Assembly (NCBI GenBank): GCA_040388535.1
Contig: JAZKBR010000001.1
Location: 420,821 to 484,820, forward strand
DNA length: 64,000 bases
Source of the DNA: Gemmatimonadota bacterium
GTDB lineage: Bacteria > Gemmatimonadota > Gemmatimonadetes > Gemmatimonadales > GWC2-71-9
Direction of reading: 5' to 3'
Numbering within the stretch: position 1 is the stretch's first letter; each line of letters opens with the position of its first letter. The notes below the pieces were generated by a model that worked only from the letters and a program-made list of their open reading frames with translations, was not told the DNA's origin and did not search any database. Of the stretch, positions 1-64,000 are shown in pieces. Made by a program: the position numbers and the translations under genes.

Positions 1-33
1 CACCACCGCCATTCTAGGGACGGCCGATTCGTT

Positions 34-1305
34 CTAAAGCAGCACCGCGTTCCGCCGCGCCGCGCCGCGGTCTTGCTCGAGAGCATTGCGCGCGGCCCGG
101 CCGGCGCGATCGCACTCCATCGGATTTTCGAGCCAGCGGCACCACTGCTCCACCAGCGCAGCGACGGCGTTGTGCCGCGGGAGGCGGACCAGGCCACCGC
201 CGGCAGCCAGCATCGCGGCGTCGCGGCTGCCGCGGTCATTCGGGCCGATGATCACCGGCCGCGACCACGCGGCAGGCTCGAGCACTGAATGAATCCCGCG
301 GTGACCGAAGCCGCCGCCCACGTAGGCCATCGCACCCGCGGCATAGAGCTTCGAGAGCATCCCGACGCGATCGATCACGAGAATCTCCGGTTCGTCACCG
401 GGGGCAAGTGATGCGAGCGGCACTGGCGGGCGAAGCGCGCCCGGAACGAAGGCCGCTTCGATATCGAGCAGATGCGCGAGCGTGGGCTCGTGCGGCACCA
501 GCATCAGCCGGGCATCGGGAAAGCGCGCATGCACGTGACCCATTGCTTCCATCAAAATCTTTTCGTCTTCGGGCCAGGTGCTGCCGGCCACCAGGACATT
601 TTGTATCGGTCCCAGTTCGACCGGAACGGGTTCATTGCTCGCGGCCCACATCACTTCCAGAACAGAATCGATTCGCGGATCACCAGTCACGGTGACCTTT
701 TCGGGATCGCAGCCGAGGGCGATGAGCCGGGCGAGATCGGGCTCGGCGATTGCTCCGACAAAGTGGAGGGCGGCGTACCCCGGCGCGGTCAGCGATTGCG
801 ACGGCCAGCGCAGACGATTGCTGTCTGCCGAGACCGTGCCGGCCACCATCGAGACGCGACACCCCGCCGCAGCGGCCTGGGTCGCGAGTTCGGGCCAGAG
901 ATCGAGCTTGGTGAAGACGAGCAGATTCGGCCGTACAGCGCGCAGCACGCGCTGTACATCATCGGCCCGATCATAGGGCAGATATCCAGCCCACTCGGCG
1001 CCGATCGATGCCGCAAACGACTCGGCCGATGGCGAATAATGAGTGTAGATGATCTGGTCATTCGGGTTCAAGGTGCGATACGCCTCGAGCACCGCGCGCG
1101 CCTGCAATCCTTCACCCACCGATGACGCGTGGAACCAGGCCAGATCGCGGCTCATATCCCGATGCTGACTCGCCCACGCCTCGAGCGCTGCCGGCGTCGC
1201 CAGCCGAGCCGCGTGGGCTGCACGTTGCCGCGCGTCGCGCAATGCCAGCGGCACGAGTGGAACAGCGAAAGACGCGAACGCGCGATAGAGCGGAGAGGTG
1301 GGCAC
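34..1305 (-). CDS. kdtA: 3-deoxy-D-manno-octulosonic acid (Kdo) transferase
   Basis: A 423-residue protein that should transfer Kdo from CMP-Kdo to lipid A precursor at the inner face of the cytoplasmic membrane (LPS inner core). The GT30 signature HASSVGE lies at residues 59-65, with Glu65 the expected catalytic base. The CMP-binding half has the motif GGGF..GIHSVLEPAAW at about 330-347, followed by PVIIGPN. A hydrophobic stretch at residues 6-22 may be the membrane anchor. Length matches the family. It is the last leftward gene and has no visible LPS partner genes in the window. A G-rich tract lies just upstream of the start. Function is recognised from motifs with good confidence; the number of Kdo units added cannot be read from sequence. 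Confidence 0.9.
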   Translation of the reverse strand: MPTSPLYRAFASFAVPLVPLALRDARQRAAHAARLATPAALEAWASQHRDMSRDLAWFHASSVGEGLQARAVLEAYRTLNPNDQIIYTHYSPSAESFAASIGAEWAGYLPYDRADDVQRVLRAVRPNLLVFTKLDLWPELATQAAAAGCRVSMVAGTVSADSNRLRWPSQSLTAPGYAALHFVGAIAEPDLARLIALGCDPEKVTVTGDPRIDSVLEVMWAASNEPVPVELGPIQNVLVAGSTWPEDEKILMEAMGHVHARFPDARLMLVPHEPTLAHLLDIEAAFVPGALRPPVPLASLAPGDEPEILVIDRVGMLSKLYAAGAMAYVGGGFGHRGIHSVLEPAAWSRPVIIGPNDRGSRDAAMLAAGGGLVRLPRHNAVAALVEQWCRWLENPMECDRAGRAARNALEQDRGAARRNAVLL

Positions 1306-1321
1306 GGGGGGAAGGATAGCG

Positions 1322-1345
1322 AATGGGAGGAGGGAGGGGGGAGGT
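1322..1345 (+). repeat. G-rich tract (possible G-quadruplex)
   Basis: Runs of GGG/GGGGGG separated by short A-containing spacers, directly upstream of leftward kdtA, so the G-rich strand is the template strand for that gene. Similar tracts lie upstream of padR (5196-5220), mlaE (15038-15062) and the fasciclin gene (15796-15841). Confidence 0.4.
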
Positions 1346-1364
1346 TAGGAGCCCTCCGGAGATC

Positions 1365-1455
1365 CCGGTGGTGCCGCGCTTGCGCGGCACCGGTCCCTGC
1401 CCCGCGACTGCTCTCGCTCAAGGGGCCCTCTGTGGTACCGCGCTCGCGCGCCACC
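1365..1455. repeat. REP-like palindrome pair (family 1) upstream of RAYT
   Basis: A full copy at 1365-1394 has left arm GGTGGTGCCGCGC and right arm GCGCGGCACCGGT around a 2-4 nt loop. A degenerate copy follows at about 1432-1455 (GTGGTACCGCGC...GCGCGCCACC). Ten copies of the family are visible in the window, and these two sit immediately before the transposase gene that probably recognises them. Confidence 0.8.
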
Positions 1456-1507
1456 CGTTGCGTTCGAAGCCTGCAGTCCTTCTGTCCCCTCGTCAGTCAA
1501 TTCCTCC

Positions 1508-1987
1508 ATGCCCATCGGCCGCCGACTCCCCGACTTCGACTATGCAACACCGGGATGGTACTTCGTCACGTGCGTTACCGAGGGGCGACGACAGTTGCTT
1601 GGCGAACTTGAAAAGGACGGCGTAGTGCTCAGTCGGATCGGCCGAGTCGTGGCGGATGAGTGGGAATCAACTCTCCGTGCCCGCTTCTGGATCAGCTGCA
1701 CCGCGTCGGTGGTCATGCCGGATCACTTCCACGCGCTCATTGGGTGGAACGACGTCCCGACAAATCGCTGTGGGACCCTCGGTGGGCTGATGGCTCATTT
1801 CAAAGGCAACTCAATTCGCCGCTTGCGCCGGGAGCGGTTGGTGGCGCCTTGGGAAACCATCTGGCACCGCCGGTATTGGGATCAGGTCATTCGAGGGCGT
1901 CGTCAACTCGAAGCGACCGCGCGGTATATCGAGAATAATCCGGCTCAAGCGTGGCTTCGTCGATCGCAGAGACCCGTGCCGCGCTAG
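1508..1987 (+). CDS. REP-associated tyrosine transposase (RAYT, TnpA-REP family)
   Basis: A 159-residue Y1-type HUH transposase. The motif VVMPDHFHALIGW carries the metal-binding His-x-His at residues 73 and 75. The likely nucleophilic tyrosine is Tyr140 in ARYIENNP, and HRRYWD (120-125) is also typical of RAYTs. RAYTs are domesticated IS200/IS605 relatives that cut single-stranded REP hairpins. Here the gene is bracketed by REP-like palindromes at 1365-1455 and 1973-2073, and its last codons and TAG stop lie inside the 1973 copy. There is no second ORF or IS-type end, so it reads as a single-copy REP-handling enzyme, not a self-mobile IS. Family assignment is firm; activity on these repeats is inferred. 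Confidence 0.9.
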   Translation: MPIGRRLPDFDYATPGWYFVTCVTEGRRQLLGELEKDGVVLSRIGRVVADEWESTLRARFWISCTASVVMPDHFHALIGWNDVPTNRCGTLGGLMAHFKGNSIRRLRRERLVAPWETIWHRRYWDQVIRGRRQLEATARYIENNPAQAWLRRSQRPVPR

Positions 1988-2073
1988 CGCGGCACCACCG
2001 ACGGGGTTCGGCGCGGGCGATCGGGGCCTTGGCGCGGCGCGACGACCGGTGCCGCGCGAGCGCGGCACCACCG
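1973..2073. repeat. REP-like palindrome pair (family 1) at the RAYT 3' end
   Basis: Two copies at 1973-2000 and 2045-2073, both in the orientation CCGGTGCCGCGC...GCGCGGCACCACCG and opposite to the copy at 1365. The loop of the first copy contains the TAG stop codon of the transposase. They also separate the transposase from the convergent permease gene. Confidence 0.85.
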
Positions 2074-2090
2074 ACGGGACGCTCGCGCGG

Positions 2091-4808
2091 TTACCCCTCC
2101 CTGAGCGCCACCGTCGGGTCGGTCGCGGCGGCACGCCGGGCCGGGAGCCAGGCGGCGAGCGTCGTCACCGACAACAACAGCACCGCCGCCGCGAGGTACG
2201 CCACCGGGTCGGTCGCACCGACGCCCACCAGGATCGCGCGCGTCAGTTGCGCGACACCGAGCGACGCAATCACGCCAATCAGCATCCCGACGCCGGTGAG
2301 CATCAGCCCCTCGCGCATCACGCCGCGCACCACATCGCCCGGGCGCGCGCCGATCGCGATCCGGATACCGATCTCGCGCGTCCGCTCGGCGACACCGAAC
2401 GCCACCACGCCGTAGAGTCCGACCACGGCCTGGATCAGCCCCAGCAAGCCGATCGCGACGGCGACGATGGCGGCAATCTTCGGAAAGAGGAAGGCGAGGC
2501 CGCCCTCCAGGTGCACCTGCATCGTACGCACATCGCCGACCGGCATATCGGGATCGAGCTCGTGGACCAGGCGCCGGATCGCGAGCATCGCGGCGGTCTC
2601 GTTGCCCGGGGCAAGCAGTTCGAGTGTCATCTGCGAGCGGTAGCGCTGCGCCATCGGCATGTAGAAGTACGGCTTCGGCGATTCGTTCACGAAGGTGTAT
2701 CGCCCGCTGCCCACCACCCCGACCACCGTGAACCACGCGCCGTCCTTCTCGAGACGGAACCGTCGGCCGAGGGCCGACGCCCCAGGCCAGTACTGCTTCG
2801 CCATCTGGGCATTGATCACGACCACCCGGTCAGCGCTGCTGTCATCACGGACAACGAAGTCGCGTCCTTCGAGGAGGCGGTAACCCAGCGTCGCGAAATA
2901 GTCCGGCGACACAACGTTGTAGCCGACACCAATCCGGTTGTCGGGAACCCCGATGTCGTGATCGAGATAGAGATCGTGCGAACTGTTGTTGTAACCGAGC
3001 GGGATATCTCGACTCAACGACGCCGACTTCACGCCGGGCAGGGCCCGCGCCTGGGCCAGCAAGTCGCGATAGAAGCGCTCGGTGCGGGGGCGGTCGTAGC
3101 GCAGGATCTCGGGATCGCTGGTCCCCATCACGACGCCAGCCGGACGGAAACCGAGGTCGAGCGTGGTGGCCGCCTGCACGGAGCGCGCAAAGAGCGCGGC
3201 ACACACCAGCAGCACGAAGGACACCGCGACCTGCGCCCCCACCAGCAGGGTGCGCGCGACCCTTCGCTTCTTCCCACCGCTGCCACCGCGTCCACCATCC
3301 TTGAGTGTTTCCTGCAAAGGCAACCGCGCAGCATGAAGCGCCGGCGCGATGCTGGTCAGCAGCGCGGCGATCACCGCAATGCCAAGTGCCACGGGGAGTA
3401 GCCCCCACGTCGGCTCGACCGAGAAGCGCACCGGGAAATCGGTCTCCATCCGGATGCTGCTGAACGACCGCAACATCAGCCAGGTCAGCGGCGCCGCGAA
3501 CACCAGGGCGAGCAGGGCCAGCACCATCGATTCAGTAACCACCAGTCGGACCATTCGCCCCGTCGTCGCACCGAGCGCACGACGCACCGCGATCTCACCG
3601 CGGCGGGCGGAGGCACGAGCCAGGAACAACCCGGCGACATTGGTACAACCGATCAGCAGCACCAGTCCGGTGAGCACCAGGAAGATCGCCGCCGCCCAGG
3701 GAATGATGCCGGACACGGCGATATCCGGCCGGGTGCGCGTCTCCCATTCAATCATCAACCGATGGCCCGGCGAGAGGTTGGCGTGCTCCTGCCGCTCCTG
3801 GGCGCTCAGCGTGACCAAGGCCGCGCGCGCGGCCGCGAGCGTGACGCCGGGTTTCAGCGTCGCCGCGACGCGTCCGTGCGAGTCGGCGGGAATGTTGCCG
3901 TCGCCACCGGTCAGCGCGAACTCGGTCGTGAACGGCAGGAAGCCCGAAGCGTGCAGCAGCGACTGTCGCATCCCGGCGTATCCGGGAGCCGCCACGCCGA
4001 TCACCTGGAACGGCACACCGTTGAATTGCACCTGCTTCCCGATCACATCGCTGGCACCCGCAAACCGCGACAGCCAGAACGCGTGAGTCAGCACGACGAC
4101 GCGAGCGCGCTCCGTCTCCTCCTGCTCGGTGTAGCCGCGACCAAGGAAGAGCGGCACGCCGAAGGCGCGGAAGTAGTTGCCGCTGGTAGTCTCGAACAGA
4201 TTCACCGTCGGCTCGGCACTGCCGACCCGGAGACTCAGCATCGTGTTGTCGAAATAGACCGCGTCATCGAAGAGATCAGTGCGGCTCTTGATGTCGCGAT
4301 AGTTGCTGTACCAGACGGAAGATGGCGTGGTGTTCGCGGCGCTCTGCTCGGCGACGACGACGAGCCGCTTCCCTTCCCTGAGCGGCAACGGTCGGAAGAG
4401 ATAGCCATCGACCAGCGCCCACACGGCGAGCGTGGCCGCGATGCCGAGGGCGAGGGCGAACGCCGCCGTGAGGGCAAACGCGGGGCGATGCCAGAGCGAG
4501 CGCACCGCGAGGCGGAGGTCCTGCCGGAAGTCGATCATCTGTTCCATCCTGGTGACGGCGCGCTCGCGTCGAGAGGCGAGCTGGGTGCATTCGTGGCTGA
4601 TCTGGCGGACGCTGCCGAAGCGTTCGGTGGCCGCGCGGTGTGCCGCGTCGGGCGTGAGCCCGCGGGCGCGATAGTCGGCCTCGCGCATTTCGAGATGGAA
4701 AGCGAGTTCGGCGTCGACGTCGGCGCCGCTGTCGCGCCGGAAGAGCGAGCGCAAGCGACGCCACGCCGCACCGCCAGCGCCGCGCAGCTCTTCGCGCTCA
4801 GGCGACAT
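2091..4808 (-). CDS. ADOP-type FtsX/MacB-like permease
   Basis: A 905-residue ABC-type permease of the duplicated kind. It has an N-terminal permease-prefix region (ELAFHLEMREADYRARG), a transmembrane segment near residue 100, a MacB-like periplasmic core, and two FtsX permease halves (VLLIGCTNVAGLFLARASAR and a C-terminal block ending ATDPTVALREG). No ATPase gene is adjacent, which is usual for ADOP orphans. The ATG at 4808 is chosen because it overlaps the padR stop by 11 bp and begins the conserved prefix domain; the longer frame from 4931 runs through padR in another register. Substrate unknown. It probably forms a translationally coupled operon with the PadR regulator. Confidence 0.88.
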   Translation of the reverse strand: MSPEREELRGAGGAAWRRLRSLFRRDSGADVDAELAFHLEMREADYRARGLTPDAAHRAATERFGSVRQISHECTQLASRRERAVTRMEQMIDFRQDLRLAVRSLWHRPAFALTAAFALALGIAATLAVWALVDGYLFRPLPLREGKRLVVVAEQSAANTTPSSVWYSNYRDIKSRTDLFDDAVYFDNTMLSLRVGSAEPTVNLFETTSGNYFRAFGVPLFLGRGYTEQEETERARVVVLTHAFWLSRFAGASDVIGKQVQFNGVPFQVIGVAAPGYAGMRQSLLHASGFLPFTTEFALTGGDGNIPADSHGRVAATLKPGVTLAAARAALVTLSAQERQEHANLSPGHRLMIEWETRTRPDIAVSGIIPWAAAIFLVLTGLVLLIGCTNVAGLFLARASARRGEIAVRRALGATTGRMVRLVVTESMVLALLALVFAAPLTWLMLRSFSSIRMETDFPVRFSVEPTWGLLPVALGIAVIAALLTSIAPALHAARLPLQETLKDGGRGGSGGKKRRVARTLLVGAQVAVSFVLLVCAALFARSVQAATTLDLGFRPAGVVMGTSDPEILRYDRPRTERFYRDLLAQARALPGVKSASLSRDIPLGYNNSSHDLYLDHDIGVPDNRIGVGYNVVSPDYFATLGYRLLEGRDFVVRDDSSADRVVVINAQMAKQYWPGASALGRRFRLEKDGAWFTVVGVVGSGRYTFVNESPKPYFYMPMAQRYRSQMTLELLAPGNETAAMLAIRRLVHELDPDMPVGDVRTMQVHLEGGLAFLFPKIAAIVAVAIGLLGLIQAVVGLYGVVAFGVAERTREIGIRIAIGARPGDVVRGVMREGLMLTGVGMLIGVIASLGVAQLTRAILVGVGATDPVAYLAAAVLLLSVTTLAAWLPARRAAATDPTVALREG

Positions 4809-5139
4809 CGGGCGTCGCCTCGAATGCCTTGAAGATCGCCCGCGCAAACATGGTGAAGTTGTGGGTCTCGGCCTTGAGCTGGGTGCGGCCCGCGCGGGTG
4901 AGCTTGTAGAAGCGAGCCTTCCGGCCGGCATCGGAGACGCCCCATTCGCTCTCGACCCAGCCGCGACGCTCGAGACGATAGAGCGCCGGGTAGAGCGACC
5001 CTTCCTCGATCCGAAGCGCGTCGTCGGTCACGCTCTCGATCCAGCGGGCCACGCCATAGCCGTGAGTAGGGCCCCAGGTCAGGGCCTTGAGGACCAGCGC
5101 GTCGAGCGCGCCGCGAAGGAGGGTGACGGTATCGGCCAC
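4798..5139 (-). CDS. PadR-family transcriptional regulator
   Basis: A 113-residue winged-helix protein. It has the PadR hallmark LDALVLKALTWGPTHGYGVA followed by IEEGSLYPALYRLERRGWV (recognition helix and wing) and a basic YKLTRAGRTQL segment. GTG start. It precedes and overlaps the ADOP permease gene, an arrangement repeated at 41.2 kb with a paralogous pair. PadR proteins usually repress their own operon until a ligand binds. An inverted repeat at 5149-5163, 10-24 bp upstream of the start, is the natural operator candidate. Identity is clear; ligand and target are not. Confidence 0.9.
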   Translation of the reverse strand: MADTVTLLRGALDALVLKALTWGPTHGYGVARWIESVTDDALRIEEGSLYPALYRLERRGWVESEWGVSDAGRKARFYKLTRAGRTQLKAETHNFTMFARAIFKAFEATPDVA

Positions 5140-5148
5140 GGGGCTTCC

Positions 5149-5163
5149 CTTAGAGAGTCTAGG
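5149..5163. promoter_or_regulatory. Candidate PadR operator
   Basis: CTTAGA-N3-TCTAGG, an imperfect inverted repeat just upstream of the padR GTG. A related palindrome, TAAGA-C-TCTTA, lies upstream of the second padR at 41131-41141. On the coding strands both contain AGACTCT. Confidence 0.4.
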
Positions 5164-5195
5164 GGAGAGTACGGGGAGGCGATACCTAGGGTTTC

Positions 5196-5220
5196 AGGGG
5201 GAGACGGGGAGGCGGGGGAG
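5196..5220 (+). repeat. G-rich tract (possible G-quadruplex)
   Basis: GGGGG, GGGG and GGGGG runs separated by 3-5 nt, between padR and the repeat pair. G-rich on the strand that is template for padR. Confidence 0.4.
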
Positions 5221-5225
5221 AATGA

Positions 5226-5360
5226 CGGTGGTGCCGCGCTCGCGCGGCACCGGTCTTCGCCTTCAACCAGACACGGCCTCAAGCGAGGCGGTAGTTCGTC
5301 AGTTCAAGGGGAACTTGGTGCAAATCGGAAACCGGTGCCGCCCAAGGGCGGCACCACCGG
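5226..5360. repeat. Inverted pair of REP-like palindromes (family 1)
   Basis: Forward copy at 5226-5254 and reverse copy at 5331-5360, head to head about 76 bp apart. The second copy has compensating arm changes (GCCGCCC/GGGCGGC), which keeps the hairpin. The arrangement resembles enterobacterial BIMEs and the pair at 8365-8464. It fills most of the 5140-5399 gap; no gene is seen there. Confidence 0.85.
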
Positions 5361-5399
5361 AAATTACGCGTCAGGACCGTTCGCGCGGCGCGAGCTAGC

Positions 5400-6038
5400 T
5401 CAGGGCTGAAACCCCACCCCGAACGAGAGAATCGACGGCTTCACCCCGCTGTACGACATCCGGTCATAGGCGGCGCGGATCGAGATTCCGCTCAGCAGCG
5501 TCAGATCGATCCCGCCGCTGATGCCGAAATGCGAATCGGTGCCGGTCGTGATGTTGCAGCAATCGATGTTCGGGTGTCGCAGGATGTCGATCCGCGGCGC
5601 GACCCATGGCTTGATCGAAATCCCCGGGGACGGAATCGTCGCGGCAATGCCGAGCGAGATCGGAACATGGGTGTACTTGTAGTCCCCGATAGACCAGTGC
5701 GACACTCCGGCCTGCACCATCACCCGGAGCGGAATCAGCGGGCCGCCGAAGATGCGCAGCGAGCCGCTCACGCCAGGTGCCCACACGCCGTCGCCCACTT
5801 TGGGATTGTAGCGCGCGATGGTGCCGGTGACACCGAAGAAGCCGAGACCGACCGACGCACTCGCGCCGACGGTGGTGGCCTTGCCGGCATCGGCGTTCGA
5901 GAAGCCGGCGTCGACAGCGAGGTTGATGCCGGTCGGCACGCCGTTATTCACGACGGGAAGGCCGAGCGACTGGGCGGCGGCTGGGGCGGAAACGAGCGCG
6001 CCCCCGAGCAGCGAGAGCACGAGGGCGCGAGAAAACAT
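5400..6038 (-). CDS. Secreted protein, probable outer-membrane beta-barrel
   Basis: 212 residues with a clear signal peptide (MFSRALVLSLLGGALVSAPAAAQ, split after AAAQ). The mature part is glycine- and aromatic-rich with alternating hydrophobic strands, such as GVTGTIARYNPKVGDG and GISIRAAYDRMSY, and ends in an aromatic-containing strand (SFGVGFQP), as outer-membrane barrels do. The ATG has a good AGGAG site 8 nt upstream. It lies 16 bp after another barrel-like gene, downstream of the atp genes, so it may be co-transcribed with them. No named family recognised; barrel prediction is inference from composition and pattern. Confidence 0.65.
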   Translation of the reverse strand: MFSRALVLSLLGGALVSAPAAAQSLGLPVVNNGVPTGINLAVDAGFSNADAGKATTVGASASVGLGFFGVTGTIARYNPKVGDGVWAPGVSGSLRIFGGPLIPLRVMVQAGVSHWSIGDYKYTHVPISLGIAATIPSPGISIKPWVAPRIDILRHPNIDCCNITTGTDSHFGISGGIDLTLLSGISIRAAYDRMSYSGVKPSILSFGVGFQP

Positions 6039-6054
6039 TTACGACTCCTGAGGT

Positions 6055-6666
6055 CTAGCGGAGGAAGGCGACCGTAAAGCCGATGCCGTCACGATCACCG
6101 AGCGCCGCACTGAAGCGGAGGTCGAGTCGTGGATTGATCCGGGCATCAACGCCGAAGCCAAGCGAGAAATCGGTCCCGCTGCCGTCACCGAAGATCGGCG
6201 TCAGCACCGGATGCACATACGGCACCAGCGACACGTTCGACCCTTCGAGCAGCACACGGCGTCCCATCGAGAAGCCGATCGGGAGATAGCCGACGGTGAA
6301 GCCATCGCCGCTCTGAATTCCGAGGCCGAGCGTGAACGATCCATCGAGCGGGAACGATTCGTTGTGATCGAGCACCCGGGCACGGAGATCGGCGCCGAGC
6401 AGGATGTCGGTGCCGTTGCGCCCCGAGCGATCGGTGAAGCCGCCCCGGAAGCCGAGGTCGATCTTCTTCGAGAACGAGGTGCGGTACGACCCTTCGAGGG
6501 CGAAGCCATCGCCCGGATCGGAAAGCGAGAGGCCGATCTCGCTCTTGGCGAAGGCGCGGTACGGCGCGGCGTAGATCGGCGTCCCGGTGGACTGGGCGGC
6601 GACGGAGGCCAGCGGGGCCACGGCCAGCACGGCAAATGCCGCTGCTGCGAAACGATTCTTACGCAT
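6055..6666 (-). CDS. Secreted protein, probable outer-membrane beta-barrel
   Basis: 203 residues. The chosen ATG at 6666 starts a standard signal peptide (MRKNRFAAAAFAVLAVAPLA, then SVAAQ) behind a GGGAG ribosome-binding site; the longer frame to 6762 lies inside atpC. The mature protein consists of paired amphipathic strands (LGFRGGFTDRSG, FTLGLGIQSGDGF, DARINPRLDLRFSAALGDRD) and ends in a terminal Phe-Leu-Arg strand. The start overlaps the atpC stop by 8 bp, so it should be translated from the ATP synthase message. Why a barrel protein is coupled to F1 genes is unclear. Function unknown. Confidence 0.65.
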   Translation of the reverse strand: MRKNRFAAAAFAVLAVAPLASVAAQSTGTPIYAAPYRAFAKSEIGLSLSDPGDGFALEGSYRTSFSKKIDLGFRGGFTDRSGRNGTDILLGADLRARVLDHNESFPLDGSFTLGLGIQSGDGFTVGYLPIGFSMGRRVLLEGSNVSLVPYVHPVLTPIFGDGSGTDFSLGFGVDARINPRLDLRFSAALGDRDGIGFTVAFLR

Positions 6667-6915
6667 CAGATACTCCCTGCACATGTTCGGCCAGAATGCG
6701 GACACTGTTCTGGACGACTTGCAGGAAGCCGCCTTGCACATGGAAGCGACGCACGCCGCCACCGGCCCGCACCTTGAGCTCGCCCGTGCCGAGCACCGTC
6801 ATCAACGGCGCGTGATTCGCCAGGATGCCCAGTTCACCGTCGAACGCCGGCGCAATGACGGAATCCGCCTCGCCGTCGAAGACAGCGGCTTCGGGAGAGA
6901 TGACCGTGACGCGCA

Positions 6916-6916
<1 letters not shown>
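6659..6916 (-). CDS. atpC: F1F0 ATP synthase epsilon subunit, short form
   Basis: 85 residues, covering only the N-terminal beta-sandwich domain (VISPEAAVFDGEADSVIAP, then GELGILANHAPLMTVLGTGEL). The usual bacterial epsilon is about 130-140 residues with a C-terminal two-helix domain that can inhibit hydrolysis; that domain is absent here. The ATG overlaps the TGA of atpD by one base (TGATG), and the upstream in-frame TTG is less likely. The stop overlaps the next gene. Short epsilons of this kind are known, for example in green sulfur bacteria, so this is probably the natural form and not a truncation. Confidence 0.88.
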
Positions 6917-8464
<1,548 letters not shown>

Positions 8465-8473
8465 GGTCGCCGC

Positions 8474-9364
8474 CTACAGGGCGGCGGCCCCGCCAACGAG
8501 CTCCGCGATCTCCTGCGTGATCTGCGCCTGCCGCTGACGGTTGTACGTCCGCTTGAGCTTGTCGATCAGATCACCGGCGTTGTCGGTCGCGTTCTTCATT
8601 GCCGTCCGGCGCGCGGCCTGCTCGGCCGCCACCGTCTCCACCAGGCCGCGATAGACCATGTTGCGGACGTAGAGCGGCAGCACCTGCTCCAGCAGCGTCG
8701 CCGGATCAGGAGACAGGATGTAATCGGGGCGATACCCCTTCTTCCCCTCTTCCACCTTGTTCGCCGGTGGCTCGATCGGAAGAATGCGCACCGTGGTCGG
8801 TGGCGTGGTCAGCACGCTGATGAACTGCGACTGGATCAGCTCCACCACACCGAGATTCCCTTCGGCGTACTCGACCATCAGATCTTCGACCAGAGACGAC
8901 GCGTGATCGGCCGTCGGGCGATCGCCGATGTCAGGGCGTTCGCTGCGGAACTTGCGACCGATGTAGCGGAAGAAGCCGACGCCCTTCTTGCCGACGCCGA
9001 CGAGCTCGACCTGATAGCCCTCGCCCTCGAGCGCCTCGATCCGGCGGCGCGCCTCCTTGATCAGGTTGGCGTTGAAGCCACCCGCAAGGCCGCGATTCGA
9101 AGTGAGCAGGATGATGACCGCGCGCGCGGGACCACCCTTGCTCGGCGGCAACGGCCGACGCAGCAGCGGGAACTGGTCGGCGAGATCGGGCGTCACCAGG
9201 TCGGCGATGACCTGCTGCAACGCCTGCGCGTACGGGCGCGCTGCCACCACGCGATCCTGCGCGCGCTTGAGCTTGGAAGTGGCGACCAGCTCCATCGTCC
9301 GCGTGATCTTGCGCGTGTTGGTGACGGAGCGGATGCGCCCCTTGAGCGCACGATTCGTTGCCAT
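8474..9364 (-). CDS. atpG: F1F0 ATP synthase gamma subunit
   Basis: 296 residues. The N-terminal helix is diagnostic (LKGRIRSVTNTRKITRTMELVATSKLKRAQ, residues 8-37). The C-terminal helix, RRTAMKNATDNAGDLIDKL followed by YNRQRQAQITQEIAELVGGA, is equally typical. Together they form the rotary coiled coil that drives the beta subunits. It starts 1 bp after the atpA stop, so the two are coupled. There is a 30-residue insertion around 190-225 (PPTTVRILPIEPPANKVEEG) within the usual variable middle domain. Confidence 0.95.
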   Translation of the reverse strand: MATNRALKGRIRSVTNTRKITRTMELVATSKLKRAQDRVVAARPYAQALQQVIADLVTPDLADQFPLLRRPLPPSKGGPARAVIILLTSNRGLAGGFNANLIKEARRRIEALEGEGYQVELVGVGKKGVGFFRYIGRKFRSERPDIGDRPTADHASSLVEDLMVEYAEGNLGVVELIQSQFISVLTTPPTTVRILPIEPPANKVEEGKKGYRPDYILSPDPATLLEQVLPLYVRNMVYRGLVETVAAEQAARRTAMKNATDNAGDLIDKLKRTYNRQRQAQITQEIAELVGGAAAL

Positions 9365-9365
9365 C

Positions 9366-10943
<1,578 letters not shown>

Positions 10944-10985
10944 GGTACTCGGTCGGAAGAGGGGTGAATCAGGTTCCTGTACAGC

Positions 10986-11003
10986 TTGTGAAAATAGTCA
11001 CAA
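10986..11003. promoter_or_regulatory. CRP/FNR-type palindrome upstream of atpA
   Basis: TTGTGA-AAATAG-TCACAA, a perfect 6+6 bp inverted repeat that contains the TGTGA-N6-TCACA consensus of CRP-family regulators. It lies 43-60 bp upstream of the atpA start in the only gap before the F1 operon. No CRP gene is in the window, so the regulator is unknown. Confidence 0.5.
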
Positions 11004-11028
11004 AGCCACAGTCCATACAAGCCGCAGG

Positions 11029-11826
11029 TTACGCCCAGCCGGCCGGGGGGCCGTCTCCCTGCAGGGCCGCGGCGAGATGGCTCCCGTCGAGCAGGGCCAG
11101 CCCCCGAGCCGAGACCCCGAAGGTCCGCCGCGCGGTCCGCTGCAGCAGCGATACCGAAGAAAATCCGAGCAATTGCGCCACATCGGCGACCCGGTACCCG
11201 GGATTCCCGAGCAGCTGCCCGGCGGCCACCAGCCGGACCGCGTCGATTGCCCGCTTGAGCGAGGGCGCCCCCCCCGCTGCAAAGCTCCGGGAAAGGGTCT
11301 CTCTCCGGACCTTGAGTCTACGCGCCAGTACCGCCGTCGTGAGTCCCCCCGGAGCCCCCGTCACGACCTCGACCCAGGCCCGCTGCTGCAGTGGCTCTAG
11401 CAGGCCGAGGCGGGGGCCGAGCGGGATCAACTCCTCCTGGCGCCGGGCAGTGAGCCCGTGTCGGCGGACCAGGCGGCCGAGCACCGGCTCATCGAGCCCC
11501 TCGAGGGCGAGCGCCGCGACCCGATCGCGGTGTGCTCGCAGCACCAGGTCGGCGTCATCCGATCGCAACGGGGCATAGAGGAGGAGCGGCACCCCAGGGA
11601 AATCGCGCCGCAGCGATTGCAGCACCACGCCGCGCACCGATTCCGGTCCGAGGATGATCGCTTCGAGGATGTTGCGGGAGAGGAGTGCGGCAAGATGCGT
11701 TGGTGAACGCGCTGTCAGCAGCTTGGCAACCGATGCGGGGAGCGCTCGCCGCAACGCGAGGATCGCGGGGCGCCGCTCGAGCAGCGCGGCGACGACCGGC
11801 AGAGATCCCCTCGAAGGTGAGCGCAC
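11029..11826 (-). CDS. AraC-type helix-turn-helix protein
   Basis: 265 residues. The C-terminal about 100 residues match an AraC DNA-binding domain: RRLKVRRETLSRSFAAGG (first HTH) and GYRVADVAQLLGFSSVSLLQ followed by RTARRTFGVSARGL (second HTH, canonical spacing). The N-terminal half (SLPVVAALLERRPAILALRR...LEAIILGPESVRGVVL) is not a recognised effector domain. It may be a degenerate receiver-like fold, since LEAIILG and VPLLLYAPL alternate like its beta strands, but no phosphoacceptor pattern is clear. Divergence from classic AraC suggests a lineage-specific regulator. It sits just upstream of atpA on the same strand. Confidence 0.75.
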   Translation of the reverse strand: MRSPSRGSLPVVAALLERRPAILALRRALPASVAKLLTARSPTHLAALLSRNILEAIILGPESVRGVVLQSLRRDFPGVPLLLYAPLRSDDADLVLRAHRDRVAALALEGLDEPVLGRLVRRHGLTARRQEELIPLGPRLGLLEPLQQRAWVEVVTGAPGGLTTAVLARRLKVRRETLSRSFAAGGAPSLKRAIDAVRLVAAGQLLGNPGYRVADVAQLLGFSSVSLLQRTARRTFGVSARGLALLDGSHLAAALQGDGPPAGWA

Positions 11827-11828
11827 GC

Positions 11829-11866
11829 AGAAACTAGAGACTAGAGAATAGTGACTAGCGACTAGA
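11829..11866. repeat. Short ACTAGAG-type direct repeats
   Basis: Degenerate tandem units of ACTAGAG/ACTAGCG/ATAGTG about 7 bp long, between the AraC-type gene and the nudix gene. It resembles other intergenic heptamer runs in the window. Confidence 0.5.
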
Positions 11867-12368
11867 GAGCATTACTGGCGGGGGGGATTGGTGCGGGCCG
11901 TCCCTTCGGCCGCCCCTGCCCGACCGCGACCAGGGTACGCGCCATCTCGGCGCCGCGCCGCAGCACGCCGCGGGCATTGTCGTAGCTGAGCACCTCGAGC
12001 GCCTTGTCGAGCACTTCCCAGCGCACCGCCGTGATTCCCTCATCGACCTGCGGCACCGCGTCGCCAGCCGGAGACTCGAACAGGAAGAAGTGGCAGAACT
12101 TGTGGATGTAGCGCCCGCGAAAGCGGAAGTGCCAGTCGATGATCCGGATCGGGCCCTGATGAATCAGCTGCTCGAGGCCGGTCTCTTCCCGGGTCTCGCG
12201 CATCGCCGCATCGGCGGGCGTCTCCTCGTCCTCGAGGTGCCCCTTGGGAAAGCCCCAGTGCTGATAGGAATCCCGGATCAGGAGGAAGCGCGCGGTCTGG
12301 TCGGGATCGCGTCGGAACACGATGCCGCCAGCCGAGACTTCTCGCTCTGCGCGCTTCTTGGACGCCAT
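11862..12368 (-). CDS. Nudix hydrolase
   Basis: 168 residues with a complete Nudix box spanning Gly43 to Leu65: G43-x5-E49-x7-R57-E58-x2-E61-E62-x-G64-L65. Position 59 is Thr instead of a bulky aliphatic. The N-terminus VSAGGIVFRRD and the segment WGFPKGHLE resemble diadenosine-polyphosphate and (d)NTP pyrophosphatases of the MutT/Ap4A group. The tail after residue 140 is proline-rich (GRPKGRPAPIPPAS). A cytosolic housecleaning hydrolase of nucleoside-diphosphate-linked compounds is likely; the exact substrate cannot be told. Confidence 0.88.
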   Translation of the reverse strand: MASKKRAEREVSAGGIVFRRDPDQTARFLLIRDSYQHWGFPKGHLEDEETPADAAMRETREETGLEQLIHQGPIRIIDWHFRFRGRYIHKFCHFFLFESPAGDAVPQVDEGITAVRWEVLDKALEVLSYDNARGVLRRGAEMARTLVAVGQGRPKGRPAPIPPASNAL

Positions 12369-12400
12369 GAAATGCCTTTGGAATTACTGTGAATAGTTTG

Positions 12401-12560
12401 TCACCCTGAACGAAGTGAGGGGACAAAGTGTCGCTGTCGCCCTGAGCGCAGCGAGGGGGCGGAGCATGGTACCGCGGCGATGCCTTGCCCCCTCGCTTTG
12501 CTCAGGGCGACAACCTCACATCGGCGCTCCGCCCCCTCGCTACGCTCAGGGCGACAACTA
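12401..12560. repeat. Family 2 palindromic repeat cluster
   Basis: Four units with core CCCTGAGCG-CAGCGAGGG (or CCCTGAACGAAGTGAGGG), two in each orientation, forming a long potential hairpin centred near 12475. The right edge touches the TAG of mlaD. The unit TTGTCGCCCTGAGCGNAGCG followed by AGGGGGCGGAGC recurs in nine clusters in the left 44 kb. Position between the nudix gene and mlaD suggests a terminator or REP-like role. Confidence 0.85.
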
Positions 12561-13565
12561 GAAGACAGAGAAGCGGAAATACCTGCGCGGGTTAACCTGG
12601 ATATCGGCGAGCAGTGTCCGCAGCTGCACCACCGTCTTCGTGGCTTCACGATAGAGCGTCGAGTCGGTCGAGAGCAACCCCAGCGTCCCCTGCCCCGACT
12701 GCAAGCGCGTCAACACACTGTCGGTACTGGTGATGATATGAACCAGGCGTTCGCGCTGATCCCGAGCAGCCACGGTGAGTTGCCGCAGGTCGCCGCTGGA
12801 GGCCTTGAGCTGTGCCGTGGCATCGCGGGCATCGTGCACCATTGCGTTGAGTTCGCCGGACGCCGTCGACGAATCGACGCGCGACAGCGTCGCCTGCAAG
12901 TGCTGGCTCGCCTTCGCGATATCATCGGAGCTGTTGGCGGCATTGCCAACCACCTTGTCCATCGCACTGGTCTGGCGCTGAGTGAAGTTCACCAGTTGAT
13001 CGGCCATCCGCCGCAGGTCGCGCACCGAACCGCGAATGTCGGCAATCGATTGCGAGTCGACAGCGCCCGAGACCCGGTTCGTCACCACTGCGATGTCGCT
13101 GGCTATCCGGCTGGCCTGCGCGGTGAGCTGGCCGATGTCGGGAAGCGTCGCCCCCGGCCAGCGCCCCTTCGCGCCGATTCGTGCCTCGGCAAGTGCCTGA
13201 CGCACATCGGGATCATTCGGTGCGCGTCCGGAATCAGTGACCGCGATCTGCCACTCGCCAAAGAGTGAGGCCGAGACCGCAATCGCGACCGGCTGATCGG
13301 GGATCTCGTCCGGCGCGACCATCCGCAGGTCGGTCTCGACCCAGTCGCCCTCGGCGAGCCGCACCGCTTCAACCCGCCCGACCTTCACACCGCGCAGCAC
13401 CACCGGGTCGCCGGCCTTCACGCCGCCCACGGTGCGGAAGCGCGCCGTGTAGAGTGACTTCGGTCCGCGCGGCCCGATGCCACCGAGCCAGAGCGCTGCG
13501 GCGATCACGACGACAATCGCGCCGACCACCGAGGCACCCACCGTGAAGTCGCGTGACCGCGTCAT
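12558..13565 (-). CDS. mlaD: MlaD-type MCE-domain protein
   Basis: 335 residues with a single N-terminal transmembrane helix (FTVGASVVGAIVVVIAAALW) followed by an MCE/MlaD domain at about 35-120 (YTARFRTVGGVKAGDPVVLR, then GVKVGRVEAVRL). The C-terminal 190 residues are helical and resemble coiled-coil extensions of larger MCE proteins. MlaD proteins bind lipid in the periplasm and work with MlaE and MlaF. ATG overlaps the mlaF stop by 4 bp. The operon lacks MlaB and MlaC here. Direction of lipid transport cannot be inferred. Confidence 0.88.
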   Translation of the reverse strand: MTRSRDFTVGASVVGAIVVVIAAALWLGGIGPRGPKSLYTARFRTVGGVKAGDPVVLRGVKVGRVEAVRLAEGDWVETDLRMVAPDEIPDQPVAIAVSASLFGEWQIAVTDSGRAPNDPDVRQALAEARIGAKGRWPGATLPDIGQLTAQASRIASDIAVVTNRVSGAVDSQSIADIRGSVRDLRRMADQLVNFTQRQTSAMDKVVGNAANSSDDIAKASQHLQATLSRVDSSTASGELNAMVHDARDATAQLKASSGDLRQLTVAARDQRERLVHIITSTDSVLTRLQSGQGTLGLLSTDSTLYREATKTVVQLRTLLADIQVNPRRYFRFSVF

Positions 13566-14287
13566 TCCGGTCGCCCGTTGATGAATTGCTGGACCAGCGG
13601 ATCGGTCGACGCCTGCATCTCCGCCACACTCCCCTGGGCCCGCACGCGTCCTTCGTGCAGCATCGCCAGGCGATCGCCGACGGTGAATGCCGAGCGCATA
13701 TCGTGGGTCACGATCAGGGAGGTGACGCCGAGTTCATCTCGGGTTCGGCGCATCAGGAGATCCATCGTGGCGGAGGTCACTGGGTCGAGGCCGGTCGTCG
13801 GTTCGTCCCAGAGAATGTAACGCGGCTGCAAGGCGATCGCGCGGGCGATCCCCACGCGCTTGCGCATCCCGCCCGAAAGTTCGGCCGGGTGCCGCTCGAG
13901 CACATCGGGAAGGCCAACAATGCCGAGCGACCGGGTGACCCGGGCATTGATCTCGTCGGGGTCGAGTTGCTGCCGCAGCAGACCGAGGCGGATGTTCTCT
14001 TCGATGGTGAGGGAATCGAAGAGCGCAGCCGACTGGAAGACAAAGCCGATCTCGCGGCGCAGCGCCGTGAGCGCCTCGGTCTCGAGCGTCTCGACTGCGC
14101 GGCCGTCGACTTCCACCGAGCCGCTGTCGGGTCGCAGCAATCCCACGACGTGCTTGAGGGTCACGCTCTTGCCGGAGCCCGACGCACCGATGAGCACGGT
14201 GGTCTTGCCGTCGGGCACGTCGAGCGAGAATCCGTTGAGCACGACGCGACTACCGAACTGCTTGTGCACATCGAGAAAACGGATCAC
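13562..14287 (-). CDS. mlaF: MlaF-type ABC transporter ATPase
   Basis: 241 residues. All ABC motifs are present: Walker A GASGSGKS near residue 33, Q-loop FVFQSAALFDSLT, signature LSGGMRKRVGIARAI, Walker B YILWDEPTTGLDPV, and H-loop SLIVTHDM. The GMRKR signature is characteristic of the Mla/TGD ATPases. It should energise phospholipid movement through the MlaE permease. GTG start overlapping mlaE by 4 bp (GTGA); the stop overlaps mlaD by 4 bp, giving a tightly coupled EFD operon. Confidence 0.93.
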   Translation of the reverse strand: MIRFLDVHKQFGSRVVLNGFSLDVPDGKTTVLIGASGSGKSVTLKHVVGLLRPDSGSVEVDGRAVETLETEALTALRREIGFVFQSAALFDSLTIEENIRLGLLRQQLDPDEINARVTRSLGIVGLPDVLERHPAELSGGMRKRVGIARAIALQPRYILWDEPTTGLDPVTSATMDLLMRRTRDELGVTSLIVTHDMRSAFTVGDRLAMLHEGRVRAQGSVAEMQASTDPLVQQFINGRPE

Positions 14288-15027
14288 AGCAGCACCAGCG
14301 CCCAGAAGGCATCGAGCACCAGGATCGCTTCACAACCCAGGACCACGGCGCGCGTCGTCTCGCGACCAACGCCCTCGGCGCCGCCGGTGGTGGAGAGGCC
14401 GCGATGGGCGCCCAGCAGGGCGACGGCGAAGCCGAACGACGCGCTCTTGAGCAGGCCGAACCAGAGGTCCTTGAAGTGGTAGAAGAACTTCAGTCCCTTG
14501 GCGAACTCGAAATTGGAAAGGTCGAGCAGTGCCGTGGCCGTGATCCAACCCGCACCGATCCCGACGATCACGGCGAAGGCGGTCACCACCGGGAACATCA
14601 CCGTCGCCGCGATGACCCGCGGCACCACCAGATAGGAATCGGGATTGTACGCGAGCGTCTCGAGGGCATCGACCTGTTCGGTCACCTTCATCGTGCCGAT
14701 CTCGGCCGCGATGTTGGCACCGACCCTGCCGGCGAGCGCCATCCCGGTGAGGACGGGCCCAAGCTCCATCATGATCGTCTTGCCGACGAGGGCGCCGACG
14801 AAGTAGCGCGGCACCGAGCCGGTGAAGATGTACGACGCCAGCAGGGCGAGGACGATGCCGGTGAAGAGGGCGATGAAGAGCCCGATCGGCACCGACTCGA
14901 CTCCGAGCCGCTGCATCTGGCCGAGGAGGAGTGGGCGCCAGGTGGCGGTGTCGCGCAGGGCACGCGCCGCGCGGCGGGTGGAGGAGCCTACGGACGAGAG
15001 GAGATTGTCGAGGGACGGCACACCCAA
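14284..15027 (-). CDS. mlaE: MlaE-type lipid transport permease
   Basis: 247 residues with five to six hydrophobic segments and the MlaE (DUF140) signature around GPVLTGMALAGRVGANIAAE and GTMKVTEQVDALETLAYNP, followed by YLVVPRVIAATVMFP. It is the inner-membrane permease of the Mla system. The apparent start is TTG at 15027, with an in-frame GTG two codons later. No Shine-Dalgarno is visible because the upstream coding strand is a long pyrimidine tract, complement of a G-rich repeat. First gene of the mlaEFD operon. Confidence 0.92.
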   Translation of the reverse strand: MGVPSLDNLLSSVGSSTRRAARALRDTATWRPLLLGQMQRLGVESVPIGLFIALFTGIVLALLASYIFTGSVPRYFVGALVGKTIMMELGPVLTGMALAGRVGANIAAEIGTMKVTEQVDALETLAYNPDSYLVVPRVIAATVMFPVVTAFAVIVGIGAGWITATALLDLSNFEFAKGLKFFYHFKDLWFGLLKSASFGFAVALLGAHRGLSTTGGAEGVGRETTRAVVLGCEAILVLDAFWALVLL

Positions 15028-15037
15028 ATGTACGACG

Positions 15038-15062
15038 AGGAGGGAGGAGGGAGGAGGGAGGG
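15038..15062 (+). repeat. G-rich tract (possible G-quadruplex)
   Basis: Repeated GAGGAGGG units give at least four GGG runs immediately upstream of mlaE, on its template strand. Confidence 0.45.
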
Positions 15063-15122
15063 TGTCGCCCTGAGCGAAGCGAGGGGGTGGAGCTCCGCTC
15101 CCTCGCTTCGCTCAGGATGACA
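15062..15122. repeat. Family 2 inverted repeat pair
   Basis: Two CCCTGAGCGAAGCGAGGG-type units in opposite orientation around GGAGCTCC, making a near-continuous hairpin of about 55 nt between the fasciclin gene and mlaE. Followed by heptamer repeats at 15123-15158. Confidence 0.85.
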
Positions 15123-15158
15123 CACTATCCGTCATCCATCATCCGTCATCCGTCATCC
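15123..15158. repeat. Tandem heptamer repeat (CATCCGT)
   Basis: About five units of CATCCGT/CATCCAT, the complement of the GATGACG-type heptamers found at 36881, 38265 and 38684. Lies just after the fasciclin gene stop. Confidence 0.75.
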
Positions 15159-15164
15159 CTTCTG

Positions 15165-15719
15165 TTACGGCATCAACACCTTATCCACCACATGAATCAC
15201 GCCATTGCTCTGCATCACGTCGGCAATCGTCACGTGCGCCACGTTTCCCTTGGCGTCTGTCACCATCACCATCTGCATCTTGCCCATCATCCCGGTGGAG
15301 AGCCAGAGCGACTCGCCCTGTACCGTCTTCACTTCGGCCTTGCCGCCGCCGGCCTTGATCGCGGCCATCACCGACTTCGCGTCCCACTTCCCGGCGACGA
15401 CGTGGTAGGTCAGGATCTTGGTGAGGGTCGCCTTGTTCTCGGGCTTGAGCAGTGATTCGACCGTGCCGGCCGGGAGGGCCGCGAACGCCTCATTCGTGGG
15501 GGCGAAGACCGTGAACGGCCCCTTCCCCTTGAGAGTCTCCACCAGTCCGGCGGCCTTCACCGCAGCGACCAGCGTGGTGTGGTCCTTCGAGTTCACCGCG
15601 TTGTCGATGATGTCCTTGGTGCGGTACATCGCGGCGCCGCCGACCATCGGGTTCTGGGCCTGGGCGGCGGGAACAACGGCCAGGGTCAGCGCGGCCAGTG
15701 CCATGAAGCGAGTAAACAT
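15165..15719 (-). CDS. Secreted fasciclin (FAS1) domain protein
   Basis: 184 residues: signal peptide ([19 protein letters not shown], then QAQ) and one FAS1 domain filling the rest. The H1 box [19 protein letters not shown] and the H2-like [16 protein letters not shown], then [13 protein letters not shown] at the C-terminus, are diagnostic. FAS1 domains mediate adhesion or matrix interactions in exported bacterial proteins. The sequence AGGGSKAEVKTV-like segment is short, so it is a minimal single-domain secreted fasciclin. Single gene, with repeats on both sides. Confidence 0.92.
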
Positions 15720-16017
15720 CTGAATTGAGCTCCGGTGCGTGTGGGAAGTTGGTGCTGCAGCGGAGTTACGACGTGACGTTGAGATTGGATCTACAGCAGG
15801 GGAAGGGGGAAGGGGGAAGGGGGAAGGGAGAGGGGAGGAGGGGCTACGCGGGCGTTGCGTCGTGGGCTCCCTCGCAGCGGCCTCATGCAGTCCCGCGCAC
15901 CAGCTCTACCGTCGCTAGCGCGATCGCCGTCGGGCCAGTGCAGCCGCGGAGAGGGAGCCCACGGCGGAACGGCCGGTGCGGCTGGATGCTTGGTGCGGGA
16001 TCTGGTGCGTCTCGGAG
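15720..16017. other. Gene-free region with G-rich tract and inverted repeat
   Basis: At 15796-15841 four or more runs of GGGG/GGGGG are separated by AA, a strong G-quadruplex pattern. At 15861-15873 and 15951-15963 an exact 13-bp inverted repeat (CGTGGGCTCCCTC) brackets about 75 bp, possibly a remnant element. No gene is supported. Confidence 0.5.
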
Positions 16018-16047
16018 ACCGGTGCCGCCCAAGGGCGGCACCGCCGG
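16018..16047. repeat. Single REP-like palindrome (family 1)
   Basis: ACCGGTGCCGCCC...GGGCGGCACCGCCGG, the same compensated arm variant as at 5331-5360, just downstream of the sigma factor stop. Confidence 0.85.
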
Positions 16048-16054
16048 AAATACC

Positions 16055-17032
16055 CTACGCGGCGTAGCTCGCGAGCGCCCGCCCGACATCCCCTTCCTTG
16101 AGCCGCTTCAGCGCGCGATCGCGCAACTGGCGCACGCGCTCGCGGGTCACGCCGAGCATCGAGCCGATCTCTTCAAGGGTATGCTCGCGGCCGCCATCGA
16201 GGCCGAAGTAGAGACGCAGCACCTTCGAGTCGCGCGGCGGCAGCGTGCGCAGGGCGAGATCGATCTCTTCAGTGAGGAAGCGCTCCATCACTTCCGTTTC
16301 CGGATCGACGTAGTCCTGGCCGACGAAGCGATCGATGAGGGAGCGATCACCATCCAGGTCGAGCGGCGCGTCGAGGCGCACTTCCGCCACGTTGAGCGAC
16401 GCGAGCGACTGCACCACATCGAGCGCGAGCCCGGTGGCGACGGCAAGCTCTTCGGGAGTCGGTTCGCGACGCAAATCCTGTCGCAGTGACTCGGCAGTGC
16501 GAATGATCCGCGACAGGTCGGCGGTGCGATTGAGCGGCACCCGCACGGTGCGGCCCTGGCGCGCGAGCGCGGCGAGGATCGACTGGCGAATCCACCACAC
16601 GGCGTAGGAGATGAACTTCACGCCCTGGTCGGGGTCGAACTTCTTCGCCGCCGTCATCAGGCCGAGGTTCCCTTCGCCGATCAGGTCGGTGAGGGCCATG
16701 CCGCGATTCTGGTACTTCTTTGCGACCGAGATGACGAAGCGGAGATTGCGCTTGACCAGCTCCTGCATCGCCTCTTCGTCGCCCCGGCGAACGCGGCGGG
16801 CGATGGCGACTTCCTGGTCGGAGGTCAGCAGCGGGGTGCGGGAGACCTCAAAGAGGTACTGGTCGAGATTGTCGTGATCGGCGTCGCGCACGCCGAGGGA
16901 GCGGGCGGTTTCCCGTTTGCGGGGCTTCCGCTTCGCGGTGCTCTCATCCGCCAGAATCTCGGCGAGGGAGGCCTCGTCGGCGAAGGAGGTCGTCCGGGGG
17001 ACGCGGGGCGCTGGAGTAAAGGCGTCGGACAA
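16055..17032 (-). CDS. RpoD/SigA-type sigma-70 factor, short
   Basis: 325 residues. Region 1.2 (DNLDQYLFEVSRTPLLTSDQE), region 2 (LVKRNLRFVISVAKKYQNRG and GVKFISYAVWWIRQSI), region 3 (ELAVATGLALDVVQSLASLN) and region 4 (TLEEIGSMLGVTRERVRQLR) are all intact. The large region 1.1 is lacking, replaced by a 50-residue basic N-terminus with KRKPRKRE. Compact sigma factors like this serve as the primary sigma in some phyla and as group 2 factors in others; which applies here cannot be told. TTG start with an AAGGA site 7 nt upstream. The tRNA promoter lies just upstream on the other strand. Confidence 0.92.
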   Translation of the reverse strand: MSDAFTPAPRVPRTTSFADEASLAEILADESTAKRKPRKRETARSLGVRDADHDNLDQYLFEVSRTPLLTSDQEVAIARRVRRGDEEAMQELVKRNLRFVISVAKKYQNRGMALTDLIGEGNLGLMTAAKKFDPDQGVKFISYAVWWIRQSILAALARQGRTVRVPLNRTADLSRIIRTAESLRQDLRREPTPEELAVATGLALDVVQSLASLNVAEVRLDAPLDLDGDRSLIDRFVGQDYVDPETEVMERFLTEEIDLALRTLPPRDSKVLRLYFGLDGGREHTLEEIGSMLGVTRERVRQLRDRALKRLKEGDVGRALASYAA

Positions 17033-17041
17033 GCGATTTCC

Positions 17042-17070
17042 TTGACACTATTTGGCGCGCCGGATAGGTT
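17042..17070 (+). promoter_or_regulatory. Sigma-70 promoter of the tRNA array
   Basis: A perfect -35 TTGACA at 17042-17047, a 17-nt spacer, and a weak -10 TAGGTT at 17065-17070, about 50 bp before tRNA-Ala. It overlaps the leader of the divergent sigma factor gene. Confidence 0.6.
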
Positions 17071-17118
17071 GTCGTGCTACCTCGGCGCGCGCCCGAAGTT
17101 GAAGCGCGGCAAGGTAAT

Positions 17119-17191
17119 GGGGGCGTAGCTCAGTTGGGAGAGCGCGTGAATGGCATTCACGAGGTCAGGGGTTCGATCCCCCTCGCCTCCA
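17119..17191 (+). tRNA. tRNA-Ala (GGC)
   Basis: 73 nt cloverleaf: acceptor GGGGGCG/CGCCTCC, anticodon loop ATGGCAT, T-loop TTCGATC, discriminator A. CCA is not encoded. First of six tRNA genes on this strand. Confidence 0.97.
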
Positions 17192-17272
17192 CTCCCGGAG
17201 CGGTTTTGGCCGGGTCTGGAGTAGTTGCGAAGGAGGGCTGGCGCGGGTAGGTTCGGCGTCCGCTCAGGTGCT

Positions 17273-17345
17273 GCGGGAATAGCTCAGTTGGTAGAGCACA
17301 ACCTTGCCAAGGTTGGGGTCGCGGGTTCGAGTCCCGTTTCCCGCT
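17273..17345 (+). tRNA. tRNA-Gly (GCC)
   Basis: 73 nt: acceptor GCGGGAA/TTCCCGC, anticodon stem CAACC/GGTTG with loop TTGCCAA, T-loop TTCGAGT, discriminator T. CCA not encoded. Confidence 0.97.
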
Positions 17346-17395
17346 CTGGGTACCAAGGAATTCGAGGACTCCGAAAGGATCCTCACACGGAACGA

Positions 17396-17469
17396 CGCGG
17401 GGTGGAGCAGTCTGGTAGCTCGCCGGGCTCATAACCCGGAGGTCGTGGGTTCAAATCCCACCCCCGCCA
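17396..17469 (+). tRNA. Initiator tRNA-fMet (CAT)
   Basis: 74 nt: CGCGGGG/CCCCGCC acceptor with an unpaired C1:C72, anticodon loop CTCATAA, and GC-only anticodon stem CCGGG/CCCGG. The 1-72 mismatch and the three GC pairs next to the loop mark an initiator rather than an elongator tRNA. Confidence 0.94.
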
Positions 17470-17523
17470 TGCTTGATGCGACGGGCAGGAGGCCCTTGGG
17501 TCGCCTGCCCGTTGTTCGTGACC

Positions 17524-17597
17524 GGGCGTTTAGCTCAGTTGGTTAGAGCGCCACGTTGACATCGTGGAGGTCACAAGTTCGAGTCTTGTAACGCCCA
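17524..17597 (+). tRNA. tRNA-Val (GAC)
   Basis: 74 nt: acceptor GGGCGTT/AACGCCC, anticodon stem CCACG/CGTGG with loop TTGACAT, T-stem ACAAG/CTTGT. CCA not encoded. An inverted pair of GGGAGAAGGGAGA-type repeats follows at 17607-17696, possibly a terminator. Confidence 0.96.
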
Positions 17598-17703
17598 TCA
17601 AGTGCGAGAAGGGAGAAGGGAGAAGGGAGATTTCAGACGGCTAGATCGGAAATCGGGGCTGCGACCCCTTCTCCCATCTCTCTTCTCCCTTCTCTTGTAG
17701 TCT

Positions 17704-17777
17704 GGGTCCATAGCTCAATTGGATAGAGCATCTGACTACGGATCAGAAGGTTGGGGGTTCGACTCCCTCTGGGCCCA
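17704..17777 (+). tRNA. tRNA-Arg (ACG)
   Basis: 74 nt: acceptor GGGTCCA/TGGGCCC, anticodon stem TCTGA/TCAGA with loop CTACGGA, so the first anticodon base is an A expected to become inosine and read CGN codons. Confidence 0.96.
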
Positions 17778-17814
17778 TGAGTAAGCGCCAACCGTCGGCG
17801 CACAATGGAATAGA

Positions 17815-17889
17815 CGGGGCGTAGCGCAGCCCGGTTAGCGCGCCTGCTTCGGGAGCAGGAGGTCCCCGGTTCAAATCCGGGCGCCCCGA
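17815..17889 (+). tRNA. tRNA-Pro (CGG)
   Basis: 75 nt: acceptor CGGGGCG/CGCCCCG, anticodon stem CCTGC/GCAGG with loop TTCGGGA, T-stem CCCGG/CCGGG, discriminator A. Last gene of the array. Confidence 0.96.
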
Positions 17890-17910
17890 TGTTAAAAGTC
17901 AGTATCAACG

Positions 17911-17948
17911 AACGCTCCGCGAAGACCTCGCGGAGCGTTTCGTTTGCC
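17911..17948 (+). terminator. Rho-independent terminator after the tRNA array
   Basis: An 11-bp perfect stem AACGCTCCGCG/CGCGGAGCGTT with a 7-nt loop, followed by TTTCGTTT. It ends the tRNA transcript and also lies after the convergent LytTR gene. Confidence 0.85.
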
Positions 17949-17991
17949 GGGTGTAGATCGGAAGCCAATGGCCTACGCATTCACCCTTCCG

Positions 17992-18816
17992 TCACCGTTG
18001 CCGGAACATCGCACGAATCGCAGCTGTCCCCGCGCGACTGGCGGTCACCGAGTCACCACTTCGCATCACAATGCGCACCCGACTCCCAGGCAGGCTCTCA
18101 ATCGCCCGGACGTAGTCCAGATTGACGATGTGCGATCTATGCACCCGCACGAAACGGGATCCGTCGAGTTGATTGGCCAGTCGGGAGAGACGCTCGGACG
18201 CGAGCACCCGTCGACCATCGGCGAAGACTGCGACGTAGTCATCGCAGCCTTCCAGCCGCTGGATGGCGCTGACGGGAATGACCTCCGTCCGCATCCCGAT
18301 GCGTACGGGTATGTGCGCCAGCGGAGGGTGCTGCACCGGACCCTGTTGCAGGGGCACACCCTCGCCTCTCTCGTTCCGCAGGCAGATGATGCTCGCCACC
18401 GCCACGAACGCAAGGTAGACCGAGAAACCGGTGATCGCCTGCCATGGCAGTGCTTGCGAGGTCATCAGCGCATCGGCCACGCCGCGCACTCGAAATGGAT
18501 TGAGCGCGTACTGGAGCCAGATCCATGCGACCACGAACACCGCCGCGCCGCCCGCGTGGCGCACGAGAAAACCGACCTGAACATCCCGTGACCACCGGGT
18601 GCGCAGCGCAATCTCCCAGACTGGAACGCCGAGCACGATGGTCAATCCGGTGGCGAGCCCTCCGATGATCATCGCCCGCTCGCCCAGCGCCCCTCGGCTT
18701 GCCGCGAACGCGGCGATCCAGCCCGGAATCAGGGGCGTCAACCCGAGTCCGAACCCTTCGTATCGCCGCCGCAAGCCGCCGACCGAGAAAACCTCACCGT
18801 TCACCGATTGAGTCAT
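17992..18816 (-). CDS. Membrane-anchored LytTR-type DNA-binding protein
   Basis: 274 residues. The N-terminal half contains three to four hydrophobic segments (IIGGLATGLTIVLGVPVWEI, HAGGAAVFVVAWIWLQYAL, FSVYLAFVAVASIICL). The C-terminal 100 residues form a LytTR domain: VIPVSAIQRLEGCDDYVAVF, then RLANQLDGSRFVRVHRSHIV, then VDYVRAI-like LDYVRAIESLPGSRVRI. There is no receiver domain, so it is a membrane-tethered LytTR factor and not a classic response regulator. ATG has a GGAG site. It is divergent from the secreted protein at 18875, its likely target. Confidence 0.85.
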   Translation of the reverse strand: MTQSVNGEVFSVGGLRRRYEGFGLGLTPLIPGWIAAFAASRGALGERAMIIGGLATGLTIVLGVPVWEIALRTRWSRDVQVGFLVRHAGGAAVFVVAWIWLQYALNPFRVRGVADALMTSQALPWQAITGFSVYLAFVAVASIICLRNERGEGVPLQQGPVQHPPLAHIPVRIGMRTEVIPVSAIQRLEGCDDYVAVFADGRRVLASERLSRLANQLDGSRFVRVHRSHIVNLDYVRAIESLPGSRVRIVMRSGDSVTASRAGTAAIRAMFRQR

Positions 18817-18874
18817 TGTCTCCTCACGCTGGTCGAACGTTGTTCAGGCGAACTCCATCCTACGAGGAAGATCA

Positions 18875-19462
18875 ATGCGACGGTTTCGCCTGCTCATCAT
18901 CGCCGCGTCCTGCGGACTCCCGATTCACGCAGCGTCGGCGCAGGCCGCTGTGGTTACCCGGCCCGATACGCTTGGTGCCGCGTTTGACGCAACCCGGACC
19001 GGCAAGGGTACACCGACGGACTACGATTTTCTCGTCGGCAGCTGGACTTTCCGCTACCAGGCTCGGGATCCGAACGATGGCAGTTACAGTCCGGTCTTCA
19101 CGGGAACCTGGACGGCCGTCAAGGCGCATGACGGCCTGGTGCTGGAGGATGAGTTTGCCCGGCCGATCCCTACCGGCGGCCGGGGCATCACGATGACCTA
19201 CCGCGTGTTCAATCCCAGGGACAGTGTCTGGAGTATCCAGGGAATCTTCGCCGCGCGAGGGATCTGGCAACCTGGCATCAGCTGGAGCGACGGTCACGAT
19301 CGCTTCCTGGTGCAGGACAACCCCGACCGCCACACGCGGGTCCGGATCCGGTACTACCAGATCACCCCGAACCATTTCCTTTGGCGCGCGGACGGGTCTC
19401 CGGACGGCGGGAAAACGTGGATGCGCGACGTGATGCTGATCGAGGCGACGCGCGCCCGTTGA
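18875..19462 (+). CDS. Secreted protein, DUF1579-like
   Basis: 195 residues: signal peptide (MRRFRLLIIAASCGLPIHAA, then SAQ) and one domain beginning DYDFLVGSWTFRYQARDP, with EDEFARP, MTYRVFNPRDSVWSIQGIFA and FLWRADGSPDGGKTWMRDVM. The LVGSW opening and the repeated W/R strand pattern resemble DUF1579 and related lipocalin-like domains, so binding of a small hydrophobic ligand is possible; this is tentative. The gene is divergent from the LytTR gene over 58 bp, so both promoters share that gap. A terminator follows at 19498. Confidence 0.7.
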   Translation: MRRFRLLIIAASCGLPIHAASAQAAVVTRPDTLGAAFDATRTGKGTPTDYDFLVGSWTFRYQARDPNDGSYSPVFTGTWTAVKAHDGLVLEDEFARPIPTGGRGITMTYRVFNPRDSVWSIQGIFAARGIWQPGISWSDGHDRFLVQDNPDRHTRVRIRYYQITPNHFLWRADGSPDGGKTWMRDVMLIEATRAR

Positions 19463-19497
19463 TCGCACGAGTCGTGGCCTCGACCCTCGAGAGGAAG

Positions 19498-19533
19498 ACG
19501 CCGCCCTTCGGTCTCGGGCGGCGTTTGGCGTTT
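19498..19533 (+). terminator. Rho-independent terminator
   Basis: ACGCCGCCC/GGGCGGCGT stem (9 bp) with an 8-nt loop and the tail TTGGCGTTT, 35 bp after the DUF1579-like gene. The rest of 19534-19739 shows no gene. Confidence 0.75.
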
Positions 19534-19739
19534 CACCCCTCTTTCGTTGCGATACTACCGCCGACCGCAGCGGATCTGTTGCGCAGCCGGGGTCGCGGCT
19601 ACGCCACGATTCGCCAGTACCCACCACCGCCTCGCTGGAGATTCAAGCACCACCATCCGTGCAAAGCTCGATGTCCGGCACGTCGTCTCAGGGAGCAGTC
19701 ACTGTTGTTTCACACCACACCAGCGGCACGGGGCTTAAC

Positions 19740-20141
19740 ATGGCGACGACCAGAAAGAAGACACCGGCTAAGGCTCGGGTGAAGAAATCGCCGGCCAGGC
19801 GAACCGGAAGTCACACCATCAGCGCCAAGAGCATCAAGGAGAAGGGGCAGCATCTCCTGGCCGATACCAAGGATGCCATGAGCCGGGCGCTGAGCAAGCT
19901 TGAACATGCGGTGGAAGTGAAGAAGAGCCGGTCCCTCACTGTCCGCCTGCAGAAGCTCGAGAAGGCCGCACCCAAACTGGAGGCCGCGGCACGCAAGGCG
20001 CTGGAGACGGGGCTGAACAAGGCCCGGGCCGAGCTGGCAGCGGCGACCCGCAAGGTGAAAGAGGCGGAGAAGGCACTGAAGGATTTCAACGTGTCGGAGC
20101 AGAAGGTCGCGCGGGCATTCAATGCCAGGCACCGGAAATAG
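19740..20141 (+). CDS. Small lysine/alanine-rich coiled-coil protein
   Basis: 133 residues, strongly basic. The first 35 residues are histone-H1-like (MATTRKKTPAKARVKKSPAR). The rest is a continuous predicted helix with coiled-coil heptads (KLEHAVEVKK, LQKLEKAAPKLEAAARKAL, AELAAATRKVKEAEKALKDF). Such proteins often bind DNA non-specifically. The start at 19740 was chosen because the upstream in-frame segment lacks the composition of the protein. No family recognised. It is followed after 36 bp by a VOC-family gene. Confidence 0.65.
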   Translation: MATTRKKTPAKARVKKSPARRTGSHTISAKSIKEKGQHLLADTKDAMSRALSKLEHAVEVKKSRSLTVRLQKLEKAAPKLEAAARKALETGLNKARAELAAATRKVKEAEKALKDFNVSEQKVARAFNARHRK

Positions 20142-20177
20142 GGCGATCAACGGCTGTCGCAGTCGAGAGGAACATGC

Positions 20178-20615
20178 ATGACAATCAAGAAGCTGGACCA
20201 CATCAGCGTCGTCGTCGACGACCTCGCCCAGGCCGTGGCCTTTTTCACGGCCCTCGGCATGACCTCCGTCGGCGAGGCACCCATCGAGGGAGAATGGGTG
20301 GATCGCATCAACGGATTGCAAGGGATTCGCGTCAACATCGTGATGATGCGGACGCCCGATGGCCATGGCCAGCTGGAACTCACGAAATTCCACAGCCCGG
20401 AGCTGGTCACGCTCGACCCGGCGATCGCGCCGCCCAACGCCCTGGGACTCAGGAGTGTCATGTTCAACGTGGAGAACGTCGACGAAACCGTCGCTCGACT
20501 GCGCGCGCACGGCGCAACGCTCCTCGGCGAAGTGGTTCAATATGGGGATCAGTACCGGCTCTGCTACGTGCGAGGGCCTGCAGGCGTCATCGTCGCGCTC
20601 GCCGAGGCGCTTTGA
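20178..20615 (+). CDS. VOC-superfamily (glyoxalase-like) protein
   Basis: 145 residues, one vicinal-oxygen-chelate domain: LDHISVVVDDLAQAVAFFTA (His8 as first metal ligand), HGQLELTKF and LRSVMFNVENVDETVARLRA, ending GPAGVIVALAEAL. The second repeat's Glu normally found in this last strand is replaced by ALA, so the metal site may be incomplete or shared in a dimer. Could be a lactoylglutathione-lyase-like or dioxygenase-like enzyme, or a binding protein; sequence does not decide. Follows the basic coiled-coil gene by 36 bp. Confidence 0.82.
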   Translation: MTIKKLDHISVVVDDLAQAVAFFTALGMTSVGEAPIEGEWVDRINGLQGIRVNIVMMRTPDGHGQLELTKFHSPELVTLDPAIAPPNALGLRSVMFNVENVDETVARLRAHGATLLGEVVQYGDQYRLCYVRGPAGVIVALAEAL

Positions 20616-20783
20616 GCGGCGGTCGGTCATCGATCGGCGAATCGCGATTTACTCTAAAACAGTTTGCGGCCTTGTTCGTCGCGAGGGCGATCGGATCGAC
20701 CCACCGGTCAGTGCGCATCGTCCAATGTCCTCGCTGAAGATGGCAACGTCAGGTACGATATCAGACATTGCCGGCTTACGGGA

Positions 20784-21368
20784 TTACCCCTGGGTCCTCG
20801 CCCATTCGACCGCGATATCGCCCCCGATTGACTTCATGCGGGGCAGCAAGTCAGGCGGATGTGACCAGTCGATCGGCCCCACGTCGAAGCGGTACTGGAG
20901 CGCGGCACCAACCCAGGTCCACGCGCCGAGGAAATAGCGGTACACCTGTTGCCACTCCTCACCTGCGCCGAACCCGGACTGCTGGATCGTGACCCGTGTT
21001 GCCCGCGGTGACTCAGCGGCGAGCGTGATCTGCAGAAACGTTCGTTGCGCGCGCGCCATCGGGAATTTGGGTGGCGCGTCCCACGTGGTGGTCAACATGC
21101 GCAAGGGCTCAAATGCCAGTACCACGTTCCCCTCGGCACCACGGGAACCGGGCTTCGCGTTCGGATCGAACTGTATCTGAAACTCGCCGAAGGTGCGGAG
21201 CTCGATACGGGATCCAGGCCCGAAAAACGAGCGGAGACCGCGTTCGGTTGTCCACGCGGCCCACACAGAGTCACGGGGCGCGGCGACGGTGAACTCGTAC
21301 CGTACGACCGGGTCCGGCGAGGTCGAGGCTGGGCTGGCCAGCAGTGCGGCGATGATGAGGAACGACAT
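20784..21368 (-). CDS. Exported SRPBCC (AHSA1-like) domain protein
   Basis: 194 residues. The start at 21368 gives a short signal peptide (MSFLIIAALLASPASTSPDP) before an SRPBCC fold: VRYEFTVAAPRDSVWAAWTT, LRSFFGPGSRIELRTFGEF and LAFEPLRMLTTTWDAPPKF, then VTIQQSGFGAGEEWQQVYRY, a typical AHSA1 end. SRPBCC proteins bind hydrophobic ligands in a deep cavity; an exported version is unusual. Starts 4 bp after the stop of the cytosolic SRPBCC gene, third in an ArsR-SRPBCC-SRPBCC operon. The longer frame to 21470 lies in the upstream gene. Confidence 0.8.
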   Translation of the reverse strand: MSFLIIAALLASPASTSPDPVVRYEFTVAAPRDSVWAAWTTERGLRSFFGPGSRIELRTFGEFQIQFDPNAKPGSRGAEGNVVLAFEPLRMLTTTWDAPPKFPMARAQRTFLQITLAAESPRATRVTIQQSGFGAGEEWQQVYRYFLGAWTWVGAALQYRFDVGPIDWSHPPDLLPRMKSIGGDIAVEWARTQG

Positions 21369-21372
21369 CTGG

Positions 21373-21819
21373 TCAGGACTCCGCTGGTGTGAGGGTGATC
21401 CAATCGTTGAGCCAAACGAGAATGCGCGTCCAACCCTCGCGGTATCCCGCCCGATCTGCATCCGAACCAAAGCCGGTCTGGGTCACGCGCACGAGCGTGC
21501 CTCGCGGTGTCGGCAGCAGGCTGTAATCCACTCGTGTCTCGCCAGAGTCGTCCCAACTCGCGTTCCAGGTATAGGCGAGATGCCGAGGGGGATCGACCGC
21601 AAGAAAGCGTCCGCGGACCGTCATCTCCGGGGCGCCCGGGGCGGTTGCCAGGCAGATGAACTCGCCGCCAACCCGGAGGTCGACAACCCAGGTGGTGCGA
21701 TACATCGCGTCGCTGCCCCACCAGCGCCGGAGTTGTTCGGGCTGCACGAGGGCCTCGAAAACGCGCGCCGGCGGCGCGGCGATCTCAAGCTCCTCAACAA
21801 GCTCGGCGGGGTTGGTCAT
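21373..21819 (-). CDS. SRPBCC (AHSA1-like) domain protein
   Basis: 148 residues, one activator-of-Hsp90-like SRPBCC domain: LEIAAPPARVFEALVQPEQL, RRWWGSDAMYRTTWVVDLRV and GGEFICLATAPGAPEMTVRG, then RVTQTGFGSDADRAGYREGW. No signal peptide. It is 14 bp downstream of an ArsR regulator, the usual genetic context for this family, where the ArsR protein and the ligand-binding protein likely respond to the same compound. Compound unknown. Confidence 0.88.
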   Translation of the reverse strand: MTNPAELVEELEIAAPPARVFEALVQPEQLRRWWGSDAMYRTTWVVDLRVGGEFICLATAPGAPEMTVRGRFLAVDPPRHLAYTWNASWDDSGETRVDYSLLPTPRGTLVRVTQTGFGSDADRAGYREGWTRILVWLNDWITLTPAES

Positions 21820-21833
21820 GGCACAGCTCTCGT

Positions 21834-22160
21834 TCAGAAGTTTGGGTCGGATTCGACGAATGTCTTGAGTTCATGGAGCCGCGACTGCCAGTAGATCCGA
21901 TAGGTGGCGATCCAGCGATCAACAAGTTGCAGGGGAGCGGGCGCGAGCGAATAGAAGCGATTGCGCCCGTCGCGGCGCTCGCGCACGAGTCGCGCACGCC
22001 GCAGGACGCGAATGTGCCGCGAGATCGCTGGACGGCTCACCTGGAAGGGCGCGGCGATGTCGCCAGCCGCCACTTCGCCTGAACGAAGTCGGGCAATGAT
22101 GGCGAGGCGCGTGGGGTCGGACAACGCGCGAAAAATGGCGGCAGTACGGGCGTCCTTCAT
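21834..22160 (-). CDS. ArsR-family transcriptional regulator
   Basis: 108 residues, winged helix: MKDARTAAIFRALSDPTRLA, DIAAPFQVSRPAISRHIRVL (recognition helix), RRARLVRERRDGRNRFYSLA. No cysteine metal site is visible, so it is not a classic metal sensor. The ATG at 22160 is preferred: a perfect TATAAT at 22176-22171 with a 17-nt spaced TTGCAG would start transcription at or near this codon, implying a leaderless message. An in-frame ATG at 22172 is the alternative. Divergent from a second ArsR gene 135 bp away. Confidence 0.88.
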   Translation of the reverse strand: MKDARTAAIFRALSDPTRLAIIARLRSGEVAAGDIAAPFQVSRPAISRHIRVLRRARLVRERRDGRNRFYSLAPAPLQLVDRWIATYRIYWQSRLHELKTFVESDPNF

Positions 22161-22162
22161 AT

Positions 22163-22199
22163 GCGTAACCATTATATTACGCGTTTGTTGACCCTGCAA
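22163..22199 (-). promoter_or_regulatory. Promoter and operator of the leftward arsR
   Basis: -35 TTGCAG (22199-22194), 17-nt spacer, -10 TATAAT (22176-22171). The -10 lies inside the inverted repeat GCGTAA-N8-TTACGC (22163-22182), so a bound repressor would block the promoter directly. Confidence 0.65.
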
Positions 22200-22280
22200 G
22201 ACCCCACCGCGTGCGCCCCGTGCGGACCCGAGCAGCTGCTCAGCGAAGCCCCGGGCCTTGCGCACTTCCCCACCCGACGC

Positions 22281-22308
22281 TAACGTACAACCATATGGTT
22301 GCACGTTA
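22281..22308. promoter_or_regulatory. 28-bp palindromic operator at the rightward arsR start
   Basis: Arms TAACGTACAACCAT and ATGGTTGCACGTTA are complementary except at one position. The palindrome is centred on the ATG at 22295, so it overlaps the translation start. It is a strong candidate autoregulatory site. Confidence 0.65.
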
Positions 22309-22645
22309 CCGTCTCGCCAATGCGGAAATCGACCTCCTCTTCCGCGCCCTCGCCGACTCCACGCGGCGCGATATCGTCGCGCGGCTCGCCGACGCCCCGG
22401 CGTCGGTCTCGACCCTCGCGGCGCGCTACGACATGTCGTTCGCGGCGGTGCAGAAGCACGTGGCCGTCCTCGAGGAGGCCGGCCTGGTCACCAAGAAGTC
22501 CCTCGGCCGGGAGCGGATCGTGACTGGCAACCCCGCACAACTCGCCCGCGCGCGCGCCGCGCTCACCCAACTCGAGGGGCTCTGGCACTCTCGATTCAGC
22601 CAGCTCGATGCCGTCCTGGCCGAGCCCACGACGAAGAGGAAATAG
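22295..22645 (+). CDS. ArsR-family transcriptional regulator
   Basis: 116 residues: LANAEIDLLFRALADSTRRD, VSTLAARYDMSFAAVQKHVA (recognition helix) and LGRERIVTGNPAQL. It belongs to the ArsR subgroup paired with SRPBCC proteins; the sequence DMSFAAVQKHVAVLE is typical. The ATG at 22295 starts the conserved domain; the frame remains open upstream but that part has no similarity to the family. The stop is 2 bp before the ATG of a double SRPBCC protein, so the two are translationally coupled. Confidence 0.9.
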   Translation: MVARYRLANAEIDLLFRALADSTRRDIVARLADAPASVSTLAARYDMSFAAVQKHVAVLEEAGLVTKKSLGRERIVTGNPAQLARARAALTQLEGLWHSRFSQLDAVLAEPTTKRK

Positions 22646-22647
22646 TC

Positions 22648-23619
22648 ATGCCGATCACGTCGATCACCTCCGATCCCTCCATGCTGACGATGACCGTCAT
22701 CGGCGAATACTTCGTGTCGGTCGAACGGCTCTGGGAGGCGTTCGCCGACCCGCGCCAGCTCGAGAAGTTCTGGGGGCCGGTCGAGTGGCCGGCGACTTTC
22801 ACCCGCCACGATATGTCGGTTGGCGGTTATTCCCATTACTACATGACCGGGCCCGATGGAACACAGTCGCGCGCCTGGTTCCACTTCCTCAAGGTGGAAC
22901 CGCTCAAGATGTTCGAGGTGGAAGACGGCTTCAGCAACGCCGACGGGTCGCGCAACAACGAGATGCCGGTGATGCGGATGGTCTTCAACTTCGAGCCCAC
23001 GTCAAAGGGCTCCCGCTACACCCTCGTCACGCACTTCGACGATGTCGACGCGATGGAGAAGATCATCGGGATGGGAATGATGGAAGGGATCAAGTCGGCC
23101 ACCAGCCAGATCGATGCGGTGGTCGCCGACCTCAGGTCATACGCCACCAATCTCCCGGCTGCAGCACAACTCCTCAACGACACACAGGTGCGGGTGAGTC
23201 GTGTGATCCGCGGCACGGTGCCGGATGTCTGGCGGGCGCATCACGAGCCCGCCCTCCTCAAGCGCTGGCTCCTCGGCCCCGATGGCTGGACGATGCCGGT
23301 CTGCCAGGTGGCGACTGCGGTGGGCGAGAGCTGGCGGAACGAGTGGGAGTCGGCTGACGGTACCCGTCGCTTCGGCTTCGAAGGTGAGCTGCTCGAAGTG
23401 GCTGCTCCTCATCGCGCCGTGACCACCGAACGAATGATGGACACCGCAGGGCCGAGCACCCACAACGTGCTGACCCTCGTTGGAGTCGGTGCCGGCACGC
23501 TCCTGACGCTGGTGATCACCTATCCGACCAAGGAACTGCGCGACATGATCCTCGGCACCGGCATGGTGGGCGGGATGGAGGCGAGCTACGCGAGGTTGGA
23601 GCGTGAGGTGCTGGCGTAG
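22648..23619 (+). CDS. Tandem SRPBCC (AHSA1-like) domain protein
   Basis: 323 residues holding two SRPBCC domains. Domain 1 (about 15-158): VIGEYFVSVERLWEAFADPR, EKFWGPVEWPATFTRHDMSV. Domain 2 (about 172-320): VRVSRVIRGTVPDVWRAHHE, PALLKRWLLGPDGWTMPVCQ, ending MVGGMEASYARLEREVL. Fused pairs of this kind usually bind one ligand per domain or form an internal pseudo-dimer. Downstream of and coupled to an ArsR gene. The stop lies right before a family 2 repeat cluster. Confidence 0.88.
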   Translation: MPITSITSDPSMLTMTVIGEYFVSVERLWEAFADPRQLEKFWGPVEWPATFTRHDMSVGGYSHYYMTGPDGTQSRAWFHFLKVEPLKMFEVEDGFSNADGSRNNEMPVMRMVFNFEPTSKGSRYTLVTHFDDVDAMEKIIGMGMMEGIKSATSQIDAVVADLRSYATNLPAAAQLLNDTQVRVSRVIRGTVPDVWRAHHEPALLKRWLLGPDGWTMPVCQVATAVGESWRNEWESADGTRRFGFEGELLEVAAPHRAVTTERMMDTAGPSTHNVLTLVGVGAGTLLTLVITYPTKELRDMILGTGMVGGMEASYARLEREVLA

Positions 23620-23629
23620 TCGCCCTGGG

Positions 23630-23758
23630 GGTTGTCGCCCTGAGCGCAGCGAGGGGGCGGAGCTCCGATCAAAAGTTGTCGCCCTGAGCGCAGCGAGGGG
23701 GCGGAGCATCGCTTCAGTACCAAGCTCCGCCCCCTCACTTCGTTCAGGGTGACAACCC
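23630..23758. repeat. Family 2 repeat cluster
   Basis: Two forward units (CCCTGAGCGCAGCGAGGG) and one inverted unit (CCCTCACTTCGTTCAGGG) separated by GGCGGAGC-type tails. The inverted unit extends into the trmL 3' end and provides its TGA stop. Confidence 0.88.
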
Positions 23759-24223
23759 TGAAGAAGAGCCGCGCGCCTGCCGCAGTACTTCGTAGGCAGC
23801 AATGGCCACGCTGGTCGACAGGTTGAGCGACCGCACCAGCGTCGACTTCATCGGTATCGCGACCAATCGGTCGCGATACCGTTCGCGCATCTCCAGCGGC
23901 AGCCCCACGGTCTCGCACCCGAAGACGAGCACCACTTTTTCGGCGTCACCGAGCGGCGCGTCCCAGAATGTGCGTTCGGCTTCGCTCGAGAAGAACCAGG
24001 CCTCACCGAGCGTGGGGAGCGTCTCCGCGAACGCCTCCCAGTCGGGCCACACCCGCACATCGACGTGCTCCCAGTAGTCGAGTCCTGCGCGCTTGACCTC
24101 ACGCGCATCGAGACTGAAGCCCAGCGGCTCGATCAGGTGCAGCGTGGCGCCGACCGCCAGCGCGGTGCGGCCGGCGTTGCCGGTGTTCCAGTGGATTTCG
24201 GGGTGGACCAGGACGATGTGCAT
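23744..24223 (-). CDS. trmL: tRNA (cytidine/uridine-2'-O-)-methyltransferase TrmL
   Basis: 159 residues of the SPOUT superfamily: VLVHPEIHWNTGNAGRTALA, HLIEPLGFSLDAREVKRAGL, LVFGCETVGLPLEMRERYRD and AIPMKSTLVRSLNLSTSVAI. These are the three conserved SPOUT motifs with the trefoil knot. TrmL methylates the ribose at wobble position 34 of some tRNA-Leu species using SAM. Length is normal. The last codons Leu-Ser-Pro and the TGA are encoded by the adjoining repeat (TTGTCACCCTGA), so the natural C-terminus has been altered by the repeat. Confidence 0.93.
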   Translation of the reverse strand: MHIVLVHPEIHWNTGNAGRTALAVGATLHLIEPLGFSLDAREVKRAGLDYWEHVDVRVWPDWEAFAETLPTLGEAWFFSSEAERTFWDAPLGDAEKVVLVFGCETVGLPLEMRERYRDRLVAIPMKSTLVRSLNLSTSVAIAAYEVLRQARGSSSGLSP

Positions 24224-24239
24224 GGCGTCGAAGATAAAG

Positions 24240-24425
24240 AGTGTCGCCCTGAGCGCAGCGAGGGGGCGGAGTGCCGATCAAAGGCTGTCGCCATGAACGC
24301 AGTGAGGGGGCGGAATGCCGATCAAAGGCTGTCGCCCTGAGCGTAGCGAGGGGGCGGAACATGGAACCGCAACGATGCCTTGCCCCCTCACTTCGTTCAG
24401 GGTGACAACGCTCAGGGTGACAACT
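24240..24425. repeat. Family 2 repeat cluster
   Basis: Four to five units (CCCTGAGCGCAGCGAGGG, CATGAACGCAGTGAGGG, CCCTGAGCGTAGCGAGGG, then inverted CCCTCACTTCGTTCAGGG plus a half unit) fill the gap between trmL and the GIY-YIG gene. The last half unit encodes the end of the GIY-YIG protein. Confidence 0.88.
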
Positions 24426-24717
24426 GATCCCACCCCCACTCGACGCTCAGGTCCCGCCACTCCGGGTTACTCGCCTCAATCAGTTCAAGCTTTCGGATGC
24501 GCTTCCACCGCTTCAATTCCTTCTCCCTTCGGATCGCGTCCATGATCGTCGTCGCTGCTTCGACGAGCACCAGTCGATGGATTCCGTGTTCACGAACATG
24601 AACCGATCCCTCACCGCTCCGATGCTGCTGCCACCGCCTGCAGGGGTTGGCCGTGACTCCGATGTAGAGCTCGCGTGAATCGCTCGCGAGGATGTAGACG
24701 TATCCGGTTTTGGGCAT
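24412..24717 (-). CDS. GIY-YIG nuclease-domain protein
   Basis: 101 residues, a stand-alone GIY-YIG domain: GYVYILASDSRELYIGVTAN (the GIY...YIG pair), RRWQQHRSGEGSVHV and the conserved Glu in IRREKELKRWKRIRK. These single-domain proteins (UPF0213/YhbQ-like) have Arg and Glu active-site residues and are often annotated as endonucleases of unknown role. The C-terminal Gln-Leu-Ser-Pro-stop is read from a family 2 repeat. Isolated between two repeat clusters. Confidence 0.9.
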   Translation of the reverse strand: MPKTGYVYILASDSRELYIGVTANPCRRWQQHRSGEGSVHVREHGIHRLVLVEAATTIMDAIRREKELKRWKRIRKLELIEASNPEWRDLSVEWGWDQLSP

Positions 24718-24785
24718 GCGGGAGGGTATGCGCGGTCATCAAGACTGCGGAGCCTGGAGACTGCGGAGAGGGGCTCCATTTTGCG

Positions 24786-25072
24786 AGTCGCCCTGAACGA
24801 AGTGAGGGGGCGGAGCTTGGCACCACAGCAATGCCTTGCCCCCTCACTTCGCTCAGGGTGACAGCACCTAAGGTGAGCCTTGCCCCCTCGCTGCGCTCAG
24901 GGCGACAGCACCAAAGGTGAGCCTTGCCCCCTCGCCACGCTCAGGGTGACAGCACCTAAGGTGAGCCTTGCCCCCTCGCTACGCTCAGGGCGACAGCACT
25001 AAAGGTGAGCTCCGCCCCCTCACTTCGTTCAGGGTGACAGCTCCGTCCCCTCGCTGCGCTCAGGGCGACAAC
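24786..25072. repeat. Family 2 repeat cluster, largest array
   Basis: About seven units in 290 bp, mostly in the orientation CCCTCGCTNCGCTCAGGG, several joined by GACAGCACCTAAGGTGAGCC spacers that are themselves near-identical, so part of the array grew by local duplication of a roughly 60-bp unit. No gene lies between 24718 and 25121. Confidence 0.88.
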
Positions 25073-25121
25073 CGTGGTAGTATTTCGACGTCCCCCCACC
25101 CGCCTCTCGCCGAGATTTCTG

Positions 25122-27107
25122 ATGACGACGCACACTCGCGACGCGATGGCGACCGCACTCGTGGTATTCCTCGCGGCGGGCGGGATCTGGTGGGCAAGGA
25201 GAGCCGCCGCGGTCCAGCCACGTGCGGAAATCGGCACGGCGACGACACGACACTCGTCGCTGCACGACACCTCCCCGGCGCTGGGCACGATGTCGGTCGA
25301 CCGCGCTGGCGAGGTCGATCTGGCACGAGAAGCCGAACGAGAGCTTCCGCCCGATGCTGTCGCGCCGCCCGCGGACCAAGCTGTTGAGTCGGCGCAGGAA
25401 CAGCGCGACACAATCCGGATCGTCTCGCCGGCAGGAGCACGCGCGGTCGAGCAAACTTTGATGGGGACGAAGCCCGCGGCTCGACTCGTCGCCAACATCG
25501 AGGGCGCAGGTCTTGGCTTCACCGGCCCGCAGGGAAATGGCCGCGGCGGACTCGACTACTCGCTGGCCGTCGGCCCCAATCACATCGTCGCGATCGTGAA
25601 CGGCGGCGGCCTCCACATCTGGACCAAGCGCGGACGGCCCGACGCGAAGAGCGGGCGCCCAATGTTTGACAGCACCGGACGCGTGCTCTACGGGCCCGTG
25701 AACGTGCGCCAGATCTGGAAAGGATTCGGCGGACAGTGCGACACGCGCGGCAGCGGCGATGCCGTGGTCCGCTATGACCAGCTCGCCAATCGCTGGCTCG
25801 TGGTTGTCCCCCTCTTCAGCCGATATCCGCACATCGCGGGTCAACAACCGTATCCCGAGATCGGCGTCCCCACGGTGAGCCGCCGCGGGCAAGCCAGCCA
25901 GCCGGGCGGCGCGCTCACGCTCGACGCCCCCGACTCCGCAGCCCAGGCTGCGAATGCGCCAGTTCGTCGACCCTCCGCCAGCACGACGGATTCTGCGGCT
26001 CGCGCTCGCGCAGCCACTCCGACTCGTCGCCCCGCCCTCCCTCCCGATGGTGTTCCACCTGCGCCGGACACTACTGTCGGCACCTACGGCATCTGCTACG
26101 CCGTGAGCACGTCCGCCGACCCGCTCGGCAGCTACTATCGCTACGAATTCATCCGGCCGTATTTCCCGGACTATCCTCGGCCCGCCATCTGGCCTGACGG
26201 TTACTACATCCCCACCAGCACCAGCGACGACTTCATCCAGAAGCACGCATGCGTGGCCGACCGTGCGAAAATGCTCAAGGGCGAGGATGCGACCGAACAG
26301 TGCATCATCGTCAACGGCATCCCGTTCCTCAACATGGCCGATCTCGACGGCACGCAATTGCCGCCCCCCGGTGCGCCGAATCCCGTGCTGGCCGCGGGCG
26401 GCAGCCAGTTGCGCGGCGCCCTCGAAGACTCGGTGCTCTATTCGTGGCAATTTCACGTCGACTGGAAAGAGCCGGCCAACACCAGGCTGACTGGTCCGGT
26501 GATGATCCCTGTGGCACCATATCACTTTCTCTGCGATGGGCAGCTGACGCAGTGTGTGCCGCAACCGGAGAACAAGACTCGACTCGACCCGCAGGGTGAC
26601 AAACTGATGGCGCGGGTGACGTATCGTCGCATCGGGAATGTCGAGCACCTGCTCGCAGCGCATTCGATCAACACGTCGCTCAATGGCGGCGGAGTACGCT
26701 GGTATGAATTGCGAATCGATCGAGATCGAGCGCTGCGTCTGCATCAGCAAGGGACCTATGCGCCAGGCATGGCGAAAGACTCGCTCTATCGCTGGCTGCC
26801 GAGTGCCGCGATGGACAAGTTCGGCAACATCGGCATCGGCTATTCCTTTGGTGGCCTGCCCCACCACGTCGGGATCCGCTTCGCCGGCCGGCAACCGGGC
26901 GATCCGAAGGGTCGGCTCACTCTGGCCGAGGCGATCGTGATCGAGGGCGGAGGATCACAGACGGCCTCCCGATGGGAGGATTACACCCAGACTGCCGTCG
27001 ACCCGGATGATGACTGCACCATCTGGCACGTCGGTGCCTATGTGCGGGCTGGGACTACGGCTTCCTCGTCGAGGATTTCGGCGTTCAGGATGCCGGGGTG
27101 CAAGTGA
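25122..27107 (+). CDS. Large secreted protein of unknown function
   Basis: 661 residues. The N-terminus MTTHTRDAMATALVVFLAAG with GIWWARRAAAVQ looks like a signal anchor. After a disordered segment, a conserved-looking module begins: GLDYSLAVGPNHIVAIVNGG and GLHIWTKRGRPDAKSGR. Further blocks are DAVVRYDQLANRWLVV, YAVSTSADPLGSYYRYEF, FPDYPRPAIWPDGYYIPTS and SRWEDYTQTAVDPDDDCTIW. The tryptophan-rich repeating strands suggest a beta-propeller, and similar blocks occur in secreted hydrolase-associated proteins, but I cannot name a family. A low-complexity Ala/Pro/Arg insert lies at about 265-325. Repeat clusters on both sides. Confidence 0.75.
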   Translation: MTTHTRDAMATALVVFLAAGGIWWARRAAAVQPRAEIGTATTRHSSLHDTSPALGTMSVDRAGEVDLAREAERELPPDAVAPPADQAVESAQEQRDTIRIVSPAGARAVEQTLMGTKPAARLVANIEGAGLGFTGPQGNGRGGLDYSLAVGPNHIVAIVNGGGLHIWTKRGRPDAKSGRPMFDSTGRVLYGPVNVRQIWKGFGGQCDTRGSGDAVVRYDQLANRWLVVVPLFSRYPHIAGQQPYPEIGVPTVSRRGQASQPGGALTLDAPDSAAQAANAPVRRPSASTTDSAARARAATPTRRPALPPDGVPPAPDTTVGTYGICYAVSTSADPLGSYYRYEFIRPYFPDYPRPAIWPDGYYIPTSTSDDFIQKHACVADRAKMLKGEDATEQCIIVNGIPFLNMADLDGTQLPPPGAPNPVLAAGGSQLRGALEDSVLYSWQFHVDWKEPANTRLTGPVMIPVAPYHFLCDGQLTQCVPQPENKTRLDPQGDKLMARVTYRRIGNVEHLLAAHSINTSLNGGGVRWYELRIDRDRALRLHQQGTYAPGMAKDSLYRWLPSAAMDKFGNIGIGYSFGGLPHHVGIRFAGRQPGDPKGRLTLAEAIVIEGGGSQTASRWEDYTQTAVDPDDDCTIWHVGAYVRAGTTASSSRISAFRMPGCK

Positions 27108-27390
27108 AGTCGCCCTGAACGAAGTGAGGGGGCGGAGGGCCGAATCAAGGTTGTCGCCCTGAACGAAGTGAGGGGGCGGAGGGCCGAATCCAGGTTGTCG
27201 CCCTGAACGAAGTGAGGGGGCGGAGAGCCGAATCAAGGTTGTCGCCCTGAACGAAGTGAGGGGGCGGAACATGGAACCGCCGCGATGCCTTGCCCCCTCG
27301 CTGCGCTCAGGGCGACAACACTTGGGGTGAGCTCCGCCCCCTCGCTGCGCTCAGGGCGACAGCGCTCAGGGCGACAAGGCTCAGGGTGAC
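27108..27390. repeat. Family 2 repeat cluster
   Basis: Four near-identical forward units of about 43 bp (CGCCCTGAACGAAGTGAGGG followed by GGCGGAGGGCCGAATCNAGG) in direct tandem, then inverted CCCTCGCTGCGCTCAGGG units. The tandem part is a recent amplification. It occupies the gap between the unknown secreted protein and pepX. Confidence 0.9.
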
Positions 27391-27466
27391 AACCCAACCC
27401 AGCCAGCAATCCCGACGTATCCTTCCTGACCTCCCCGTTACAGCGAACCACCAAATCGGATCTGCC

Positions 27467-29437
27467 ATGATCTCTGCCACGAGCCGTTTCCGCGCTGCGC
27501 TCTCACTGACCGTAGCCCTTGCGCTGACACAGTTCAGCGCTGCCGCAGCCCAGAATCGCGGCGGCCCCCCCGGACCACCACCCGCTTCAGGGATCGGCCC
27601 CAACGGCAAGCTCGCCCCGATCGTGAAAGACGGGATGATGCAGCCCGTGCTCGAATTCGCCGACACCAGCCAGATCATCCGGCAGTCGCTCTGGGTCGAG
27701 ACCAATTTCGACAGCGACCACGACGGCAAGCTCGATCGGGTACACGTGCAGGTCACCCGACCCGGCGCCGCCGAGAAGGCCGGGCTCAAGATCCCGACGC
27801 TGATGCTCTCATCGCCGTACATCGGGCCGACCAACGGCAACTCGGTCGATTGGGATGTCAACCAGGAGCTGGGTGCACCATCGCCGGCGCGCATCCTCAC
27901 ACCGTTCCGCCCCTTCAGTGACAGCATGCGCCTGAATCCGGGGCCGACCAACTGGGTGTCGCGTGGCTTCGCCGCGGTTGCGGTGGAGAATGCCGGCACC
28001 GGCCTGTCGTCCGGCTGCCCAACTGTGGGTGACGGTATCGAGAACATCACGCCGAAGTTTGCCATCGACTGGCTCAATGGCCGCGCGAAGGGATTCACCA
28101 CCATCGATGGCAACGTGCAGGTGTACGCATCCTCGTGGTCGAGCGGCAAGGTCGGGATGACCGGCACGTCGTATGAAGGGACGATGCCTCTCGCCGCGGC
28201 GGTCACCGGCGTCGAGGGACTCGAGGCGATCATTCCGATCTCGCCCAACACATCGCAATACCGCTACTACCGCTCGAACGGCCTGGTCCGTTCACCCGGC
28301 GGCTACCTCGGCGAGGACGTGCACGCGTTGTACGACTTCGTTCACTCGGGTCGCGTGCGCCAGGCGTGTGACAGCATCTGGCGCGATGGCATCTTCGCCC
28401 AGGCCGATCGTCAGAGCGGCGACTACAACCAGTTCTGGGCCGATCGCGACCAGACGCCGCTGGTGAAAAACATCCACGCCGCGGTGCTCTTCGCGCACGG
28501 CTTCAACGACTGGAATGTGATGCCGGAGCATACCATCCGGATGTGGGACGCGCTCAAGAAGCGGCTCCCGTCTGCGAAGCTCTACATGAGCCAGGGTGGC
28601 CACGGCGCGCCACCGCCACAGGAGATCCAGGCCAAGTGGTGGGCCCACTATCTCTATGGCGTCAACAACGGCGTCGACACCCTGCCGCGCGTGATGATTG
28701 TGCAGTCCAACGCGGTCGCGGCGCCTGCGCCTGAGGCAGCGCCTGGCCGCCCGCGATTCACCCCGACTCCGGCGCCGGCATTCTTTTCGGATTACCCGCT
28801 TCCTGGCTCGGCCGCGGTGGAGCTGCATCTCACCAAGGGAGGCAGGGCCGTGGGCACGCTGCAGTTTGCAAAGGCGGGATCGCAGGGCAGCGAGAAGTTG
28901 ACCGACGACGTCCACGTCTCTCCTGCGACGATGGCGCTTGCCGGCTCTTCGCCCAACCGCCTGCTCTACGCGCTCCCGGCGCTCAAGGAGGCCGTGCATC
29001 TCTCGGGTCGCACTGTCGTCACGCTCAAGCTTGCTGCGAGCAAGCCGGCCGTGAACCTCTCGGTATATCTGGTGACGCTGCCGTATGACTCGACGCGCAT
29101 TGGCAGCGCAGGACAGGTGGGAGTGGTCACGCGTGGCTGGGCGGATCCGCAGAACTACAAGTCACTCACCAGCGACGCAGACTACACCTCCAAGGAGAAG
29201 GGCACGCCGCTCACTCCCGGCAAGTTCTACACGATGACCTTCCCGCTGCAGGCGGATGACCAGGTGATCCTCCCCGGACAGCAGCTCGCGTTGATGATTT
29301 TCTCGAGCGATGCGGGGTTCACCCTGCACCCGGCGCCGGGGAGCGAGATCACCATCGACCTCGATGGATCATCGTTCACGATTCCGGTGGTCGGTGGTAC
29401 GGCGGCGCTCAAGGCCGCGCTGGGCAAGTCACCCTGA
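27467..29437 (+). CDS. Secreted S15-family (Xaa-Pro dipeptidyl-peptidase-like) peptidase
   Basis: 656 residues. Signal peptide at 1-28 (ending AAAAQ). The S15 alpha/beta-hydrolase triad is visible: Ser235 in GMTGTSYEGTMP, Asp348 in HGFNDWNV and His379 in SQGGHGAPP. The C-terminal beta-sandwich (PepX_C-like, about 470-650) contains FSDYPLPGSAAVELHLTKGG and SVYLVTLPYDSTR. It should cleave Xaa-Pro dipeptides or related acyl bonds outside the cytoplasm; alternatives in the family are glutaryl-acylase or cocaine-esterase-like activity. The last residues Lys-Ser-Pro and TGA come from a family 2 repeat. Confidence 0.9.
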   Translation: MISATSRFRAALSLTVALALTQFSAAAAQNRGGPPGPPPASGIGPNGKLAPIVKDGMMQPVLEFADTSQIIRQSLWVETNFDSDHDGKLDRVHVQVTRPGAAEKAGLKIPTLMLSSPYIGPTNGNSVDWDVNQELGAPSPARILTPFRPFSDSMRLNPGPTNWVSRGFAAVAVENAGTGLSSGCPTVGDGIENITPKFAIDWLNGRAKGFTTIDGNVQVYASSWSSGKVGMTGTSYEGTMPLAAAVTGVEGLEAIIPISPNTSQYRYYRSNGLVRSPGGYLGEDVHALYDFVHSGRVRQACDSIWRDGIFAQADRQSGDYNQFWADRDQTPLVKNIHAAVLFAHGFNDWNVMPEHTIRMWDALKKRLPSAKLYMSQGGHGAPPPQEIQAKWWAHYLYGVNNGVDTLPRVMIVQSNAVAAPAPEAAPGRPRFTPTPAPAFFSDYPLPGSAAVELHLTKGGRAVGTLQFAKAGSQGSEKLTDDVHVSPATMALAGSSPNRLLYALPALKEAVHLSGRTVVTLKLAASKPAVNLSVYLVTLPYDSTRIGSAGQVGVVTRGWADPQNYKSLTSDADYTSKEKGTPLTPGKFYTMTFPLQADDQVILPGQQLALMIFSSDAGFTLHPAPGSEITIDLDGSSFTIPVVGGTAALKAALGKSP

Positions 29438-29546
29438 ACGAAGTGAGGGGGCGGAACATCGAGTAGAGAAAGTCACCCTGAGCGAAGCGAGGGGGCGGAG
29501 CATCGTTTCAGTACGACACTCCGCCCCCTCACTGCGTTCAGGGTGA
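29429..29546. repeat. Family 2 repeat cluster
   Basis: Two forward units and one inverted unit; the first overlaps the pepX stop codon (TCACCCTGAACG). The inverted unit faces the convergent small gene at 29552-29719, so the cluster may terminate transcription from both sides. Confidence 0.88.
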
Positions 29547-29551
29547 CTGCG

Positions 29552-29719
29552 TCAGTTCTTGATGACGATGATCGGCCGCTCTTCCGGCTCCACTTCGACC
29601 GTCCGCTCAGTCTTGACGGTGGTCTCCTTCTTGTATTTGCTGTCACGGCCCAGATCGGAGTCGTGCTCGGTCTCGGTGGTCACTTCGGTTGTCTCGATAA
29701 CTTTCTTGTCGTCGCTCAT
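29552..29719 (-). CDS. Small charged protein
   Basis: 55 residues, MSDDKKVIETTEVTTETEHD followed by SDLGRDSKYKKETTVKTERT. It is highly hydrophilic, rich in Thr/Glu/Lys and without hydrophobic core until a terminal PIIVIKN. A GGAG site lies 9 nt before the ATG. The longer frame to 30148 has no support. No family recognised; the composition suggests an intrinsically disordered protein. Divergent from the trehalose operon. Confidence 0.55.
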   Translation of the reverse strand: MSDDKKVIETTEVTTETEHDSDLGRDSKYKKETTVKTERTVEVEPEERPIIVIKN

Positions 29720-29939
29720 TGGCTGGACTCCTGCAGAATGGTGGACTTCAGGCAAGGGGACGGCGGAGCGGGGATTCCAGACACGCCAGATGCAGCATTG
29801 CGCGTGTGATGACGCGCGAGTGCCTGAATCGTCGAGGTTGCTCACTGCAACGGTCGGCGGTACCGGGGGTGGACCAATACCGTCGTGATTCGTTAAGGTG
29901 CGTTGGTCGCCGTGTTCCCCGGCTGCAGGAGAATCTGCA

Positions 29940-32192
29940 TTGCGCCTCTCACTTCGATTCGTCGCCCCCCTGCTGATTGTCCTGGCGCTGCTCGCCTGGT
30001 TTGTGGTTCCGCTTGCCGACCAACTCACCCTGCGCTGGTTCGTCCGCGACCTCGATATCCGCTCCCACCTGATAGCCACGACGGTGGAGGATCCCCTCCA
30101 GGACCTGCTGGCGACCGGCAACCGCACGCGGATGGTGCAGTACTTCACCCGGATCGGACAGGACGAACGCCTCTACGCCCTCGCGTTCTGTCCGGCAAAT
30201 GGCGACAGCCTGTTCGGGACCGCCACCTTTCCTGCCGACATCCAGTGCGGTAACCTGGCGCATTTCACGACCCTGGAAAGTCGCTTCATCACCGGCGCGC
30301 ACGGACCACTCCTGGTCTCGCTGGAGCCGCTGGAATCCGGCGGGGGGACCGCCGGCACCCTGGTGCTACTGCACGATATGGGGTTTGTCGCGCGCCGGAG
30401 CGAAGAGACGCGGCAGTATCTCTTCTTCTTCATTGGCGGACTCGCGCTGGTGGTGTCCCTGATCACGGTCGTGGTCGCGCAATTGAGCTGGCGCGGCTGG
30501 GAGCGAGGCTTTCGGGCGCTCACCCGTGGTGAAGGGCTGCTGCGACCCTCGGTCGAACCCAACATGCCGGAGCTGCGCCCGATTGCGCGCGACCTCCGGG
30601 CATTGATCGCCGACCTCGAGGCCGAGCATCGCGCCCGGGACGTCGACCAGGTCACCTGGACCGTCGATACGCTGCGCGGAATCCTGCGCGACGATTTGCC
30701 GGGGCAGGAAGTGATGGTGGTATCGAATCGGGAACCGTACATCCATATGAAGACGCCGGATGGTGTTGAGGTCTGGCGACCCGCGAGCGGCCTGGTCACC
30801 GCACTCGAACCGATCATGCGGGCCTGCTCCGGGACCTGGATCGCGCACGGGAGCGGCACAGCGGACCGCGAGACGGTCGACAGCCACGATCGCATCGCCG
30901 TGCCACCCGACGCACCGAGCTATCGGCTGCGGCGCGTGTGGATGACGCCGGAAGAGGAAGCGGGATACTACTACGGCTTCGCCAACGAGGGACTCTGGCC
31001 CCTCTGCCACAACGCGCACGTGCGGCCGGTATTCCGGACCGGCGACTGGGACGAATACGTCCGGTTGAATCGTCGCTTCGCCCACGCGGTGGTCGCCGAG
31101 TCAGGCAAGCCCGATCCGATTGTCCTGGTGCAGGACTATCACTTCGCGCTCTTGCCTCGGATGATCAAGGAACTGCTTCCGGATGCAACGGTGATTGCCT
31201 TCTGGCATATCCCCTGGCCGAACCCTGAAGCGTTCGGCATCTGCCCCTGGCGCGATGAACTGCTCGACGGCATGCTTGGCAGCTCGATCCTCGGCTTCCA
31301 TACCGGTTTCCACTGCAACAACTTCGTCGACACCGTTGACCGTTACCTGGAAGCGCGCGTCGATCGGGAGATGTTCACCGTCTCGTATCGCGGGAAGCTC
31401 ACGGCCATCAAGCGATATCCCATTTCCATCGCGTGGCCGCCAGCCCCTGAATTGCTCGACACCACTGTCTCCGATTGTCGCACGGCCATCCGGCATCGTG
31501 ACCTGTTGCCGGCCGACCACGCGGTCGGTGTCGGCGTGGATCGCCTGGACTATACCAAGGGGATCGAGGAGCGCCTGCGGGCCGTGGAACGCTTCCTGGA
31601 CCTGCATCCCGCGTGGGTCGGTCGCTTCACCTTCGTGCAGATCGCGGCGCCCACACGGGTGAACATCGGGGAGTACCGGGACTACGAGAGCCGGGTCCGG
31701 GCGCTGGCCGCGCAGATCAACGCCCGGTTCGCTGGCGACCACCCGCCGGCCATCATTCTCAAGGTCGAGCACCATCAGCCGCGGCAGGTCTACGAGTACT
31801 ATCGCGGCAGCGATTTCGCGCTCGTCAGCAGTCTGCATGACGGCATGAATCTGGTGGCCAAGGAGTTTGTCGCGGCGCGCGACGACGAGCGCGGGGTCCT
31901 CATTCTCAGTCAGTTCACCGGTGCCGCGCGCGATCTCCCGGAAGCAATCATCGTCAACCCGTATGACACCGAACAGTGCGCGGCGGCGATCGCGATGGCC
32001 CTGGCCATGCCCCCCTCGGAACAGCGGGTCCGGATGCGGCTCATGCGAGGCCTCATCCAGGAATTCAATGTCTACCGGTGGGCCGGACAGATGCTCATCG
32101 ACGCGGCACGAATGCGACGCCACAGCCGGTTGATTGCCCGGGGAATGAACGACGACTCCCGCACCACCATCTCCGCAGCGAGATCACGGTGA
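29940..32192 (+). CDS. otsA: Membrane-anchored trehalose-6-phosphate synthase with N-terminal sensor-like domain
   Basis: 750 residues. Residues 5-26 and 160-184 are transmembrane; between them lies an extracytoplasmic domain of about 130 residues like those of signal sensors, followed by a HAMP-like helical linker to about 255. The rest is a complete GT20 enzyme: VVSNREPY, VLVQDYHFALLPRMI, FWHIPWPNPEAFG, GVDRLDYTKGIEERL (the Arg/Lys that hold phosphate) and SLHDGMNLVAKEFVAAR (ribose-binding Glu). It joins UDP- or GDP-glucose to glucose-6-phosphate. TTG at 29940 is preferred over GTG at 29898 because AGGAG lies 8 nt upstream. The stop overlaps otsB by 4 bp. Confidence 0.9.
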   Translation: MRLSLRFVAPLLIVLALLAWFVVPLADQLTLRWFVRDLDIRSHLIATTVEDPLQDLLATGNRTRMVQYFTRIGQDERLYALAFCPANGDSLFGTATFPADIQCGNLAHFTTLESRFITGAHGPLLVSLEPLESGGGTAGTLVLLHDMGFVARRSEETRQYLFFFIGGLALVVSLITVVVAQLSWRGWERGFRALTRGEGLLRPSVEPNMPELRPIARDLRALIADLEAEHRARDVDQVTWTVDTLRGILRDDLPGQEVMVVSNREPYIHMKTPDGVEVWRPASGLVTALEPIMRACSGTWIAHGSGTADRETVDSHDRIAVPPDAPSYRLRRVWMTPEEEAGYYYGFANEGLWPLCHNAHVRPVFRTGDWDEYVRLNRRFAHAVVAESGKPDPIVLVQDYHFALLPRMIKELLPDATVIAFWHIPWPNPEAFGICPWRDELLDGMLGSSILGFHTGFHCNNFVDTVDRYLEARVDREMFTVSYRGKLTAIKRYPISIAWPPAPELLDTTVSDCRTAIRHRDLLPADHAVGVGVDRLDYTKGIEERLRAVERFLDLHPAWVGRFTFVQIAAPTRVNIGEYRDYESRVRALAAQINARFAGDHPPAIILKVEHHQPRQVYEYYRGSDFALVSSLHDGMNLVAKEFVAARDDERGVLILSQFTGAARDLPEAIIVNPYDTEQCAAAIAMALAMPPSEQRVRMRLMRGLIQEFNVYRWAGQMLIDAARMRRHSRLIARGMNDDSRTTISAARSR

Positions 32193-32971
32193 TTTCGCCA
32201 CTGCGTCGGTCGCGGGCCCGACTCCCGCCCCCGAACCGACTGGCGACGGAAGATCGCGCCTACTTTCTGGACATCGACGGCACGCTGCTCGAAATGGCGG
32301 CCTCCCCCGGGCTGGTGCGGGTCGACCGCGACGTCCGCGATGCGATCGAGCAGCTCTTGCAGAGCGCGGGTGGTGCGGTCGCCCTGATCAGTGGCCGGAC
32401 GATTGCCGACATCGATCACCTCTTTCCGTCGCATCGCGTCGCCGTCGCGGGACAGCATGGCGCCGAACGGCGCGATGCCAGCGGCGTCCGCACAACGCCT
32501 CGCGCACCGTCCCGTCTCTGGGAAGAGGTGCGCACGCAGCTGCGCGCGGTCGCGGCGCGTCACCCCGGCCTGACGGTAGAAGACAAGGGGATGTCGCTCG
32601 CCCTGCACTACCGCCGGGCCACCTCACTGGCGAGTTTCGCGCATCAATTCATGAAGTTGCTGCAGCTGGAGCTTGGGCCCGACTTCATGACCCAGCGAGG
32701 GAAGCGCGTGATCGAGCTCAAGCCGGCGGGGACGGACAAGGGGGCAGCCATCGTCGCCTTCATGTCCGAGGCGCCCTTCGCAGGCCGGGTCCCCGTCTTT
32801 CTTGGGGATGATGCCACCGATGAATACGGCTTCGATGTCGTCAACGGCCTGGCTGGTGTCTCGGTGAAAGTCGGTGCCGGCGCCACCATAGCACGGTGGC
32901 GCCTGGAGGATGTCAGCGCCGTCCGGGAGTGGCTCGAGCGAGAAATCCAGGTAACGGAGAGCGCCAGGTGA
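32189..32971 (+). CDS. otsB: Trehalose-6-phosphate phosphatase
   Basis: 260 residues, HAD superfamily: motif I YFLDIDGTLLEMA (Asp-x-Asp nucleophile and acid/base), motif II ALISGRTIADI, motif III lysine region, motif IV VFLGDDATDEYGFDVV. It dephosphorylates the OtsA product to trehalose in the cytosol. The GTG start is inside the otsA stop (GTGA, 4-bp overlap) and the stop overlaps the GH15 gene the same way. The order otsA-otsB-GH15 with two GTGA overlaps means coupled translation. Confidence 0.94.
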   Translation: MISPLRRSRARLPPPNRLATEDRAYFLDIDGTLLEMAASPGLVRVDRDVRDAIEQLLQSAGGAVALISGRTIADIDHLFPSHRVAVAGQHGAERRDASGVRTTPRAPSRLWEEVRTQLRAVAARHPGLTVEDKGMSLALHYRRATSLASFAHQFMKLLQLELGPDFMTQRGKRVIELKPAGTDKGAAIVAFMSEAPFAGRVPVFLGDDATDEYGFDVVNGLAGVSVKVGAGATIARWRLEDVSAVREWLEREIQVTESAR

Positions 32972-34758
32972 ACACGCTTGATCTTGCGCTGATCGGCAAC
33001 GGCACCATCGGTCCGCTGGTGGACGCCCTCGGGAGTGTCGTGTGGGGCTGTTTCCCGCGCTTCGACGGCGACCCGGTCTTCTGCTCGCTCCTGCAGGACG
33101 GCACCGTTGCGGCGGTGCCCTGGGGATCCTACTCGATCGAGTTGCTGGACCTGGACCGTCACGAGCAGGCCTACCAGGAAAACACTCCGATTCTCGTCAC
33201 GCGACTCTGGGATGCGCACGGCAGCGGCGTCGAGATCACCGATTTCTGCCCCCGCTTCCGCCTGCACGACCGGGTCGTCGCCCCGATGATGCTGATCCGG
33301 ACCATTCGCCCGCTCGGGGGAACACCACGCATTCGCATCCGCGTGCGCCCGGCGCGCGACCACGGCGCTGCACCAGCGCCGGTGATCTTTGGTAGCAATC
33401 ACCTGCGATATCAGGGCACCGGGCTCGCGCTTCGGCTCACCTCTTCCGCGCCGGTCACGGCCCTGCTCGAGGAGCGGCCGCTGGTCGTCGATGGCCCGAT
33501 CACGCTGATTCTTGGCCCCGACGAAACCATCGACGAGTCGATCAACGAACTCGGGCGGCGCCTCGCCGAACAGACGACGCAGTACTGGCGCGACTGGGTG
33601 CGCAGTCTCGCGATTCCGTATGAATGGCAGGAGGCGGTGATCCGTGCTGCCATCACCCTCAAGCTGAACACCTTCGAGGATACCGGCGCCATCGTTGCGG
33701 CAGTCACCACGTCGATCCCGGAGGCGCCGAGCAGCGGCCGCAACTGGGACTACCGCTACTGCTGGCTGCGCGACGCGTATTTCGTGGTGGGCGCACTGAA
33801 CCGGCTCGGGGCGACGCGCATCATGGAGCGCTATCTCCGCTACATCGTGAACGTGGTCGCCGGGTCGCCGAACGCCGAGCTGCAGCCGGTCTATGCCGTA
33901 AATGGTGGGGTTGTCCCCGACGAAATCATCTGTGACACGCTTGCGGGTTATCGCGGCATGGGACCGGTGCGCCTCGGCAACCAGGCCTCCGCCCAGGTGC
34001 AGCATGATGTCTATGGCGCGGCGATCCTCGCCGCGAGCCAGATGTTTGCCGATCGCCGGCTGGCGCATCCCGGGGACGACGCGCTGTTCCGGTTGCTGGA
34101 ACGGCTGGGAGACCGCGCGGTCGCAAGCTTCGATCAACCTGACGCCGGCATCTGGGAGCTGCGCGGCATCGCCCGCATCCACACTTACTCATCCGCGATG
34201 TGCTGGGCGGCCTCTGATCGGCTCGCCCGCATTGCGCGACGACTCGGGCTGGGTGAGCGGGCGGACCACTGGAGGGCAGAGGCGGACCGAATCCGTGACG
34301 TCATCCTCCGGCGCGCATGGAACGCCGATCTCGGGAGCTTCACCTCGACCTTCGACGGGAAAGACCTTGACGCAGCCCTGCTCCACCTGCATGCGATCGG
34401 TCTTGTCGCGGGAGACGACCCGCGCTTCATCGGCACCGTGGACGCGATCGATCGGCAGCTGCGACGGGGCGATTTTCTGTTGCGGTATGATGAGCAGGAC
34501 GACTTCGGCTACATGACCAGCGCGTTCCTGGTATGTACCTTCTGGCATATCGAAGCGCTGGCGGTGATCGGACGGCACCAGCAGGCGCGGCTGCTCTTCG
34601 AGAAGGTCCTGACCTATCGCAACCGGCATGGGCTGTTCGCCGAGGACATCGATCCGGCGACGGGCGAGCAGTGGGGCAACTTTGTCCAGACCTACAGCAT
34701 GGTCGGGGTGATCAATTGTGCCCAGCGCCTTTCCCGCTCCTGGGAGGACGCGCCCTGA
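32968..34758 (+). CDS. Glycoside hydrolase family 15 protein (glucoamylase/trehalase-like)
   Basis: 596 residues, no signal peptide. An N-terminal beta-sandwich (LDLALIGNGTIGPLVDALGS) is followed by an (alpha/alpha)6 barrel: GRNWDYRYCWLRDAYFVVGA, then DAGIWELRG holding the likely general-acid Glu, and GEQWGNFVQTYSMVGVINCA holding the likely general-base Glu. This resembles GH15 enzymes that act as trehalases in actinobacteria and archaea. In an operon with OtsA and OtsB, intracellular trehalose hydrolysis is more probable than starch digestion, but substrate is not proven by sequence. GTG start in a 4-bp overlap. The 3' end overlaps a convergent gene by 47 bp. Confidence 0.9.
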   Translation: MNTLDLALIGNGTIGPLVDALGSVVWGCFPRFDGDPVFCSLLQDGTVAAVPWGSYSIELLDLDRHEQAYQENTPILVTRLWDAHGSGVEITDFCPRFRLHDRVVAPMMLIRTIRPLGGTPRIRIRVRPARDHGAAPAPVIFGSNHLRYQGTGLALRLTSSAPVTALLEERPLVVDGPITLILGPDETIDESINELGRRLAEQTTQYWRDWVRSLAIPYEWQEAVIRAAITLKLNTFEDTGAIVAAVTTSIPEAPSSGRNWDYRYCWLRDAYFVVGALNRLGATRIMERYLRYIVNVVAGSPNAELQPVYAVNGGVVPDEIICDTLAGYRGMGPVRLGNQASAQVQHDVYGAAILAASQMFADRRLAHPGDDALFRLLERLGDRAVASFDQPDAGIWELRGIARIHTYSSAMCWAASDRLARIARRLGLGERADHWRAEADRIRDVILRRAWNADLGSFTSTFDGKDLDAALLHLHAIGLVAGDDPRFIGTVDAIDRQLRRGDFLLRYDEQDDFGYMTSAFLVCTFWHIEALAVIGRHQQARLLFEKVLTYRNRHGLFAEDIDPATGEQWGNFVQTYSMVGVINCAQRLSRSWEDAP

Positions 34759-35029
34759 CGCGCCCGCGCGCGCCCAGGTTCTTCTCCGCAATCGCATAGA
34801 GAATCAGCAGGAAGCCCACCACACGCAGCAGGTACGCCAGGCCGCGGCGCGGATCATCGACCTCGATCAGGTCGGCCAGGGCCTGATTGAGGGCGAGCAG
34901 CAGGAATGCCCCTGCGAAGCTCAGAAAGAGCCGGTCGCGCGTCCGCCGCCAGAATTTCAGGAAGAAGACGCCGGCGATGATGTAGGTCGTCGTGACCGCT
35001 CCGGCGAGGAAGGCAATCGCGGCGCTCAC
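34712..35029 (-). CDS. Small membrane protein, DUF5985-like
   Basis: 105 residues. GTG start in a 4-bp GTGA overlap with the upstream gene. Three hydrophobic helices: AAIAFLAGAVTTTYIIAGVF, LFLSFAGAFLLLALNQALAD and AYLLRVVGFLLILYAIAEKN; basic tail. FFLKFWRRTRDRLFLSFAGA matches the DUF5985 pattern. The frame upstream of 35029 is open but overlaps the preceding gene. Last in a three-gene operon, with its end overlapping the convergent GH15 gene by 47 bp. Confidence 0.72.
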   Translation of the reverse strand: MSAAIAFLAGAVTTTYIIAGVFFLKFWRRTRDRLFLSFAGAFLLLALNQALADLIEVDDPRRGLAYLLRVVGFLLILYAIAEKNLGARGRVRARPPRSGKGAGHN

Positions 35030-35307
35030 CGGCGCGACTCCGACGCCGATTCCCAGATGAAGCCGTAGAGGAGGAAGAGCATTCCCACCAGGGCCGAGGC
35101 AAGACGGTAGATCCGCAAGTCGACCGACGGGATCAGGACGAGGTCGACGAAGAGGAGCACGTTGTTGATGGAGAGACCCACGAAGCAGAGGGCGCTCCAG
35201 AGCAGCAACCGGCTCCGTTGCTTGCGGTACTCGCGATAGAGAAGGAGCGTGCACAACAGGCACGTCAGGGTCGCCAGCAGGTAGAGAATGACCTTGATAC
35301 TCTCCAT
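35026..35307 (-). CDS. Small membrane protein, DUF5985-like
   Basis: 93 residues with three predicted helices: VILYLLATLTCLLCTLLLYR, LLLWSALCFVGLSINNVLLF and RIYRLASALVGMLFLLYGFI. REYRKQRSRLLLWSALCFVG parallels the cytosolic loop of the downstream paralogue, so the two may form a hetero-complex. It starts directly after the stop of the winged-helix-like gene. Function unknown. Confidence 0.75.
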   Translation of the reverse strand: MESIKVILYLLATLTCLLCTLLLYREYRKQRSRLLLWSALCFVGLSINNVLLFVDLVLIPSVDLRIYRLASALVGMLFLLYGFIWESASESRR

Positions 35308-35697
35308 CTAGGGCTTCCTGATCCGGAATGCATTGGCAAAAGTGTCGAGGGCCTTGGCGTCGGCGATCGCATAGATGGTGCGGATCAGGGTGACGGGCCT
35401 TTCGTTGTAGGCGCGGACGATATGCTCCGCGGCGATGGCGAGCTCCGGCGTCGAGGGCAGGTACTGGAACCCGGTCGCGGGGTCACCGACCGCGAGCCCG
35501 CACGAGCGGAGGGCATCGAGGAACCCCACCACCGTGGGCTGTGCGACGGTGGTGCCCTGCATGGCCGCCCGGACCTCCTGCAGCGACCAGACCCGGTCTG
35601 GCGACGAGGAGAGCAGGATGAATACTTCCAGTGCGTCCGTGCTCGGCACGCACGACCGCAACAGCGAGCGGACGTCCTCGCGGTCAAGATCCGCCAC
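35308..35697 (-). CDS. Winged-helix-like hypothetical protein
   Basis: 129 residues: LEVFILLSSSPDRVWSLQEV, PTVVGFLDALRSCGLAVGDP and FQYLPSTPELAIAAEHIVRA, read as three helices and a wing, compatible with a MarR/PadR-like fold, then a helical C-terminus. It immediately precedes two DUF5985-like genes (0-bp gap), so it may regulate or partner them. Fold assignment is tentative. Confidence 0.65.
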   Translation of the reverse strand: MADLDREDVRSLLRSCVPSTDALEVFILLSSSPDRVWSLQEVRAAMQGTTVAQPTVVGFLDALRSCGLAVGDPATGFQYLPSTPELAIAAEHIVRAYNERPVTLIRTIYAIADAKALDTFANAFRIRKP

Positions 35698-35903
35698 GCA
35701 CGTCCCCTCCGCACGCGCCGGATGCCGATAGACTACTCACGGCGCCTCCCAGGTGAGCCCTCACAATGCAGATTGAACCTGCGTCGCCGCCTTGTCAACT
35801 GTGGTGCCGGTCGACCAGAGGGTGTCACCTCGCCCGGATTACGCGTCCTACATCCGGACCTCATTTCCGGCTCGCAGCCGACATCTCAACCCGGAGCATG
35901 AAT

Positions 35904-36377
35904 ATGGCGAAGAACACCATCTGCGTCTGGTACGACAAGGACGCCGAGGCGGCGGCACGGTTCTATGCCGCGACCTTTCCCGACAGCCGCGTTGACGCGG
36001 TGCACAAGGCGCCGAGCGATTATCCCAGTGGCAAGGCAGGCGACACCATCACGGTGGAGTTCACCGTCGCAGGCGTGGCCTGCGTCGGCCTGAATGGCGG
36101 TTCGTACTTCAAGCAGACCGAGGCCTTCTCGTTCCAGATCTCGACGGAAGATCAGGCCGAGACCGACCGCTACTGGAACGCGATCGTGGGCAATGGCGGC
36201 CAGGAGAGCGAATGTGGCTGGTGCAAGGACAAGTGGGGCGTCTCGTGGCAGATCACGCCCCGCGTCCTCACCGAGGCAATGGCAGCCGGCGGTGAGGAGG
36301 CCAAGCGCGCCTTCGACGCGATGATGACGATGAAGAAGATCGACGTCGCCACCATCGAGAAGGCGCGCAAAGGGTGA
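35904..36377 (+). CDS. PhnB-like VOC-family protein
   Basis: 157 residues. AKNTICVWYDKDAEAAARFY, PDSRVDAVHKAPSDYPSGKA and CVGLNGGSYFKQTEAFSFQI match the PhnB / 3-demethylubiquinone methyltransferase-like VOC group, with CGWCKDKWGVSWQITPRVL at the end. No methyltransferase motif exists; the family name is historic. ATG at 35904 is preferred to 35898 because GGAG is 8 nt away. Function of the family is not established. Region 35698-35903 upstream shows no gene. Confidence 0.88.
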   Translation: MAKNTICVWYDKDAEAAARFYAATFPDSRVDAVHKAPSDYPSGKAGDTITVEFTVAGVACVGLNGGSYFKQTEAFSFQISTEDQAETDRYWNAIVGNGGQESECGWCKDKWGVSWQITPRVLTEAMAAGGEEAKRAFDAMMTMKKIDVATIEKARKG

Positions 36378-36383
36378 GCTGAG

Positions 36384-36857
36384 CTACTTCTTGACCATCA
36401 CCTGACCACGCGTCTCGCCGTTGGGGTACTTGGCCGTGTGGACATTGACATAGGCATTGCCATTGCCGAGCAGCGTCATCAGCGAGTCGCCGGTGACGCT
36501 GGCTGTGGCGCTCATCTTGAGGTCAAAGGTTCCCTCGGCGATGGCGCCGTTCTTTCCCACACCCGACTTGATGTCGAAGGTGAAGACCGGCGGGCCCGCC
36601 ACGCCGGCCGCACCGACGTGGATATGCGCCGCCGTCGCCGAACCGCTGAGACCGTTCACGCGGACGACGTAGTGGAGCTTGTTGTCTGCCACATGAAACG
36701 TGGCCGTCCCGGTAGCGCCGGAGCTGTTCGCAGGAGTTTCCTGGGAGCTCGTCATATTGGCGACGAATTCTGGAGAAGCCGCGGTGCGGGAAGCGGTGCC
36801 GGTCCAGGCGGTTCCCACGACGGCGGTGATGGCAAGAAGAATGGCTTTCGGTGACAT
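36384..36857 (-). CDS. Secreted CHRD-domain protein
   Basis: 157 residues: signal peptide (MSPKAILLAITAVVGTAWTG, then TASRTAA) and one CHRD domain, FVANMTSSQETPANSSGATG, LHYVVRVNGLSGSATAAHIH and VGAAGVAGPPVFTFDI, ending GNAYVNVHTAKYPNGETRGQ. The TAAHIH and GETRGQ motifs are diagnostic; CHRD resembles superoxide-dismutase-like and chordin folds, and its role in bacteria is unknown. Upstream lie heptamer repeats at 36881-36978. Confidence 0.9.
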   Translation of the reverse strand: MSPKAILLAITAVVGTAWTGTASRTAASPEFVANMTSSQETPANSSGATGTATFHVADNKLHYVVRVNGLSGSATAAHIHVGAAGVAGPPVFTFDIKSGVGKNGAIAEGTFDLKMSATASVTGDSLMTLLGNGNAYVNVHTAKYPNGETRGQVMVKK

Positions 36858-36880
36858 GGGGTACTCTCGTTGAGAAGTGG

Positions 36881-36978
36881 TGACGGATGACAGATGACAG
36901 ATGACAGATGACAGATGACGGAGGCTGCAGCCCCGAGCGCAGGGCATCTGTCATCAACCATCCGCCATCCGTCATCCT
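36881..36978. repeat. Heptamer repeats in inverted arrangement
   Basis: Five tandem GATGACA/GATGACG units (36881-36921) and, in inverse orientation, CATCTGT/CATCAAC/CATCCGC/CATCCGT units (36945-36978), enclosing about 24 bp of unique DNA. The arms could pair into a long hairpin. Confidence 0.8.
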
Positions 36979-36983
36979 GTTTT

Positions 36984-37055
36984 TCAGGTCAGTATCGCAA
37001 TCAGGATGATGATCGGAATCGGAACTCCGAGAAACCAGAGCAGCATCGACTTCAC
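36984..37055 (-). CDS. Very small hydrophobic protein (23 aa)
   Basis: GTG start, 23 codons: MKSMLLWFLGVPIPIIILIA, then ILT. A near-perfect GGAGG site is 5 nt upstream (37061-37065). It is a single transmembrane helix with the pattern LLWFLGVPIPIIIL, which I recognise as recurring in many bacterial genomes as a tiny membrane protein of unknown function. It precedes the CHRD gene and follows the four-helix membrane gene on the same strand, 30 bp after its stop. Confidence 0.65.
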   Translation of the reverse strand: MKSMLLWFLGVPIPIIILIAILT

Positions 37056-37085
37056 AGGAACCTCCAGAGATTGAGTGGGTGAGCG

Positions 37086-37997
37086 TCAGACGCGCTGGAC
37101 CAGATCACGAGTGCGGCCACCGAGCGTCGCAGCGAGACTTGCACTGAACGCGCCGACGAGGAGGCCGAGGAAGACCCAGAGCAACGAATGGCCGACGGCA
37201 TCCTTGGCCGATTCGGCGGCCTTGGCGGCCATCGCGACCACATCGCTGGCGCGCTGTTCACCGGCTGACTGCGCTACGCCGGTCTGCTGGCTGATGATCC
37301 GCCCGGCAGCGGCCTTGTCATCGCTCGCAAAGGTTGCCATCAGCAGGGTACGGGCAAGAATGCGTTCGAGCTCGCCGCGCACTTCGGGGGATGCCGGCGC
37401 GGCGGCGGGGGTGCTCGGCCGCAGCATCACATCGACGAAGTAGGCGTTGGTCGATGCTTCCTGCCTGGTGTCGGGAGGGGATGCGGAGGCACCGCCGGCG
37501 AGTACGGCCGACCCGGCCGCGAGGAATGCAATCGTGCCGCAGAGGGCGAGGCCCCACGCGAGGAAGCCGTGCACGGTATCGCGGAAGTAGGCCTCGTCGC
37601 CGTGGATGCCGAGCCAGCGATTGCGGAGGCGGCCGGCGAGGTAGCCGCCGAGACCGCCGCTGATGATCTGCATGATCACCAGCCAGGCGATTGTGGCCAT
37701 GCCGATGACCTTGGTGGTGTCGCGTGGTGCCGACCATGGGGTCATCGACGAAAGGCCGAGGCCGGCGCCGAGGGCGAGGAGGATGAACGACATCGAGGCG
37801 ACGACGATCGCCCCGCCGAGCACGGCGCTCCAGCTGATACCGGTACTGTAGGTGTGATCGTCGAACGCCGGGGCAGGACGCAGCCCGGTGTCGGCGAGAG
37901 ACGGATAGGGAGCAGGATTCATGGGAGTGACCCAGGGTTGAAGGACCAGAGGATGCCGAGGCATCGGTGTGCTCTCGGTGACGGTCTCCTCTGCCAT
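37086..37997 (-). CDS. Membrane protein of unknown function
   Basis: 303 residues with a hydrophilic N-terminus to about 50 and four hydrophobic helices: AVLGGAIVVASMSFILLALG, ATIAWLVIMQIISGGLGGYL, GFLAWGLALCGTIAFLAAGS and LLWVFLGLLVGAFSASLAAT. A roughly 95-residue loop between helices 3 and 4 (VDVMLRPSTPAAAPASPEVR, RILARTLLMATF) has a helical, weakly amphipathic pattern. No family recognised; glycine-zipper-like helix 1 and 2 suggest helix packing or a small channel. The 23-aa membrane protein gene follows. Confidence 0.75.
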   Translation of the reverse strand: MAEETVTESTPMPRHPLVLQPWVTPMNPAPYPSLADTGLRPAPAFDDHTYSTGISWSAVLGGAIVVASMSFILLALGAGLGLSSMTPWSAPRDTTKVIGMATIAWLVIMQIISGGLGGYLAGRLRNRWLGIHGDEAYFRDTVHGFLAWGLALCGTIAFLAAGSAVLAGGASASPPDTRQEASTNAYFVDVMLRPSTPAAAPASPEVRGELERILARTLLMATFASDDKAAAGRIISQQTGVAQSAGEQRASDVVAMAAKAAESAKDAVGHSLLWVFLGLLVGAFSASLAATLGGRTRDLVQRV

Positions 37998-38095
37998 CGT
38001 TACACATCGCGCGTTCGCCCTGCTGTGTCGCGCGGCTCCACAGGGAGCGTCCTACTCACGAAGCGATCGGAATTTCTCCAACGTGGATGTGCAGC

Positions 38096-38254
38096 ATGAC
38101 CGACAAGACCAAGCCCGAGCCCAAGTTCGACAAGGCGAAGGAAGAGGCGAAGGAAGAGAAGGCGCAGACCATCCGGAAGCAGCACGCGCACGATGCGCCG
38201 GAGACGCGGAACACCGAGAATCGTGGCCGGACGGCGTCGAATCGGGGGAAGTGA
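38096..38254 (+). CDS. Small hydrophilic protein
   Basis: 52 residues: MTDKTKPEPKFDKAKEEAKE, EKAQTIRKQHAHDAP, ETRNTENRGRTASNRGK. Entirely charged and polar, helical in the first half, resembling small stress-associated disordered proteins. The Shine-Dalgarno is weak (GTGGATG). Divergent from the membrane protein at 37086-37997. Existence is plausible by composition but not certain. Confidence 0.5.
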   Translation: MTDKTKPEPKFDKAKEEAKEEKAQTIRKQHAHDAPETRNTENRGRTASNRGK

Positions 38255-38264
38255 GGAAAAGCAG

Positions 38265-38313
38265 GATGATGGATGACGGAGGACCGATGACCGATGACCG
38301 ATGACAGATAATG
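38265..38313. repeat. Heptamer repeat (GATGACN)
   Basis: Six to seven units of GATGACC/GATGACG/GATGATG between the small hydrophilic gene and the DoxX-like gene, ending just at the start codon of the latter (AATGGATAGG). Confidence 0.8.
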
Positions 38314-38697
38314 GATAGGCGAGGGAACCGCTGGCGCCGGATCGGGCGGGCGCTGCTCGCGATCCTCTTCATCGGCGCGGGCATCCTGCACTTCACTCGG
38401 CCCGCTGCCTACATCGGCATCGTGCCCTCGTACCTTCCGGCGCATGCATTCCTGGTGGCTCTCAGCGGCGTCGCGGAGATTGCTGGCGGGGTCGGATTAC
38501 TCATCCCCGCCACCCGTCGTGCAGCAGGCTGGGGACTGCTGCTCCTGCTCATCGCGGTCTTCCCTGCCAACATCGAGATGCTGCGACTCTATCGCGCACG
38601 CGGCGTTCCCTTCTGGGGCGAAGCGCTGCTCTGGTTGCGGTTGCCGCTGCAGCTGGTGTTGATGTGGTGGGTGTGGCGGGTGAAGGATGACCGATGA
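38311..38697 (+). CDS. DoxX-like membrane protein
   Basis: 128 residues with four helices: LLAILFIGAGILHFTRPAAY, AFLVALSGVAEIAGGVGLLI, AGWGLLLLLIAVFPANIEML and LPLQLVLMWWVWRVK. The GILHF...GIVP...LSGVAEIAGGVGLL pattern is that of the DoxX/DoxD-like family, whose members are linked to thiosulfate:quinone oxidoreduction or redox stress. Its stop (CGATGA) and last codons Lys-Asp-Asp-Arg derive from a heptamer repeat. Confidence 0.85.
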   Translation: MDRRGNRWRRIGRALLAILFIGAGILHFTRPAAYIGIVPSYLPAHAFLVALSGVAEIAGGVGLLIPATRRAAGWGLLLLLIAVFPANIEMLRLYRARGVPFWGEALLWLRLPLQLVLMWWVWRVKDDR

Positions 38698-38728
38698 CCG
38701 ATGACCGATGACAGATGACAGATGACGG
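38684..38728. repeat. Heptamer repeat (GATGACC/GATGACA)
   Basis: Six tandem units starting inside the last codons of the DoxX-like gene and containing its stop codon. Confidence 0.85.
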
Positions 38729-38729
38729 A

Positions 38730-38805
38730 GTTTGTCATCCTGAGCGGCCTGCCCTGAGCTCGTCGAAGGGTAGTGAGCCGGAGGCGAACGCAGTCGAAGG
38801 GGCGA
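38730..38805. repeat. Third palindromic element (CCTGAGC...GTCGAAGGG)
   Basis: GTCATCCTGAGC, then GCCCTGAGCTCGTCGAAGGG and AACGCAGTCGAAGGGGCGAC. This is a variant of the widely seen CCCTTCGACNNGCTCAGGG palindrome and is different in core sequence from families 1 and 2. Only one copy in the window. Confidence 0.65.
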
Positions 38806-38824
38806 CACTCAACGGGGCAGAGAT

Positions 38825-39994
38825 TCAGCGCCGCTCCTCATCCAGCGCCTCGGCCTCTTCCGCCACCTCGGCAGCCGCGAGGGCGCGGTCGCGGAGGGCA
38901 TCGTGTGTATCCGAGTCGGAGTACTCGGCCGACAATGCAAGATCGAGTGCCACACGATAGAGCATTGGAAGGTCACTGATTGGCACCCGACCGTCGCGCT
39001 CACGACGGAAACCCTCGAGTGAGCGGAGCAGGCCGGGAAGGCCACCGACGGCCTGCAGCAATCCGTAAGCTTCCCTTGTGATCGCCTCGATGCGTACCAT
39101 CGCCTTGAAATCTTCCGGGCTCCCAGTCCCGCCATACAAAAACCGATACACTCTCGCCACGTCGGGCCCGGACAGCGGGCGACCGTCAGGCAAGTCGTAC
39201 AGGGTGACATTGGTTGCTTCTGGTGCCCAGGAGATGGTCACGTCGGGAATCGCGACCTGCGAAATGCGAAGCCGCCGCCCATTGGCCAGTGTGAATCGGA
39301 GAATGCCGACCTTTCGCCGGATCAGCGGTTCGAGAAAGAAGAAGTACGGGAGCATCGCGGCCATTCCGAAAAGCCCGTACTTGAGGTGGTCCCATCCGGC
39401 GACGAAGTAGAGCCAGACCGTGGCCACAAGTGCGAGGGTGGCACTGACAGGCAGCGTACCTCGCCAGGTGCGCTCACCGTACATCTTCTTGGAAAGCGCC
39501 GTGACGAACGCGACCAGCGCATAGAGCTGTATCATCCCTATCGGCACGATCCAATCGCCGTTGCTTGACCAGAAGAGCACTCCCAGGACAGCGAGCCCGG
39601 TCACTCCGAGGAGGAATGGCACCCATCGAAGCTGTCGCGCGCGTCGGTCGGCCTCTCGCTTCAGGCGCAGCGCCGCACGGCTCGGCTCGCTGTCCTCGGC
39701 AGGCGGTCCAAGTCGCAGCAGTTCCAGTCGGTCGCTGACGCGAGCTGGAGCCAAGGCAAGTTGGGGCAGCGTCGCCGGCACCGCCGATGCAAAGCGCGCT
39801 TCAATCTCCGGCAGCGCCGCGGCCGAGGCCTCGGGGCCGAGGAGGTTCCACTCCTCGCAGGAGGCGCAAATGCGCCAGACCCGGCGATGGGCCGGGTCGA
39901 AGGCGATCTTGCTGGCATCGGGGATCGAGGCGAGTTCGCGATTGGCCGCGAAGGGCTTGCCGCATGTGATGCAGGTCGAAGGGGTGGGGGGCAT
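38825..39994 (-). CDS. Membrane protein with N-terminal zinc-ribbon-like motif
   Basis: 389 residues. CITCGKPF at 8-15 and CASCEEW at 43-49 give two CxxC pairs 32 residues apart, a likely zinc site. A long linker leads to four to five hydrophobic segments between about 120 and 230 (WVPFLLGVTGLAVLGVLFWS, IGMIQLYALVAFVTAL, VSATLALVATVWLYFV, FGMAAMLPYFFFLEPLI). The C-terminal domain, VGILRFTLANGRRLRISQVA through LPMLYRVALDLALSAEYSDS, is soluble and alpha/beta. No family recognised. Confidence 0.75.
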   Translation of the reverse strand: MPPTPSTCITCGKPFAANRELASIPDASKIAFDPAHRRVWRICASCEEWNLLGPEASAAALPEIEARFASAVPATLPQLALAPARVSDRLELLRLGPPAEDSEPSRAALRLKREADRRARQLRWVPFLLGVTGLAVLGVLFWSSNGDWIVPIGMIQLYALVAFVTALSKKMYGERTWRGTLPVSATLALVATVWLYFVAGWDHLKYGLFGMAAMLPYFFFLEPLIRRKVGILRFTLANGRRLRISQVAIPDVTISWAPEATNVTLYDLPDGRPLSGPDVARVYRFLYGGTGSPEDFKAMVRIEAITREAYGLLQAVGGLPGLLRSLEGFRRERDGRVPISDLPMLYRVALDLALSAEYSDSDTHDALRDRALAAAEVAEEAEALDEERR

Positions 39995-40029
39995 GCCAGG
40001 AATCTAGGGGATCTCCCGCCGCCGCGAAG

Positions 40030-40060
40030 ACCGGTGCCGCGCAAGCGCGGCACCACCGGT
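40030..40060. repeat. Single REP-like palindrome (family 1)
   Basis: ACCGGTGCCGCGC...GCGCGGCACCACCGG upstream of the zinc-ribbon membrane gene. Last copy of the family going rightward. Confidence 0.88.
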
Positions 40061-40080
40061 CAGCTCGAGGCGAGGCAGGT

Positions 40081-40106
40081 ATCGCCCATCGCCCATCGCC
40101 CATCGG
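40081..40106. repeat. Tandem heptamer (CCCATCG)
   Basis: Three and a half CCCATCG units that abut the TAG stop of the leftward lipoprotein gene. A different heptamer from GATGACN, but the same position at a gene end. Confidence 0.7.
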
Positions 40107-40880
40107 CTAGTCCTTGATGCCGTCTCCGTTTTCGTCGCGGAAGACGTGAAACGACGCGCGGATATTCTGTTCGATTCGCGAACGACCCTGCTGCGTCAGT
40201 GTGAGCGGGTTCACGAGCGAGGCGCCCCCGTCGGCGAGGAACCAGTCGCGCACGTCGAGCTTCAACGTGAGCGCGGTGACGTCGCCGCCCGTTACCTCGA
40301 TCACTTGCGGGAAGGCGATCTCGACCACCGAGGTCAGCGGAGTGGTGAACGTGAACGGAGTGGTATTGAAGGTGCCGGTTACCCTGATGCTGACGCCGGA
40401 GAAGTCGGGATTGGCCGAGAGAAAGGCGGCGTCCTTCGAACCGGCCGGCTTGTGGATCTGCAGTGTCATCTTGTCGTAGGTGCCGATCGGGACGTCAGCC
40501 GTGAAGCTCGCCGCGACTCCGGCGATGAGTGGCGGGGCGATCAACATCGGGCCAAGCCGGAGATTGGAACACTCGTCCGTGCCCGCTTCATCGGCATCGG
40601 TGCCGCTGGTTTCGTCGACCACCGGTGTCGGACAACTGCCGTTGACTCGCTGCAGCTTGATCTTCCGCGCCACCAGCTGCACATCCTCGATCAGGATGAC
40701 GTCACCCCCGAGCGTGACGCTGAGGCCAGGGGCCATCAATGACGCACCGCTGCTCCCGGCCGGAATGGTTGAGAGTTTGAGGGCAACTCGCCCCGTGTTG
40801 TCGGAGGACGAAGTACCCGAACAGCCGGCGGCCGCGGCGGCAAGCAGGAGCAGCGGCGAGAGAGCTGCGAACGATCGCAT
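40107..40880 (-). CDS. Lipoprotein, DUF4382-like
   Basis: 257 residues. Lipoprotein signal LLLLAAAAAGCSG with Cys19, then a Ser-rich linker and a beta-rich domain: VALKLSTIPAG, LSVTLGGDVILIEDVQLVAR, MTLQIHKPAGSKDAAFL, VTALTLKLDVRDWFL; the end FRDENGDGIKD is an EF-hand-like calcium loop. The pattern GDVILIEDVQLVARKIKLQR resembles DUF4382 lipoproteins; this is tentative. ATG at 40880 has an AGGAG site. No neighbours in the same operon. Confidence 0.72.
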   Translation of the reverse strand: MRSFAALSPLLLLAAAAAGCSGTSSSDNTGRVALKLSTIPAGSSGASLMAPGLSVTLGGDVILIEDVQLVARKIKLQRVNGSCPTPVVDETSGTDADEAGTDECSNLRLGPMLIAPPLIAGVAASFTADVPIGTYDKMTLQIHKPAGSKDAAFLSANPDFSGVSIRVTGTFNTTPFTFTTPLTSVVEIAFPQVIEVTGGDVTALTLKLDVRDWFLADGGASLVNPLTLTQQGRSRIEQNIRASFHVFRDENGDGIKD

Positions 40881-40989
40881 GGGAGGACTCCTGAGAGGGC
40901 ACTGATTGATTCCTTGGTAGTAACGCCTGCGAGGGCCTCCACCAGCACACTGACTAGAAGTCATACAGGGACGCGGGGATTCGGGAATT

Positions 40990-41050
40990 TGTCATCCTGA
41001 GCGAAGCGAGGGAGCCGGAGCTCCGCCCCCTCGCTTCGCTCAGGGTGACA
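40990..41050. repeat. Family 2 inverted repeat pair
   Basis: CCTGAGCGAAGCGAGGG and CCCTCGCTTCGCTCAGGG around GGAGCTCC, a near-perfect long hairpin like the one at 15062-15122, between the lipoprotein gene and the second padR. Confidence 0.88.
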
Positions 41051-41130
41051 GACTGATCCCCCTCCCTCCCTTCTCCGTTACCCGTCACCCATCACCCTCC
41101 GAAACCAACCATCCCAACGCCCGTATTGTC

Positions 41131-41141
41131 TAAGACTCTTA
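41131..41141. promoter_or_regulatory. Candidate PadR operator
   Basis: TAAGA-C-TCTTA, a perfect 11-bp palindrome 28-38 bp upstream of the second padR start; compare 5149-5163. Confidence 0.45.
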
Positions 41142-41168
41142 ATAAAGCTCCTTTACCCGGACTTCCCC

Positions 41169-41504
41169 ATGCCCCTCCCAGTCGTCAAAGGGACCCTCGA
41201 TGTCCTCGTCCTCAAGGCCCTCTCCTGGCAGCCGATGCACGGCTTCGAGGTGACCGCCTGGCTCGAGGCCCGGAGCGGCAAGCGGCTCGCCCTCGAAGAC
41301 GCCGCCCTCTATCAGGCGCTCTACCGGATGGAGAAGAAGGGGCTCGTGAAGGCCGAATGGGGTGTCACCGAGCACAATCGTCGGGCCCGCTACTACCGCG
41401 TCACAGATCTGGGTGCCGAGCAGTTGCTTCAGCAGATGAACGACTGGCTCGAGTATGCCGACACCGTGACCAGCATCCTCACTGACCCGCACCCAGCGCG
41501 CTGA
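41169..41504 (+). CDS. PadR-family transcriptional regulator
   Basis: 111 residues, paralogous to the one at 4798-5139: KGTLDVLVLKALSWQPMHGF, LEDAALYQALYRMEKKGLVK and RRARYYRVTDLGAEQLLQQM. Followed by an ADOP permease 3 bp downstream. Expected to repress the operon via the palindrome at 41131. Ligand unknown. Confidence 0.92.
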   Translation: MPLPVVKGTLDVLVLKALSWQPMHGFEVTAWLEARSGKRLALEDAALYQALYRMEKKGLVKAEWGVTEHNRRARYYRVTDLGAEQLLQQMNDWLEYADTVTSILTDPHPAR

Positions 41505-41507
41505 CCG

Positions 41508-44177
41508 ATGCCATTTCTCCGCCCCGGGATCCGCAAACTCCTCCGCCTCGGCGATGGTCGCGAAGTAGATGACGAGATCGCGCTCCATCTCGAGTTGCGG
41601 ATCGAGTCGCTGATGCGCGATGGCCTCACGCGCGAAGAGGCAGCCGCCGAAGCCGCGCGACTCTTCGCCGCGAGCGATGCATCACTCCGCGCCCTTCACG
41701 CCACCGCCAACGACCGAGACGACCGGATGCGGCTGCACGAACGCCTTGAGAGCGCGCGCCAGGACCTGCGCTACGCCGCGCGCCGCCTGCTCCGCGAGCC
41801 CGCCGTCACTCTCTTCATGGTGCTCACCCTCGCCCTCGGCATCGGCGCCAACGTCACCGCCTTTTCGCTCATCGACCGGATTCTATTGCGAGGGCCGGAG
41901 CACATCGTTGATGGCGATGGCCTCTCGCGGATCTTCCTGCACACGCAGGGGCCGCCGTTCGGCGAGCAGACGATGGGGTGGATTCCCTACCCCATCTATT
42001 CCGCACTGCGCACCTCGATGCAGGGCGCGACCGCGATGGGTGCCTATCGCGTTGACGACCGGATGATCGGTATCGGCGCCGCCGCCCGGCCACAGCGCGT
42101 CGGCACCGCCGATGGCGCGTTCTTCCCGCTGCTCGGTGTCAAGCCGCTGCTCGGGCGCTTCTTCGGTCCGGCCGACGAGGCCGAGGGTGGCGCGACGCTC
42201 GCGGTGCTGAGCGAAGCGACCTGGCGGAATGACTATGGCGCCGATCCGAATGTCGTGGGCAAGAGCTACACCTCGAGTGACATTGTGCACACGATCATCG
42301 GTGTCGCGCCGGCGGGATTCACTGGCGCGTCACTCGGCCGAGTGGATGCGTGGACGCTGATCAGCGAGAACGGCAAAGGAGCGAGCAAGCGCTCAAACAA
42401 CTGGAACATCATCGTTCGTCGCAAGCCGGGTGTCACCGCCGCAGTGATTGGCAGTGAGGCCGATGCGATCCATAGCCGCAATCCGGATGTCGGCCCCAAG
42501 TGGACGCGCGACGTGAAGCTCCTCGCGGCACCGATCAGTTTCGACGACACCGCCCGCCCCGCGCTCGAGAGCGTGCTCGCGCGCTGGCTCGGCGCGATCT
42601 CGCTGATCATCCTGCTGATTACCTGCGCCAATCTCGTGAACCTGCAACTCGCGCGGCTCGCGCGTCGGCAGCAGGAGCTGGGCATTCGCGTGGCACTTGG
42701 TGCCGGGCGTTCGCGTGTGGTGCGACTGCTGGTGCTCGAAGGGATGCTGCTCGCGGGAGCTGGTGGTGCCGGGTCACTGCTGGTAGCGCGGCTCACCGAG
42801 CCTGTGCTGCGGCGGGTGCTCTTCCTCAATGCGGGGTGGAGCAGCACGGTGGTCGATGGTCGCGTGCTGCTTGCGGTGGCAGCAATCACCCTGCTCACGG
42901 CGCTGGTGGTGGGGGTGATTCCCGCGCTGCGTGCCGGCGGCACCGGATTGACTGCATCGCTCAAGAGTGGCGTGCGGGTGAGTGGTGGCCGGTCACGCGT
43001 CCGGTCGGCACTGACGGTGGTGCAGGCAGCGTTGAGTGTGCTGCTGCTGGTGGGAGCGGGGTTGTTTCTGAGGTCTCTCGCGCAGGTGCGTGCGCTCGAT
43101 TTGGGCATCGATGCCGAGCATGTGATTGTGGCCGAGGCGCAATTTCCGGCGAGCGCGGGGCCGTTCGAGGAACGTTCGGCGCTCGAGCGGTCGCGCTATC
43201 GCGAGTTACTCGAGGCGGTGCGTCGCGAGCCGGGTGTGGAGCGTGCGGCGCTCACGATCGGGCTGCCGTTCTACGGGTCGTTTGGTGTGGGGATCTGGGT
43301 GCCCGGAATGGATTCGATTCCTCAATTGCCGGGGGGCGGACCGTACATCACCGCGGTGAACAGCGAGTATTTCGCGACGATGGGGACGCGTCTCGTGCGT
43401 GGCCGAGTCTTTGGTGATGCCGATCGCGAAGGGAGTGATCCGGTGGTGATTGTGGGTGAGGCGATGGCGCGGATGCTCTGGCCCGGCAAGGATGCGCTGG
43501 CGCAGTGTCTCACGCTCTTCGAGAAGACGGCGCCGTGTGCGCGGGTGGTGGGTGTCGTGGCCGACATTCATCACAGCGGCCTGCACGAAGAGGCCTCAAT
43601 GCAATACTACGTCCCGATTGGTCAGGAGCGCGGCTTCAGCGGGATGTCGCTGGTGGTGCGGCCGCGGGATGGGGTGGCGTTGAGCTGGCCGGCGCTGAAG
43701 GCGACGCTGATGCGGGCGAATGCCGGCATTGCCGCGATCGATGTGAAGAAACTCGGCACGGCGCTCGACGGGGAGTTGCGGCCGTTGCGACTCGGGATGA
43801 TCACCTTCGGGCTGAGCGGCGCGCTCGCGCTGGTGGTCGCCGCGCTCGGCCTCTACTCGGTGATGGCGTATATGGTCGCGTGGCGGACGCACGAGATCGG
43901 GATCCGGATGGCGCTCGGTGCGACGGAGGGGTCGGTCGCGTGGCTGGTGGTGCGCAGCGGGGCGATTCTGGCTGGCAGCGGCGTGATCATCGGGCTCGGG
44001 TTGGCGTACGCGGGGCGGAAGCTGATCCAGCCGCAGCTCTTTGATGTCTCGGGGAGTGATCCGCTGGTCTTTGGCGGGGTGGCGGCGGTGATCCTGGGGG
44101 TGGCGTTGCTGGCGGGGTGGTTGCCGGCGAGACGGGCGGCGCGGATCCGGCCGACGGAGGCGTTGCGCGCCGAGTAG
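41508..44177 (+). CDS. ADOP-type FtsX/MacB-like permease
   Basis: 889 residues. Prefix domain with [22 protein letters not shown] near residue 105 ([20 protein letters not shown]); MacB-like core; first FtsX half [20 protein letters not shown] with [20 protein letters not shown]; second half [20 protein letters not shown] and ending [12 protein letters not shown]. Starts 3 bp after the PadR stop. Together with the pair at 2.1-5.1 kb this makes two copies of the PadR-ADOP module in the window; sequence divergence between them is large, so they are not a recent duplication. Confidence 0.9.
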
Positions 44178-44189
44178 CCCGGAAAGGTT

Positions 44190-44222
44190 GTCACCCTGAG
44201 CGAAGCGAGGGGGCGGAACTGC
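44190..44222. repeat. Last family 2 repeat unit
   Basis: TTGTCACCCTGAGCGAAGCG followed by AGGGGGCGGAAC, 13 bp after the ADOP stop. No further copy was found to its right. Confidence 0.85.
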
Positions 44223-44374
44223 TTTGTCGCCCCGGGCCATCGGGCAGCCGGGTGAATGGAGAAGCGACGCCTGGGGCCCCCGAGGTCGTGTGGGCCGGAC
44301 CGCAGTCGGAGCACCTCGGGCCGCACCCGTGGCGCCCAAGCCCGGCTTCGGGCATATTAGGCGCCGCAGGATTG

Positions 44375-44448
44375 GGGTCCGTAGCTCAGCTGGATAGAGC
44401 GCTTGCCTCCGGAGCAAGAGGTCGCGCGTTCGAATCGCGCCGGGCCCA
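44375..44448 (+). tRNA. tRNA-Arg (CCG)
   Basis: 74 nt: acceptor GGGTCCG/CGGGCCC, anticodon stem CTTGC/GCAAG with loop CTCCGGA, T-stem GCGCG/CGCGC with TTCGAAT, discriminator A. CCA not encoded. It lies at the sharp change from repeat-rich DNA to a repeat-free segment and is a plausible integration site. Confidence 0.97.
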
Positions 44449-44462
44449 CTAACGAAGTTCAT

Positions 44463-44494
44463 ATCCCACCGTACGTTACGTTCGGTGGGATTTT
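44463..44494 (+). terminator. Rho-independent terminator after tRNA-Arg
   Basis: ATCCCACCG/CGGTGGGAT stem (9 bp), 11-nt loop, TTTT tail, 15 nt after the tRNA. Confidence 0.85.
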
Positions 44495-44613
44495 GATTTC
44501 GATCTCCCACGGAACCCGTGGTGCCAAGGTGTGGTGCCAAAGTTGAGCCCGCTGCCCCGACACCCCAGATTCAATGTCCGCCAGCCGGACATCTCCCCCC
44601 ATGTCAGGACCAT

Positions 44614-46164
44614 ATGGCCGCCGACCTCGTAGCAGTCGAAAAACATCTCTGGGCCGCCGCTGACGAGCTCTGGGCCAACACTGGTCTTAAGCCTGCGGAG
44701 TTCTCCACCCCCGTTCTCGGGCTCATCTTCCTGCGGTATGCGGACAAGCGGTTCACCGAACTGACTCAGACTTGGGCTAGGGAGGGGACGCCAACGGATG
44801 AGATCGAAGCCGTGGATTACCAGGCGGAAGGTGTGCTCTTTCTGCCGGACGAGGCCCGCTTCTCCCACTTGGTGGGGCTCACCGAGGGGAGCAACCTGGG
44901 CAGGGCCATCACGATTGCGATGTCGTTGGTCGAAGAGTACAACCCAGAACTGAAAGGTGTCCTCCCCCGCGGCTACAACCTCCTGCCAAATGCGACGCTG
45001 GGTGAGCTGCTCCGTTTGTTGGCGCCGTTGGACTTGGAGGGCGATGCCTTCGGAAAGGTCTACGAATACTTCTTAGGCAACTTCGCCCTTAAAGAGGGAC
45101 AGAAAGGCGGGGTCTTCTACACTCCACCCAGCATAGTCAGGCTGATCGTCGAGATCCTACAGCCGTTCCACGGTCGAATCTTCGACCCTGCTTGCGGCTC
45201 AGGGGGGATGTTCGTGCAATCGGCCGCTTTCGTACAGCGCCATCAAAAGAATGCGACGCGGGAGCTCACCGTGTTCGGGACCGAGAAGGCCAGCGACACC
45301 GTGAAGCTGGCCAAGATGAATCTCGCGGTTCACGGGCTGTCAGGGGACGTCCGCGAGGCCAACACTTACTACGAGGACCCCCAGAAGGCGGTGTCGAGCA
45401 AAGGTGGTCGATTTGATTTCGTGATGGCCAACCCGCCATTCAACGTATCCGGCGTCGATAAGGACAGGCTGAAGGATGACCCCCGCTTCCTGCTTGGGCT
45501 GCCGACTACCGACAACGCGAACTACCTGTGGATCCAGCTTTTCGGGGCCAGCCTTAACCAGAACGGCCGTGCCGGCTTCGTCATGGCAAACTCAGCCGGC
45601 GATGCGCGTGGCAGCGAGCAGGACATACGCAAGAAGCTGATCCAGAGCGGAGTGGTAGACGTGATCGTCACCGTGGGCTCCAACTTTTTCTACACGGTCA
45701 CACTCCCCTGCACCCTATGGTTTTTCGACCGCGCGAAGGCACGCGGGCCGCGCAGAGACAAGGTCTTGTTCATCGATGCTAGGCCGTTCTTTGTGCAGGT
45801 AAGCCGGGCCATTCGAGAGTTCGCTCCTGCGCAGTTGGAGCTCCTGGCCAACATCGTGCGACTGTACCGCGGGGAGGAACCGGAGTACGACCAAGGAAGC
45901 AAGGCGATGGTGAGCGAGCACTTCCCCGGCGCGACGTACACGGACGTTGCCGGTCTCTGCAAGGCCGCTACCCTAAATGAGATCGAGGCCAATGGTTGGA
46001 GCCTGAATCCGGGGAGGTATGTCGGCATCGGTGCTCGCGCCGCCGATGAATTCGACTTCGCAGAGCGACTCCAGGAATTGAACGAGGAGCTGCAGAAACT
46101 GGATCTGGCGGCAATTCCGCTTCGGGAAGCCATCGACCAGGGAGTACAGGAGTTGCTCGCATGA
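44614..46164 (+). CDS. hsdM: Type I restriction-modification system, methyltransferase subunit
   Basis: 516 residues. N-terminal helical domain ([32 protein letters not shown]) and an N6-adenine methyltransferase core: [18 protein letters not shown]-binding DPACGSGG at 191-198, catalytic NPPF at 273-276. Two HsdM with one HsdS form the methylase and protect host DNA. ATG at 44614 starts the conserved N-terminus; the frame is open to 44518 but the extension has no family match. Overlaps hsdS by 4 bp. Confidence 0.95.
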
Positions 46165-47423
46165 GCTGGATGCGCGGCCGGCTCGGTGATTTGGCGGATC
46201 TCTCCCTCGGGAAAATGCTCGACAAAGTAAAGAATAAGGGAGTGTTGCGCCCATACCTAGCCAACGTAAACGTGCGATGGGGAGCGTTCGACTTATCGGC
46301 ACTCCGAGAAATGCGGTTCGAAGAGCGCGAGCTCGAGCGGTATGGGATTCGGAGTGGCGATATCGTGATGTGCGAGGGTGGCGAGCCGGGGCGTTGTGCC
46401 ATTTGGCGCGAACAACTCCCTGGGATGATGTTGCAGAAGGCGCTGCACCGTGTGCGGGCGGGGGCCGGCATCGACCACAGATTCCTCTTCTATAGCCTGA
46501 CACATAAAGGGCAGACACGGGCCCTCGACCAGTACTTCACCGGATCAACCATCAAGCACCTCCCCAACGAAAAACTGGCTCTAGTTGAAGTCGAATACCC
46601 TCCGATCGAAGAGCAGCGTCGAATCGCTGACATCCTTTCGGCTTACGACGACCTGATCGACAACAACACGAGGCGGATCGTTATCCTGGAGGAAATGGCT
46701 AAGCGCACCTTCGAGGAGTGGTTCGTCAGGTTCCGCTTCCCGGGGCACGAGCGAGTGCGAATGCGCGCTTCGGACGATGGCCTTGTTCCGGAAACCTGGG
46801 AACGATCGCATCTGAGCGATCTCTGCAAGTCCATTGAAGACGGTGATTGGGTCGAATCGAAGGATCAGGGGGGTGAGGACTTTCGGCTGCTCCAAATTTC
46901 CAACGTCGGGATCAACCGCTTCGTTGAGACAGGTAACTACCGGTTTATTTCTCGGGACACCTTCACACGGCTCCGTTGCCGCGAGATCGTGCCTGGTCAG
47001 ATCCTCATTGCACGTATGCCCACTCCGATTGGTCGGGCTTGGCTCGTAACCCCGAAGCCATGGAAAATGATTACAGCAGTGGACGTAGCGATCGCTGAGG
47101 CAGAAGTCTCTCGGACGTCCCCTGAATTCCTGCTCCACTTCCTCAACTCTGAAGCGACACTCGCAGCGTTCGCAACTCAAGCATCTGGGACGACGCGACT
47201 TAGGATAACCCGTCGCCAAATCGCGGCGATGCGTGTACTGGCACCTCCACCTACGTTGGCGCACCAATTCAGCAAGGTCGTCGGCCCCATGAACGCGCTG
47301 GTCGAAGTGCTCACGAGGAGCAATGAAGAGCTTCTCGTCGCCCGCAACCTTCTGCTGCCCAAACTCATCACCGGAGAACTGGAGGTTTCTGCAATGTCGG
47401 TCTCCGGGACCAACGCCCCATGA
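46161..47423 (+). CDS. hsdS: Type I restriction-modification system, specificity subunit
   Basis: 420 residues with two target-recognition domains. TRD1 (about 1-150) ends at the first conserved helix [20 protein letters not shown] and the coil [23 protein letters not shown]2 (about 205-355) starts [20 protein letters not shown] and ends before [20 protein letters not shown] and [19 protein letters not shown]. The recognition sequence cannot be read from the protein. ATGA overlaps with hsdM and hsdR. Confidence 0.93.
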
Positions 47424-50400
47424 TTCCGCCTCCCGGGGTGAAGGGGGTCTCCGCAGGCTACGGCGAACTGGAGCTGGTTGAGTTGCCGGCGATCAACCTA
47501 CTTAAATCCTTGGGCTGGATGTATACCAATTTATTCACCGAGACCTTCGGGGAATTGGGGAGCGAAGGGCGCCAGAGCGAGTCGCAAGTCATCCTGACCC
47601 GTCGCCTACGCGACGCGCTCGAGGTGCTGAACCCCGGGCTGCCACTCGACGCCTATGGTCAAGCGGTTGAGCAACTTGCACAGGACCGGTCCAAGCAGAT
47701 CGCCGTCAATGCCAATCGTGACTTCTACCGGCTCCTGAAGGACGGCGTCAAAGTAAAGGTGCCCGACGAGCACGGCACACACAGCACCGAGACTCTCCGT
47801 GTTATTGACTGGGATGCTCCGGGCAACAACGAGTTCTTCCTCACCTCGCAAATGTGGGTCGCCGGCGACATGTATCGCCGCCGATGTGACCTCGTAGGCT
47901 TCGTCAACGGCCTGCCGTTGGTGTTCATTGAGCTCAAGCAACCGGCGGTCCCGCTGAAGAGCGCATTCGACGATAACCTGCGCGACTACCGCGGCCAGAG
48001 CATCCCGCAGCTCTTCCACCCCAATGCGTTCATCCTGCTCTCGAATGGCTCCGAGACAAAGGTTGGCACGCTGACGAGCGAGTGGGAGCACTTCTTCGAC
48101 TGGAAGCGGGTGGCCGACGAAGGCGAGGTCGGAAAGGTGAGCCTGGAGCGGACACTTCGGGGATTGCTGGAACCGGGCCGGCTCCTCGACTACATCGAAA
48201 ACTTCACGGTGTTCGAGGAGGGAAAGGGCGGCTGGATCAAGAAGATCGCGAAGAACCACCAACTCCTCGGCGTGAACAAGTCCATCGCGCGCCTGGTGGA
48301 GCTGCGGAAGGGCGAACGCCATGAGAGCAAGAGACTCGGGGTCTTTTGGCACACCCAGGGTTCGGGAAAGAGCCTCTCGATGGTGTTCTTCACCCAGAAG
48401 GTCCTCCGCAAAGTCTTAGGAAGTTGCACCTTCGTGATCGTCACGGATCGCGAGGAACTCGACGATCAAATCAGCAAGACCTTCAAAGCGACCGGGGCCA
48501 CCTCCAAGGAGGATGTGCGGGCTACCAACGGGGACCACCTGAAGGAGCTGCTCCGCGGGAACGAGCGCTACATCTTCACCCTGATCCAGAAATTCAGGAA
48601 CGAACTCGGTCGGCCCTACCCGATGCTCTCGGATCGATCGGATGTGATCGTGATTACCGACGAGGCGCACCGGAGCCAGTACGACATCTTCGCCCTCAAC
48701 ATGCGGAACGCACTTCCGAACGCCGGCTTTATCGGGTTCACCGGCACACCGCTCATCAAGGGAGAAGAGGAGAGGACTCGGGAGGTCTTCGGCGACTATG
48801 TCAGCGTCTACGACTTCGCCCGGTCGGTCGCCGACGGCGCGACGGTGCCACTCTACTACGAAAACCGGATCCCAGAAGTACAGCTGACCAACGCGGAGTT
48901 GAACCGGGACTTGGAACTCCTGCTGGAGGCCGCTGAGCTGGACGAGGAGCAAGAGAAGAAGCTGGAGCGGGAATTCGGACGCGAGTACCACATCATCACC
49001 CGCGAAGATCGGCTCGATGCTATTGCCAAGGATATCGTGGCCCACTTCACCGGTCGCGGATACCGTGGCAAGGCGATGATGGTATGTATCGACAAGGCGA
49101 CGGCGGTCCGGATGTACGGCAAAGTCCAATTCTACTGGAAGGCCGAGGTTGCAAGGCTTATCGCCGCACAGGCTCAGGCCCTTGGGGATGCCCTCGAGGC
49201 CCTGACGGAGCGCATCCGGCTGATGGAGACCACCGATATGGCTGTGGTGGTCTCGCAGGGCCAGAATGAGGTGGCGGACCTCAAAGCCAAAGGCCTGGAT
49301 ATCCTCCCGCACCGGAAGCGGATGCTGAAGGAGGATATGGACGAGAAGTTCAAGGACCCAGCCGACAACCTCCGATTGGTCTTCGTTTGCGCGATGTGGA
49401 TCACCGGCTTCGATGTGCCTACCTGCTCGACCATCTACCTCGATAAGCCCATGAGGGCACACACCCTGATGCAGACCATCGCCAGGGCAAACCGTGTAGC
49501 CCCCGGCAAAGAGTCGGGGCTGATCGTCGATTATATCGGCATCTTCCGGGCACTGCAGCGCGCCCTCGCCACCTATGCCCAGCCCGAGCCCGGCGAAGCG
49601 TCGTCCGAGGGCCGTGGACCGATCCTGGACAAGACCGAGCTCGTGGCCGCACTCCAATCTGCGTTGAGTGAGGCGACCGTGTTCGCCGAGCTGAGGGGGG
49701 TGCGTCTAAGCAACATCTCTCATGCGCAGGGATTCGAGCGGATCGGGCTGATTGATGACGCAGTGGAAGCCTTCCTGGCGAGCGAAGCGGAGAAGCAGAA
49801 CTTCCTGCAGCTGGCGAGTCGGGTGGCCAGACTGTTCAAGGCGATCCTTCCCGACCCACTGGCCAACGAACTGGCCCCCCTCGCAGTACTCGTCGCATAC
49901 ATTGCCGCGAAGATTCGTTCGGAGACCGATCCGGCCGATATCTCGGATGTTATGGGCGAGGTCGAGGCTCTCCTGAACGACTCGATCGCGACTGAGGGGT
50001 ACCGGATTGGGCCAGCCAGTCAGCCGGCCGCGCTGATCAACCTTTCCGAGATCGACTTTGAGGCACTGCAGGCGAAGTTCACTGCCGGTCACAAGCGCAC
50101 GGAGGCAGAGAAGCTCAAGCGGCTGATCGAGGGGCAGCTCCACCAGATGCTCGCGATGAACAGCTCTCGAGTTGACCTGGCCGAGAAGTTCCAGAAACTG
50201 ATCGATGAGTACAACGCCGGCAGCCGGAACATCGAACAGTTCTTCCTCGAGCTGAAGGAGTTCGCGCGGGCGCTGACCGAGGAGGACCGTCGGGCGATGG
50301 CGGAGGGGCTCAGCGAAGAGGAGCTCGCGCTCTTCGATATTCTGACCAAGCCGGAGCCGGTCCTGACCAAGGCCGAGGAAGCTGATGTGAAAAGGGTGGC

Positions 50401-50632
50401 CCGGGAGCTCCTTGAGACCCTGAAGCGAGAGAAACTCGTCCTCGATTGGCGAGAAAAACAGCAAGCGCGAGCCGCGGTGATGCAGACCCTGAAGCTCGAG
50501 ATGCGGGGATTACCTGCGCGGTACACCCTGGAGCTGCGGAAGGCGAAGGTCGACCGGGCATACGCCCATGTGTTCGACCACTATTTCGGGGCTGGGGAGA
50601 GCGCGTACAACACACTGAGGCGAGCGGGGTAG
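47420..50632 (+). CDS. hsdR: Type I restriction-modification system, endonuclease/translocase subunit
   Basis: 1070 residues. Endonuclease PD-(D/E)xK-type site: Asp157 in RRRCDLVGF and Glu171-x-Lys173 in FIELKQP. Superfamily 2 helicase motor: Walker A TQGSGKS (312-318), DEAH at 414-417, FIGFTGTPL, and motif VI QTIARANRV. The C-terminal 200 residues are helical and contact the HsdM/S core. All motifs intact, so the system appears functional. Four-bp overlap with hsdS; a complete M-S-R operon. Confidence 0.95.
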   Translation: MIPPPGVKGVSAGYGELELVELPAINLLKSLGWMYTNLFTETFGELGSEGRQSESQVILTRRLRDALEVLNPGLPLDAYGQAVEQLAQDRSKQIAVNANRDFYRLLKDGVKVKVPDEHGTHSTETLRVIDWDAPGNNEFFLTSQMWVAGDMYRRRCDLVGFVNGLPLVFIELKQPAVPLKSAFDDNLRDYRGQSIPQLFHPNAFILLSNGSETKVGTLTSEWEHFFDWKRVADEGEVGKVSLERTLRGLLEPGRLLDYIENFTVFEEGKGGWIKKIAKNHQLLGVNKSIARLVELRKGERHESKRLGVFWHTQGSGKSLSMVFFTQKVLRKVLGSCTFVIVTDREELDDQISKTFKATGATSKEDVRATNGDHLKELLRGNERYIFTLIQKFRNELGRPYPMLSDRSDVIVITDEAHRSQYDIFALNMRNALPNAGFIGFTGTPLIKGEEERTREVFGDYVSVYDFARSVADGATVPLYYENRIPEVQLTNAELNRDLELLLEAAELDEEQEKKLEREFGREYHIITREDRLDAIAKDIVAHFTGRGYRGKAMMVCIDKATAVRMYGKVQFYWKAEVARLIAAQAQALGDALEALTERIRLMETTDMAVVVSQGQNEVADLKAKGLDILPHRKRMLKEDMDEKFKDPADNLRLVFVCAMWITGFDVPTCSTIYLDKPMRAHTLMQTIARANRVAPGKESGLIVDYIGIFRALQRALATYAQPEPGEASSEGRGPILDKTELVAALQSALSEATVFAELRGVRLSNISHAQGFERIGLIDDAVEAFLASEAEKQNFLQLASRVARLFKAILPDPLANELAPLAVLVAYIAAKIRSETDPADISDVMGEVEALLNDSIATEGYRIGPASQPAALINLSEIDFEALQAKFTAGHKRTEAEKLKRLIEGQLHQMLAMNSSRVDLAEKFQKLIDEYNAGSRNIEQFFLELKEFARALTEEDRRAMAEGLSEEELALFDILTKPEPVLTKAEEADVKRVARELLETLKREKLVLDWREKQQARAAVMQTLKLEMRGLPARYTLELRKAKVDRAYAHVFDHYFGAGESAYNTLRRAG

Positions 50633-50712
50633 CGTTCGCCAGAACTGTTCCCTTCGCGGCCCGGCTCGGCCAGCGAATGAGGGGGTGGTACGCGCGCGCG
50701 CGTGCGCGAGGT

Positions 50713-51606
50713 TCATACTCTTCGCTTGCGCGACTTCGCAGTCTGCTCCCGCCGCTTCTTCCGCAGACACTCCAATTCCCCGCAGCAGAGCCGCACCCGC
50801 CGCTTCTTGTATTCCCTGCGCGGCTGTTTCACCGCCCCCTGGTATACCGTTTCGCAATAGGCACAAACACCCAGTCGGGGGCTTCCGACGATTGCATCTT
50901 GCATGGCACCTGCCAGCGCGCCCCACGCCGCACCCGTGTAGTGAACTTCCACAAGGCCTGACTCCCCGCGCATGAGCCTCGGCCGCACCTCACCCTCTCT
51001 AGTCCAAATCTCGAACACCTCCAGGACCCGCTGAACTTGCAACGCCCTCCACGCGGCTCGAAGATCACCGCTACTACCCCGATGTTCGATGGGGAGTGGC
51101 TGATCGTGACGCTGCCAGATGCTCGTGACATCCACCGGGGAGCAGACCCGCTTAAACCGAGCGATTAAGTGTGCATCTGTATGGTTGAAGAGAAAGTCCG
51201 CAACCAGTTGAACATCCGCAGGGTCAGGCTTGAGCTTGCCAACCAAGGCCAGGTGAAGCCGGAGGGTACTGCGGACCAGTAAGGAGGCTACCACGTAGTC
51301 CTTCAGCGATTCGCGATAGACGTTGTCCGTCCCGGAGGGTCGCATCGGCAGAGGCTCGCCGAACGGAGAAATCAGCAGCCCGTGATTCTCCACAAACTGT
51401 TGCACGCCTCGACAATTACGCTCAAACGAACTGTCACGCGTGATCGCGAGAAAGTCCCTGAGGACCGTATCGGTGGCGGGCTCCGGGAGCTCATCGAAGA
51501 TCGGGTAGCGTGCCGCGACCACTTCGCGGTTCGTGTCAACTTCGACCGCAAGGGGTCGAGCCCAGGGAACAGTCGGCCGAGCGGAACCGCGGGTTGCGGG
51601 AATCAT
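50713..51606 (-). CDS. Hypothetical protein with C-terminal zinc-ribbon-like cluster
   Basis: 297 residues. The ATG at 51606 is preferred because a GAGG site is 6 nt upstream; the frame stays open to 51999 without support. The N-terminal 220 residues are alpha-helical with no family match (FLAITRDSSFERNCRGVQQF, YRESLKDYVVASLLVRSTLR). The C-terminus CAYCETVYQG with RVRLCCGELECLRKKRREQ gives a CxxC/CCxxxxC zinc cluster followed by a lysine/arginine-rich tail, suggesting nucleic-acid binding; it resembles CGNR-type zinc fingers in layout. Convergent with hsdR, 80 bp apart. Confidence 0.65.
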   Translation of the reverse strand: MIPATRGSARPTVPWARPLAVEVDTNREVVAARYPIFDELPEPATDTVLRDFLAITRDSSFERNCRGVQQFVENHGLLISPFGEPLPMRPSGTDNVYRESLKDYVVASLLVRSTLRLHLALVGKLKPDPADVQLVADFLFNHTDAHLIARFKRVCSPVDVTSIWQRHDQPLPIEHRGSSGDLRAAWRALQVQRVLEVFEIWTREGEVRPRLMRGESGLVEVHYTGAAWGALAGAMQDAIVGSPRLGVCAYCETVYQGAVKQPRREYKKRRVRLCCGELECLRKKRREQTAKSRKRRV

Positions 51607-51995
51607 CAATTCCTCACCGGGAAATACCTTTGTGATGCTGTAAGCGATACTGCGAACATATCTATCTAGCGCCCTCTCGCGCCAACCCCGAAGTTGACAC
51701 GAACCCTTTACGAGGGGGGTGGCATGCAGGAGATCGAGGGGGTGATGGGATTGGTTGCTCGTCCAGATTCTGGCTCTCCCGGCGGAAAAAAGGGGCCGAT
51801 CCCGCAGCACGCGAACGGCGCCTCCAATTATTGGAGATTGGCCCCCAGCGTACGGTATTGGGGGCTTATCGCCAAGACGGGCCGACGGCAAGCAAACAGT
51901 CCCCTTGTCCCATCGAGTGGAGCAATAACCTGTGCACCGGACACCTTGAGGAGGGGTGACTTTTAGAGGAGAAATAGTGAGGAGACCAAGGGGAA
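51607..51995. other. Intergenic region, no gene seen
   Basis: Contains a hairpin GCCCCCA-N11-TGGGGGC near 51841-51868. Frames here are short or lack ribosome-binding sites. Confidence 0.4.
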
Positions 51996-53492
51996 TCACT
52001 CACGGCACATCAAGCGGTCTAACACACCAAAAGCGCACTGCACTTTGAGGCCCGCCGCGGCTATCCGGATCGTGTGCGCATCCGGGGGATTGGTAGCATA
52101 GGCAGAGGCCGTACGATAGCGCCGGACTTCGTCCAGTTCCGAAAAGATCGACTGGTCTACCTGCCGGGTTGTCGGGCTACCGTATTGATCCGTACCACCG
52201 ACACTCGTGGTCAGTGTGAGCTGTCGTGCTGTCGGACATTCAGTCGCCGCGGCCCATACAGTTGATCCGATCTCGAGTGCAATCTGATTGGCATCTGTGG
52301 ATCGCACCACAACTCCACGATCGATAGAAGCATTGCCTCTCCCGCAAGCATCCGAATGACTCTCGGCCGTGCCAGCACCTGAGGCTGAAGCAGCGGCCGA
52401 CGGTAGCGGCTGCTCATCTCCGCTGCTCTTCTGCCCTCCGGTAGGAGCGATCAAGATAACGACGACAATAATTGTGAAAACAGCGCCGAAAACCCGCCAA
52501 AAGGACGAGCGGGTCCCCCACCCCGGTCTTCTCGTGAACGACCCTTGAGTCGGTGGCAGCACCGCATGAGGGATCGCGGTCGAGCCCTCATGAGAAATCC
52601 TTCGATTTCGCCATTGGCGCACTCCCCAACGAGCTCCGAAGCCGACGAAGGCAAAAATGACCGCGACCAGCAGTATCGGAACGATCCAGTTGGTGCTAAT
52701 AGTGCTCGCGGGCGGGAAGTTGGCGGCGGGGACCGCCACCGGTAACGCCGAAGCCATGGGCGCAGCCGGGGCCGCAGTATCCCGCGCCGCGAGCTGGGTG
52801 GCCATACACGGTAAACCATCAGGCGGAATGGTGTCGGTGTGGACAGATCCATCAGCACCCACCGAATGTCGGAGGAAACCACTAGTCCGATCAGTGAGGC
52901 TGAGTGACCAGAGAAACGTTGCCACGAACGGCGATGATCCAGGACAGGCATGGGGCGAATACCACCTCGCGTCCGTCTCGGTAAACTCAGGAACACGTGG
53001 TGTGAGCACCGCTGTACCGCCGTCCCACGGCTCTACCACACCCTGCGCCTCTGCCCTGGAAGTCAAGTCCAGAATGTATATCAGCGACGCCCCATCAGCA
53101 GTGATCTCGATGGCGCCGTCGCGGACGGAAGGCATCGCTTTCCATTCAACCGCCCGGCCGGGCCGCCACTGAAATCTGAACCGCTCCTGGTTGGTAGAAT
53201 CGACCGCGAATCCCCTGACGAGGGTGTCCGAAACGAAGCCGGGCATTCGCAACACCTCAATCCCAGCCAGTGTGTCTCGCTCCGACCCCACAACGGAAAC
53301 CACGCGCCATACCGTGACGTCTTGACCAGCAACATCATCATGAAATTGCCGACTGGTCGAAAGCTCAACCACCCGCGGCGGACGCTGGGCGGGTGCCGGC
53401 AAAGCGACAGCGGCCGCGAGCAGCAATGCCTGGGCTGCGATGTATAGTCTGTGCGCCAAGCTAGGCTTCAGGTCCACCGGTGCTCTCCCCAT
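51996..53492 (-). CDS. Secreted/membrane protein of unknown function
   Basis: 498 residues. Signal peptide-like start (RLYIAAQALLLAAAVALPAP, then AQR), then a beta-rich extracytoplasmic region to about 245. Two transmembrane helices follow: NWIVPILLVAVIFAFVGFGA and VFGAVFTIIVVVILIAP, with a basic loop between them, and a second extracytoplasmic Ser/Ala-rich and Thr-rich domain. Six cysteines are spread across the soluble parts. No family recognised. Same strand as the two giant lipoproteins upstream. Confidence 0.6.
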   Translation of the reverse strand: MGRAPVDLKPSLAHRLYIAAQALLLAAAVALPAPAQRPPRVVELSTSRQFHDDVAGQDVTVWRVVSVVGSERDTLAGIEVLRMPGFVSDTLVRGFAVDSTNQERFRFQWRPGRAVEWKAMPSVRDGAIEITADGASLIYILDLTSRAEAQGVVEPWDGGTAVLTPRVPEFTETDARWYSPHACPGSSPFVATFLWSLSLTDRTSGFLRHSVGADGSVHTDTIPPDGLPCMATQLAARDTAAPAAPMASALPVAVPAANFPPASTISTNWIVPILLVAVIFAFVGFGARWGVRQWRNRRISHEGSTAIPHAVLPPTQGSFTRRPGWGTRSSFWRVFGAVFTIIVVVILIAPTGGQKSSGDEQPLPSAAASASGAGTAESHSDACGRGNASIDRGVVVRSTDANQIALEIGSTVWAAATECPTARQLTLTTSVGGTDQYGSPTTRQVDQSIFSELDEVRRYRTASAYATNPPDAHTIRIAAAGLKVQCAFGVLDRLMCRE

Positions 53493-53847
53493 CGTGCAGG
53501 TTGCTCGAAGTGAGTCGAAACGTACGCCGGGGAATCAGGACGCAATGGCAAATCCGTCAGTCTACGTTGCGACTCTCTTTGACAGGCCCGCGACGGCCGA
53601 ACATTTCCTCGACAACGCACCGGGAATGGAGCCCGCCCAAGCGGCAACCCAGCGCGCAAAGCAGCGATCAAGTCGACTGAGTACGGCCCGCCTCCCTCAT
53701 TCCCCTGAGAGTTCAGCACATGGGACTTGACTTTGGCGATTGCCACAAGCGCAGCGACCTGTAGCGTGCCACCTACGGAATAGGGTATGGTCACTATCTC
53801 AGCATGACCTCTAGCGCTCAACCCGTTCCGATAGCACCGAGTACGGG
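53493..53847. other. Intergenic region, no convincing gene
   Basis: Several short frames on both strands, none with a ribosome-binding site, codon preference or recognisable motif. Confidence 0.4.
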
Positions 53848-54099
53848 TCAGCGGACGAAAACGAAGAACGGAATGGGCGCCGCATCCCGTCGGAAATTGG
53901 TGAGTGCCGGGTCAAGCTCCTCACTGGGTCGCGCGATTCTCTGCCGGGCAATCACCTGAGGAGGCTCGCCTTCACGCCGGTTGGCGAAGGGATTTCCGGA
54001 GGCAAGGTGCTGTCGCCGCTTTAAGTAGGCGAGACACTCCCCGAAAGTACAAAGGACCGGACGCCACCTAGGGCTGTCGTTGGGCCGAGCAATTGCCAC
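53848..54099 (-). CDS. Possible small protein
   Basis: 83 residues from GTG at 54099, starting 22 bp after the stop of the leftward RCC1 lipoprotein gene. Composition is arginine- and proline-rich (NPFANRREGEPPQVIARQRI) without predicted membrane segments. No family match and a weak ribosome-binding site. It may be a remnant of a larger gene or spurious. Confidence 0.3.
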   Translation of the reverse strand: MAIARPNDSPRWRPVLCTFGECLAYLKRRQHLASGNPFANRREGEPPQVIARQRIARPSEELDPALTNFRRDAAPIPFFVFVR

Positions 54100-54121
54100 G
54101 GGCAGCTCTGCGCCAACGTTC

Positions 54122-57100
54122 TCACGGGCTACGGACCAGGGTAGGTACAGTTCGATTCACTGTAGTACCGTCTCCCAGCTGGCCGAACTCATTCAGCCCC
54201 CAGCAATAGAACTCTCCTGTCACAACTCTGCCGCACGTTTGATTGCCGCCCGCATACACAGTCACAAAAGAAAGCCCTCCGAGAACCAAGGTGGGGACGG
54301 ACCGCGAGACCGTCGTACCGTCCCCGAGGGCGCCATAAAAGTTCTCTCCCCAACAGTACATTGCCCCAGCTCCGGTGATGCCACACGCTGTGCCACCTCC
54401 CGAGGCAAGACTTGTAAAGGTCAGATTACCGGCCACTCGCGTCGGGACAGATCGATCGATTGTCGTGCCATCTCCAACGGAACCCGACGAATTGGCCCCC
54501 CAACAATAGGCGACTCCGTCGAGAGTGAGCCCACAAGTGCTCGCTGAACCCGCCCGTATTTGCGAGAACCGAAGTCCACCGGCCACTGCGGTTGGAGTGG
54601 CGCGATTCTCCCGGGTACCGTCTCCGATATTCCCATACAAGAAATTCGCCCCCCAACAGTACGCCTCTCCGGTTACGATCAATCCACAAGTCGTAGGAGA
54701 ACCTGAGTTCCCTGAGAGTGAAGTGAACACAAGGCCCCCTACGACAAGGGAGGGCGCAAGAATATCCTGGCTGTTACTGCCCGAACCGCTTTGGCCTACA
54801 TTGTTCTGCCCCCAGCAATAGGTGCTCCCGGTGGCGGTGCGACCACAATTTGCGCCTCCTAGTGACAGTTCGACAAACGAGAGCCCTCCCGCCGTTGGGA
54901 CTGGGACATCACTCCACGACGTCGTCCCGTTCCCAATTAATCCATAGTTGTTGTTCCCCCAGCAGTACGCGCTGCCGCTATTGGTGAGCCCGCACGACAC
55001 TCCACCGCCCGAGTAGATACGAGCGAATACATGGTTGCCAGCTACGAGCGTCGGGATTGTTCTCGAAGTATTGGTCCCGTCTCCTAATTGGCCCCATATG
55101 TTCCACCCCCAACAGTAGCCTACCCCGCCCTGCGTCCTTCCACACGAAGTCTCTCCACCAGTGGATATGTCGACCAGCCCGGGCCTCTGCGCTACGACGA
55201 ATGTTACCGCTACTTGCTGGGGGCTATTAGTTATCCCAGTCGCTGTCGAACTAATCGGAACAATTGCATTGTACGTCCCTGATGAAAGGCTGCCAGGGAG
55301 CAGCGTGAGCGTCAACCCCGCAGGCGCCGTTGTAGCCGTCAGCGCCGTGTTGAGCCACCCTGTGGGCTGGCCGGGCGCGTAAGTCACTGACCCGATACTC
55401 AGTCCATTGAGCGTACCGGAACCGCCGTTGGTGATGTTCACCACCTGCCTCCCTGGAACCGGTCCGCCAACCGTATATGTGAACGGCACAGTCGTTCGGT
55501 CCAGAGTGATGCTAGGTGACGTGGCCGCGGCGGTGGTGAAGCTGTTCGTCGCCGAGTACTGCCCTTGCGTAGTCGGCGAGGTCGAGTTGTTGAACGCCTG
55601 CACCTTCCAGTAGTAGGTCGTCCCCCCGCTCAGTGCTACGATCGCAGAGCCACCATTTGGGAAGGCGTTCGGGAGCGAATGGCTTGTCGTGGTCGTGAAC
55701 CCAGCCATCAGGCATCCGGGACAGGTGCTCGCTGCTGGATCGGTAGGGAACGCGCTCGGGCTCGTCGCGATCATCAACCAGTAGCCATTTGCACCGGCGA
55801 CAGCAGACCAGCTAAATGTGGGCAGAGTCGAACTTCCGGAGGTTCCGTTGGGCGGCGCCAAGAGCGATGGCGGTGGGAGAAGCCCAGGCGGCTGAGTCAG
55901 CGGAGAATAGGTGATGGCTAGGCTCTTCGTTTGGCCGGGCAGGAGCCTAACACTCGGCCCGACCCCATCGGTGCCGGACAAACTCACGGTCCGTCCCGGA
56001 AGCACGGCGGGAGTGATGGTATAGGTCGTCCCGCTGGCGCCTGGCCTGACGGAATACGAGGCGGTCAGGCCCGAGCCTGAAAGTCCGCCGGGAGTGATCG
56101 TCCAGGAGGTAGCGGTATTGGAGGTGACGTCGAGCTGCGCAGGTGTCAAAGCCGTGCAACGCGCCTTCAGCTTGTTCGCCTGGGCCTGTAGCGCCCCAAT
56201 GATCACTGCCTCGGTTTCCACTTGAGCCAGATAGCTGCCTTGGATGTCATGGAGACTGAGTCCGTGTAGGACAGCCATAACAAAGAATGACGAGGAGAGC
56301 TTGTACGATGCAGAGAGGGAGTTGGACACCGAGGGCGTGGAAGCGTCGGCGATGGAGAAAAGCGAGAGGATGTCCTGCGCGACACCATCGCGAATGATCA
56401 TGTCTGTAACTTGGTCACCCCAACCAATTCGGGGGCGTGGAGGAGCGATCGATACAACCCCCACACAGCTTGCAGCGACCAGAGGGGGGCTTTCAGTCTG
56501 GAGGATGCTGAGCGCTTGCTCGGTAACCAAGTTCCCCTGTGAATGTGCGATGACGATCACCGCGTTCCCAAGCAAGTACTCCGCACGGATACGATCGGCG
56601 AGTCGCCTGGCATCTTCGGTGACCCTGAGAATGGGCGGGATGAAATACTGTGTGGCGGATTCGCCGAGGTCCGCCAACGCGGTTACGCCTTGATAGGAGG
56701 CAAGGCATTGGAATGCGGCGGCAACCGAACTGAGCTGAAGCGGTAGCGCCGTGAGGCAGTTCCACGCTTGAACCGCGTCAGTGCCTTCATCGAGGCCGCT
56801 GCGATTCAGAACAAAATCGACGGTCGGGCTGGGAAACCCCGCACGAACGATCGTAGGGGTGAGGTAGTATTTTAGTGTTATCGGTGGAGACTTAGCCGGG
56901 GTGAAGACCCCATTACTGAACAAGAAGGTCACCGGAAGGGGGTCGAGCTTGCCTGCCGTGATCTTGGCCAGGGGAGCTGCCCGCAGAGGGGGGGATGACG
57001 TCGCCTTTTGAAGGCTATCCAAGATTCGGACCGAAGCCAATCGAAGCGCCTTAGCATCCCGTGCCGGGTCAAATGCGGAATTGAAAGCGGCCTGAATCCG

Positions 57101-57808
57101 CTGAGCTGCCTCGGCTCTGGGAAGAGTGGAATACAATTGGTCTGCCGCCGACTGAAAGGCAAAGTAGCCCGGCAGCGGATTGGAGCTCGTGAGCATCTGC
57201 CTGATTGGCGAGACGAGCGATGCTTGATCCGCAGGAGCCACCAGCAGCACCGAATCAGCAACCGCTAGCAGTCTCATGTCCCGGCTGAGCGATATAGTCC
57301 CAGTTGGCGGAACAGTTATCGTATCCCGGCGAACCAAGAGGTGCTCGTACCCCGGCTTCAATTGGAACTGGTAAGAGACTTGTGAGTTGCTCGGGTAGGA
57401 GCGCTCGCCTGTATCCGGAATAGCTACGACTCCGGGGCCGACCACCACGGTAAGGGTATTCGTGACCTGCAACACTGTGATTGTGGCAGAAGCCATCTTC
57501 CGTGGGTCAGCCTTTGCCGTGGCGACGACCGTAGCTGCGCCCGGGGCGACGCCAGTGACCACACCGCTCGCGCTCACTGTTGCGACAGGGGCGTCGCTTG
57601 TGGACCACACTACTTCGTTCGACACCCCCACACCGGCGTCTACGTGGACCGTGAGCTGGGCCGTCTCGGCAGTCTTGAGTGTAATGCTTGCCGGTGTGAC
57701 TGCCACAGAATTGACGCCACCGACTGACGGCGGCGTGACCCCATCGCCACCCCCGCAGGAGGCAAGTGCACTTGCGGCACCGATGGTCGCGCACAATTGG
57801 CGCAGCAC
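54122..57808 (-). CDS. Giant lipoprotein: Ig-like, alpha/beta-hydrolase-like and RCC1-propeller domains
   Basis: 1228 residues from GTG at 57808, chosen for an AGGAG site 8 nt upstream and an 18-residue lipoprotein signal ending LASC (Cys18). Order: Big_2-like Ig domain (about 33-112, SVAVTPASITLKTAETAQLT), hydrolase-like region with nucleophile motif VIVIAHSQGN (Ser423), an FnIII-like domain (FSWSAVAGANGYWLMIATSP), a BACON-like strand block, and seven RCC1-type repeats from about residue 878. Each repeat carries a CGxT...YCWG cysteine pair and LGDGT. Seven repeats make one complete propeller. Paralogue of the gene at 58340-62581. A surface hydrolase with a binding propeller is the simplest reading; substrate unknown. 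Confidence 0.8.
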   Translation of the reverse strand: MLRQLCATIGAASALASCGGGDGVTPPSVGGVNSVAVTPASITLKTAETAQLTVHVDAGVGVSNEVVWSTSDAPVATVSASGVVTGVAPGAATVVATAKADPRKMASATITVLQVTNTLTVVVGPGVVAIPDTGERSYPSNSQVSYQFQLKPGYEHLLVRRDTITVPPTGTISLSRDMRLLAVADSVLLVAPADQASLVSPIRQMLTSSNPLPGYFAFQSAADQLYSTLPRAEAAQRIQAAFNSAFDPARDAKALRLASVRILDSLQKATSSPPLRAAPLAKITAGKLDPLPVTFLFSNGVFTPAKSPPITLKYYLTPTIVRAGFPSPTVDFVLNRSGLDEGTDAVQAWNCLTALPLQLSSVAAAFQCLASYQGVTALADLGESATQYFIPPILRVTEDARRLADRIRAEYLLGNAVIVIAHSQGNLVTEQALSILQTESPPLVAASCVGVVSIAPPRPRIGWGDQVTDMIIRDGVAQDILSLFSIADASTPSVSNSLSASYKLSSSFFVMAVLHGLSLHDIQGSYLAQVETEAVIIGALQAQANKLKARCTALTPAQLDVTSNTATSWTITPGGLSGSGLTASYSVRPGASGTTYTITPAVLPGRTVSLSGTDGVGPSVRLLPGQTKSLAITYSPLTQPPGLLPPPSLLAPPNGTSGSSTLPTFSWSAVAGANGYWLMIATSPSAFPTDPAASTCPGCLMAGFTTTTSHSLPNAFPNGGSAIVALSGGTTYYWKVQAFNNSTSPTTQGQYSATNSFTTAAATSPSITLDRTTVPFTYTVGGPVPGRQVVNITNGGSGTLNGLSIGSVTYAPGQPTGWLNTALTATTAPAGLTLTLLPGSLSSGTYNAIVPISSTATGITNSPQQVAVTFVVAQRPGLVDISTGGETSCGRTQGGVGYCWGWNIWGQLGDGTNTSRTIPTLVAGNHVFARIYSGGGVSCGLTNSGSAYCWGNNNYGLIGNGTTSWSDVPVPTAGGLSFVELSLGGANCGRTATGSTYCWGQNNVGQSGSGSNSQDILAPSLVVGGLVFTSLSGNSGSPTTCGLIVTGEAYCWGANFLYGNIGDGTRENRATPTAVAGGLRFSQIRAGSASTCGLTLDGVAYCWGANSSGSVGDGTTIDRSVPTRVAGNLTFTSLASGGGTACGITGAGAMYCWGENFYGALGDGTTVSRSVPTLVLGGLSFVTVYAGGNQTCGRVVTGEFYCWGLNEFGQLGDGTTVNRTVPTLVRSP

Positions 57809-57838
57809 GCTCAGGCTCCTGACTCGAAAGCCGGTCAC

Positions 57839-58339
57839 AGCGGGCTCGCTGTCTTGGGATTGATGTAGGCGGAAGGCAAAGATCGCTTCGGGCCGTCATT
57901 CCGCCGTCAAACCGCACCCCGAAGCCCCAAAACCGGATAGTGGCTCGGCCCAGCGAGCCTCGATATGAGCGGGTGTGTTGCCAATGATCACCCAAGGACA
58001 TTCCGCCCCCAGGGGACGAAAACCCCCTGGGTTCGTTCGACTGAGGGCTCGGATGGCGCGAGGCGTGGTGCCGGTCCCCACGGGGTAGGAACGGTGCTCT
58101 CGTCCCCTGACCCCTCCTCCGAATTCACTGAGCGCGTAAGGATTAGACGCCCAACAGCACTCGTGGCGTGGCCTCCGGAGCATCTGCCTGATGCCCAGCA
58201 GGCCCCTTCACATATTGATAGACTCCGGCGAACCGCCGGAGATTCTTGGGCTATTCCCCCGTTCTTACGGGCAGCAAATTTGTGATTCCTGCACCCTTTT
58301 CTGGCGCGGACCAACCTCCCTAGAAGCAACTGTCTCGAG
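57839..58339. other. Long leader/intergenic region shared by the two giant genes
   Basis: No gene seen. Holds a hairpin CTCCGGCG/CGCCGGAG (58222-58240, possible terminator of the upstream gene), a CCCCCAGGGG/CCCCCTGGG hairpin (58006-58031), and two blocks (57896-57911 and 58060-58170) that recur upstream of the paralogous gene at 62636-62650 and 62810-62920. Confidence 0.5.
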
Positions 58340-61300
58340 CTATGGAGTGGATACGCGAGTTGGCAGACTTCTGGAGATATTCGTCCCATCGCCCAGTTGG
58401 CCATCGCTGTTGTATCCCCAACAGTAGGCCACCCCTCCAACCGTAATCCCGCACGTGTGTCCCTCACCCCCGGTGAGCCTCGTGAACACCAAGCCGCCCG
58501 CAACCGGAGCAAATGTGCCGCGAGAGATTGTCGTTCCGTCGCCTAGCTGCCCGACACCGTTTTCGCCGGAGCAATAGGCCGTCCCCGTCGCCGCAAGACC
58601 GCAAACGAAATTCCAGCCGGCAGCGAGGCTAGTCAGTGCTGGGGCACCCGCAACTGAACTCGGTGTGGTCACCACACCGTTCCCCGGGTATATGCAGTAC
58701 GCTCCCCAGCAGTAGGTCGCACCAGCTTGTGTAAGGCCCCAGGTGGAGTATTGATCCAATTGCACTTTGGCGAAGGCGACACCGCCGATTGTTAACACTG
58801 GTGCGATGCGCGGAGTTGTCGTGCCGTCCCCGAGTTGTCCATTGTTGTTCCACCCCCAGCAATAAACTGCTCCGACCGATGTTCTTCCGCAGGAATGAAA
58901 CACACGTGCCTCAATCGTGGCGAAGACAAGGCCCCCCGCAACCGGGGTTGGTGTGTGGCGCTCCTGCGTTGTGCCATCGCCGAGAACACTCCCTCCCAGA
59001 GCCCCAGAAGACCCCCAGCAGTAGCCAGTTCCGACAGTCGTCACCCCGCAAGTATGTCCGCTGCCTCCAGACAGCTGTGCGAAGGCCAGTCCGCCACTAA
59101 CAGGCACGGGGGTGAACTGACGATCAGCTGGCTTGCCATCGCCAAGCTGGCCCCAGCGGTCATCTCCCCAGCAGTAGGCGGCCCCAACAGATGTCAACCC
59201 ACATGTATGGTATCCACCGCCGGTGAGACTGATAAACGTCAGACCGCCCGAGACCAACACGGGGGTGGTCCGGTCAGTCGCCGTGCCGTCGCCGAGCCCA
59301 CCAAGTGGGTTCCCGACGCCCCAGCAATAGGCTGCTCCGGAGGCGGTCAGACCGCATGTGTGGCGGCTTCCTGCAGTGAGGCTAACGAAGGTCACCGGGG
59401 CGGCGGAAACAACTAGGCCGACCGTGATCGTTCGCGGCCCGCCAGTGAGTCCCGGCGCGGTGGAGGAGAGTTGAACCGTGGCGGAGTAGTTCCCCACCGG
59501 CAGAGATGAAGGGTTGACCGTGAGGAATAGCAAAGTGGGCGCCGTCGTGCCGGTCAACGCGGGGTTGAACCACCCCGTCGGCTGGCCTGGTGCGTAAGTC
59601 ACGGAACCGATGCTGAGTCCATTAAGTAGCCCGGTTCCGCCGTTGGAGATGCTTATCACCCGGGCTGTCGGAGGAGAATTGCCTTGGGTGTGCGCGTACT
59701 GTACGATGGTGCTATCCACTGTGATGCTCGGCCCGGCGGCAACCGCTGTAGTAAAGCTCCCCACCACAGAATAAGGGCCGCCGGCGTAAAGCCCTGGGAT
59801 TGTCGGCGTAAGCGCCTGGACGGTCCAGTAGTACTGTGTCCCCGGGTTTAGCGTGGTTGAAGGAGTACCCCTCGGGAAAGGGGCGGGCAAAGTGTGGCCG
59901 GTGGTGAGCGTCGTGTCCGAGATGACACAACCGGCACAGACATGCACATTCACATCGGCCGGAAGTGTACCTGGGGTAGTCGCCACGTTCAGCCAGTAGC
60001 GAGTGGCCCCGGTGACAGCTGACCAGCTGAAGGCCGTGGAAGTGGATACTCCCGTCGCGCCGTTTGTCGGTGCGATCAGCGTTGGCGTGCCGGGGAGGGG
60101 CGTCGCACTCACTGTATACGTTACGCTCACGGTGGTCGAGGCCGCTCCTACCGCGCTTAGCGGAACGGTTGCGCTATAGGTGCCGGCAGCAAGACTTGTG
60201 GTGTTCGGTCGCAGAGTCAAAGTCGATGGCGTCGTCGAGGAACTGAGCGTCGGAGTCGCCAACCACCCTGGAGTCCCGGTGTAAGTAACAGTCCCAACCG
60301 AGAGGCCGGTCAGCGAGCCCCCACCCGTTGTGATCGAGAGCAGTTGAGCGGCAGGAAGCGCTGCCCCAGTGACCGCGCTGAAGGAACTGCTTGATGGGGT
60401 GGCGACAATCGTCCCGGGGATCGGAGTAGTGATGATGAAGGTGGAGGAAGTGGCCGAGAGACCGACCGCCGTAGCACGGAGCATGTACCCTGTGCCGACC
60501 AGGTCAATAGACAAACCAGAAAATGTCGCCCTTCCGTCCACTGCGGCCGCTGTCTTCGACCCACTCAGATTCGCGCCATTCGAATTACCCAAGAGCGCAA
60601 TTGTGACCTGATGAGTCGAGCTGAGGAGGCGCTGACCAGTGCCATCGCGAAGTTCCACCGTCACACTAGGACTTATCGACTGAAGGCTCGGCGTGCTGGT
60701 TGGTTGCTGGACAAAGGCAAGCGAGACAGCCCCGGCGCGTTCGATGAGCTGTTGGAGCCCCGATGCCAGTAACCCGTATAGCTGCGACTTCCCCGTCTTG
60801 AGGTCCGTGTGATCAAAGCCCGTCAGCTCGTCGTGCAGTACCGCGCCGAGTGCGCCAAACTCCTGAGGCCGGGACGAATATGTTGGAACTACTCCGTCGC
60901 TCGCACAGGCGGCAGAGGAGACCAGGCAGAGGGTGCCTGAGGTCAGCAAATACTCCAGGCTAGGAAAGCCCGAAAAGCGTCCACCAAAGGCGTACAAAGG
61001 GGTCCGTTCGCCCCGATCCAACCGGGACGTAAGAGATTGTGCTCCAGCCGACCTAATGGCCGGCTTAAAGGTCCCTAATATCCCGATTGCTCCTCCTCCG
61101 GCAACTCCAGCGAGACCGTTGGCATCCCAAAGTCCTGAAAGCGGGGTGCCAAGGTGAGGGGTGCCCAGCGAAATGATGCCCAGAATGGTTTGAGCATTTC
61201 CGAGAGGCTGGAGCTCGATGTCGATCGCTGCCTCCCTCGAGACTAGTCCCCCCATGCTGTGCCCGACAAGAACGAACTGCTTAACACCACCGGAACGTCG

Positions 61301-62581
61301 GGCTTCGCTATTCAACGCGGCCACGAGCTCCGCCCCCGAGTCATGGAAGTCTCGGTAGGACTGGTAGTCGAAGATGTAGACCGGGCTACTCGAGAATCGC
61401 GCATCCTCCTGCAATTTGGGGAGAAGGTCCGCGAAATAGACTTGCCCCGGCAGAGAGGCAGAGAGTCGCAACATTGGATCGATCGAGCAGGTCGAAAGGA
61501 ACGGCCAGATCAGCCCGCACCGGATTCCCTGTGCGAGATAATAGGAACGCCAATCAGCGATGTTAGGTGACCACCCGTGGACGAGTACAACACCAATCTG
61601 GCTTCCGGCGCCCGAGCCACCTGGGCGTGTCAGCCGAAGCCTCCCGGAGCTGCATGGGGCGAAGAAATCAGACGGAACGCCCGACGGTGGGATCGGGCAG
61701 TTCTCCACCAAGCGGGAGAGAGCGGTTGGTGCCCGGAAGCCCGTGGAAGCTGGTGTTCCAAGGGGTGCAGCCTCCGGCGCATCGACGGCTTCAACCTCGA
61801 GCACCGCGTCTAGAGTGTCGAGACCAAAACCGGTTTTGAAATCCAGGAATCCGCCCGACGGGATCGTCAATGTGACCCGTCCCCCCGCGGCCGGGAGGAC
61901 TGCGGCCCAGAAGTATCCAGAAACCCCCTTAAACTTCGCCCGGACGTAGTTGGTTGAGCCCGGCACTTGTGCGGCGCTGACCGGAAAGGAGATGACAACG
62001 CTTCCACCCTGTTGAAATGAGCCTCCATTCCCGTTCACCGGGAGCACCATTCTGATCGCACCGTTGGACTGGACCGGATAGGTGGGATCTACTGGGACGG
62101 TGTCATTCACCTGAACGGGCAACGCTCCCGAGACCGCGCCAGGGGAGAATGACACCGTTGTCCCGACTACAGTGGTCGCAACAGTCCCTCCCTGCGGGCC
62201 AATCGTTCCCGAGGACGACAAACCAACAGTGATCGTCGCCACCCCCGAGATGGTTTCGGACGTCGCAGTAACGCGAACCGGCCCCCCTGCCGAGATTGCG
62301 GTAAGGAGGCCGGTTCCGGAGACCGACGCGACGGCTGGGTTGTCCCCGGACCAGGCCACCGAGCGCCCCGTGAGGGCATTCCCCGCCGCGTCGCGCACGG
62401 TGGCCGTGAGCTGAAGCGTCGCACCAACCAGAAGCGATCCAGCATCCGGGGTGATGCTGACAGTGGCTACGGGCGACGGAGGCGGCGGAGGCGGGGGGGT
62501 GATGGGGTTGCCCCCTCCACCACAGCCGAGACCGAGGAGCAAGGCAAGACTCGGTACTAAAAAGCATGGGGCTCGGAGCAT
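58340..62581 (-). CDS. Giant lipoprotein: Ig-like, ZU5-like, alpha/beta-hydrolase and RCC1-propeller domains
   Basis: 1413 residues. Signal with Cys20 in LLLGLGCGGG (a non-canonical lipobox). Order: Big_2-like Ig domain (35-118), ZU5-like block (125-245, GPQGGTVATTVVGTTVSFSP), alpha/beta-hydrolase (about 320-640) with oxyanion HG at 335-336 and nucleophile Ser442 in GHSMGG, an Ig-like domain, two BACON-like blocks, an FnIII-like domain (FSWSAVTGATRYWLNVATTP), and seven RCC1-type repeats from about 1060 (HTCGLT...YCWG...LGDGT). Blade 5 has lost the first Cys (STWGLT). The lipase-type motifs are clearer than in its paralogue. An exported lipase or esterase anchored in the outer membrane is likely; ligand of the propeller unknown. 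Confidence 0.82.
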   Translation of the reverse strand: MLRAPCFLVPSLALLLGLGCGGGGNPITPPPPPPPSPVATVSITPDAGSLLVGATLQLTATVRDAAGNALTGRSVAWSGDNPAVASVSGTGLLTAISAGGPVRVTATSETISGVATITVGLSSSGTIGPQGGTVATTVVGTTVSFSPGAVSGALPVQVNDTVPVDPTYPVQSNGAIRMVLPVNGNGGSFQQGGSVVISFPVSAAQVPGSTNYVRAKFKGVSGYFWAAVLPAAGGRVTLTIPSGGFLDFKTGFGLDTLDAVLEVEAVDAPEAAPLGTPASTGFRAPTALSRLVENCPIPPSGVPSDFFAPCSSGRLRLTRPGGSGAGSQIGVVLVHGWSPNIADWRSYYLAQGIRCGLIWPFLSTCSIDPMLRLSASLPGQVYFADLLPKLQEDARFSSSPVYIFDYQSYRDFHDSGAELVAALNSEARRSGGVKQFVLVGHSMGGLVSREAAIDIELQPLGNAQTILGIISLGTPHLGTPLSGLWDANGLAGVAGGGAIGILGTFKPAIRSAGAQSLTSRLDRGERTPLYAFGGRFSGFPSLEYLLTSGTLCLVSSAACASDGVVPTYSSRPQEFGALGAVLHDELTGFDHTDLKTGKSQLYGLLASGLQQLIERAGAVSLAFVQQPTSTPSLQSISPSVTVELRDGTGQRLLSSTHQVTIALLGNSNGANLSGSKTAAAVDGRATFSGLSIDLVGTGYMLRATAVGLSATSSTFIITTPIPGTIVATPSSSSFSAVTGAALPAAQLLSITTGGGSLTGLSVGTVTYTGTPGWLATPTLSSSTTPSTLTLRPNTTSLAAGTYSATVPLSAVGAASTTVSVTYTVSATPLPGTPTLIAPTNGATGVSTSTAFSWSAVTGATRYWLNVATTPGTLPADVNVHVCAGCVISDTTLTTGHTLPAPFPRGTPSTTLNPGTQYYWTVQALTPTIPGLYAGGPYSVVGSFTTAVAAGPSITVDSTIVQYAHTQGNSPPTARVISISNGGTGLLNGLSIGSVTYAPGQPTGWFNPALTGTTAPTLLFLTVNPSSLPVGNYSATVQLSSTAPGLTGGPRTITVGLVVSAAPVTFVSLTAGSRHTCGLTASGAAYCWGVGNPLGGLGDGTATDRTTPVLVSGGLTFISLTGGGYHTCGLTSVGAAYCWGDDRWGQLGDGKPADRQFTPVPVSGGLAFAQLSGGSGHTCGVTTVGTGYCWGSSGALGGSVLGDGTTQERHTPTPVAGGLVFATIEARVFHSCGRTSVGAVYCWGWNNNGQLGDGTTTPRIAPVLTIGGVAFAKVQLDQYSTWGLTQAGATYCWGAYCIYPGNGVVTTPSSVAGAPALTSLAAGWNFVCGLAATGTAYCSGENGVGQLGDGTTISRGTFAPVAGGLVFTRLTGGEGHTCGITVGGVAYCWGYNSDGQLGDGTNISRSLPTRVSTP

Positions 62582-63053
62582 GGGGCGCCCGCTTAGGATT
62601 GGGGGGTAGAAACGTCCTAGGTTAGCCCTGCTGCGTCATTCGGCCGTCAAAGGGTACAGCGAAGTGCCGGAGTCAGACAGGTGGAGTGAAGTACTGGGAG
62701 GTAGCCAGCCGACGTGAGGCCCAATTCTGACCTGGGCTCACTCGAGCAGTTCCCGCTCACTTCGGACGCACCTACAGCGGATCGTTCAACAAAGGCGGCG
62801 ATGGTGCCGAGGAGTGGTGCCAGTCCCCACGGGGTAGCACAAGCGCCCGAGTTCCCTGACCCTCCCAATTGGCTGAGTGCGTCGGTAGTTGACGCTCAAC
62901 AGCACTCGTGGCTTCGCCTCCACGGCAAGAGGCGACTCGTCCACAGCGAGCGGAGAAGCGATTGCCTCCGTCGAAGCGAGCCACGCGAAGGTGCAGGGCA
63001 CGATAGGGGCCAGTCACTCCGGTTGGCCGCGGTTACAAGGCGCGTGGGTAACC
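62582..63053. other. Intergenic region with paralogous leader copy
   Basis: Upstream of the second giant gene. Carries the same blocks as 57839-58339: GTCATTC-GCCGTCAAA (62636-62650), GTGGTGCCAGTCCCCACGGG (from 62814) and AACAGCACTCGTGGC (62897-62911). No gene seen. Confidence 0.5.
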
Positions 63054-63353
63054 ATGAATCGGGCGCGGCAGGAACGGGCCGAGCAAATCACCCGAGAAGC
63101 CGAGAACATGAGGCTCAATCCGCACGCCTTTACGGCGGCACGTGATGTCGCTGAGACCGTACAGGTCACGCAAGCAACTCTCAACGAGCTGAGAGCGCGC
63201 GTGAACCGCCCCTACGAGGACTTGATGACCCAGATCGGATTGCTTGGGAGCGTCCTCTCACAATTGAGTGACGGGATCGCAGCGTTACAGGCTGCTCCCG
63301 CCCGAACTACCCGAGTGAAGACGGCGGCTCCTCCACGCAAACCGAAACCCTAG
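63054..63353 (+). CDS. Small coiled-coil protein
   Basis: 99 residues: MNRARQERAEQITREAENMR, FTAARDVAETVQVTQATLNE, PYEDLMTQIGLLGSVLSQLS and a basic tail (RVKTAAPPRKPKP). Mostly alpha-helical with heptad-like repeats. The start at 63054 lacks a strong ribosome-binding site, and an in-frame extension to 62889 runs through the duplicated leader sequence. No family recognised. Followed by the truncated gene at 63438 on the same strand. Confidence 0.5.
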   Translation: MNRARQERAEQITREAENMRLNPHAFTAARDVAETVQVTQATLNELRARVNRPYEDLMTQIGLLGSVLSQLSDGIAALQAAPARTTRVKTAAPPRKPKP

Positions 63354-63437
63354 AGTGGAACGCGGAATGGGCGTATCTGCTGCATGGCGAGGAATCCCCG
63401 TCGGCCCGACAGCCCGTGGTGAACTGGCGGCCTATAC

Positions 63438-64000
63438 ATGACCGGCATTCCTCCGCAGCCTCCTGCCCCCCCCACTATTCTCGATGGCGCTGTCCGCTTT
63501 TCCGATCAAGGCTTGACACTTGTCGATGAGCTCACAAGGAAAAGTCCAGACAGCCATCGCGCGATCGGTATGTATGCCGAGGGCGTCCGTGCTCTCCAGC
63601 GAGACGACGGTCCGGAATCCGTCCACGTCGCCGCATATGAGTTTCGCGAGCTGATGAGCATACTTCCCGCGATCTTGAACGTTCCTCGGGCCAGTCATGA
63701 ACAATTGAACGGGCAAGCAAACGCGCTCGGGGAAGCTTGGCGCCATGCTCGCACCAACAGCGTGTGCTACCGCACCGGGGACTGGACAGGAAGCATCGAC
63801 CCAGCCCTGTTGGCCTTCTTGGTTCGATGTGGCGCATTCTTTCTCTGGATGGAGCAAAACGTCCCGACGAGGCGCGCTGAGACAGCTCAGATGCTCACCC
63901 GCCTTAATCCTCCCGGGAGCCCGATGCCACCATCCGTAATGGATGTGCGGACCAGCAAATGGGCGGAGATGCTACGGTTTTTTAATGGGGTTACGCACCA
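63438..64000 (+). CDS. Hypothetical protein, truncated by the window edge
   Basis: ATG at 63438 opens a frame without stop to the window end, at least 187 residues: MTGIPPQPPAPPTILDGAVR, HRAIGMYAEGVRALQRDDGP, VHVAAYEFRELMSILPAILN and LLAFLVRCGAFFLWMEQNVP. Mostly helical after a proline-rich start. No family recognised. Codon usage is consistent with neighbours. It is 84 bp after the coiled-coil gene, perhaps in one operon. Confidence 0.6.
   Translation, partial: MTGIPPQPPAPPTILDGAVRFSDQGLTLVDELTRKSPDSHRAIGMYAEGVRALQRDDGPESVHVAAYEFRELMSILPAILNVPRASHEQLNGQANALGEAWRHARTNSVCYRTGDWTGSIDPALLAFLVRCGAFFLWMEQNVPTRRAETAQMLTRLNPPGSPMPPSVMDVRTSKWAEMLRFFNGVTH

Follow-up and report, generated by a model that had tools for sequence, protein, structure and literature searches.

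The window analysed here, a stretch of 64,000 nucleotides from a Gemmatimonadota genome, contains a gene for a RAYT (TnpA-REP) transposase of the HUH-Y1 type (positions 1508 to 1987, plus strand; 159 amino acids), identified by its Y1_Tnp and NF047646 profile matches, by alignment and by fold. Four hairpin-forming palindromes (REPs), each with a 5' GTGG foot, lie around the gene with their feet pointing outward on both sides. On the left, a plus-strand REP with the exact consensus GTGG-TGCCGCGC-TT-GCGCGGCA-CCGG (1368 to 1393) is followed by a decayed REP of the same orientation that carries three mismatches (1432 to 1457), and on the right two minus-strand REPs were located at 1973 to 1998 and, with the exact consensus, at 2046 to 2071. 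All coordinates given by the initial annotation, which had described a single RAYT gene between two pairs of palindromes, proved to be correct. The hairpins share one orientation on each side of the gene (++ RAYT --), whereas pairs elsewhere are inverted (+-). As an unusual detail, the stop codon of the RAYT gene (TAG, 1985 to 1987) is part of the loop of the REP at 1973 to 1998.

The Pfam profile Y1_Tnp matched the RAYT with an E-value of 1.2e-5, and the best NCBIfam family was REP_Tyr_transpos (NF047646; 9e-19), with a score of 67.8 bits that falls below the equivalog cut-off of 80 bits, a database threshold and not a biological criterion. The score against transpos_IS200 was 15.8 bits, also below the respective cut-off of 55. 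As shown by alignment, the protein carries DHFH at residues 72-75, WH at 119-120 and Tyr140 inside the motif YIENNP; among 43 homologues, His73 and His75 of the HUH motif were invariant and Tyr140 nearly so. With the HxH motif and the catalytic tyrosine both intact, the protein is a member of the HUH-Y1 nucleases. The best PDB fold match of its AlphaFold model (pLDDT 90) was 4er8, the E. coli TnpA-REP in complex with a REP hairpin (E 1.1e-7), which was also found in a profile search (E 3.7e-7), and a single-protein phmmer search against the PDB gave no match.

At the site that contacts the foot (W119-H120) the window RAYT shows WH where most RAYTs show WQ, and it thus lacks the WQ that characterizes subclasses 2.4, 2.5 and 2.7. 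Since subclass 2.8 has W[YH] as its key motif and subclass 2.2 has WE (PMC6006769), WQ does not define the RAYT family as a whole. The motifs of the protein combine those tabulated for subclasses 2.5 (DHFH), 2.8 (WH) and 2.4 (YIxNNP) (PMC6006769), and because of this mixture we assigned it to no subclass. Its branch in the tree is very long and joins no supported kin or clade, the top identity being 38%. The 3.72-Mb genome encodes exactly one RAYT, and no TnpB-like gene was seen adjoining it. Searches of viral contigs returned no relatives, and those of plasmids and of phages one weak match each, so that there is no sign of recent carriage of the RAYT by a phage or plasmid. The gene has probably been kept as a domesticated single-copy gene rather than as an insertion sequence.

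The REP population

On the tagged strand the element reads (C/T)G-GTGG-TGCCGC[G/C]C-TN-G[G/C]GCGGCA-CCGG-T. Its core, GGTGCCGCGCNNGCGCGGCACC, was matched with up to three mismatches 10 times in the window, against 0.03 matches expected from dinucleotide shuffles; across the 3.72-Mb genome there were 76 matches, and a reversed control gave 4. With the tag-oriented 26-mer GTGGTGCCGCSCTNGSGCGGCACCGG we obtained 53 copies genome-wide (28 of them exact, that is, identical across the fixed positions) and none with the reversed control. These 53 REPs, about 49 of which are situated away from the RAYT gene, are spread over 32 genomic sites; the count is a lower bound, as 10-N assembly gaps fall in or beside REPs (G000 C1:420811-420820, C2:213073 and C9:7727), and it is modest compared with the more than 100 copies that are usual for REPs (PMC2817692). 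One RAYT and 53 REPs are what the genome-wide search adds to the REP/RAYT interpretation proposed in the initial annotation, which it supports.

The foot is exactly GTGG in 42 of the 53 REPs, and 47 have CTTG or CTCG as the loop tetramer; the first stem bases are conserved as well. Canonical REPs are recognised by GT[AG]G at the hairpin foot (PMC6006769), and REPs with GTAG or GTGG have been tabulated (PMC2817692). At stem position 11/16 the pair is G..C in 39 REPs, C..G in 13 and broken in only 1, a swap with retained pairing that bears out the compensated arm mutations noted in the initial annotation. The fold of a single REP hairpin had a z-score of -3.6.

Neighbouring REPs form 15 inverted '+-' pairs with the feet outward and no '-+' pair with the feet inward, and 18 REPs are single and unpaired. 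The spacing from centre to centre is 68-70 bp in 9 of the 15 inverted pairs, the typical REPIN measuring about 95 bp, and in these nine pairs the parts of the interior next to the REPs (GGTCTTCG..CGAAGACC) are shared in part. Such an inverted doublet is the replicating unit in the REPIN architecture (PMC3116915). As for placement, only 1 of 59 scored copies was inside a predicted gene and 8 were at gene edges, although coding sequence makes up 84% of these stretches according to the simple codon-usage gene finder from which the gene calls were taken.

REPs were also located at the further sites that had been listed for the window (5226, 5331, 8365, 8435, 16018 and 40030). A REPIN of 130 bp from foot to foot at 5226 to 5359 consists of a '+' REP (5228-5253) and a '-' REP (5332-5357), the latter with a compensated GCCC..GGGC stem, and its fold as single-stranded DNA had a z-score of -7.5 relative to shuffles. 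The atpD-atpG spacer holds a REPIN of the modal size of 95 bp foot to foot (8365 to 8463; REPs at 8367-8392 and 8436-8461), with a corresponding z-score of -7.7. Two single REPs on the minus strand, one with the foot GCGG and a GCCC..GGGC stem (16019 to 16044) and one with the exact consensus (40031 to 40056), complete the set. In most congeners the atpD-atpG spacer is occupied by a different, species-specific inverted array of short units (L199, L201, L202 and L204). We considered this spacer as proof of an empty site and rejected it, the congener spacers being filled with unrelated repeats and offering no clean empty site.

A longer element, GTAGGCTNTTGCTCCTATG-TGGGTGCCGCGCTCGCGCGGCACC, has the same palindrome core with a different conserved 5' flank and occurs in about seven copies (G000 C2:493616, 523004 and 593364; C7:97740, 97840 and 105401; C8:146775; loci L135, L136, L155, L146, L147 and L149); it may derive from a REP and carry a second GTAG hairpin. 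Contig C4 of the same genome (610,637 bp) has no REPs (P about 0.003 for 32 sites), and neither 7-bp arrays nor CCTGAGCG elements were seen in the 60 kb of it that were sampled, whereas every other contig sampled, C6 and the masked C11 apart, has 7-bp arrays. C4 may represent a replicon of its own or come from another source.

REP types in relatives and in known systems

A palindrome equally frequent in relatives that lack a RAYT would speak against a REP/RAYT pair. Among 80 relatives, the palindrome type of the window remained at control level (0-3 copies) with or without a RAYT, except in G005, which has 14 palindromes and no RAYT found in its genome. We rejected the latter as counter-evidence, since they belong to a different element, CGCGTAAACGCG-GGTGCCGCAC..GTGCGGCACC-TGTGGGGG, without a 5' GTGG foot. 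The G005 repeat, CGCGTAAACGCG-GGTGCCGCACACGTGCGGCACC-TGTGGGGG (L037-L042), comprises two adjacent hairpins.

RAYTs elsewhere in the order carry hairpin types of their own, many of them GT[AG]G-footed, and the nearest RAYTs, from Myxococcota and Chloroflexota, also have their own hairpins (GTAGAGACG..). The two types for which co-occurrence in relatives was analysed both track the presence of a RAYT. GTAG-GGCGCGGAT reaches 78 and 73 copies in the only two genomes whose RAYTs it flanks and at most one copy elsewhere, and GTAGGGGC is present at five or more copies in 7 of 12 RAYT genomes versus 4 of 69 others (Fisher p = 6e-5). Five genomes have the GTAGGGGC type without a strong RAYT match (two of them with weak matches, two less than 85% complete), and so type and RAYT are associated but not inseparable. 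The type matrix showed one REP type per RAYT, and the RAYT of the window is single-copy in its genome. Long in-frame insertions were observed in the RAYTs of G034 (L031), G057 (L034) and G059 (L035); that of G034 reads through REP sequence and yields GVGAQHAAPL, a feature reported from subclass 2.4.

The E. coli TnpA-REP with its BIME/REP elements (4er8; subclass 2.2) resembles the window system in the HUH-Y1 fold, the GTRG foot, the inverted flanking REPs and the presence of one gene per genome; sequence identity is, however, 20%, the stem here is perfect and without a bulge, the foot is GTGG instead of GTAG and the foot-contacting site is WH instead of WQ. With the group 3 RAYTs of Pseudomonas and Stenotrophomonas (subclass 2.5) it has in common a short protein (median of 151 amino acids versus 159 here), a DH[LF]H motif, a GTGG or GTAG foot, a perfect stem with a CTTG-type loop, and the REPIN spacing (71 bp for SBW25 GI; 68-70 bp between centres in the present genome). 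In contrast to these systems, its host lineage is another and its copies are fewer, its tyrosine motif is YIENNP, which resembles subclass 2.4, instead of YI[VI]ANP, and it again has WH and not WQ. Subclass 2.4 RAYTs, from various phyla, share the YIxNNP motif. The relatives in the order (G034, G057 and G059) are longer proteins with the in-frame insertions mentioned above, whereas the protein of the window lacks a REP insertion and shows DHFH and not NH[IFV]H. CGTC-tagged REPs are likewise short tagged palindromes, often in inverted doublets; here, however, the foot is GTGG and the repeats flank a transposase gene.

That such a system occurs outside the gammaproteobacteria, as initially suggested, was supported: the gene content of the genome, with 33 permeases of the ADOP type and best plasmid matches from Gemmatirosa, points to Gemmatimonadota; a 16S gene was looked for in the assembly and not found. 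The implied surprise is limited by earlier reports from several phyla: GTAG- and CGTC-tagged REPs have been reported from 8 phyla (PMC3733652), and RAYTs are known from many phyla, with TnpA-REP genes in more than 25% of the species analysed (PMC6006769). Gemmatimonadetes are not mentioned in PMC3733652, PMC6006769 or PMC2817692, and our literature search found no paper dealing with both Gemmatimonadetes and RAYTs and no description of REP/RAYT systems for the lineage. The results extend a well-defined REP/RAYT pair to an under-described lineage. Within this one order, several RAYTs each have a cognate REP type of their own, which makes them a natural panel for studying how the foot is read, and in the window a GTGG foot is paired with His where most RAYTs have Gln. 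A simple finder detected no GTGG-footed locus with which WH could be correlated among 80 RAYT loci of other phyla, in a scan biased to WQR.

Interpretation of the RAYT and its palindromes

Collectively, the anatomy of the locus, the copy number, the inverted pairs with their preferred spacing, the position of most copies between genes, the stems with compensated changes, the agreement in fold and motifs and the confinement of the palindrome to the RAYT genome argue that this is very probably a REP/RAYT system ('REPtron') of the ordinary kind. Speaking against this reading are the NCBIfam score below the cut-off, WH in place of WQ, the isolated position of the protein in the tree, the modest copy number, the fact that no polymorphic insertion or excision was seen, and the draft state of the host genome, in which N gaps fall at or close to REPs. 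The 53 hairpin copies are most likely the DNA that the RAYT moves, and what moves as a unit is most likely the REPIN, a pair of inverted REPs with outward feet that spans about 95 bp. By homology with the enzymes of E. coli, S. maltophilia and Marinomonas, from which we infer single-stranded DNA cleavage, the guiding role of the foot and mobilisation, the single-copy RAYT would bind the GTGG-footed hairpin as single-stranded DNA, would cut near it using Tyr140 and the DHFH metal site and would move REPs or REPINs in trans, the single strands presumably being exposed at replication or transcription. Characterised TnpA-REP proteins cut single-stranded REP DNA at CT or CA with the foot as guide (PMC8266576).

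Hairpins that lie in gene spacers, many of them convergent or tandem, could also be transcription terminators or mRNA-processing stem-loops spread by ordinary selection, with the RAYT as an unrelated neighbour, and the REPIN in the atpD-atpG spacer, where congeners hold other inverted repeats, would fit such a role. We consider this highly improbable, given that terminators do not have in common 26 bp of sequence, an asymmetric foot, a constant inverted pairing and a preferred spacing, that the REPs have no T tract and are missing from congeners with orthologous spacers, and that they are found on both sides of the RAYT. Equally remote is an insertion sequence of the IS200/IS605 type with its derivatives, in which gene and flanking hairpins would move as a unit. 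Such elements have the HUH-Y1 fold and end hairpins in common with the window locus, and five congeners lack, at this place, the stretch from the first to the last REP (1366 to 5359). The gene is, however, present once in the genome and not in multiple near-identical copies, it scores 67.8 bits with REP_Tyr_transpos against 15.8 with transpos_IS200, it has YIENNP in place of Y[IV]ENQ as its tyrosine motif, no TnpB-like gene was seen alongside, and some 49 REPs lie away from it.

The RAYT might also be a dead relic and the REPs an old population that no longer moves, a reading with which the decay of one flanking REP, the 18 single REPs, the long branch (consistent with relaxed constraint) and WH in place of WQ would agree. 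An intact open reading frame with all catalytic residues, 28 REPs that are identical at the fixed positions of the 26-mer and a confident protein model make it unlikely.

The neighbourhood of the RAYT gene and other repeats

To the left of the RAYT gene lies kdtA/waaA, the gene for a Kdo transferase (34 to 1305, minus strand; Pfam Glycos_transf_N 4e-34), and to its right, in one island with the RAYT, lie genes for a MacB/FtsX permease of the ADOP type (2091 to 4931, minus strand; Pfam) and a PadR-type regulator (4798 to 5139, minus strand; Pfam PadR 4e-20). Positions 1 to 8 of the window are the right end (foot CACCACCG) of a minus-strand REP, cut by a 10-N gap at -9 to 0, which is the right half of a REPIN that starts at about -89. 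The kdtA gene is bracketed by a '-' REP on the left (end at 8) and a '+' REP on the right (1368), a geometry that would allow inversion by recombination.

Synteny showed that kdtA is inverted relative to five congeners. In four of them (G001, G004, G006 and G009) it adjoins the gene found at 5400 in the window, in opposite orientation and with no island between, and in G005, where its orientation is also opposite, 2.7 kb of unrelated DNA lie between the two. In the window a 4-kb stretch with the RAYT, the permease, the PadR regulator and REPs separates the flipped kdtA from the gene at 5400, and homology to the congeners restarts at about 5388, 30 bp past the last REP. A scaffolding error was considered as the source of the flip: the right side is gap-free, the window having no N, and the left junction crosses the 10-N gap in the REP, so that the flip relative to the left-hand neighbour is putative.

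The island of RAYT and permease is absent at this place in the five congeners. A search with the permease gave 33 matches in its own genome and nothing above 37% identity in the congeners, its best plasmid matches are from Gemmatirosa, and the PadR regulator had no match in the congener stretches. The missing island and the lack of a closer permease relative in the congeners lend support to the idea that the outermost outward REPs (1368 and 5357) bound a composite of RAYT, ABC permease and PadR regulator that moved in whole, next to a kdtA gene flipped between its bracketing REPs; we nevertheless regard this as quite improbable. If it were true, REPs would mobilise or rearrange genes, beyond REPINs alone. 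The kdtA inversion together with the RAYT-permease island gives reason to ask whether gene order is reshaped by REPs.

Among the short repeats of the window, 7-bp tandem arrays dominate (10 of 19 TRF repeats; 11829, 15037, 15127, 15799, 17606, 17666, 36881, 38264, 38686 and 40081, spanning 11829-40105), and inverted pairs occur among them (17606/17694 and 36885/36977). A second inverted-pair element, TGTCGCCCTGAGCGMAGCGAGGGGGCGGA, for whose core the literature search found no paper containing it, has a REPIN-like layout with arms of about 30 bp, usually 60-70 bp apart, and contains a GCGAAGC-like mini-hairpin sequence. About 32 of its cores lie in the window (12435-41050), for example at 12435/12556, 15062/15123, 23629/23758, 24242-25070, 27109-27361, 29427/29548 and 40990/41050, whereas about 260 kb sampled from other parts of the genome contained 3.
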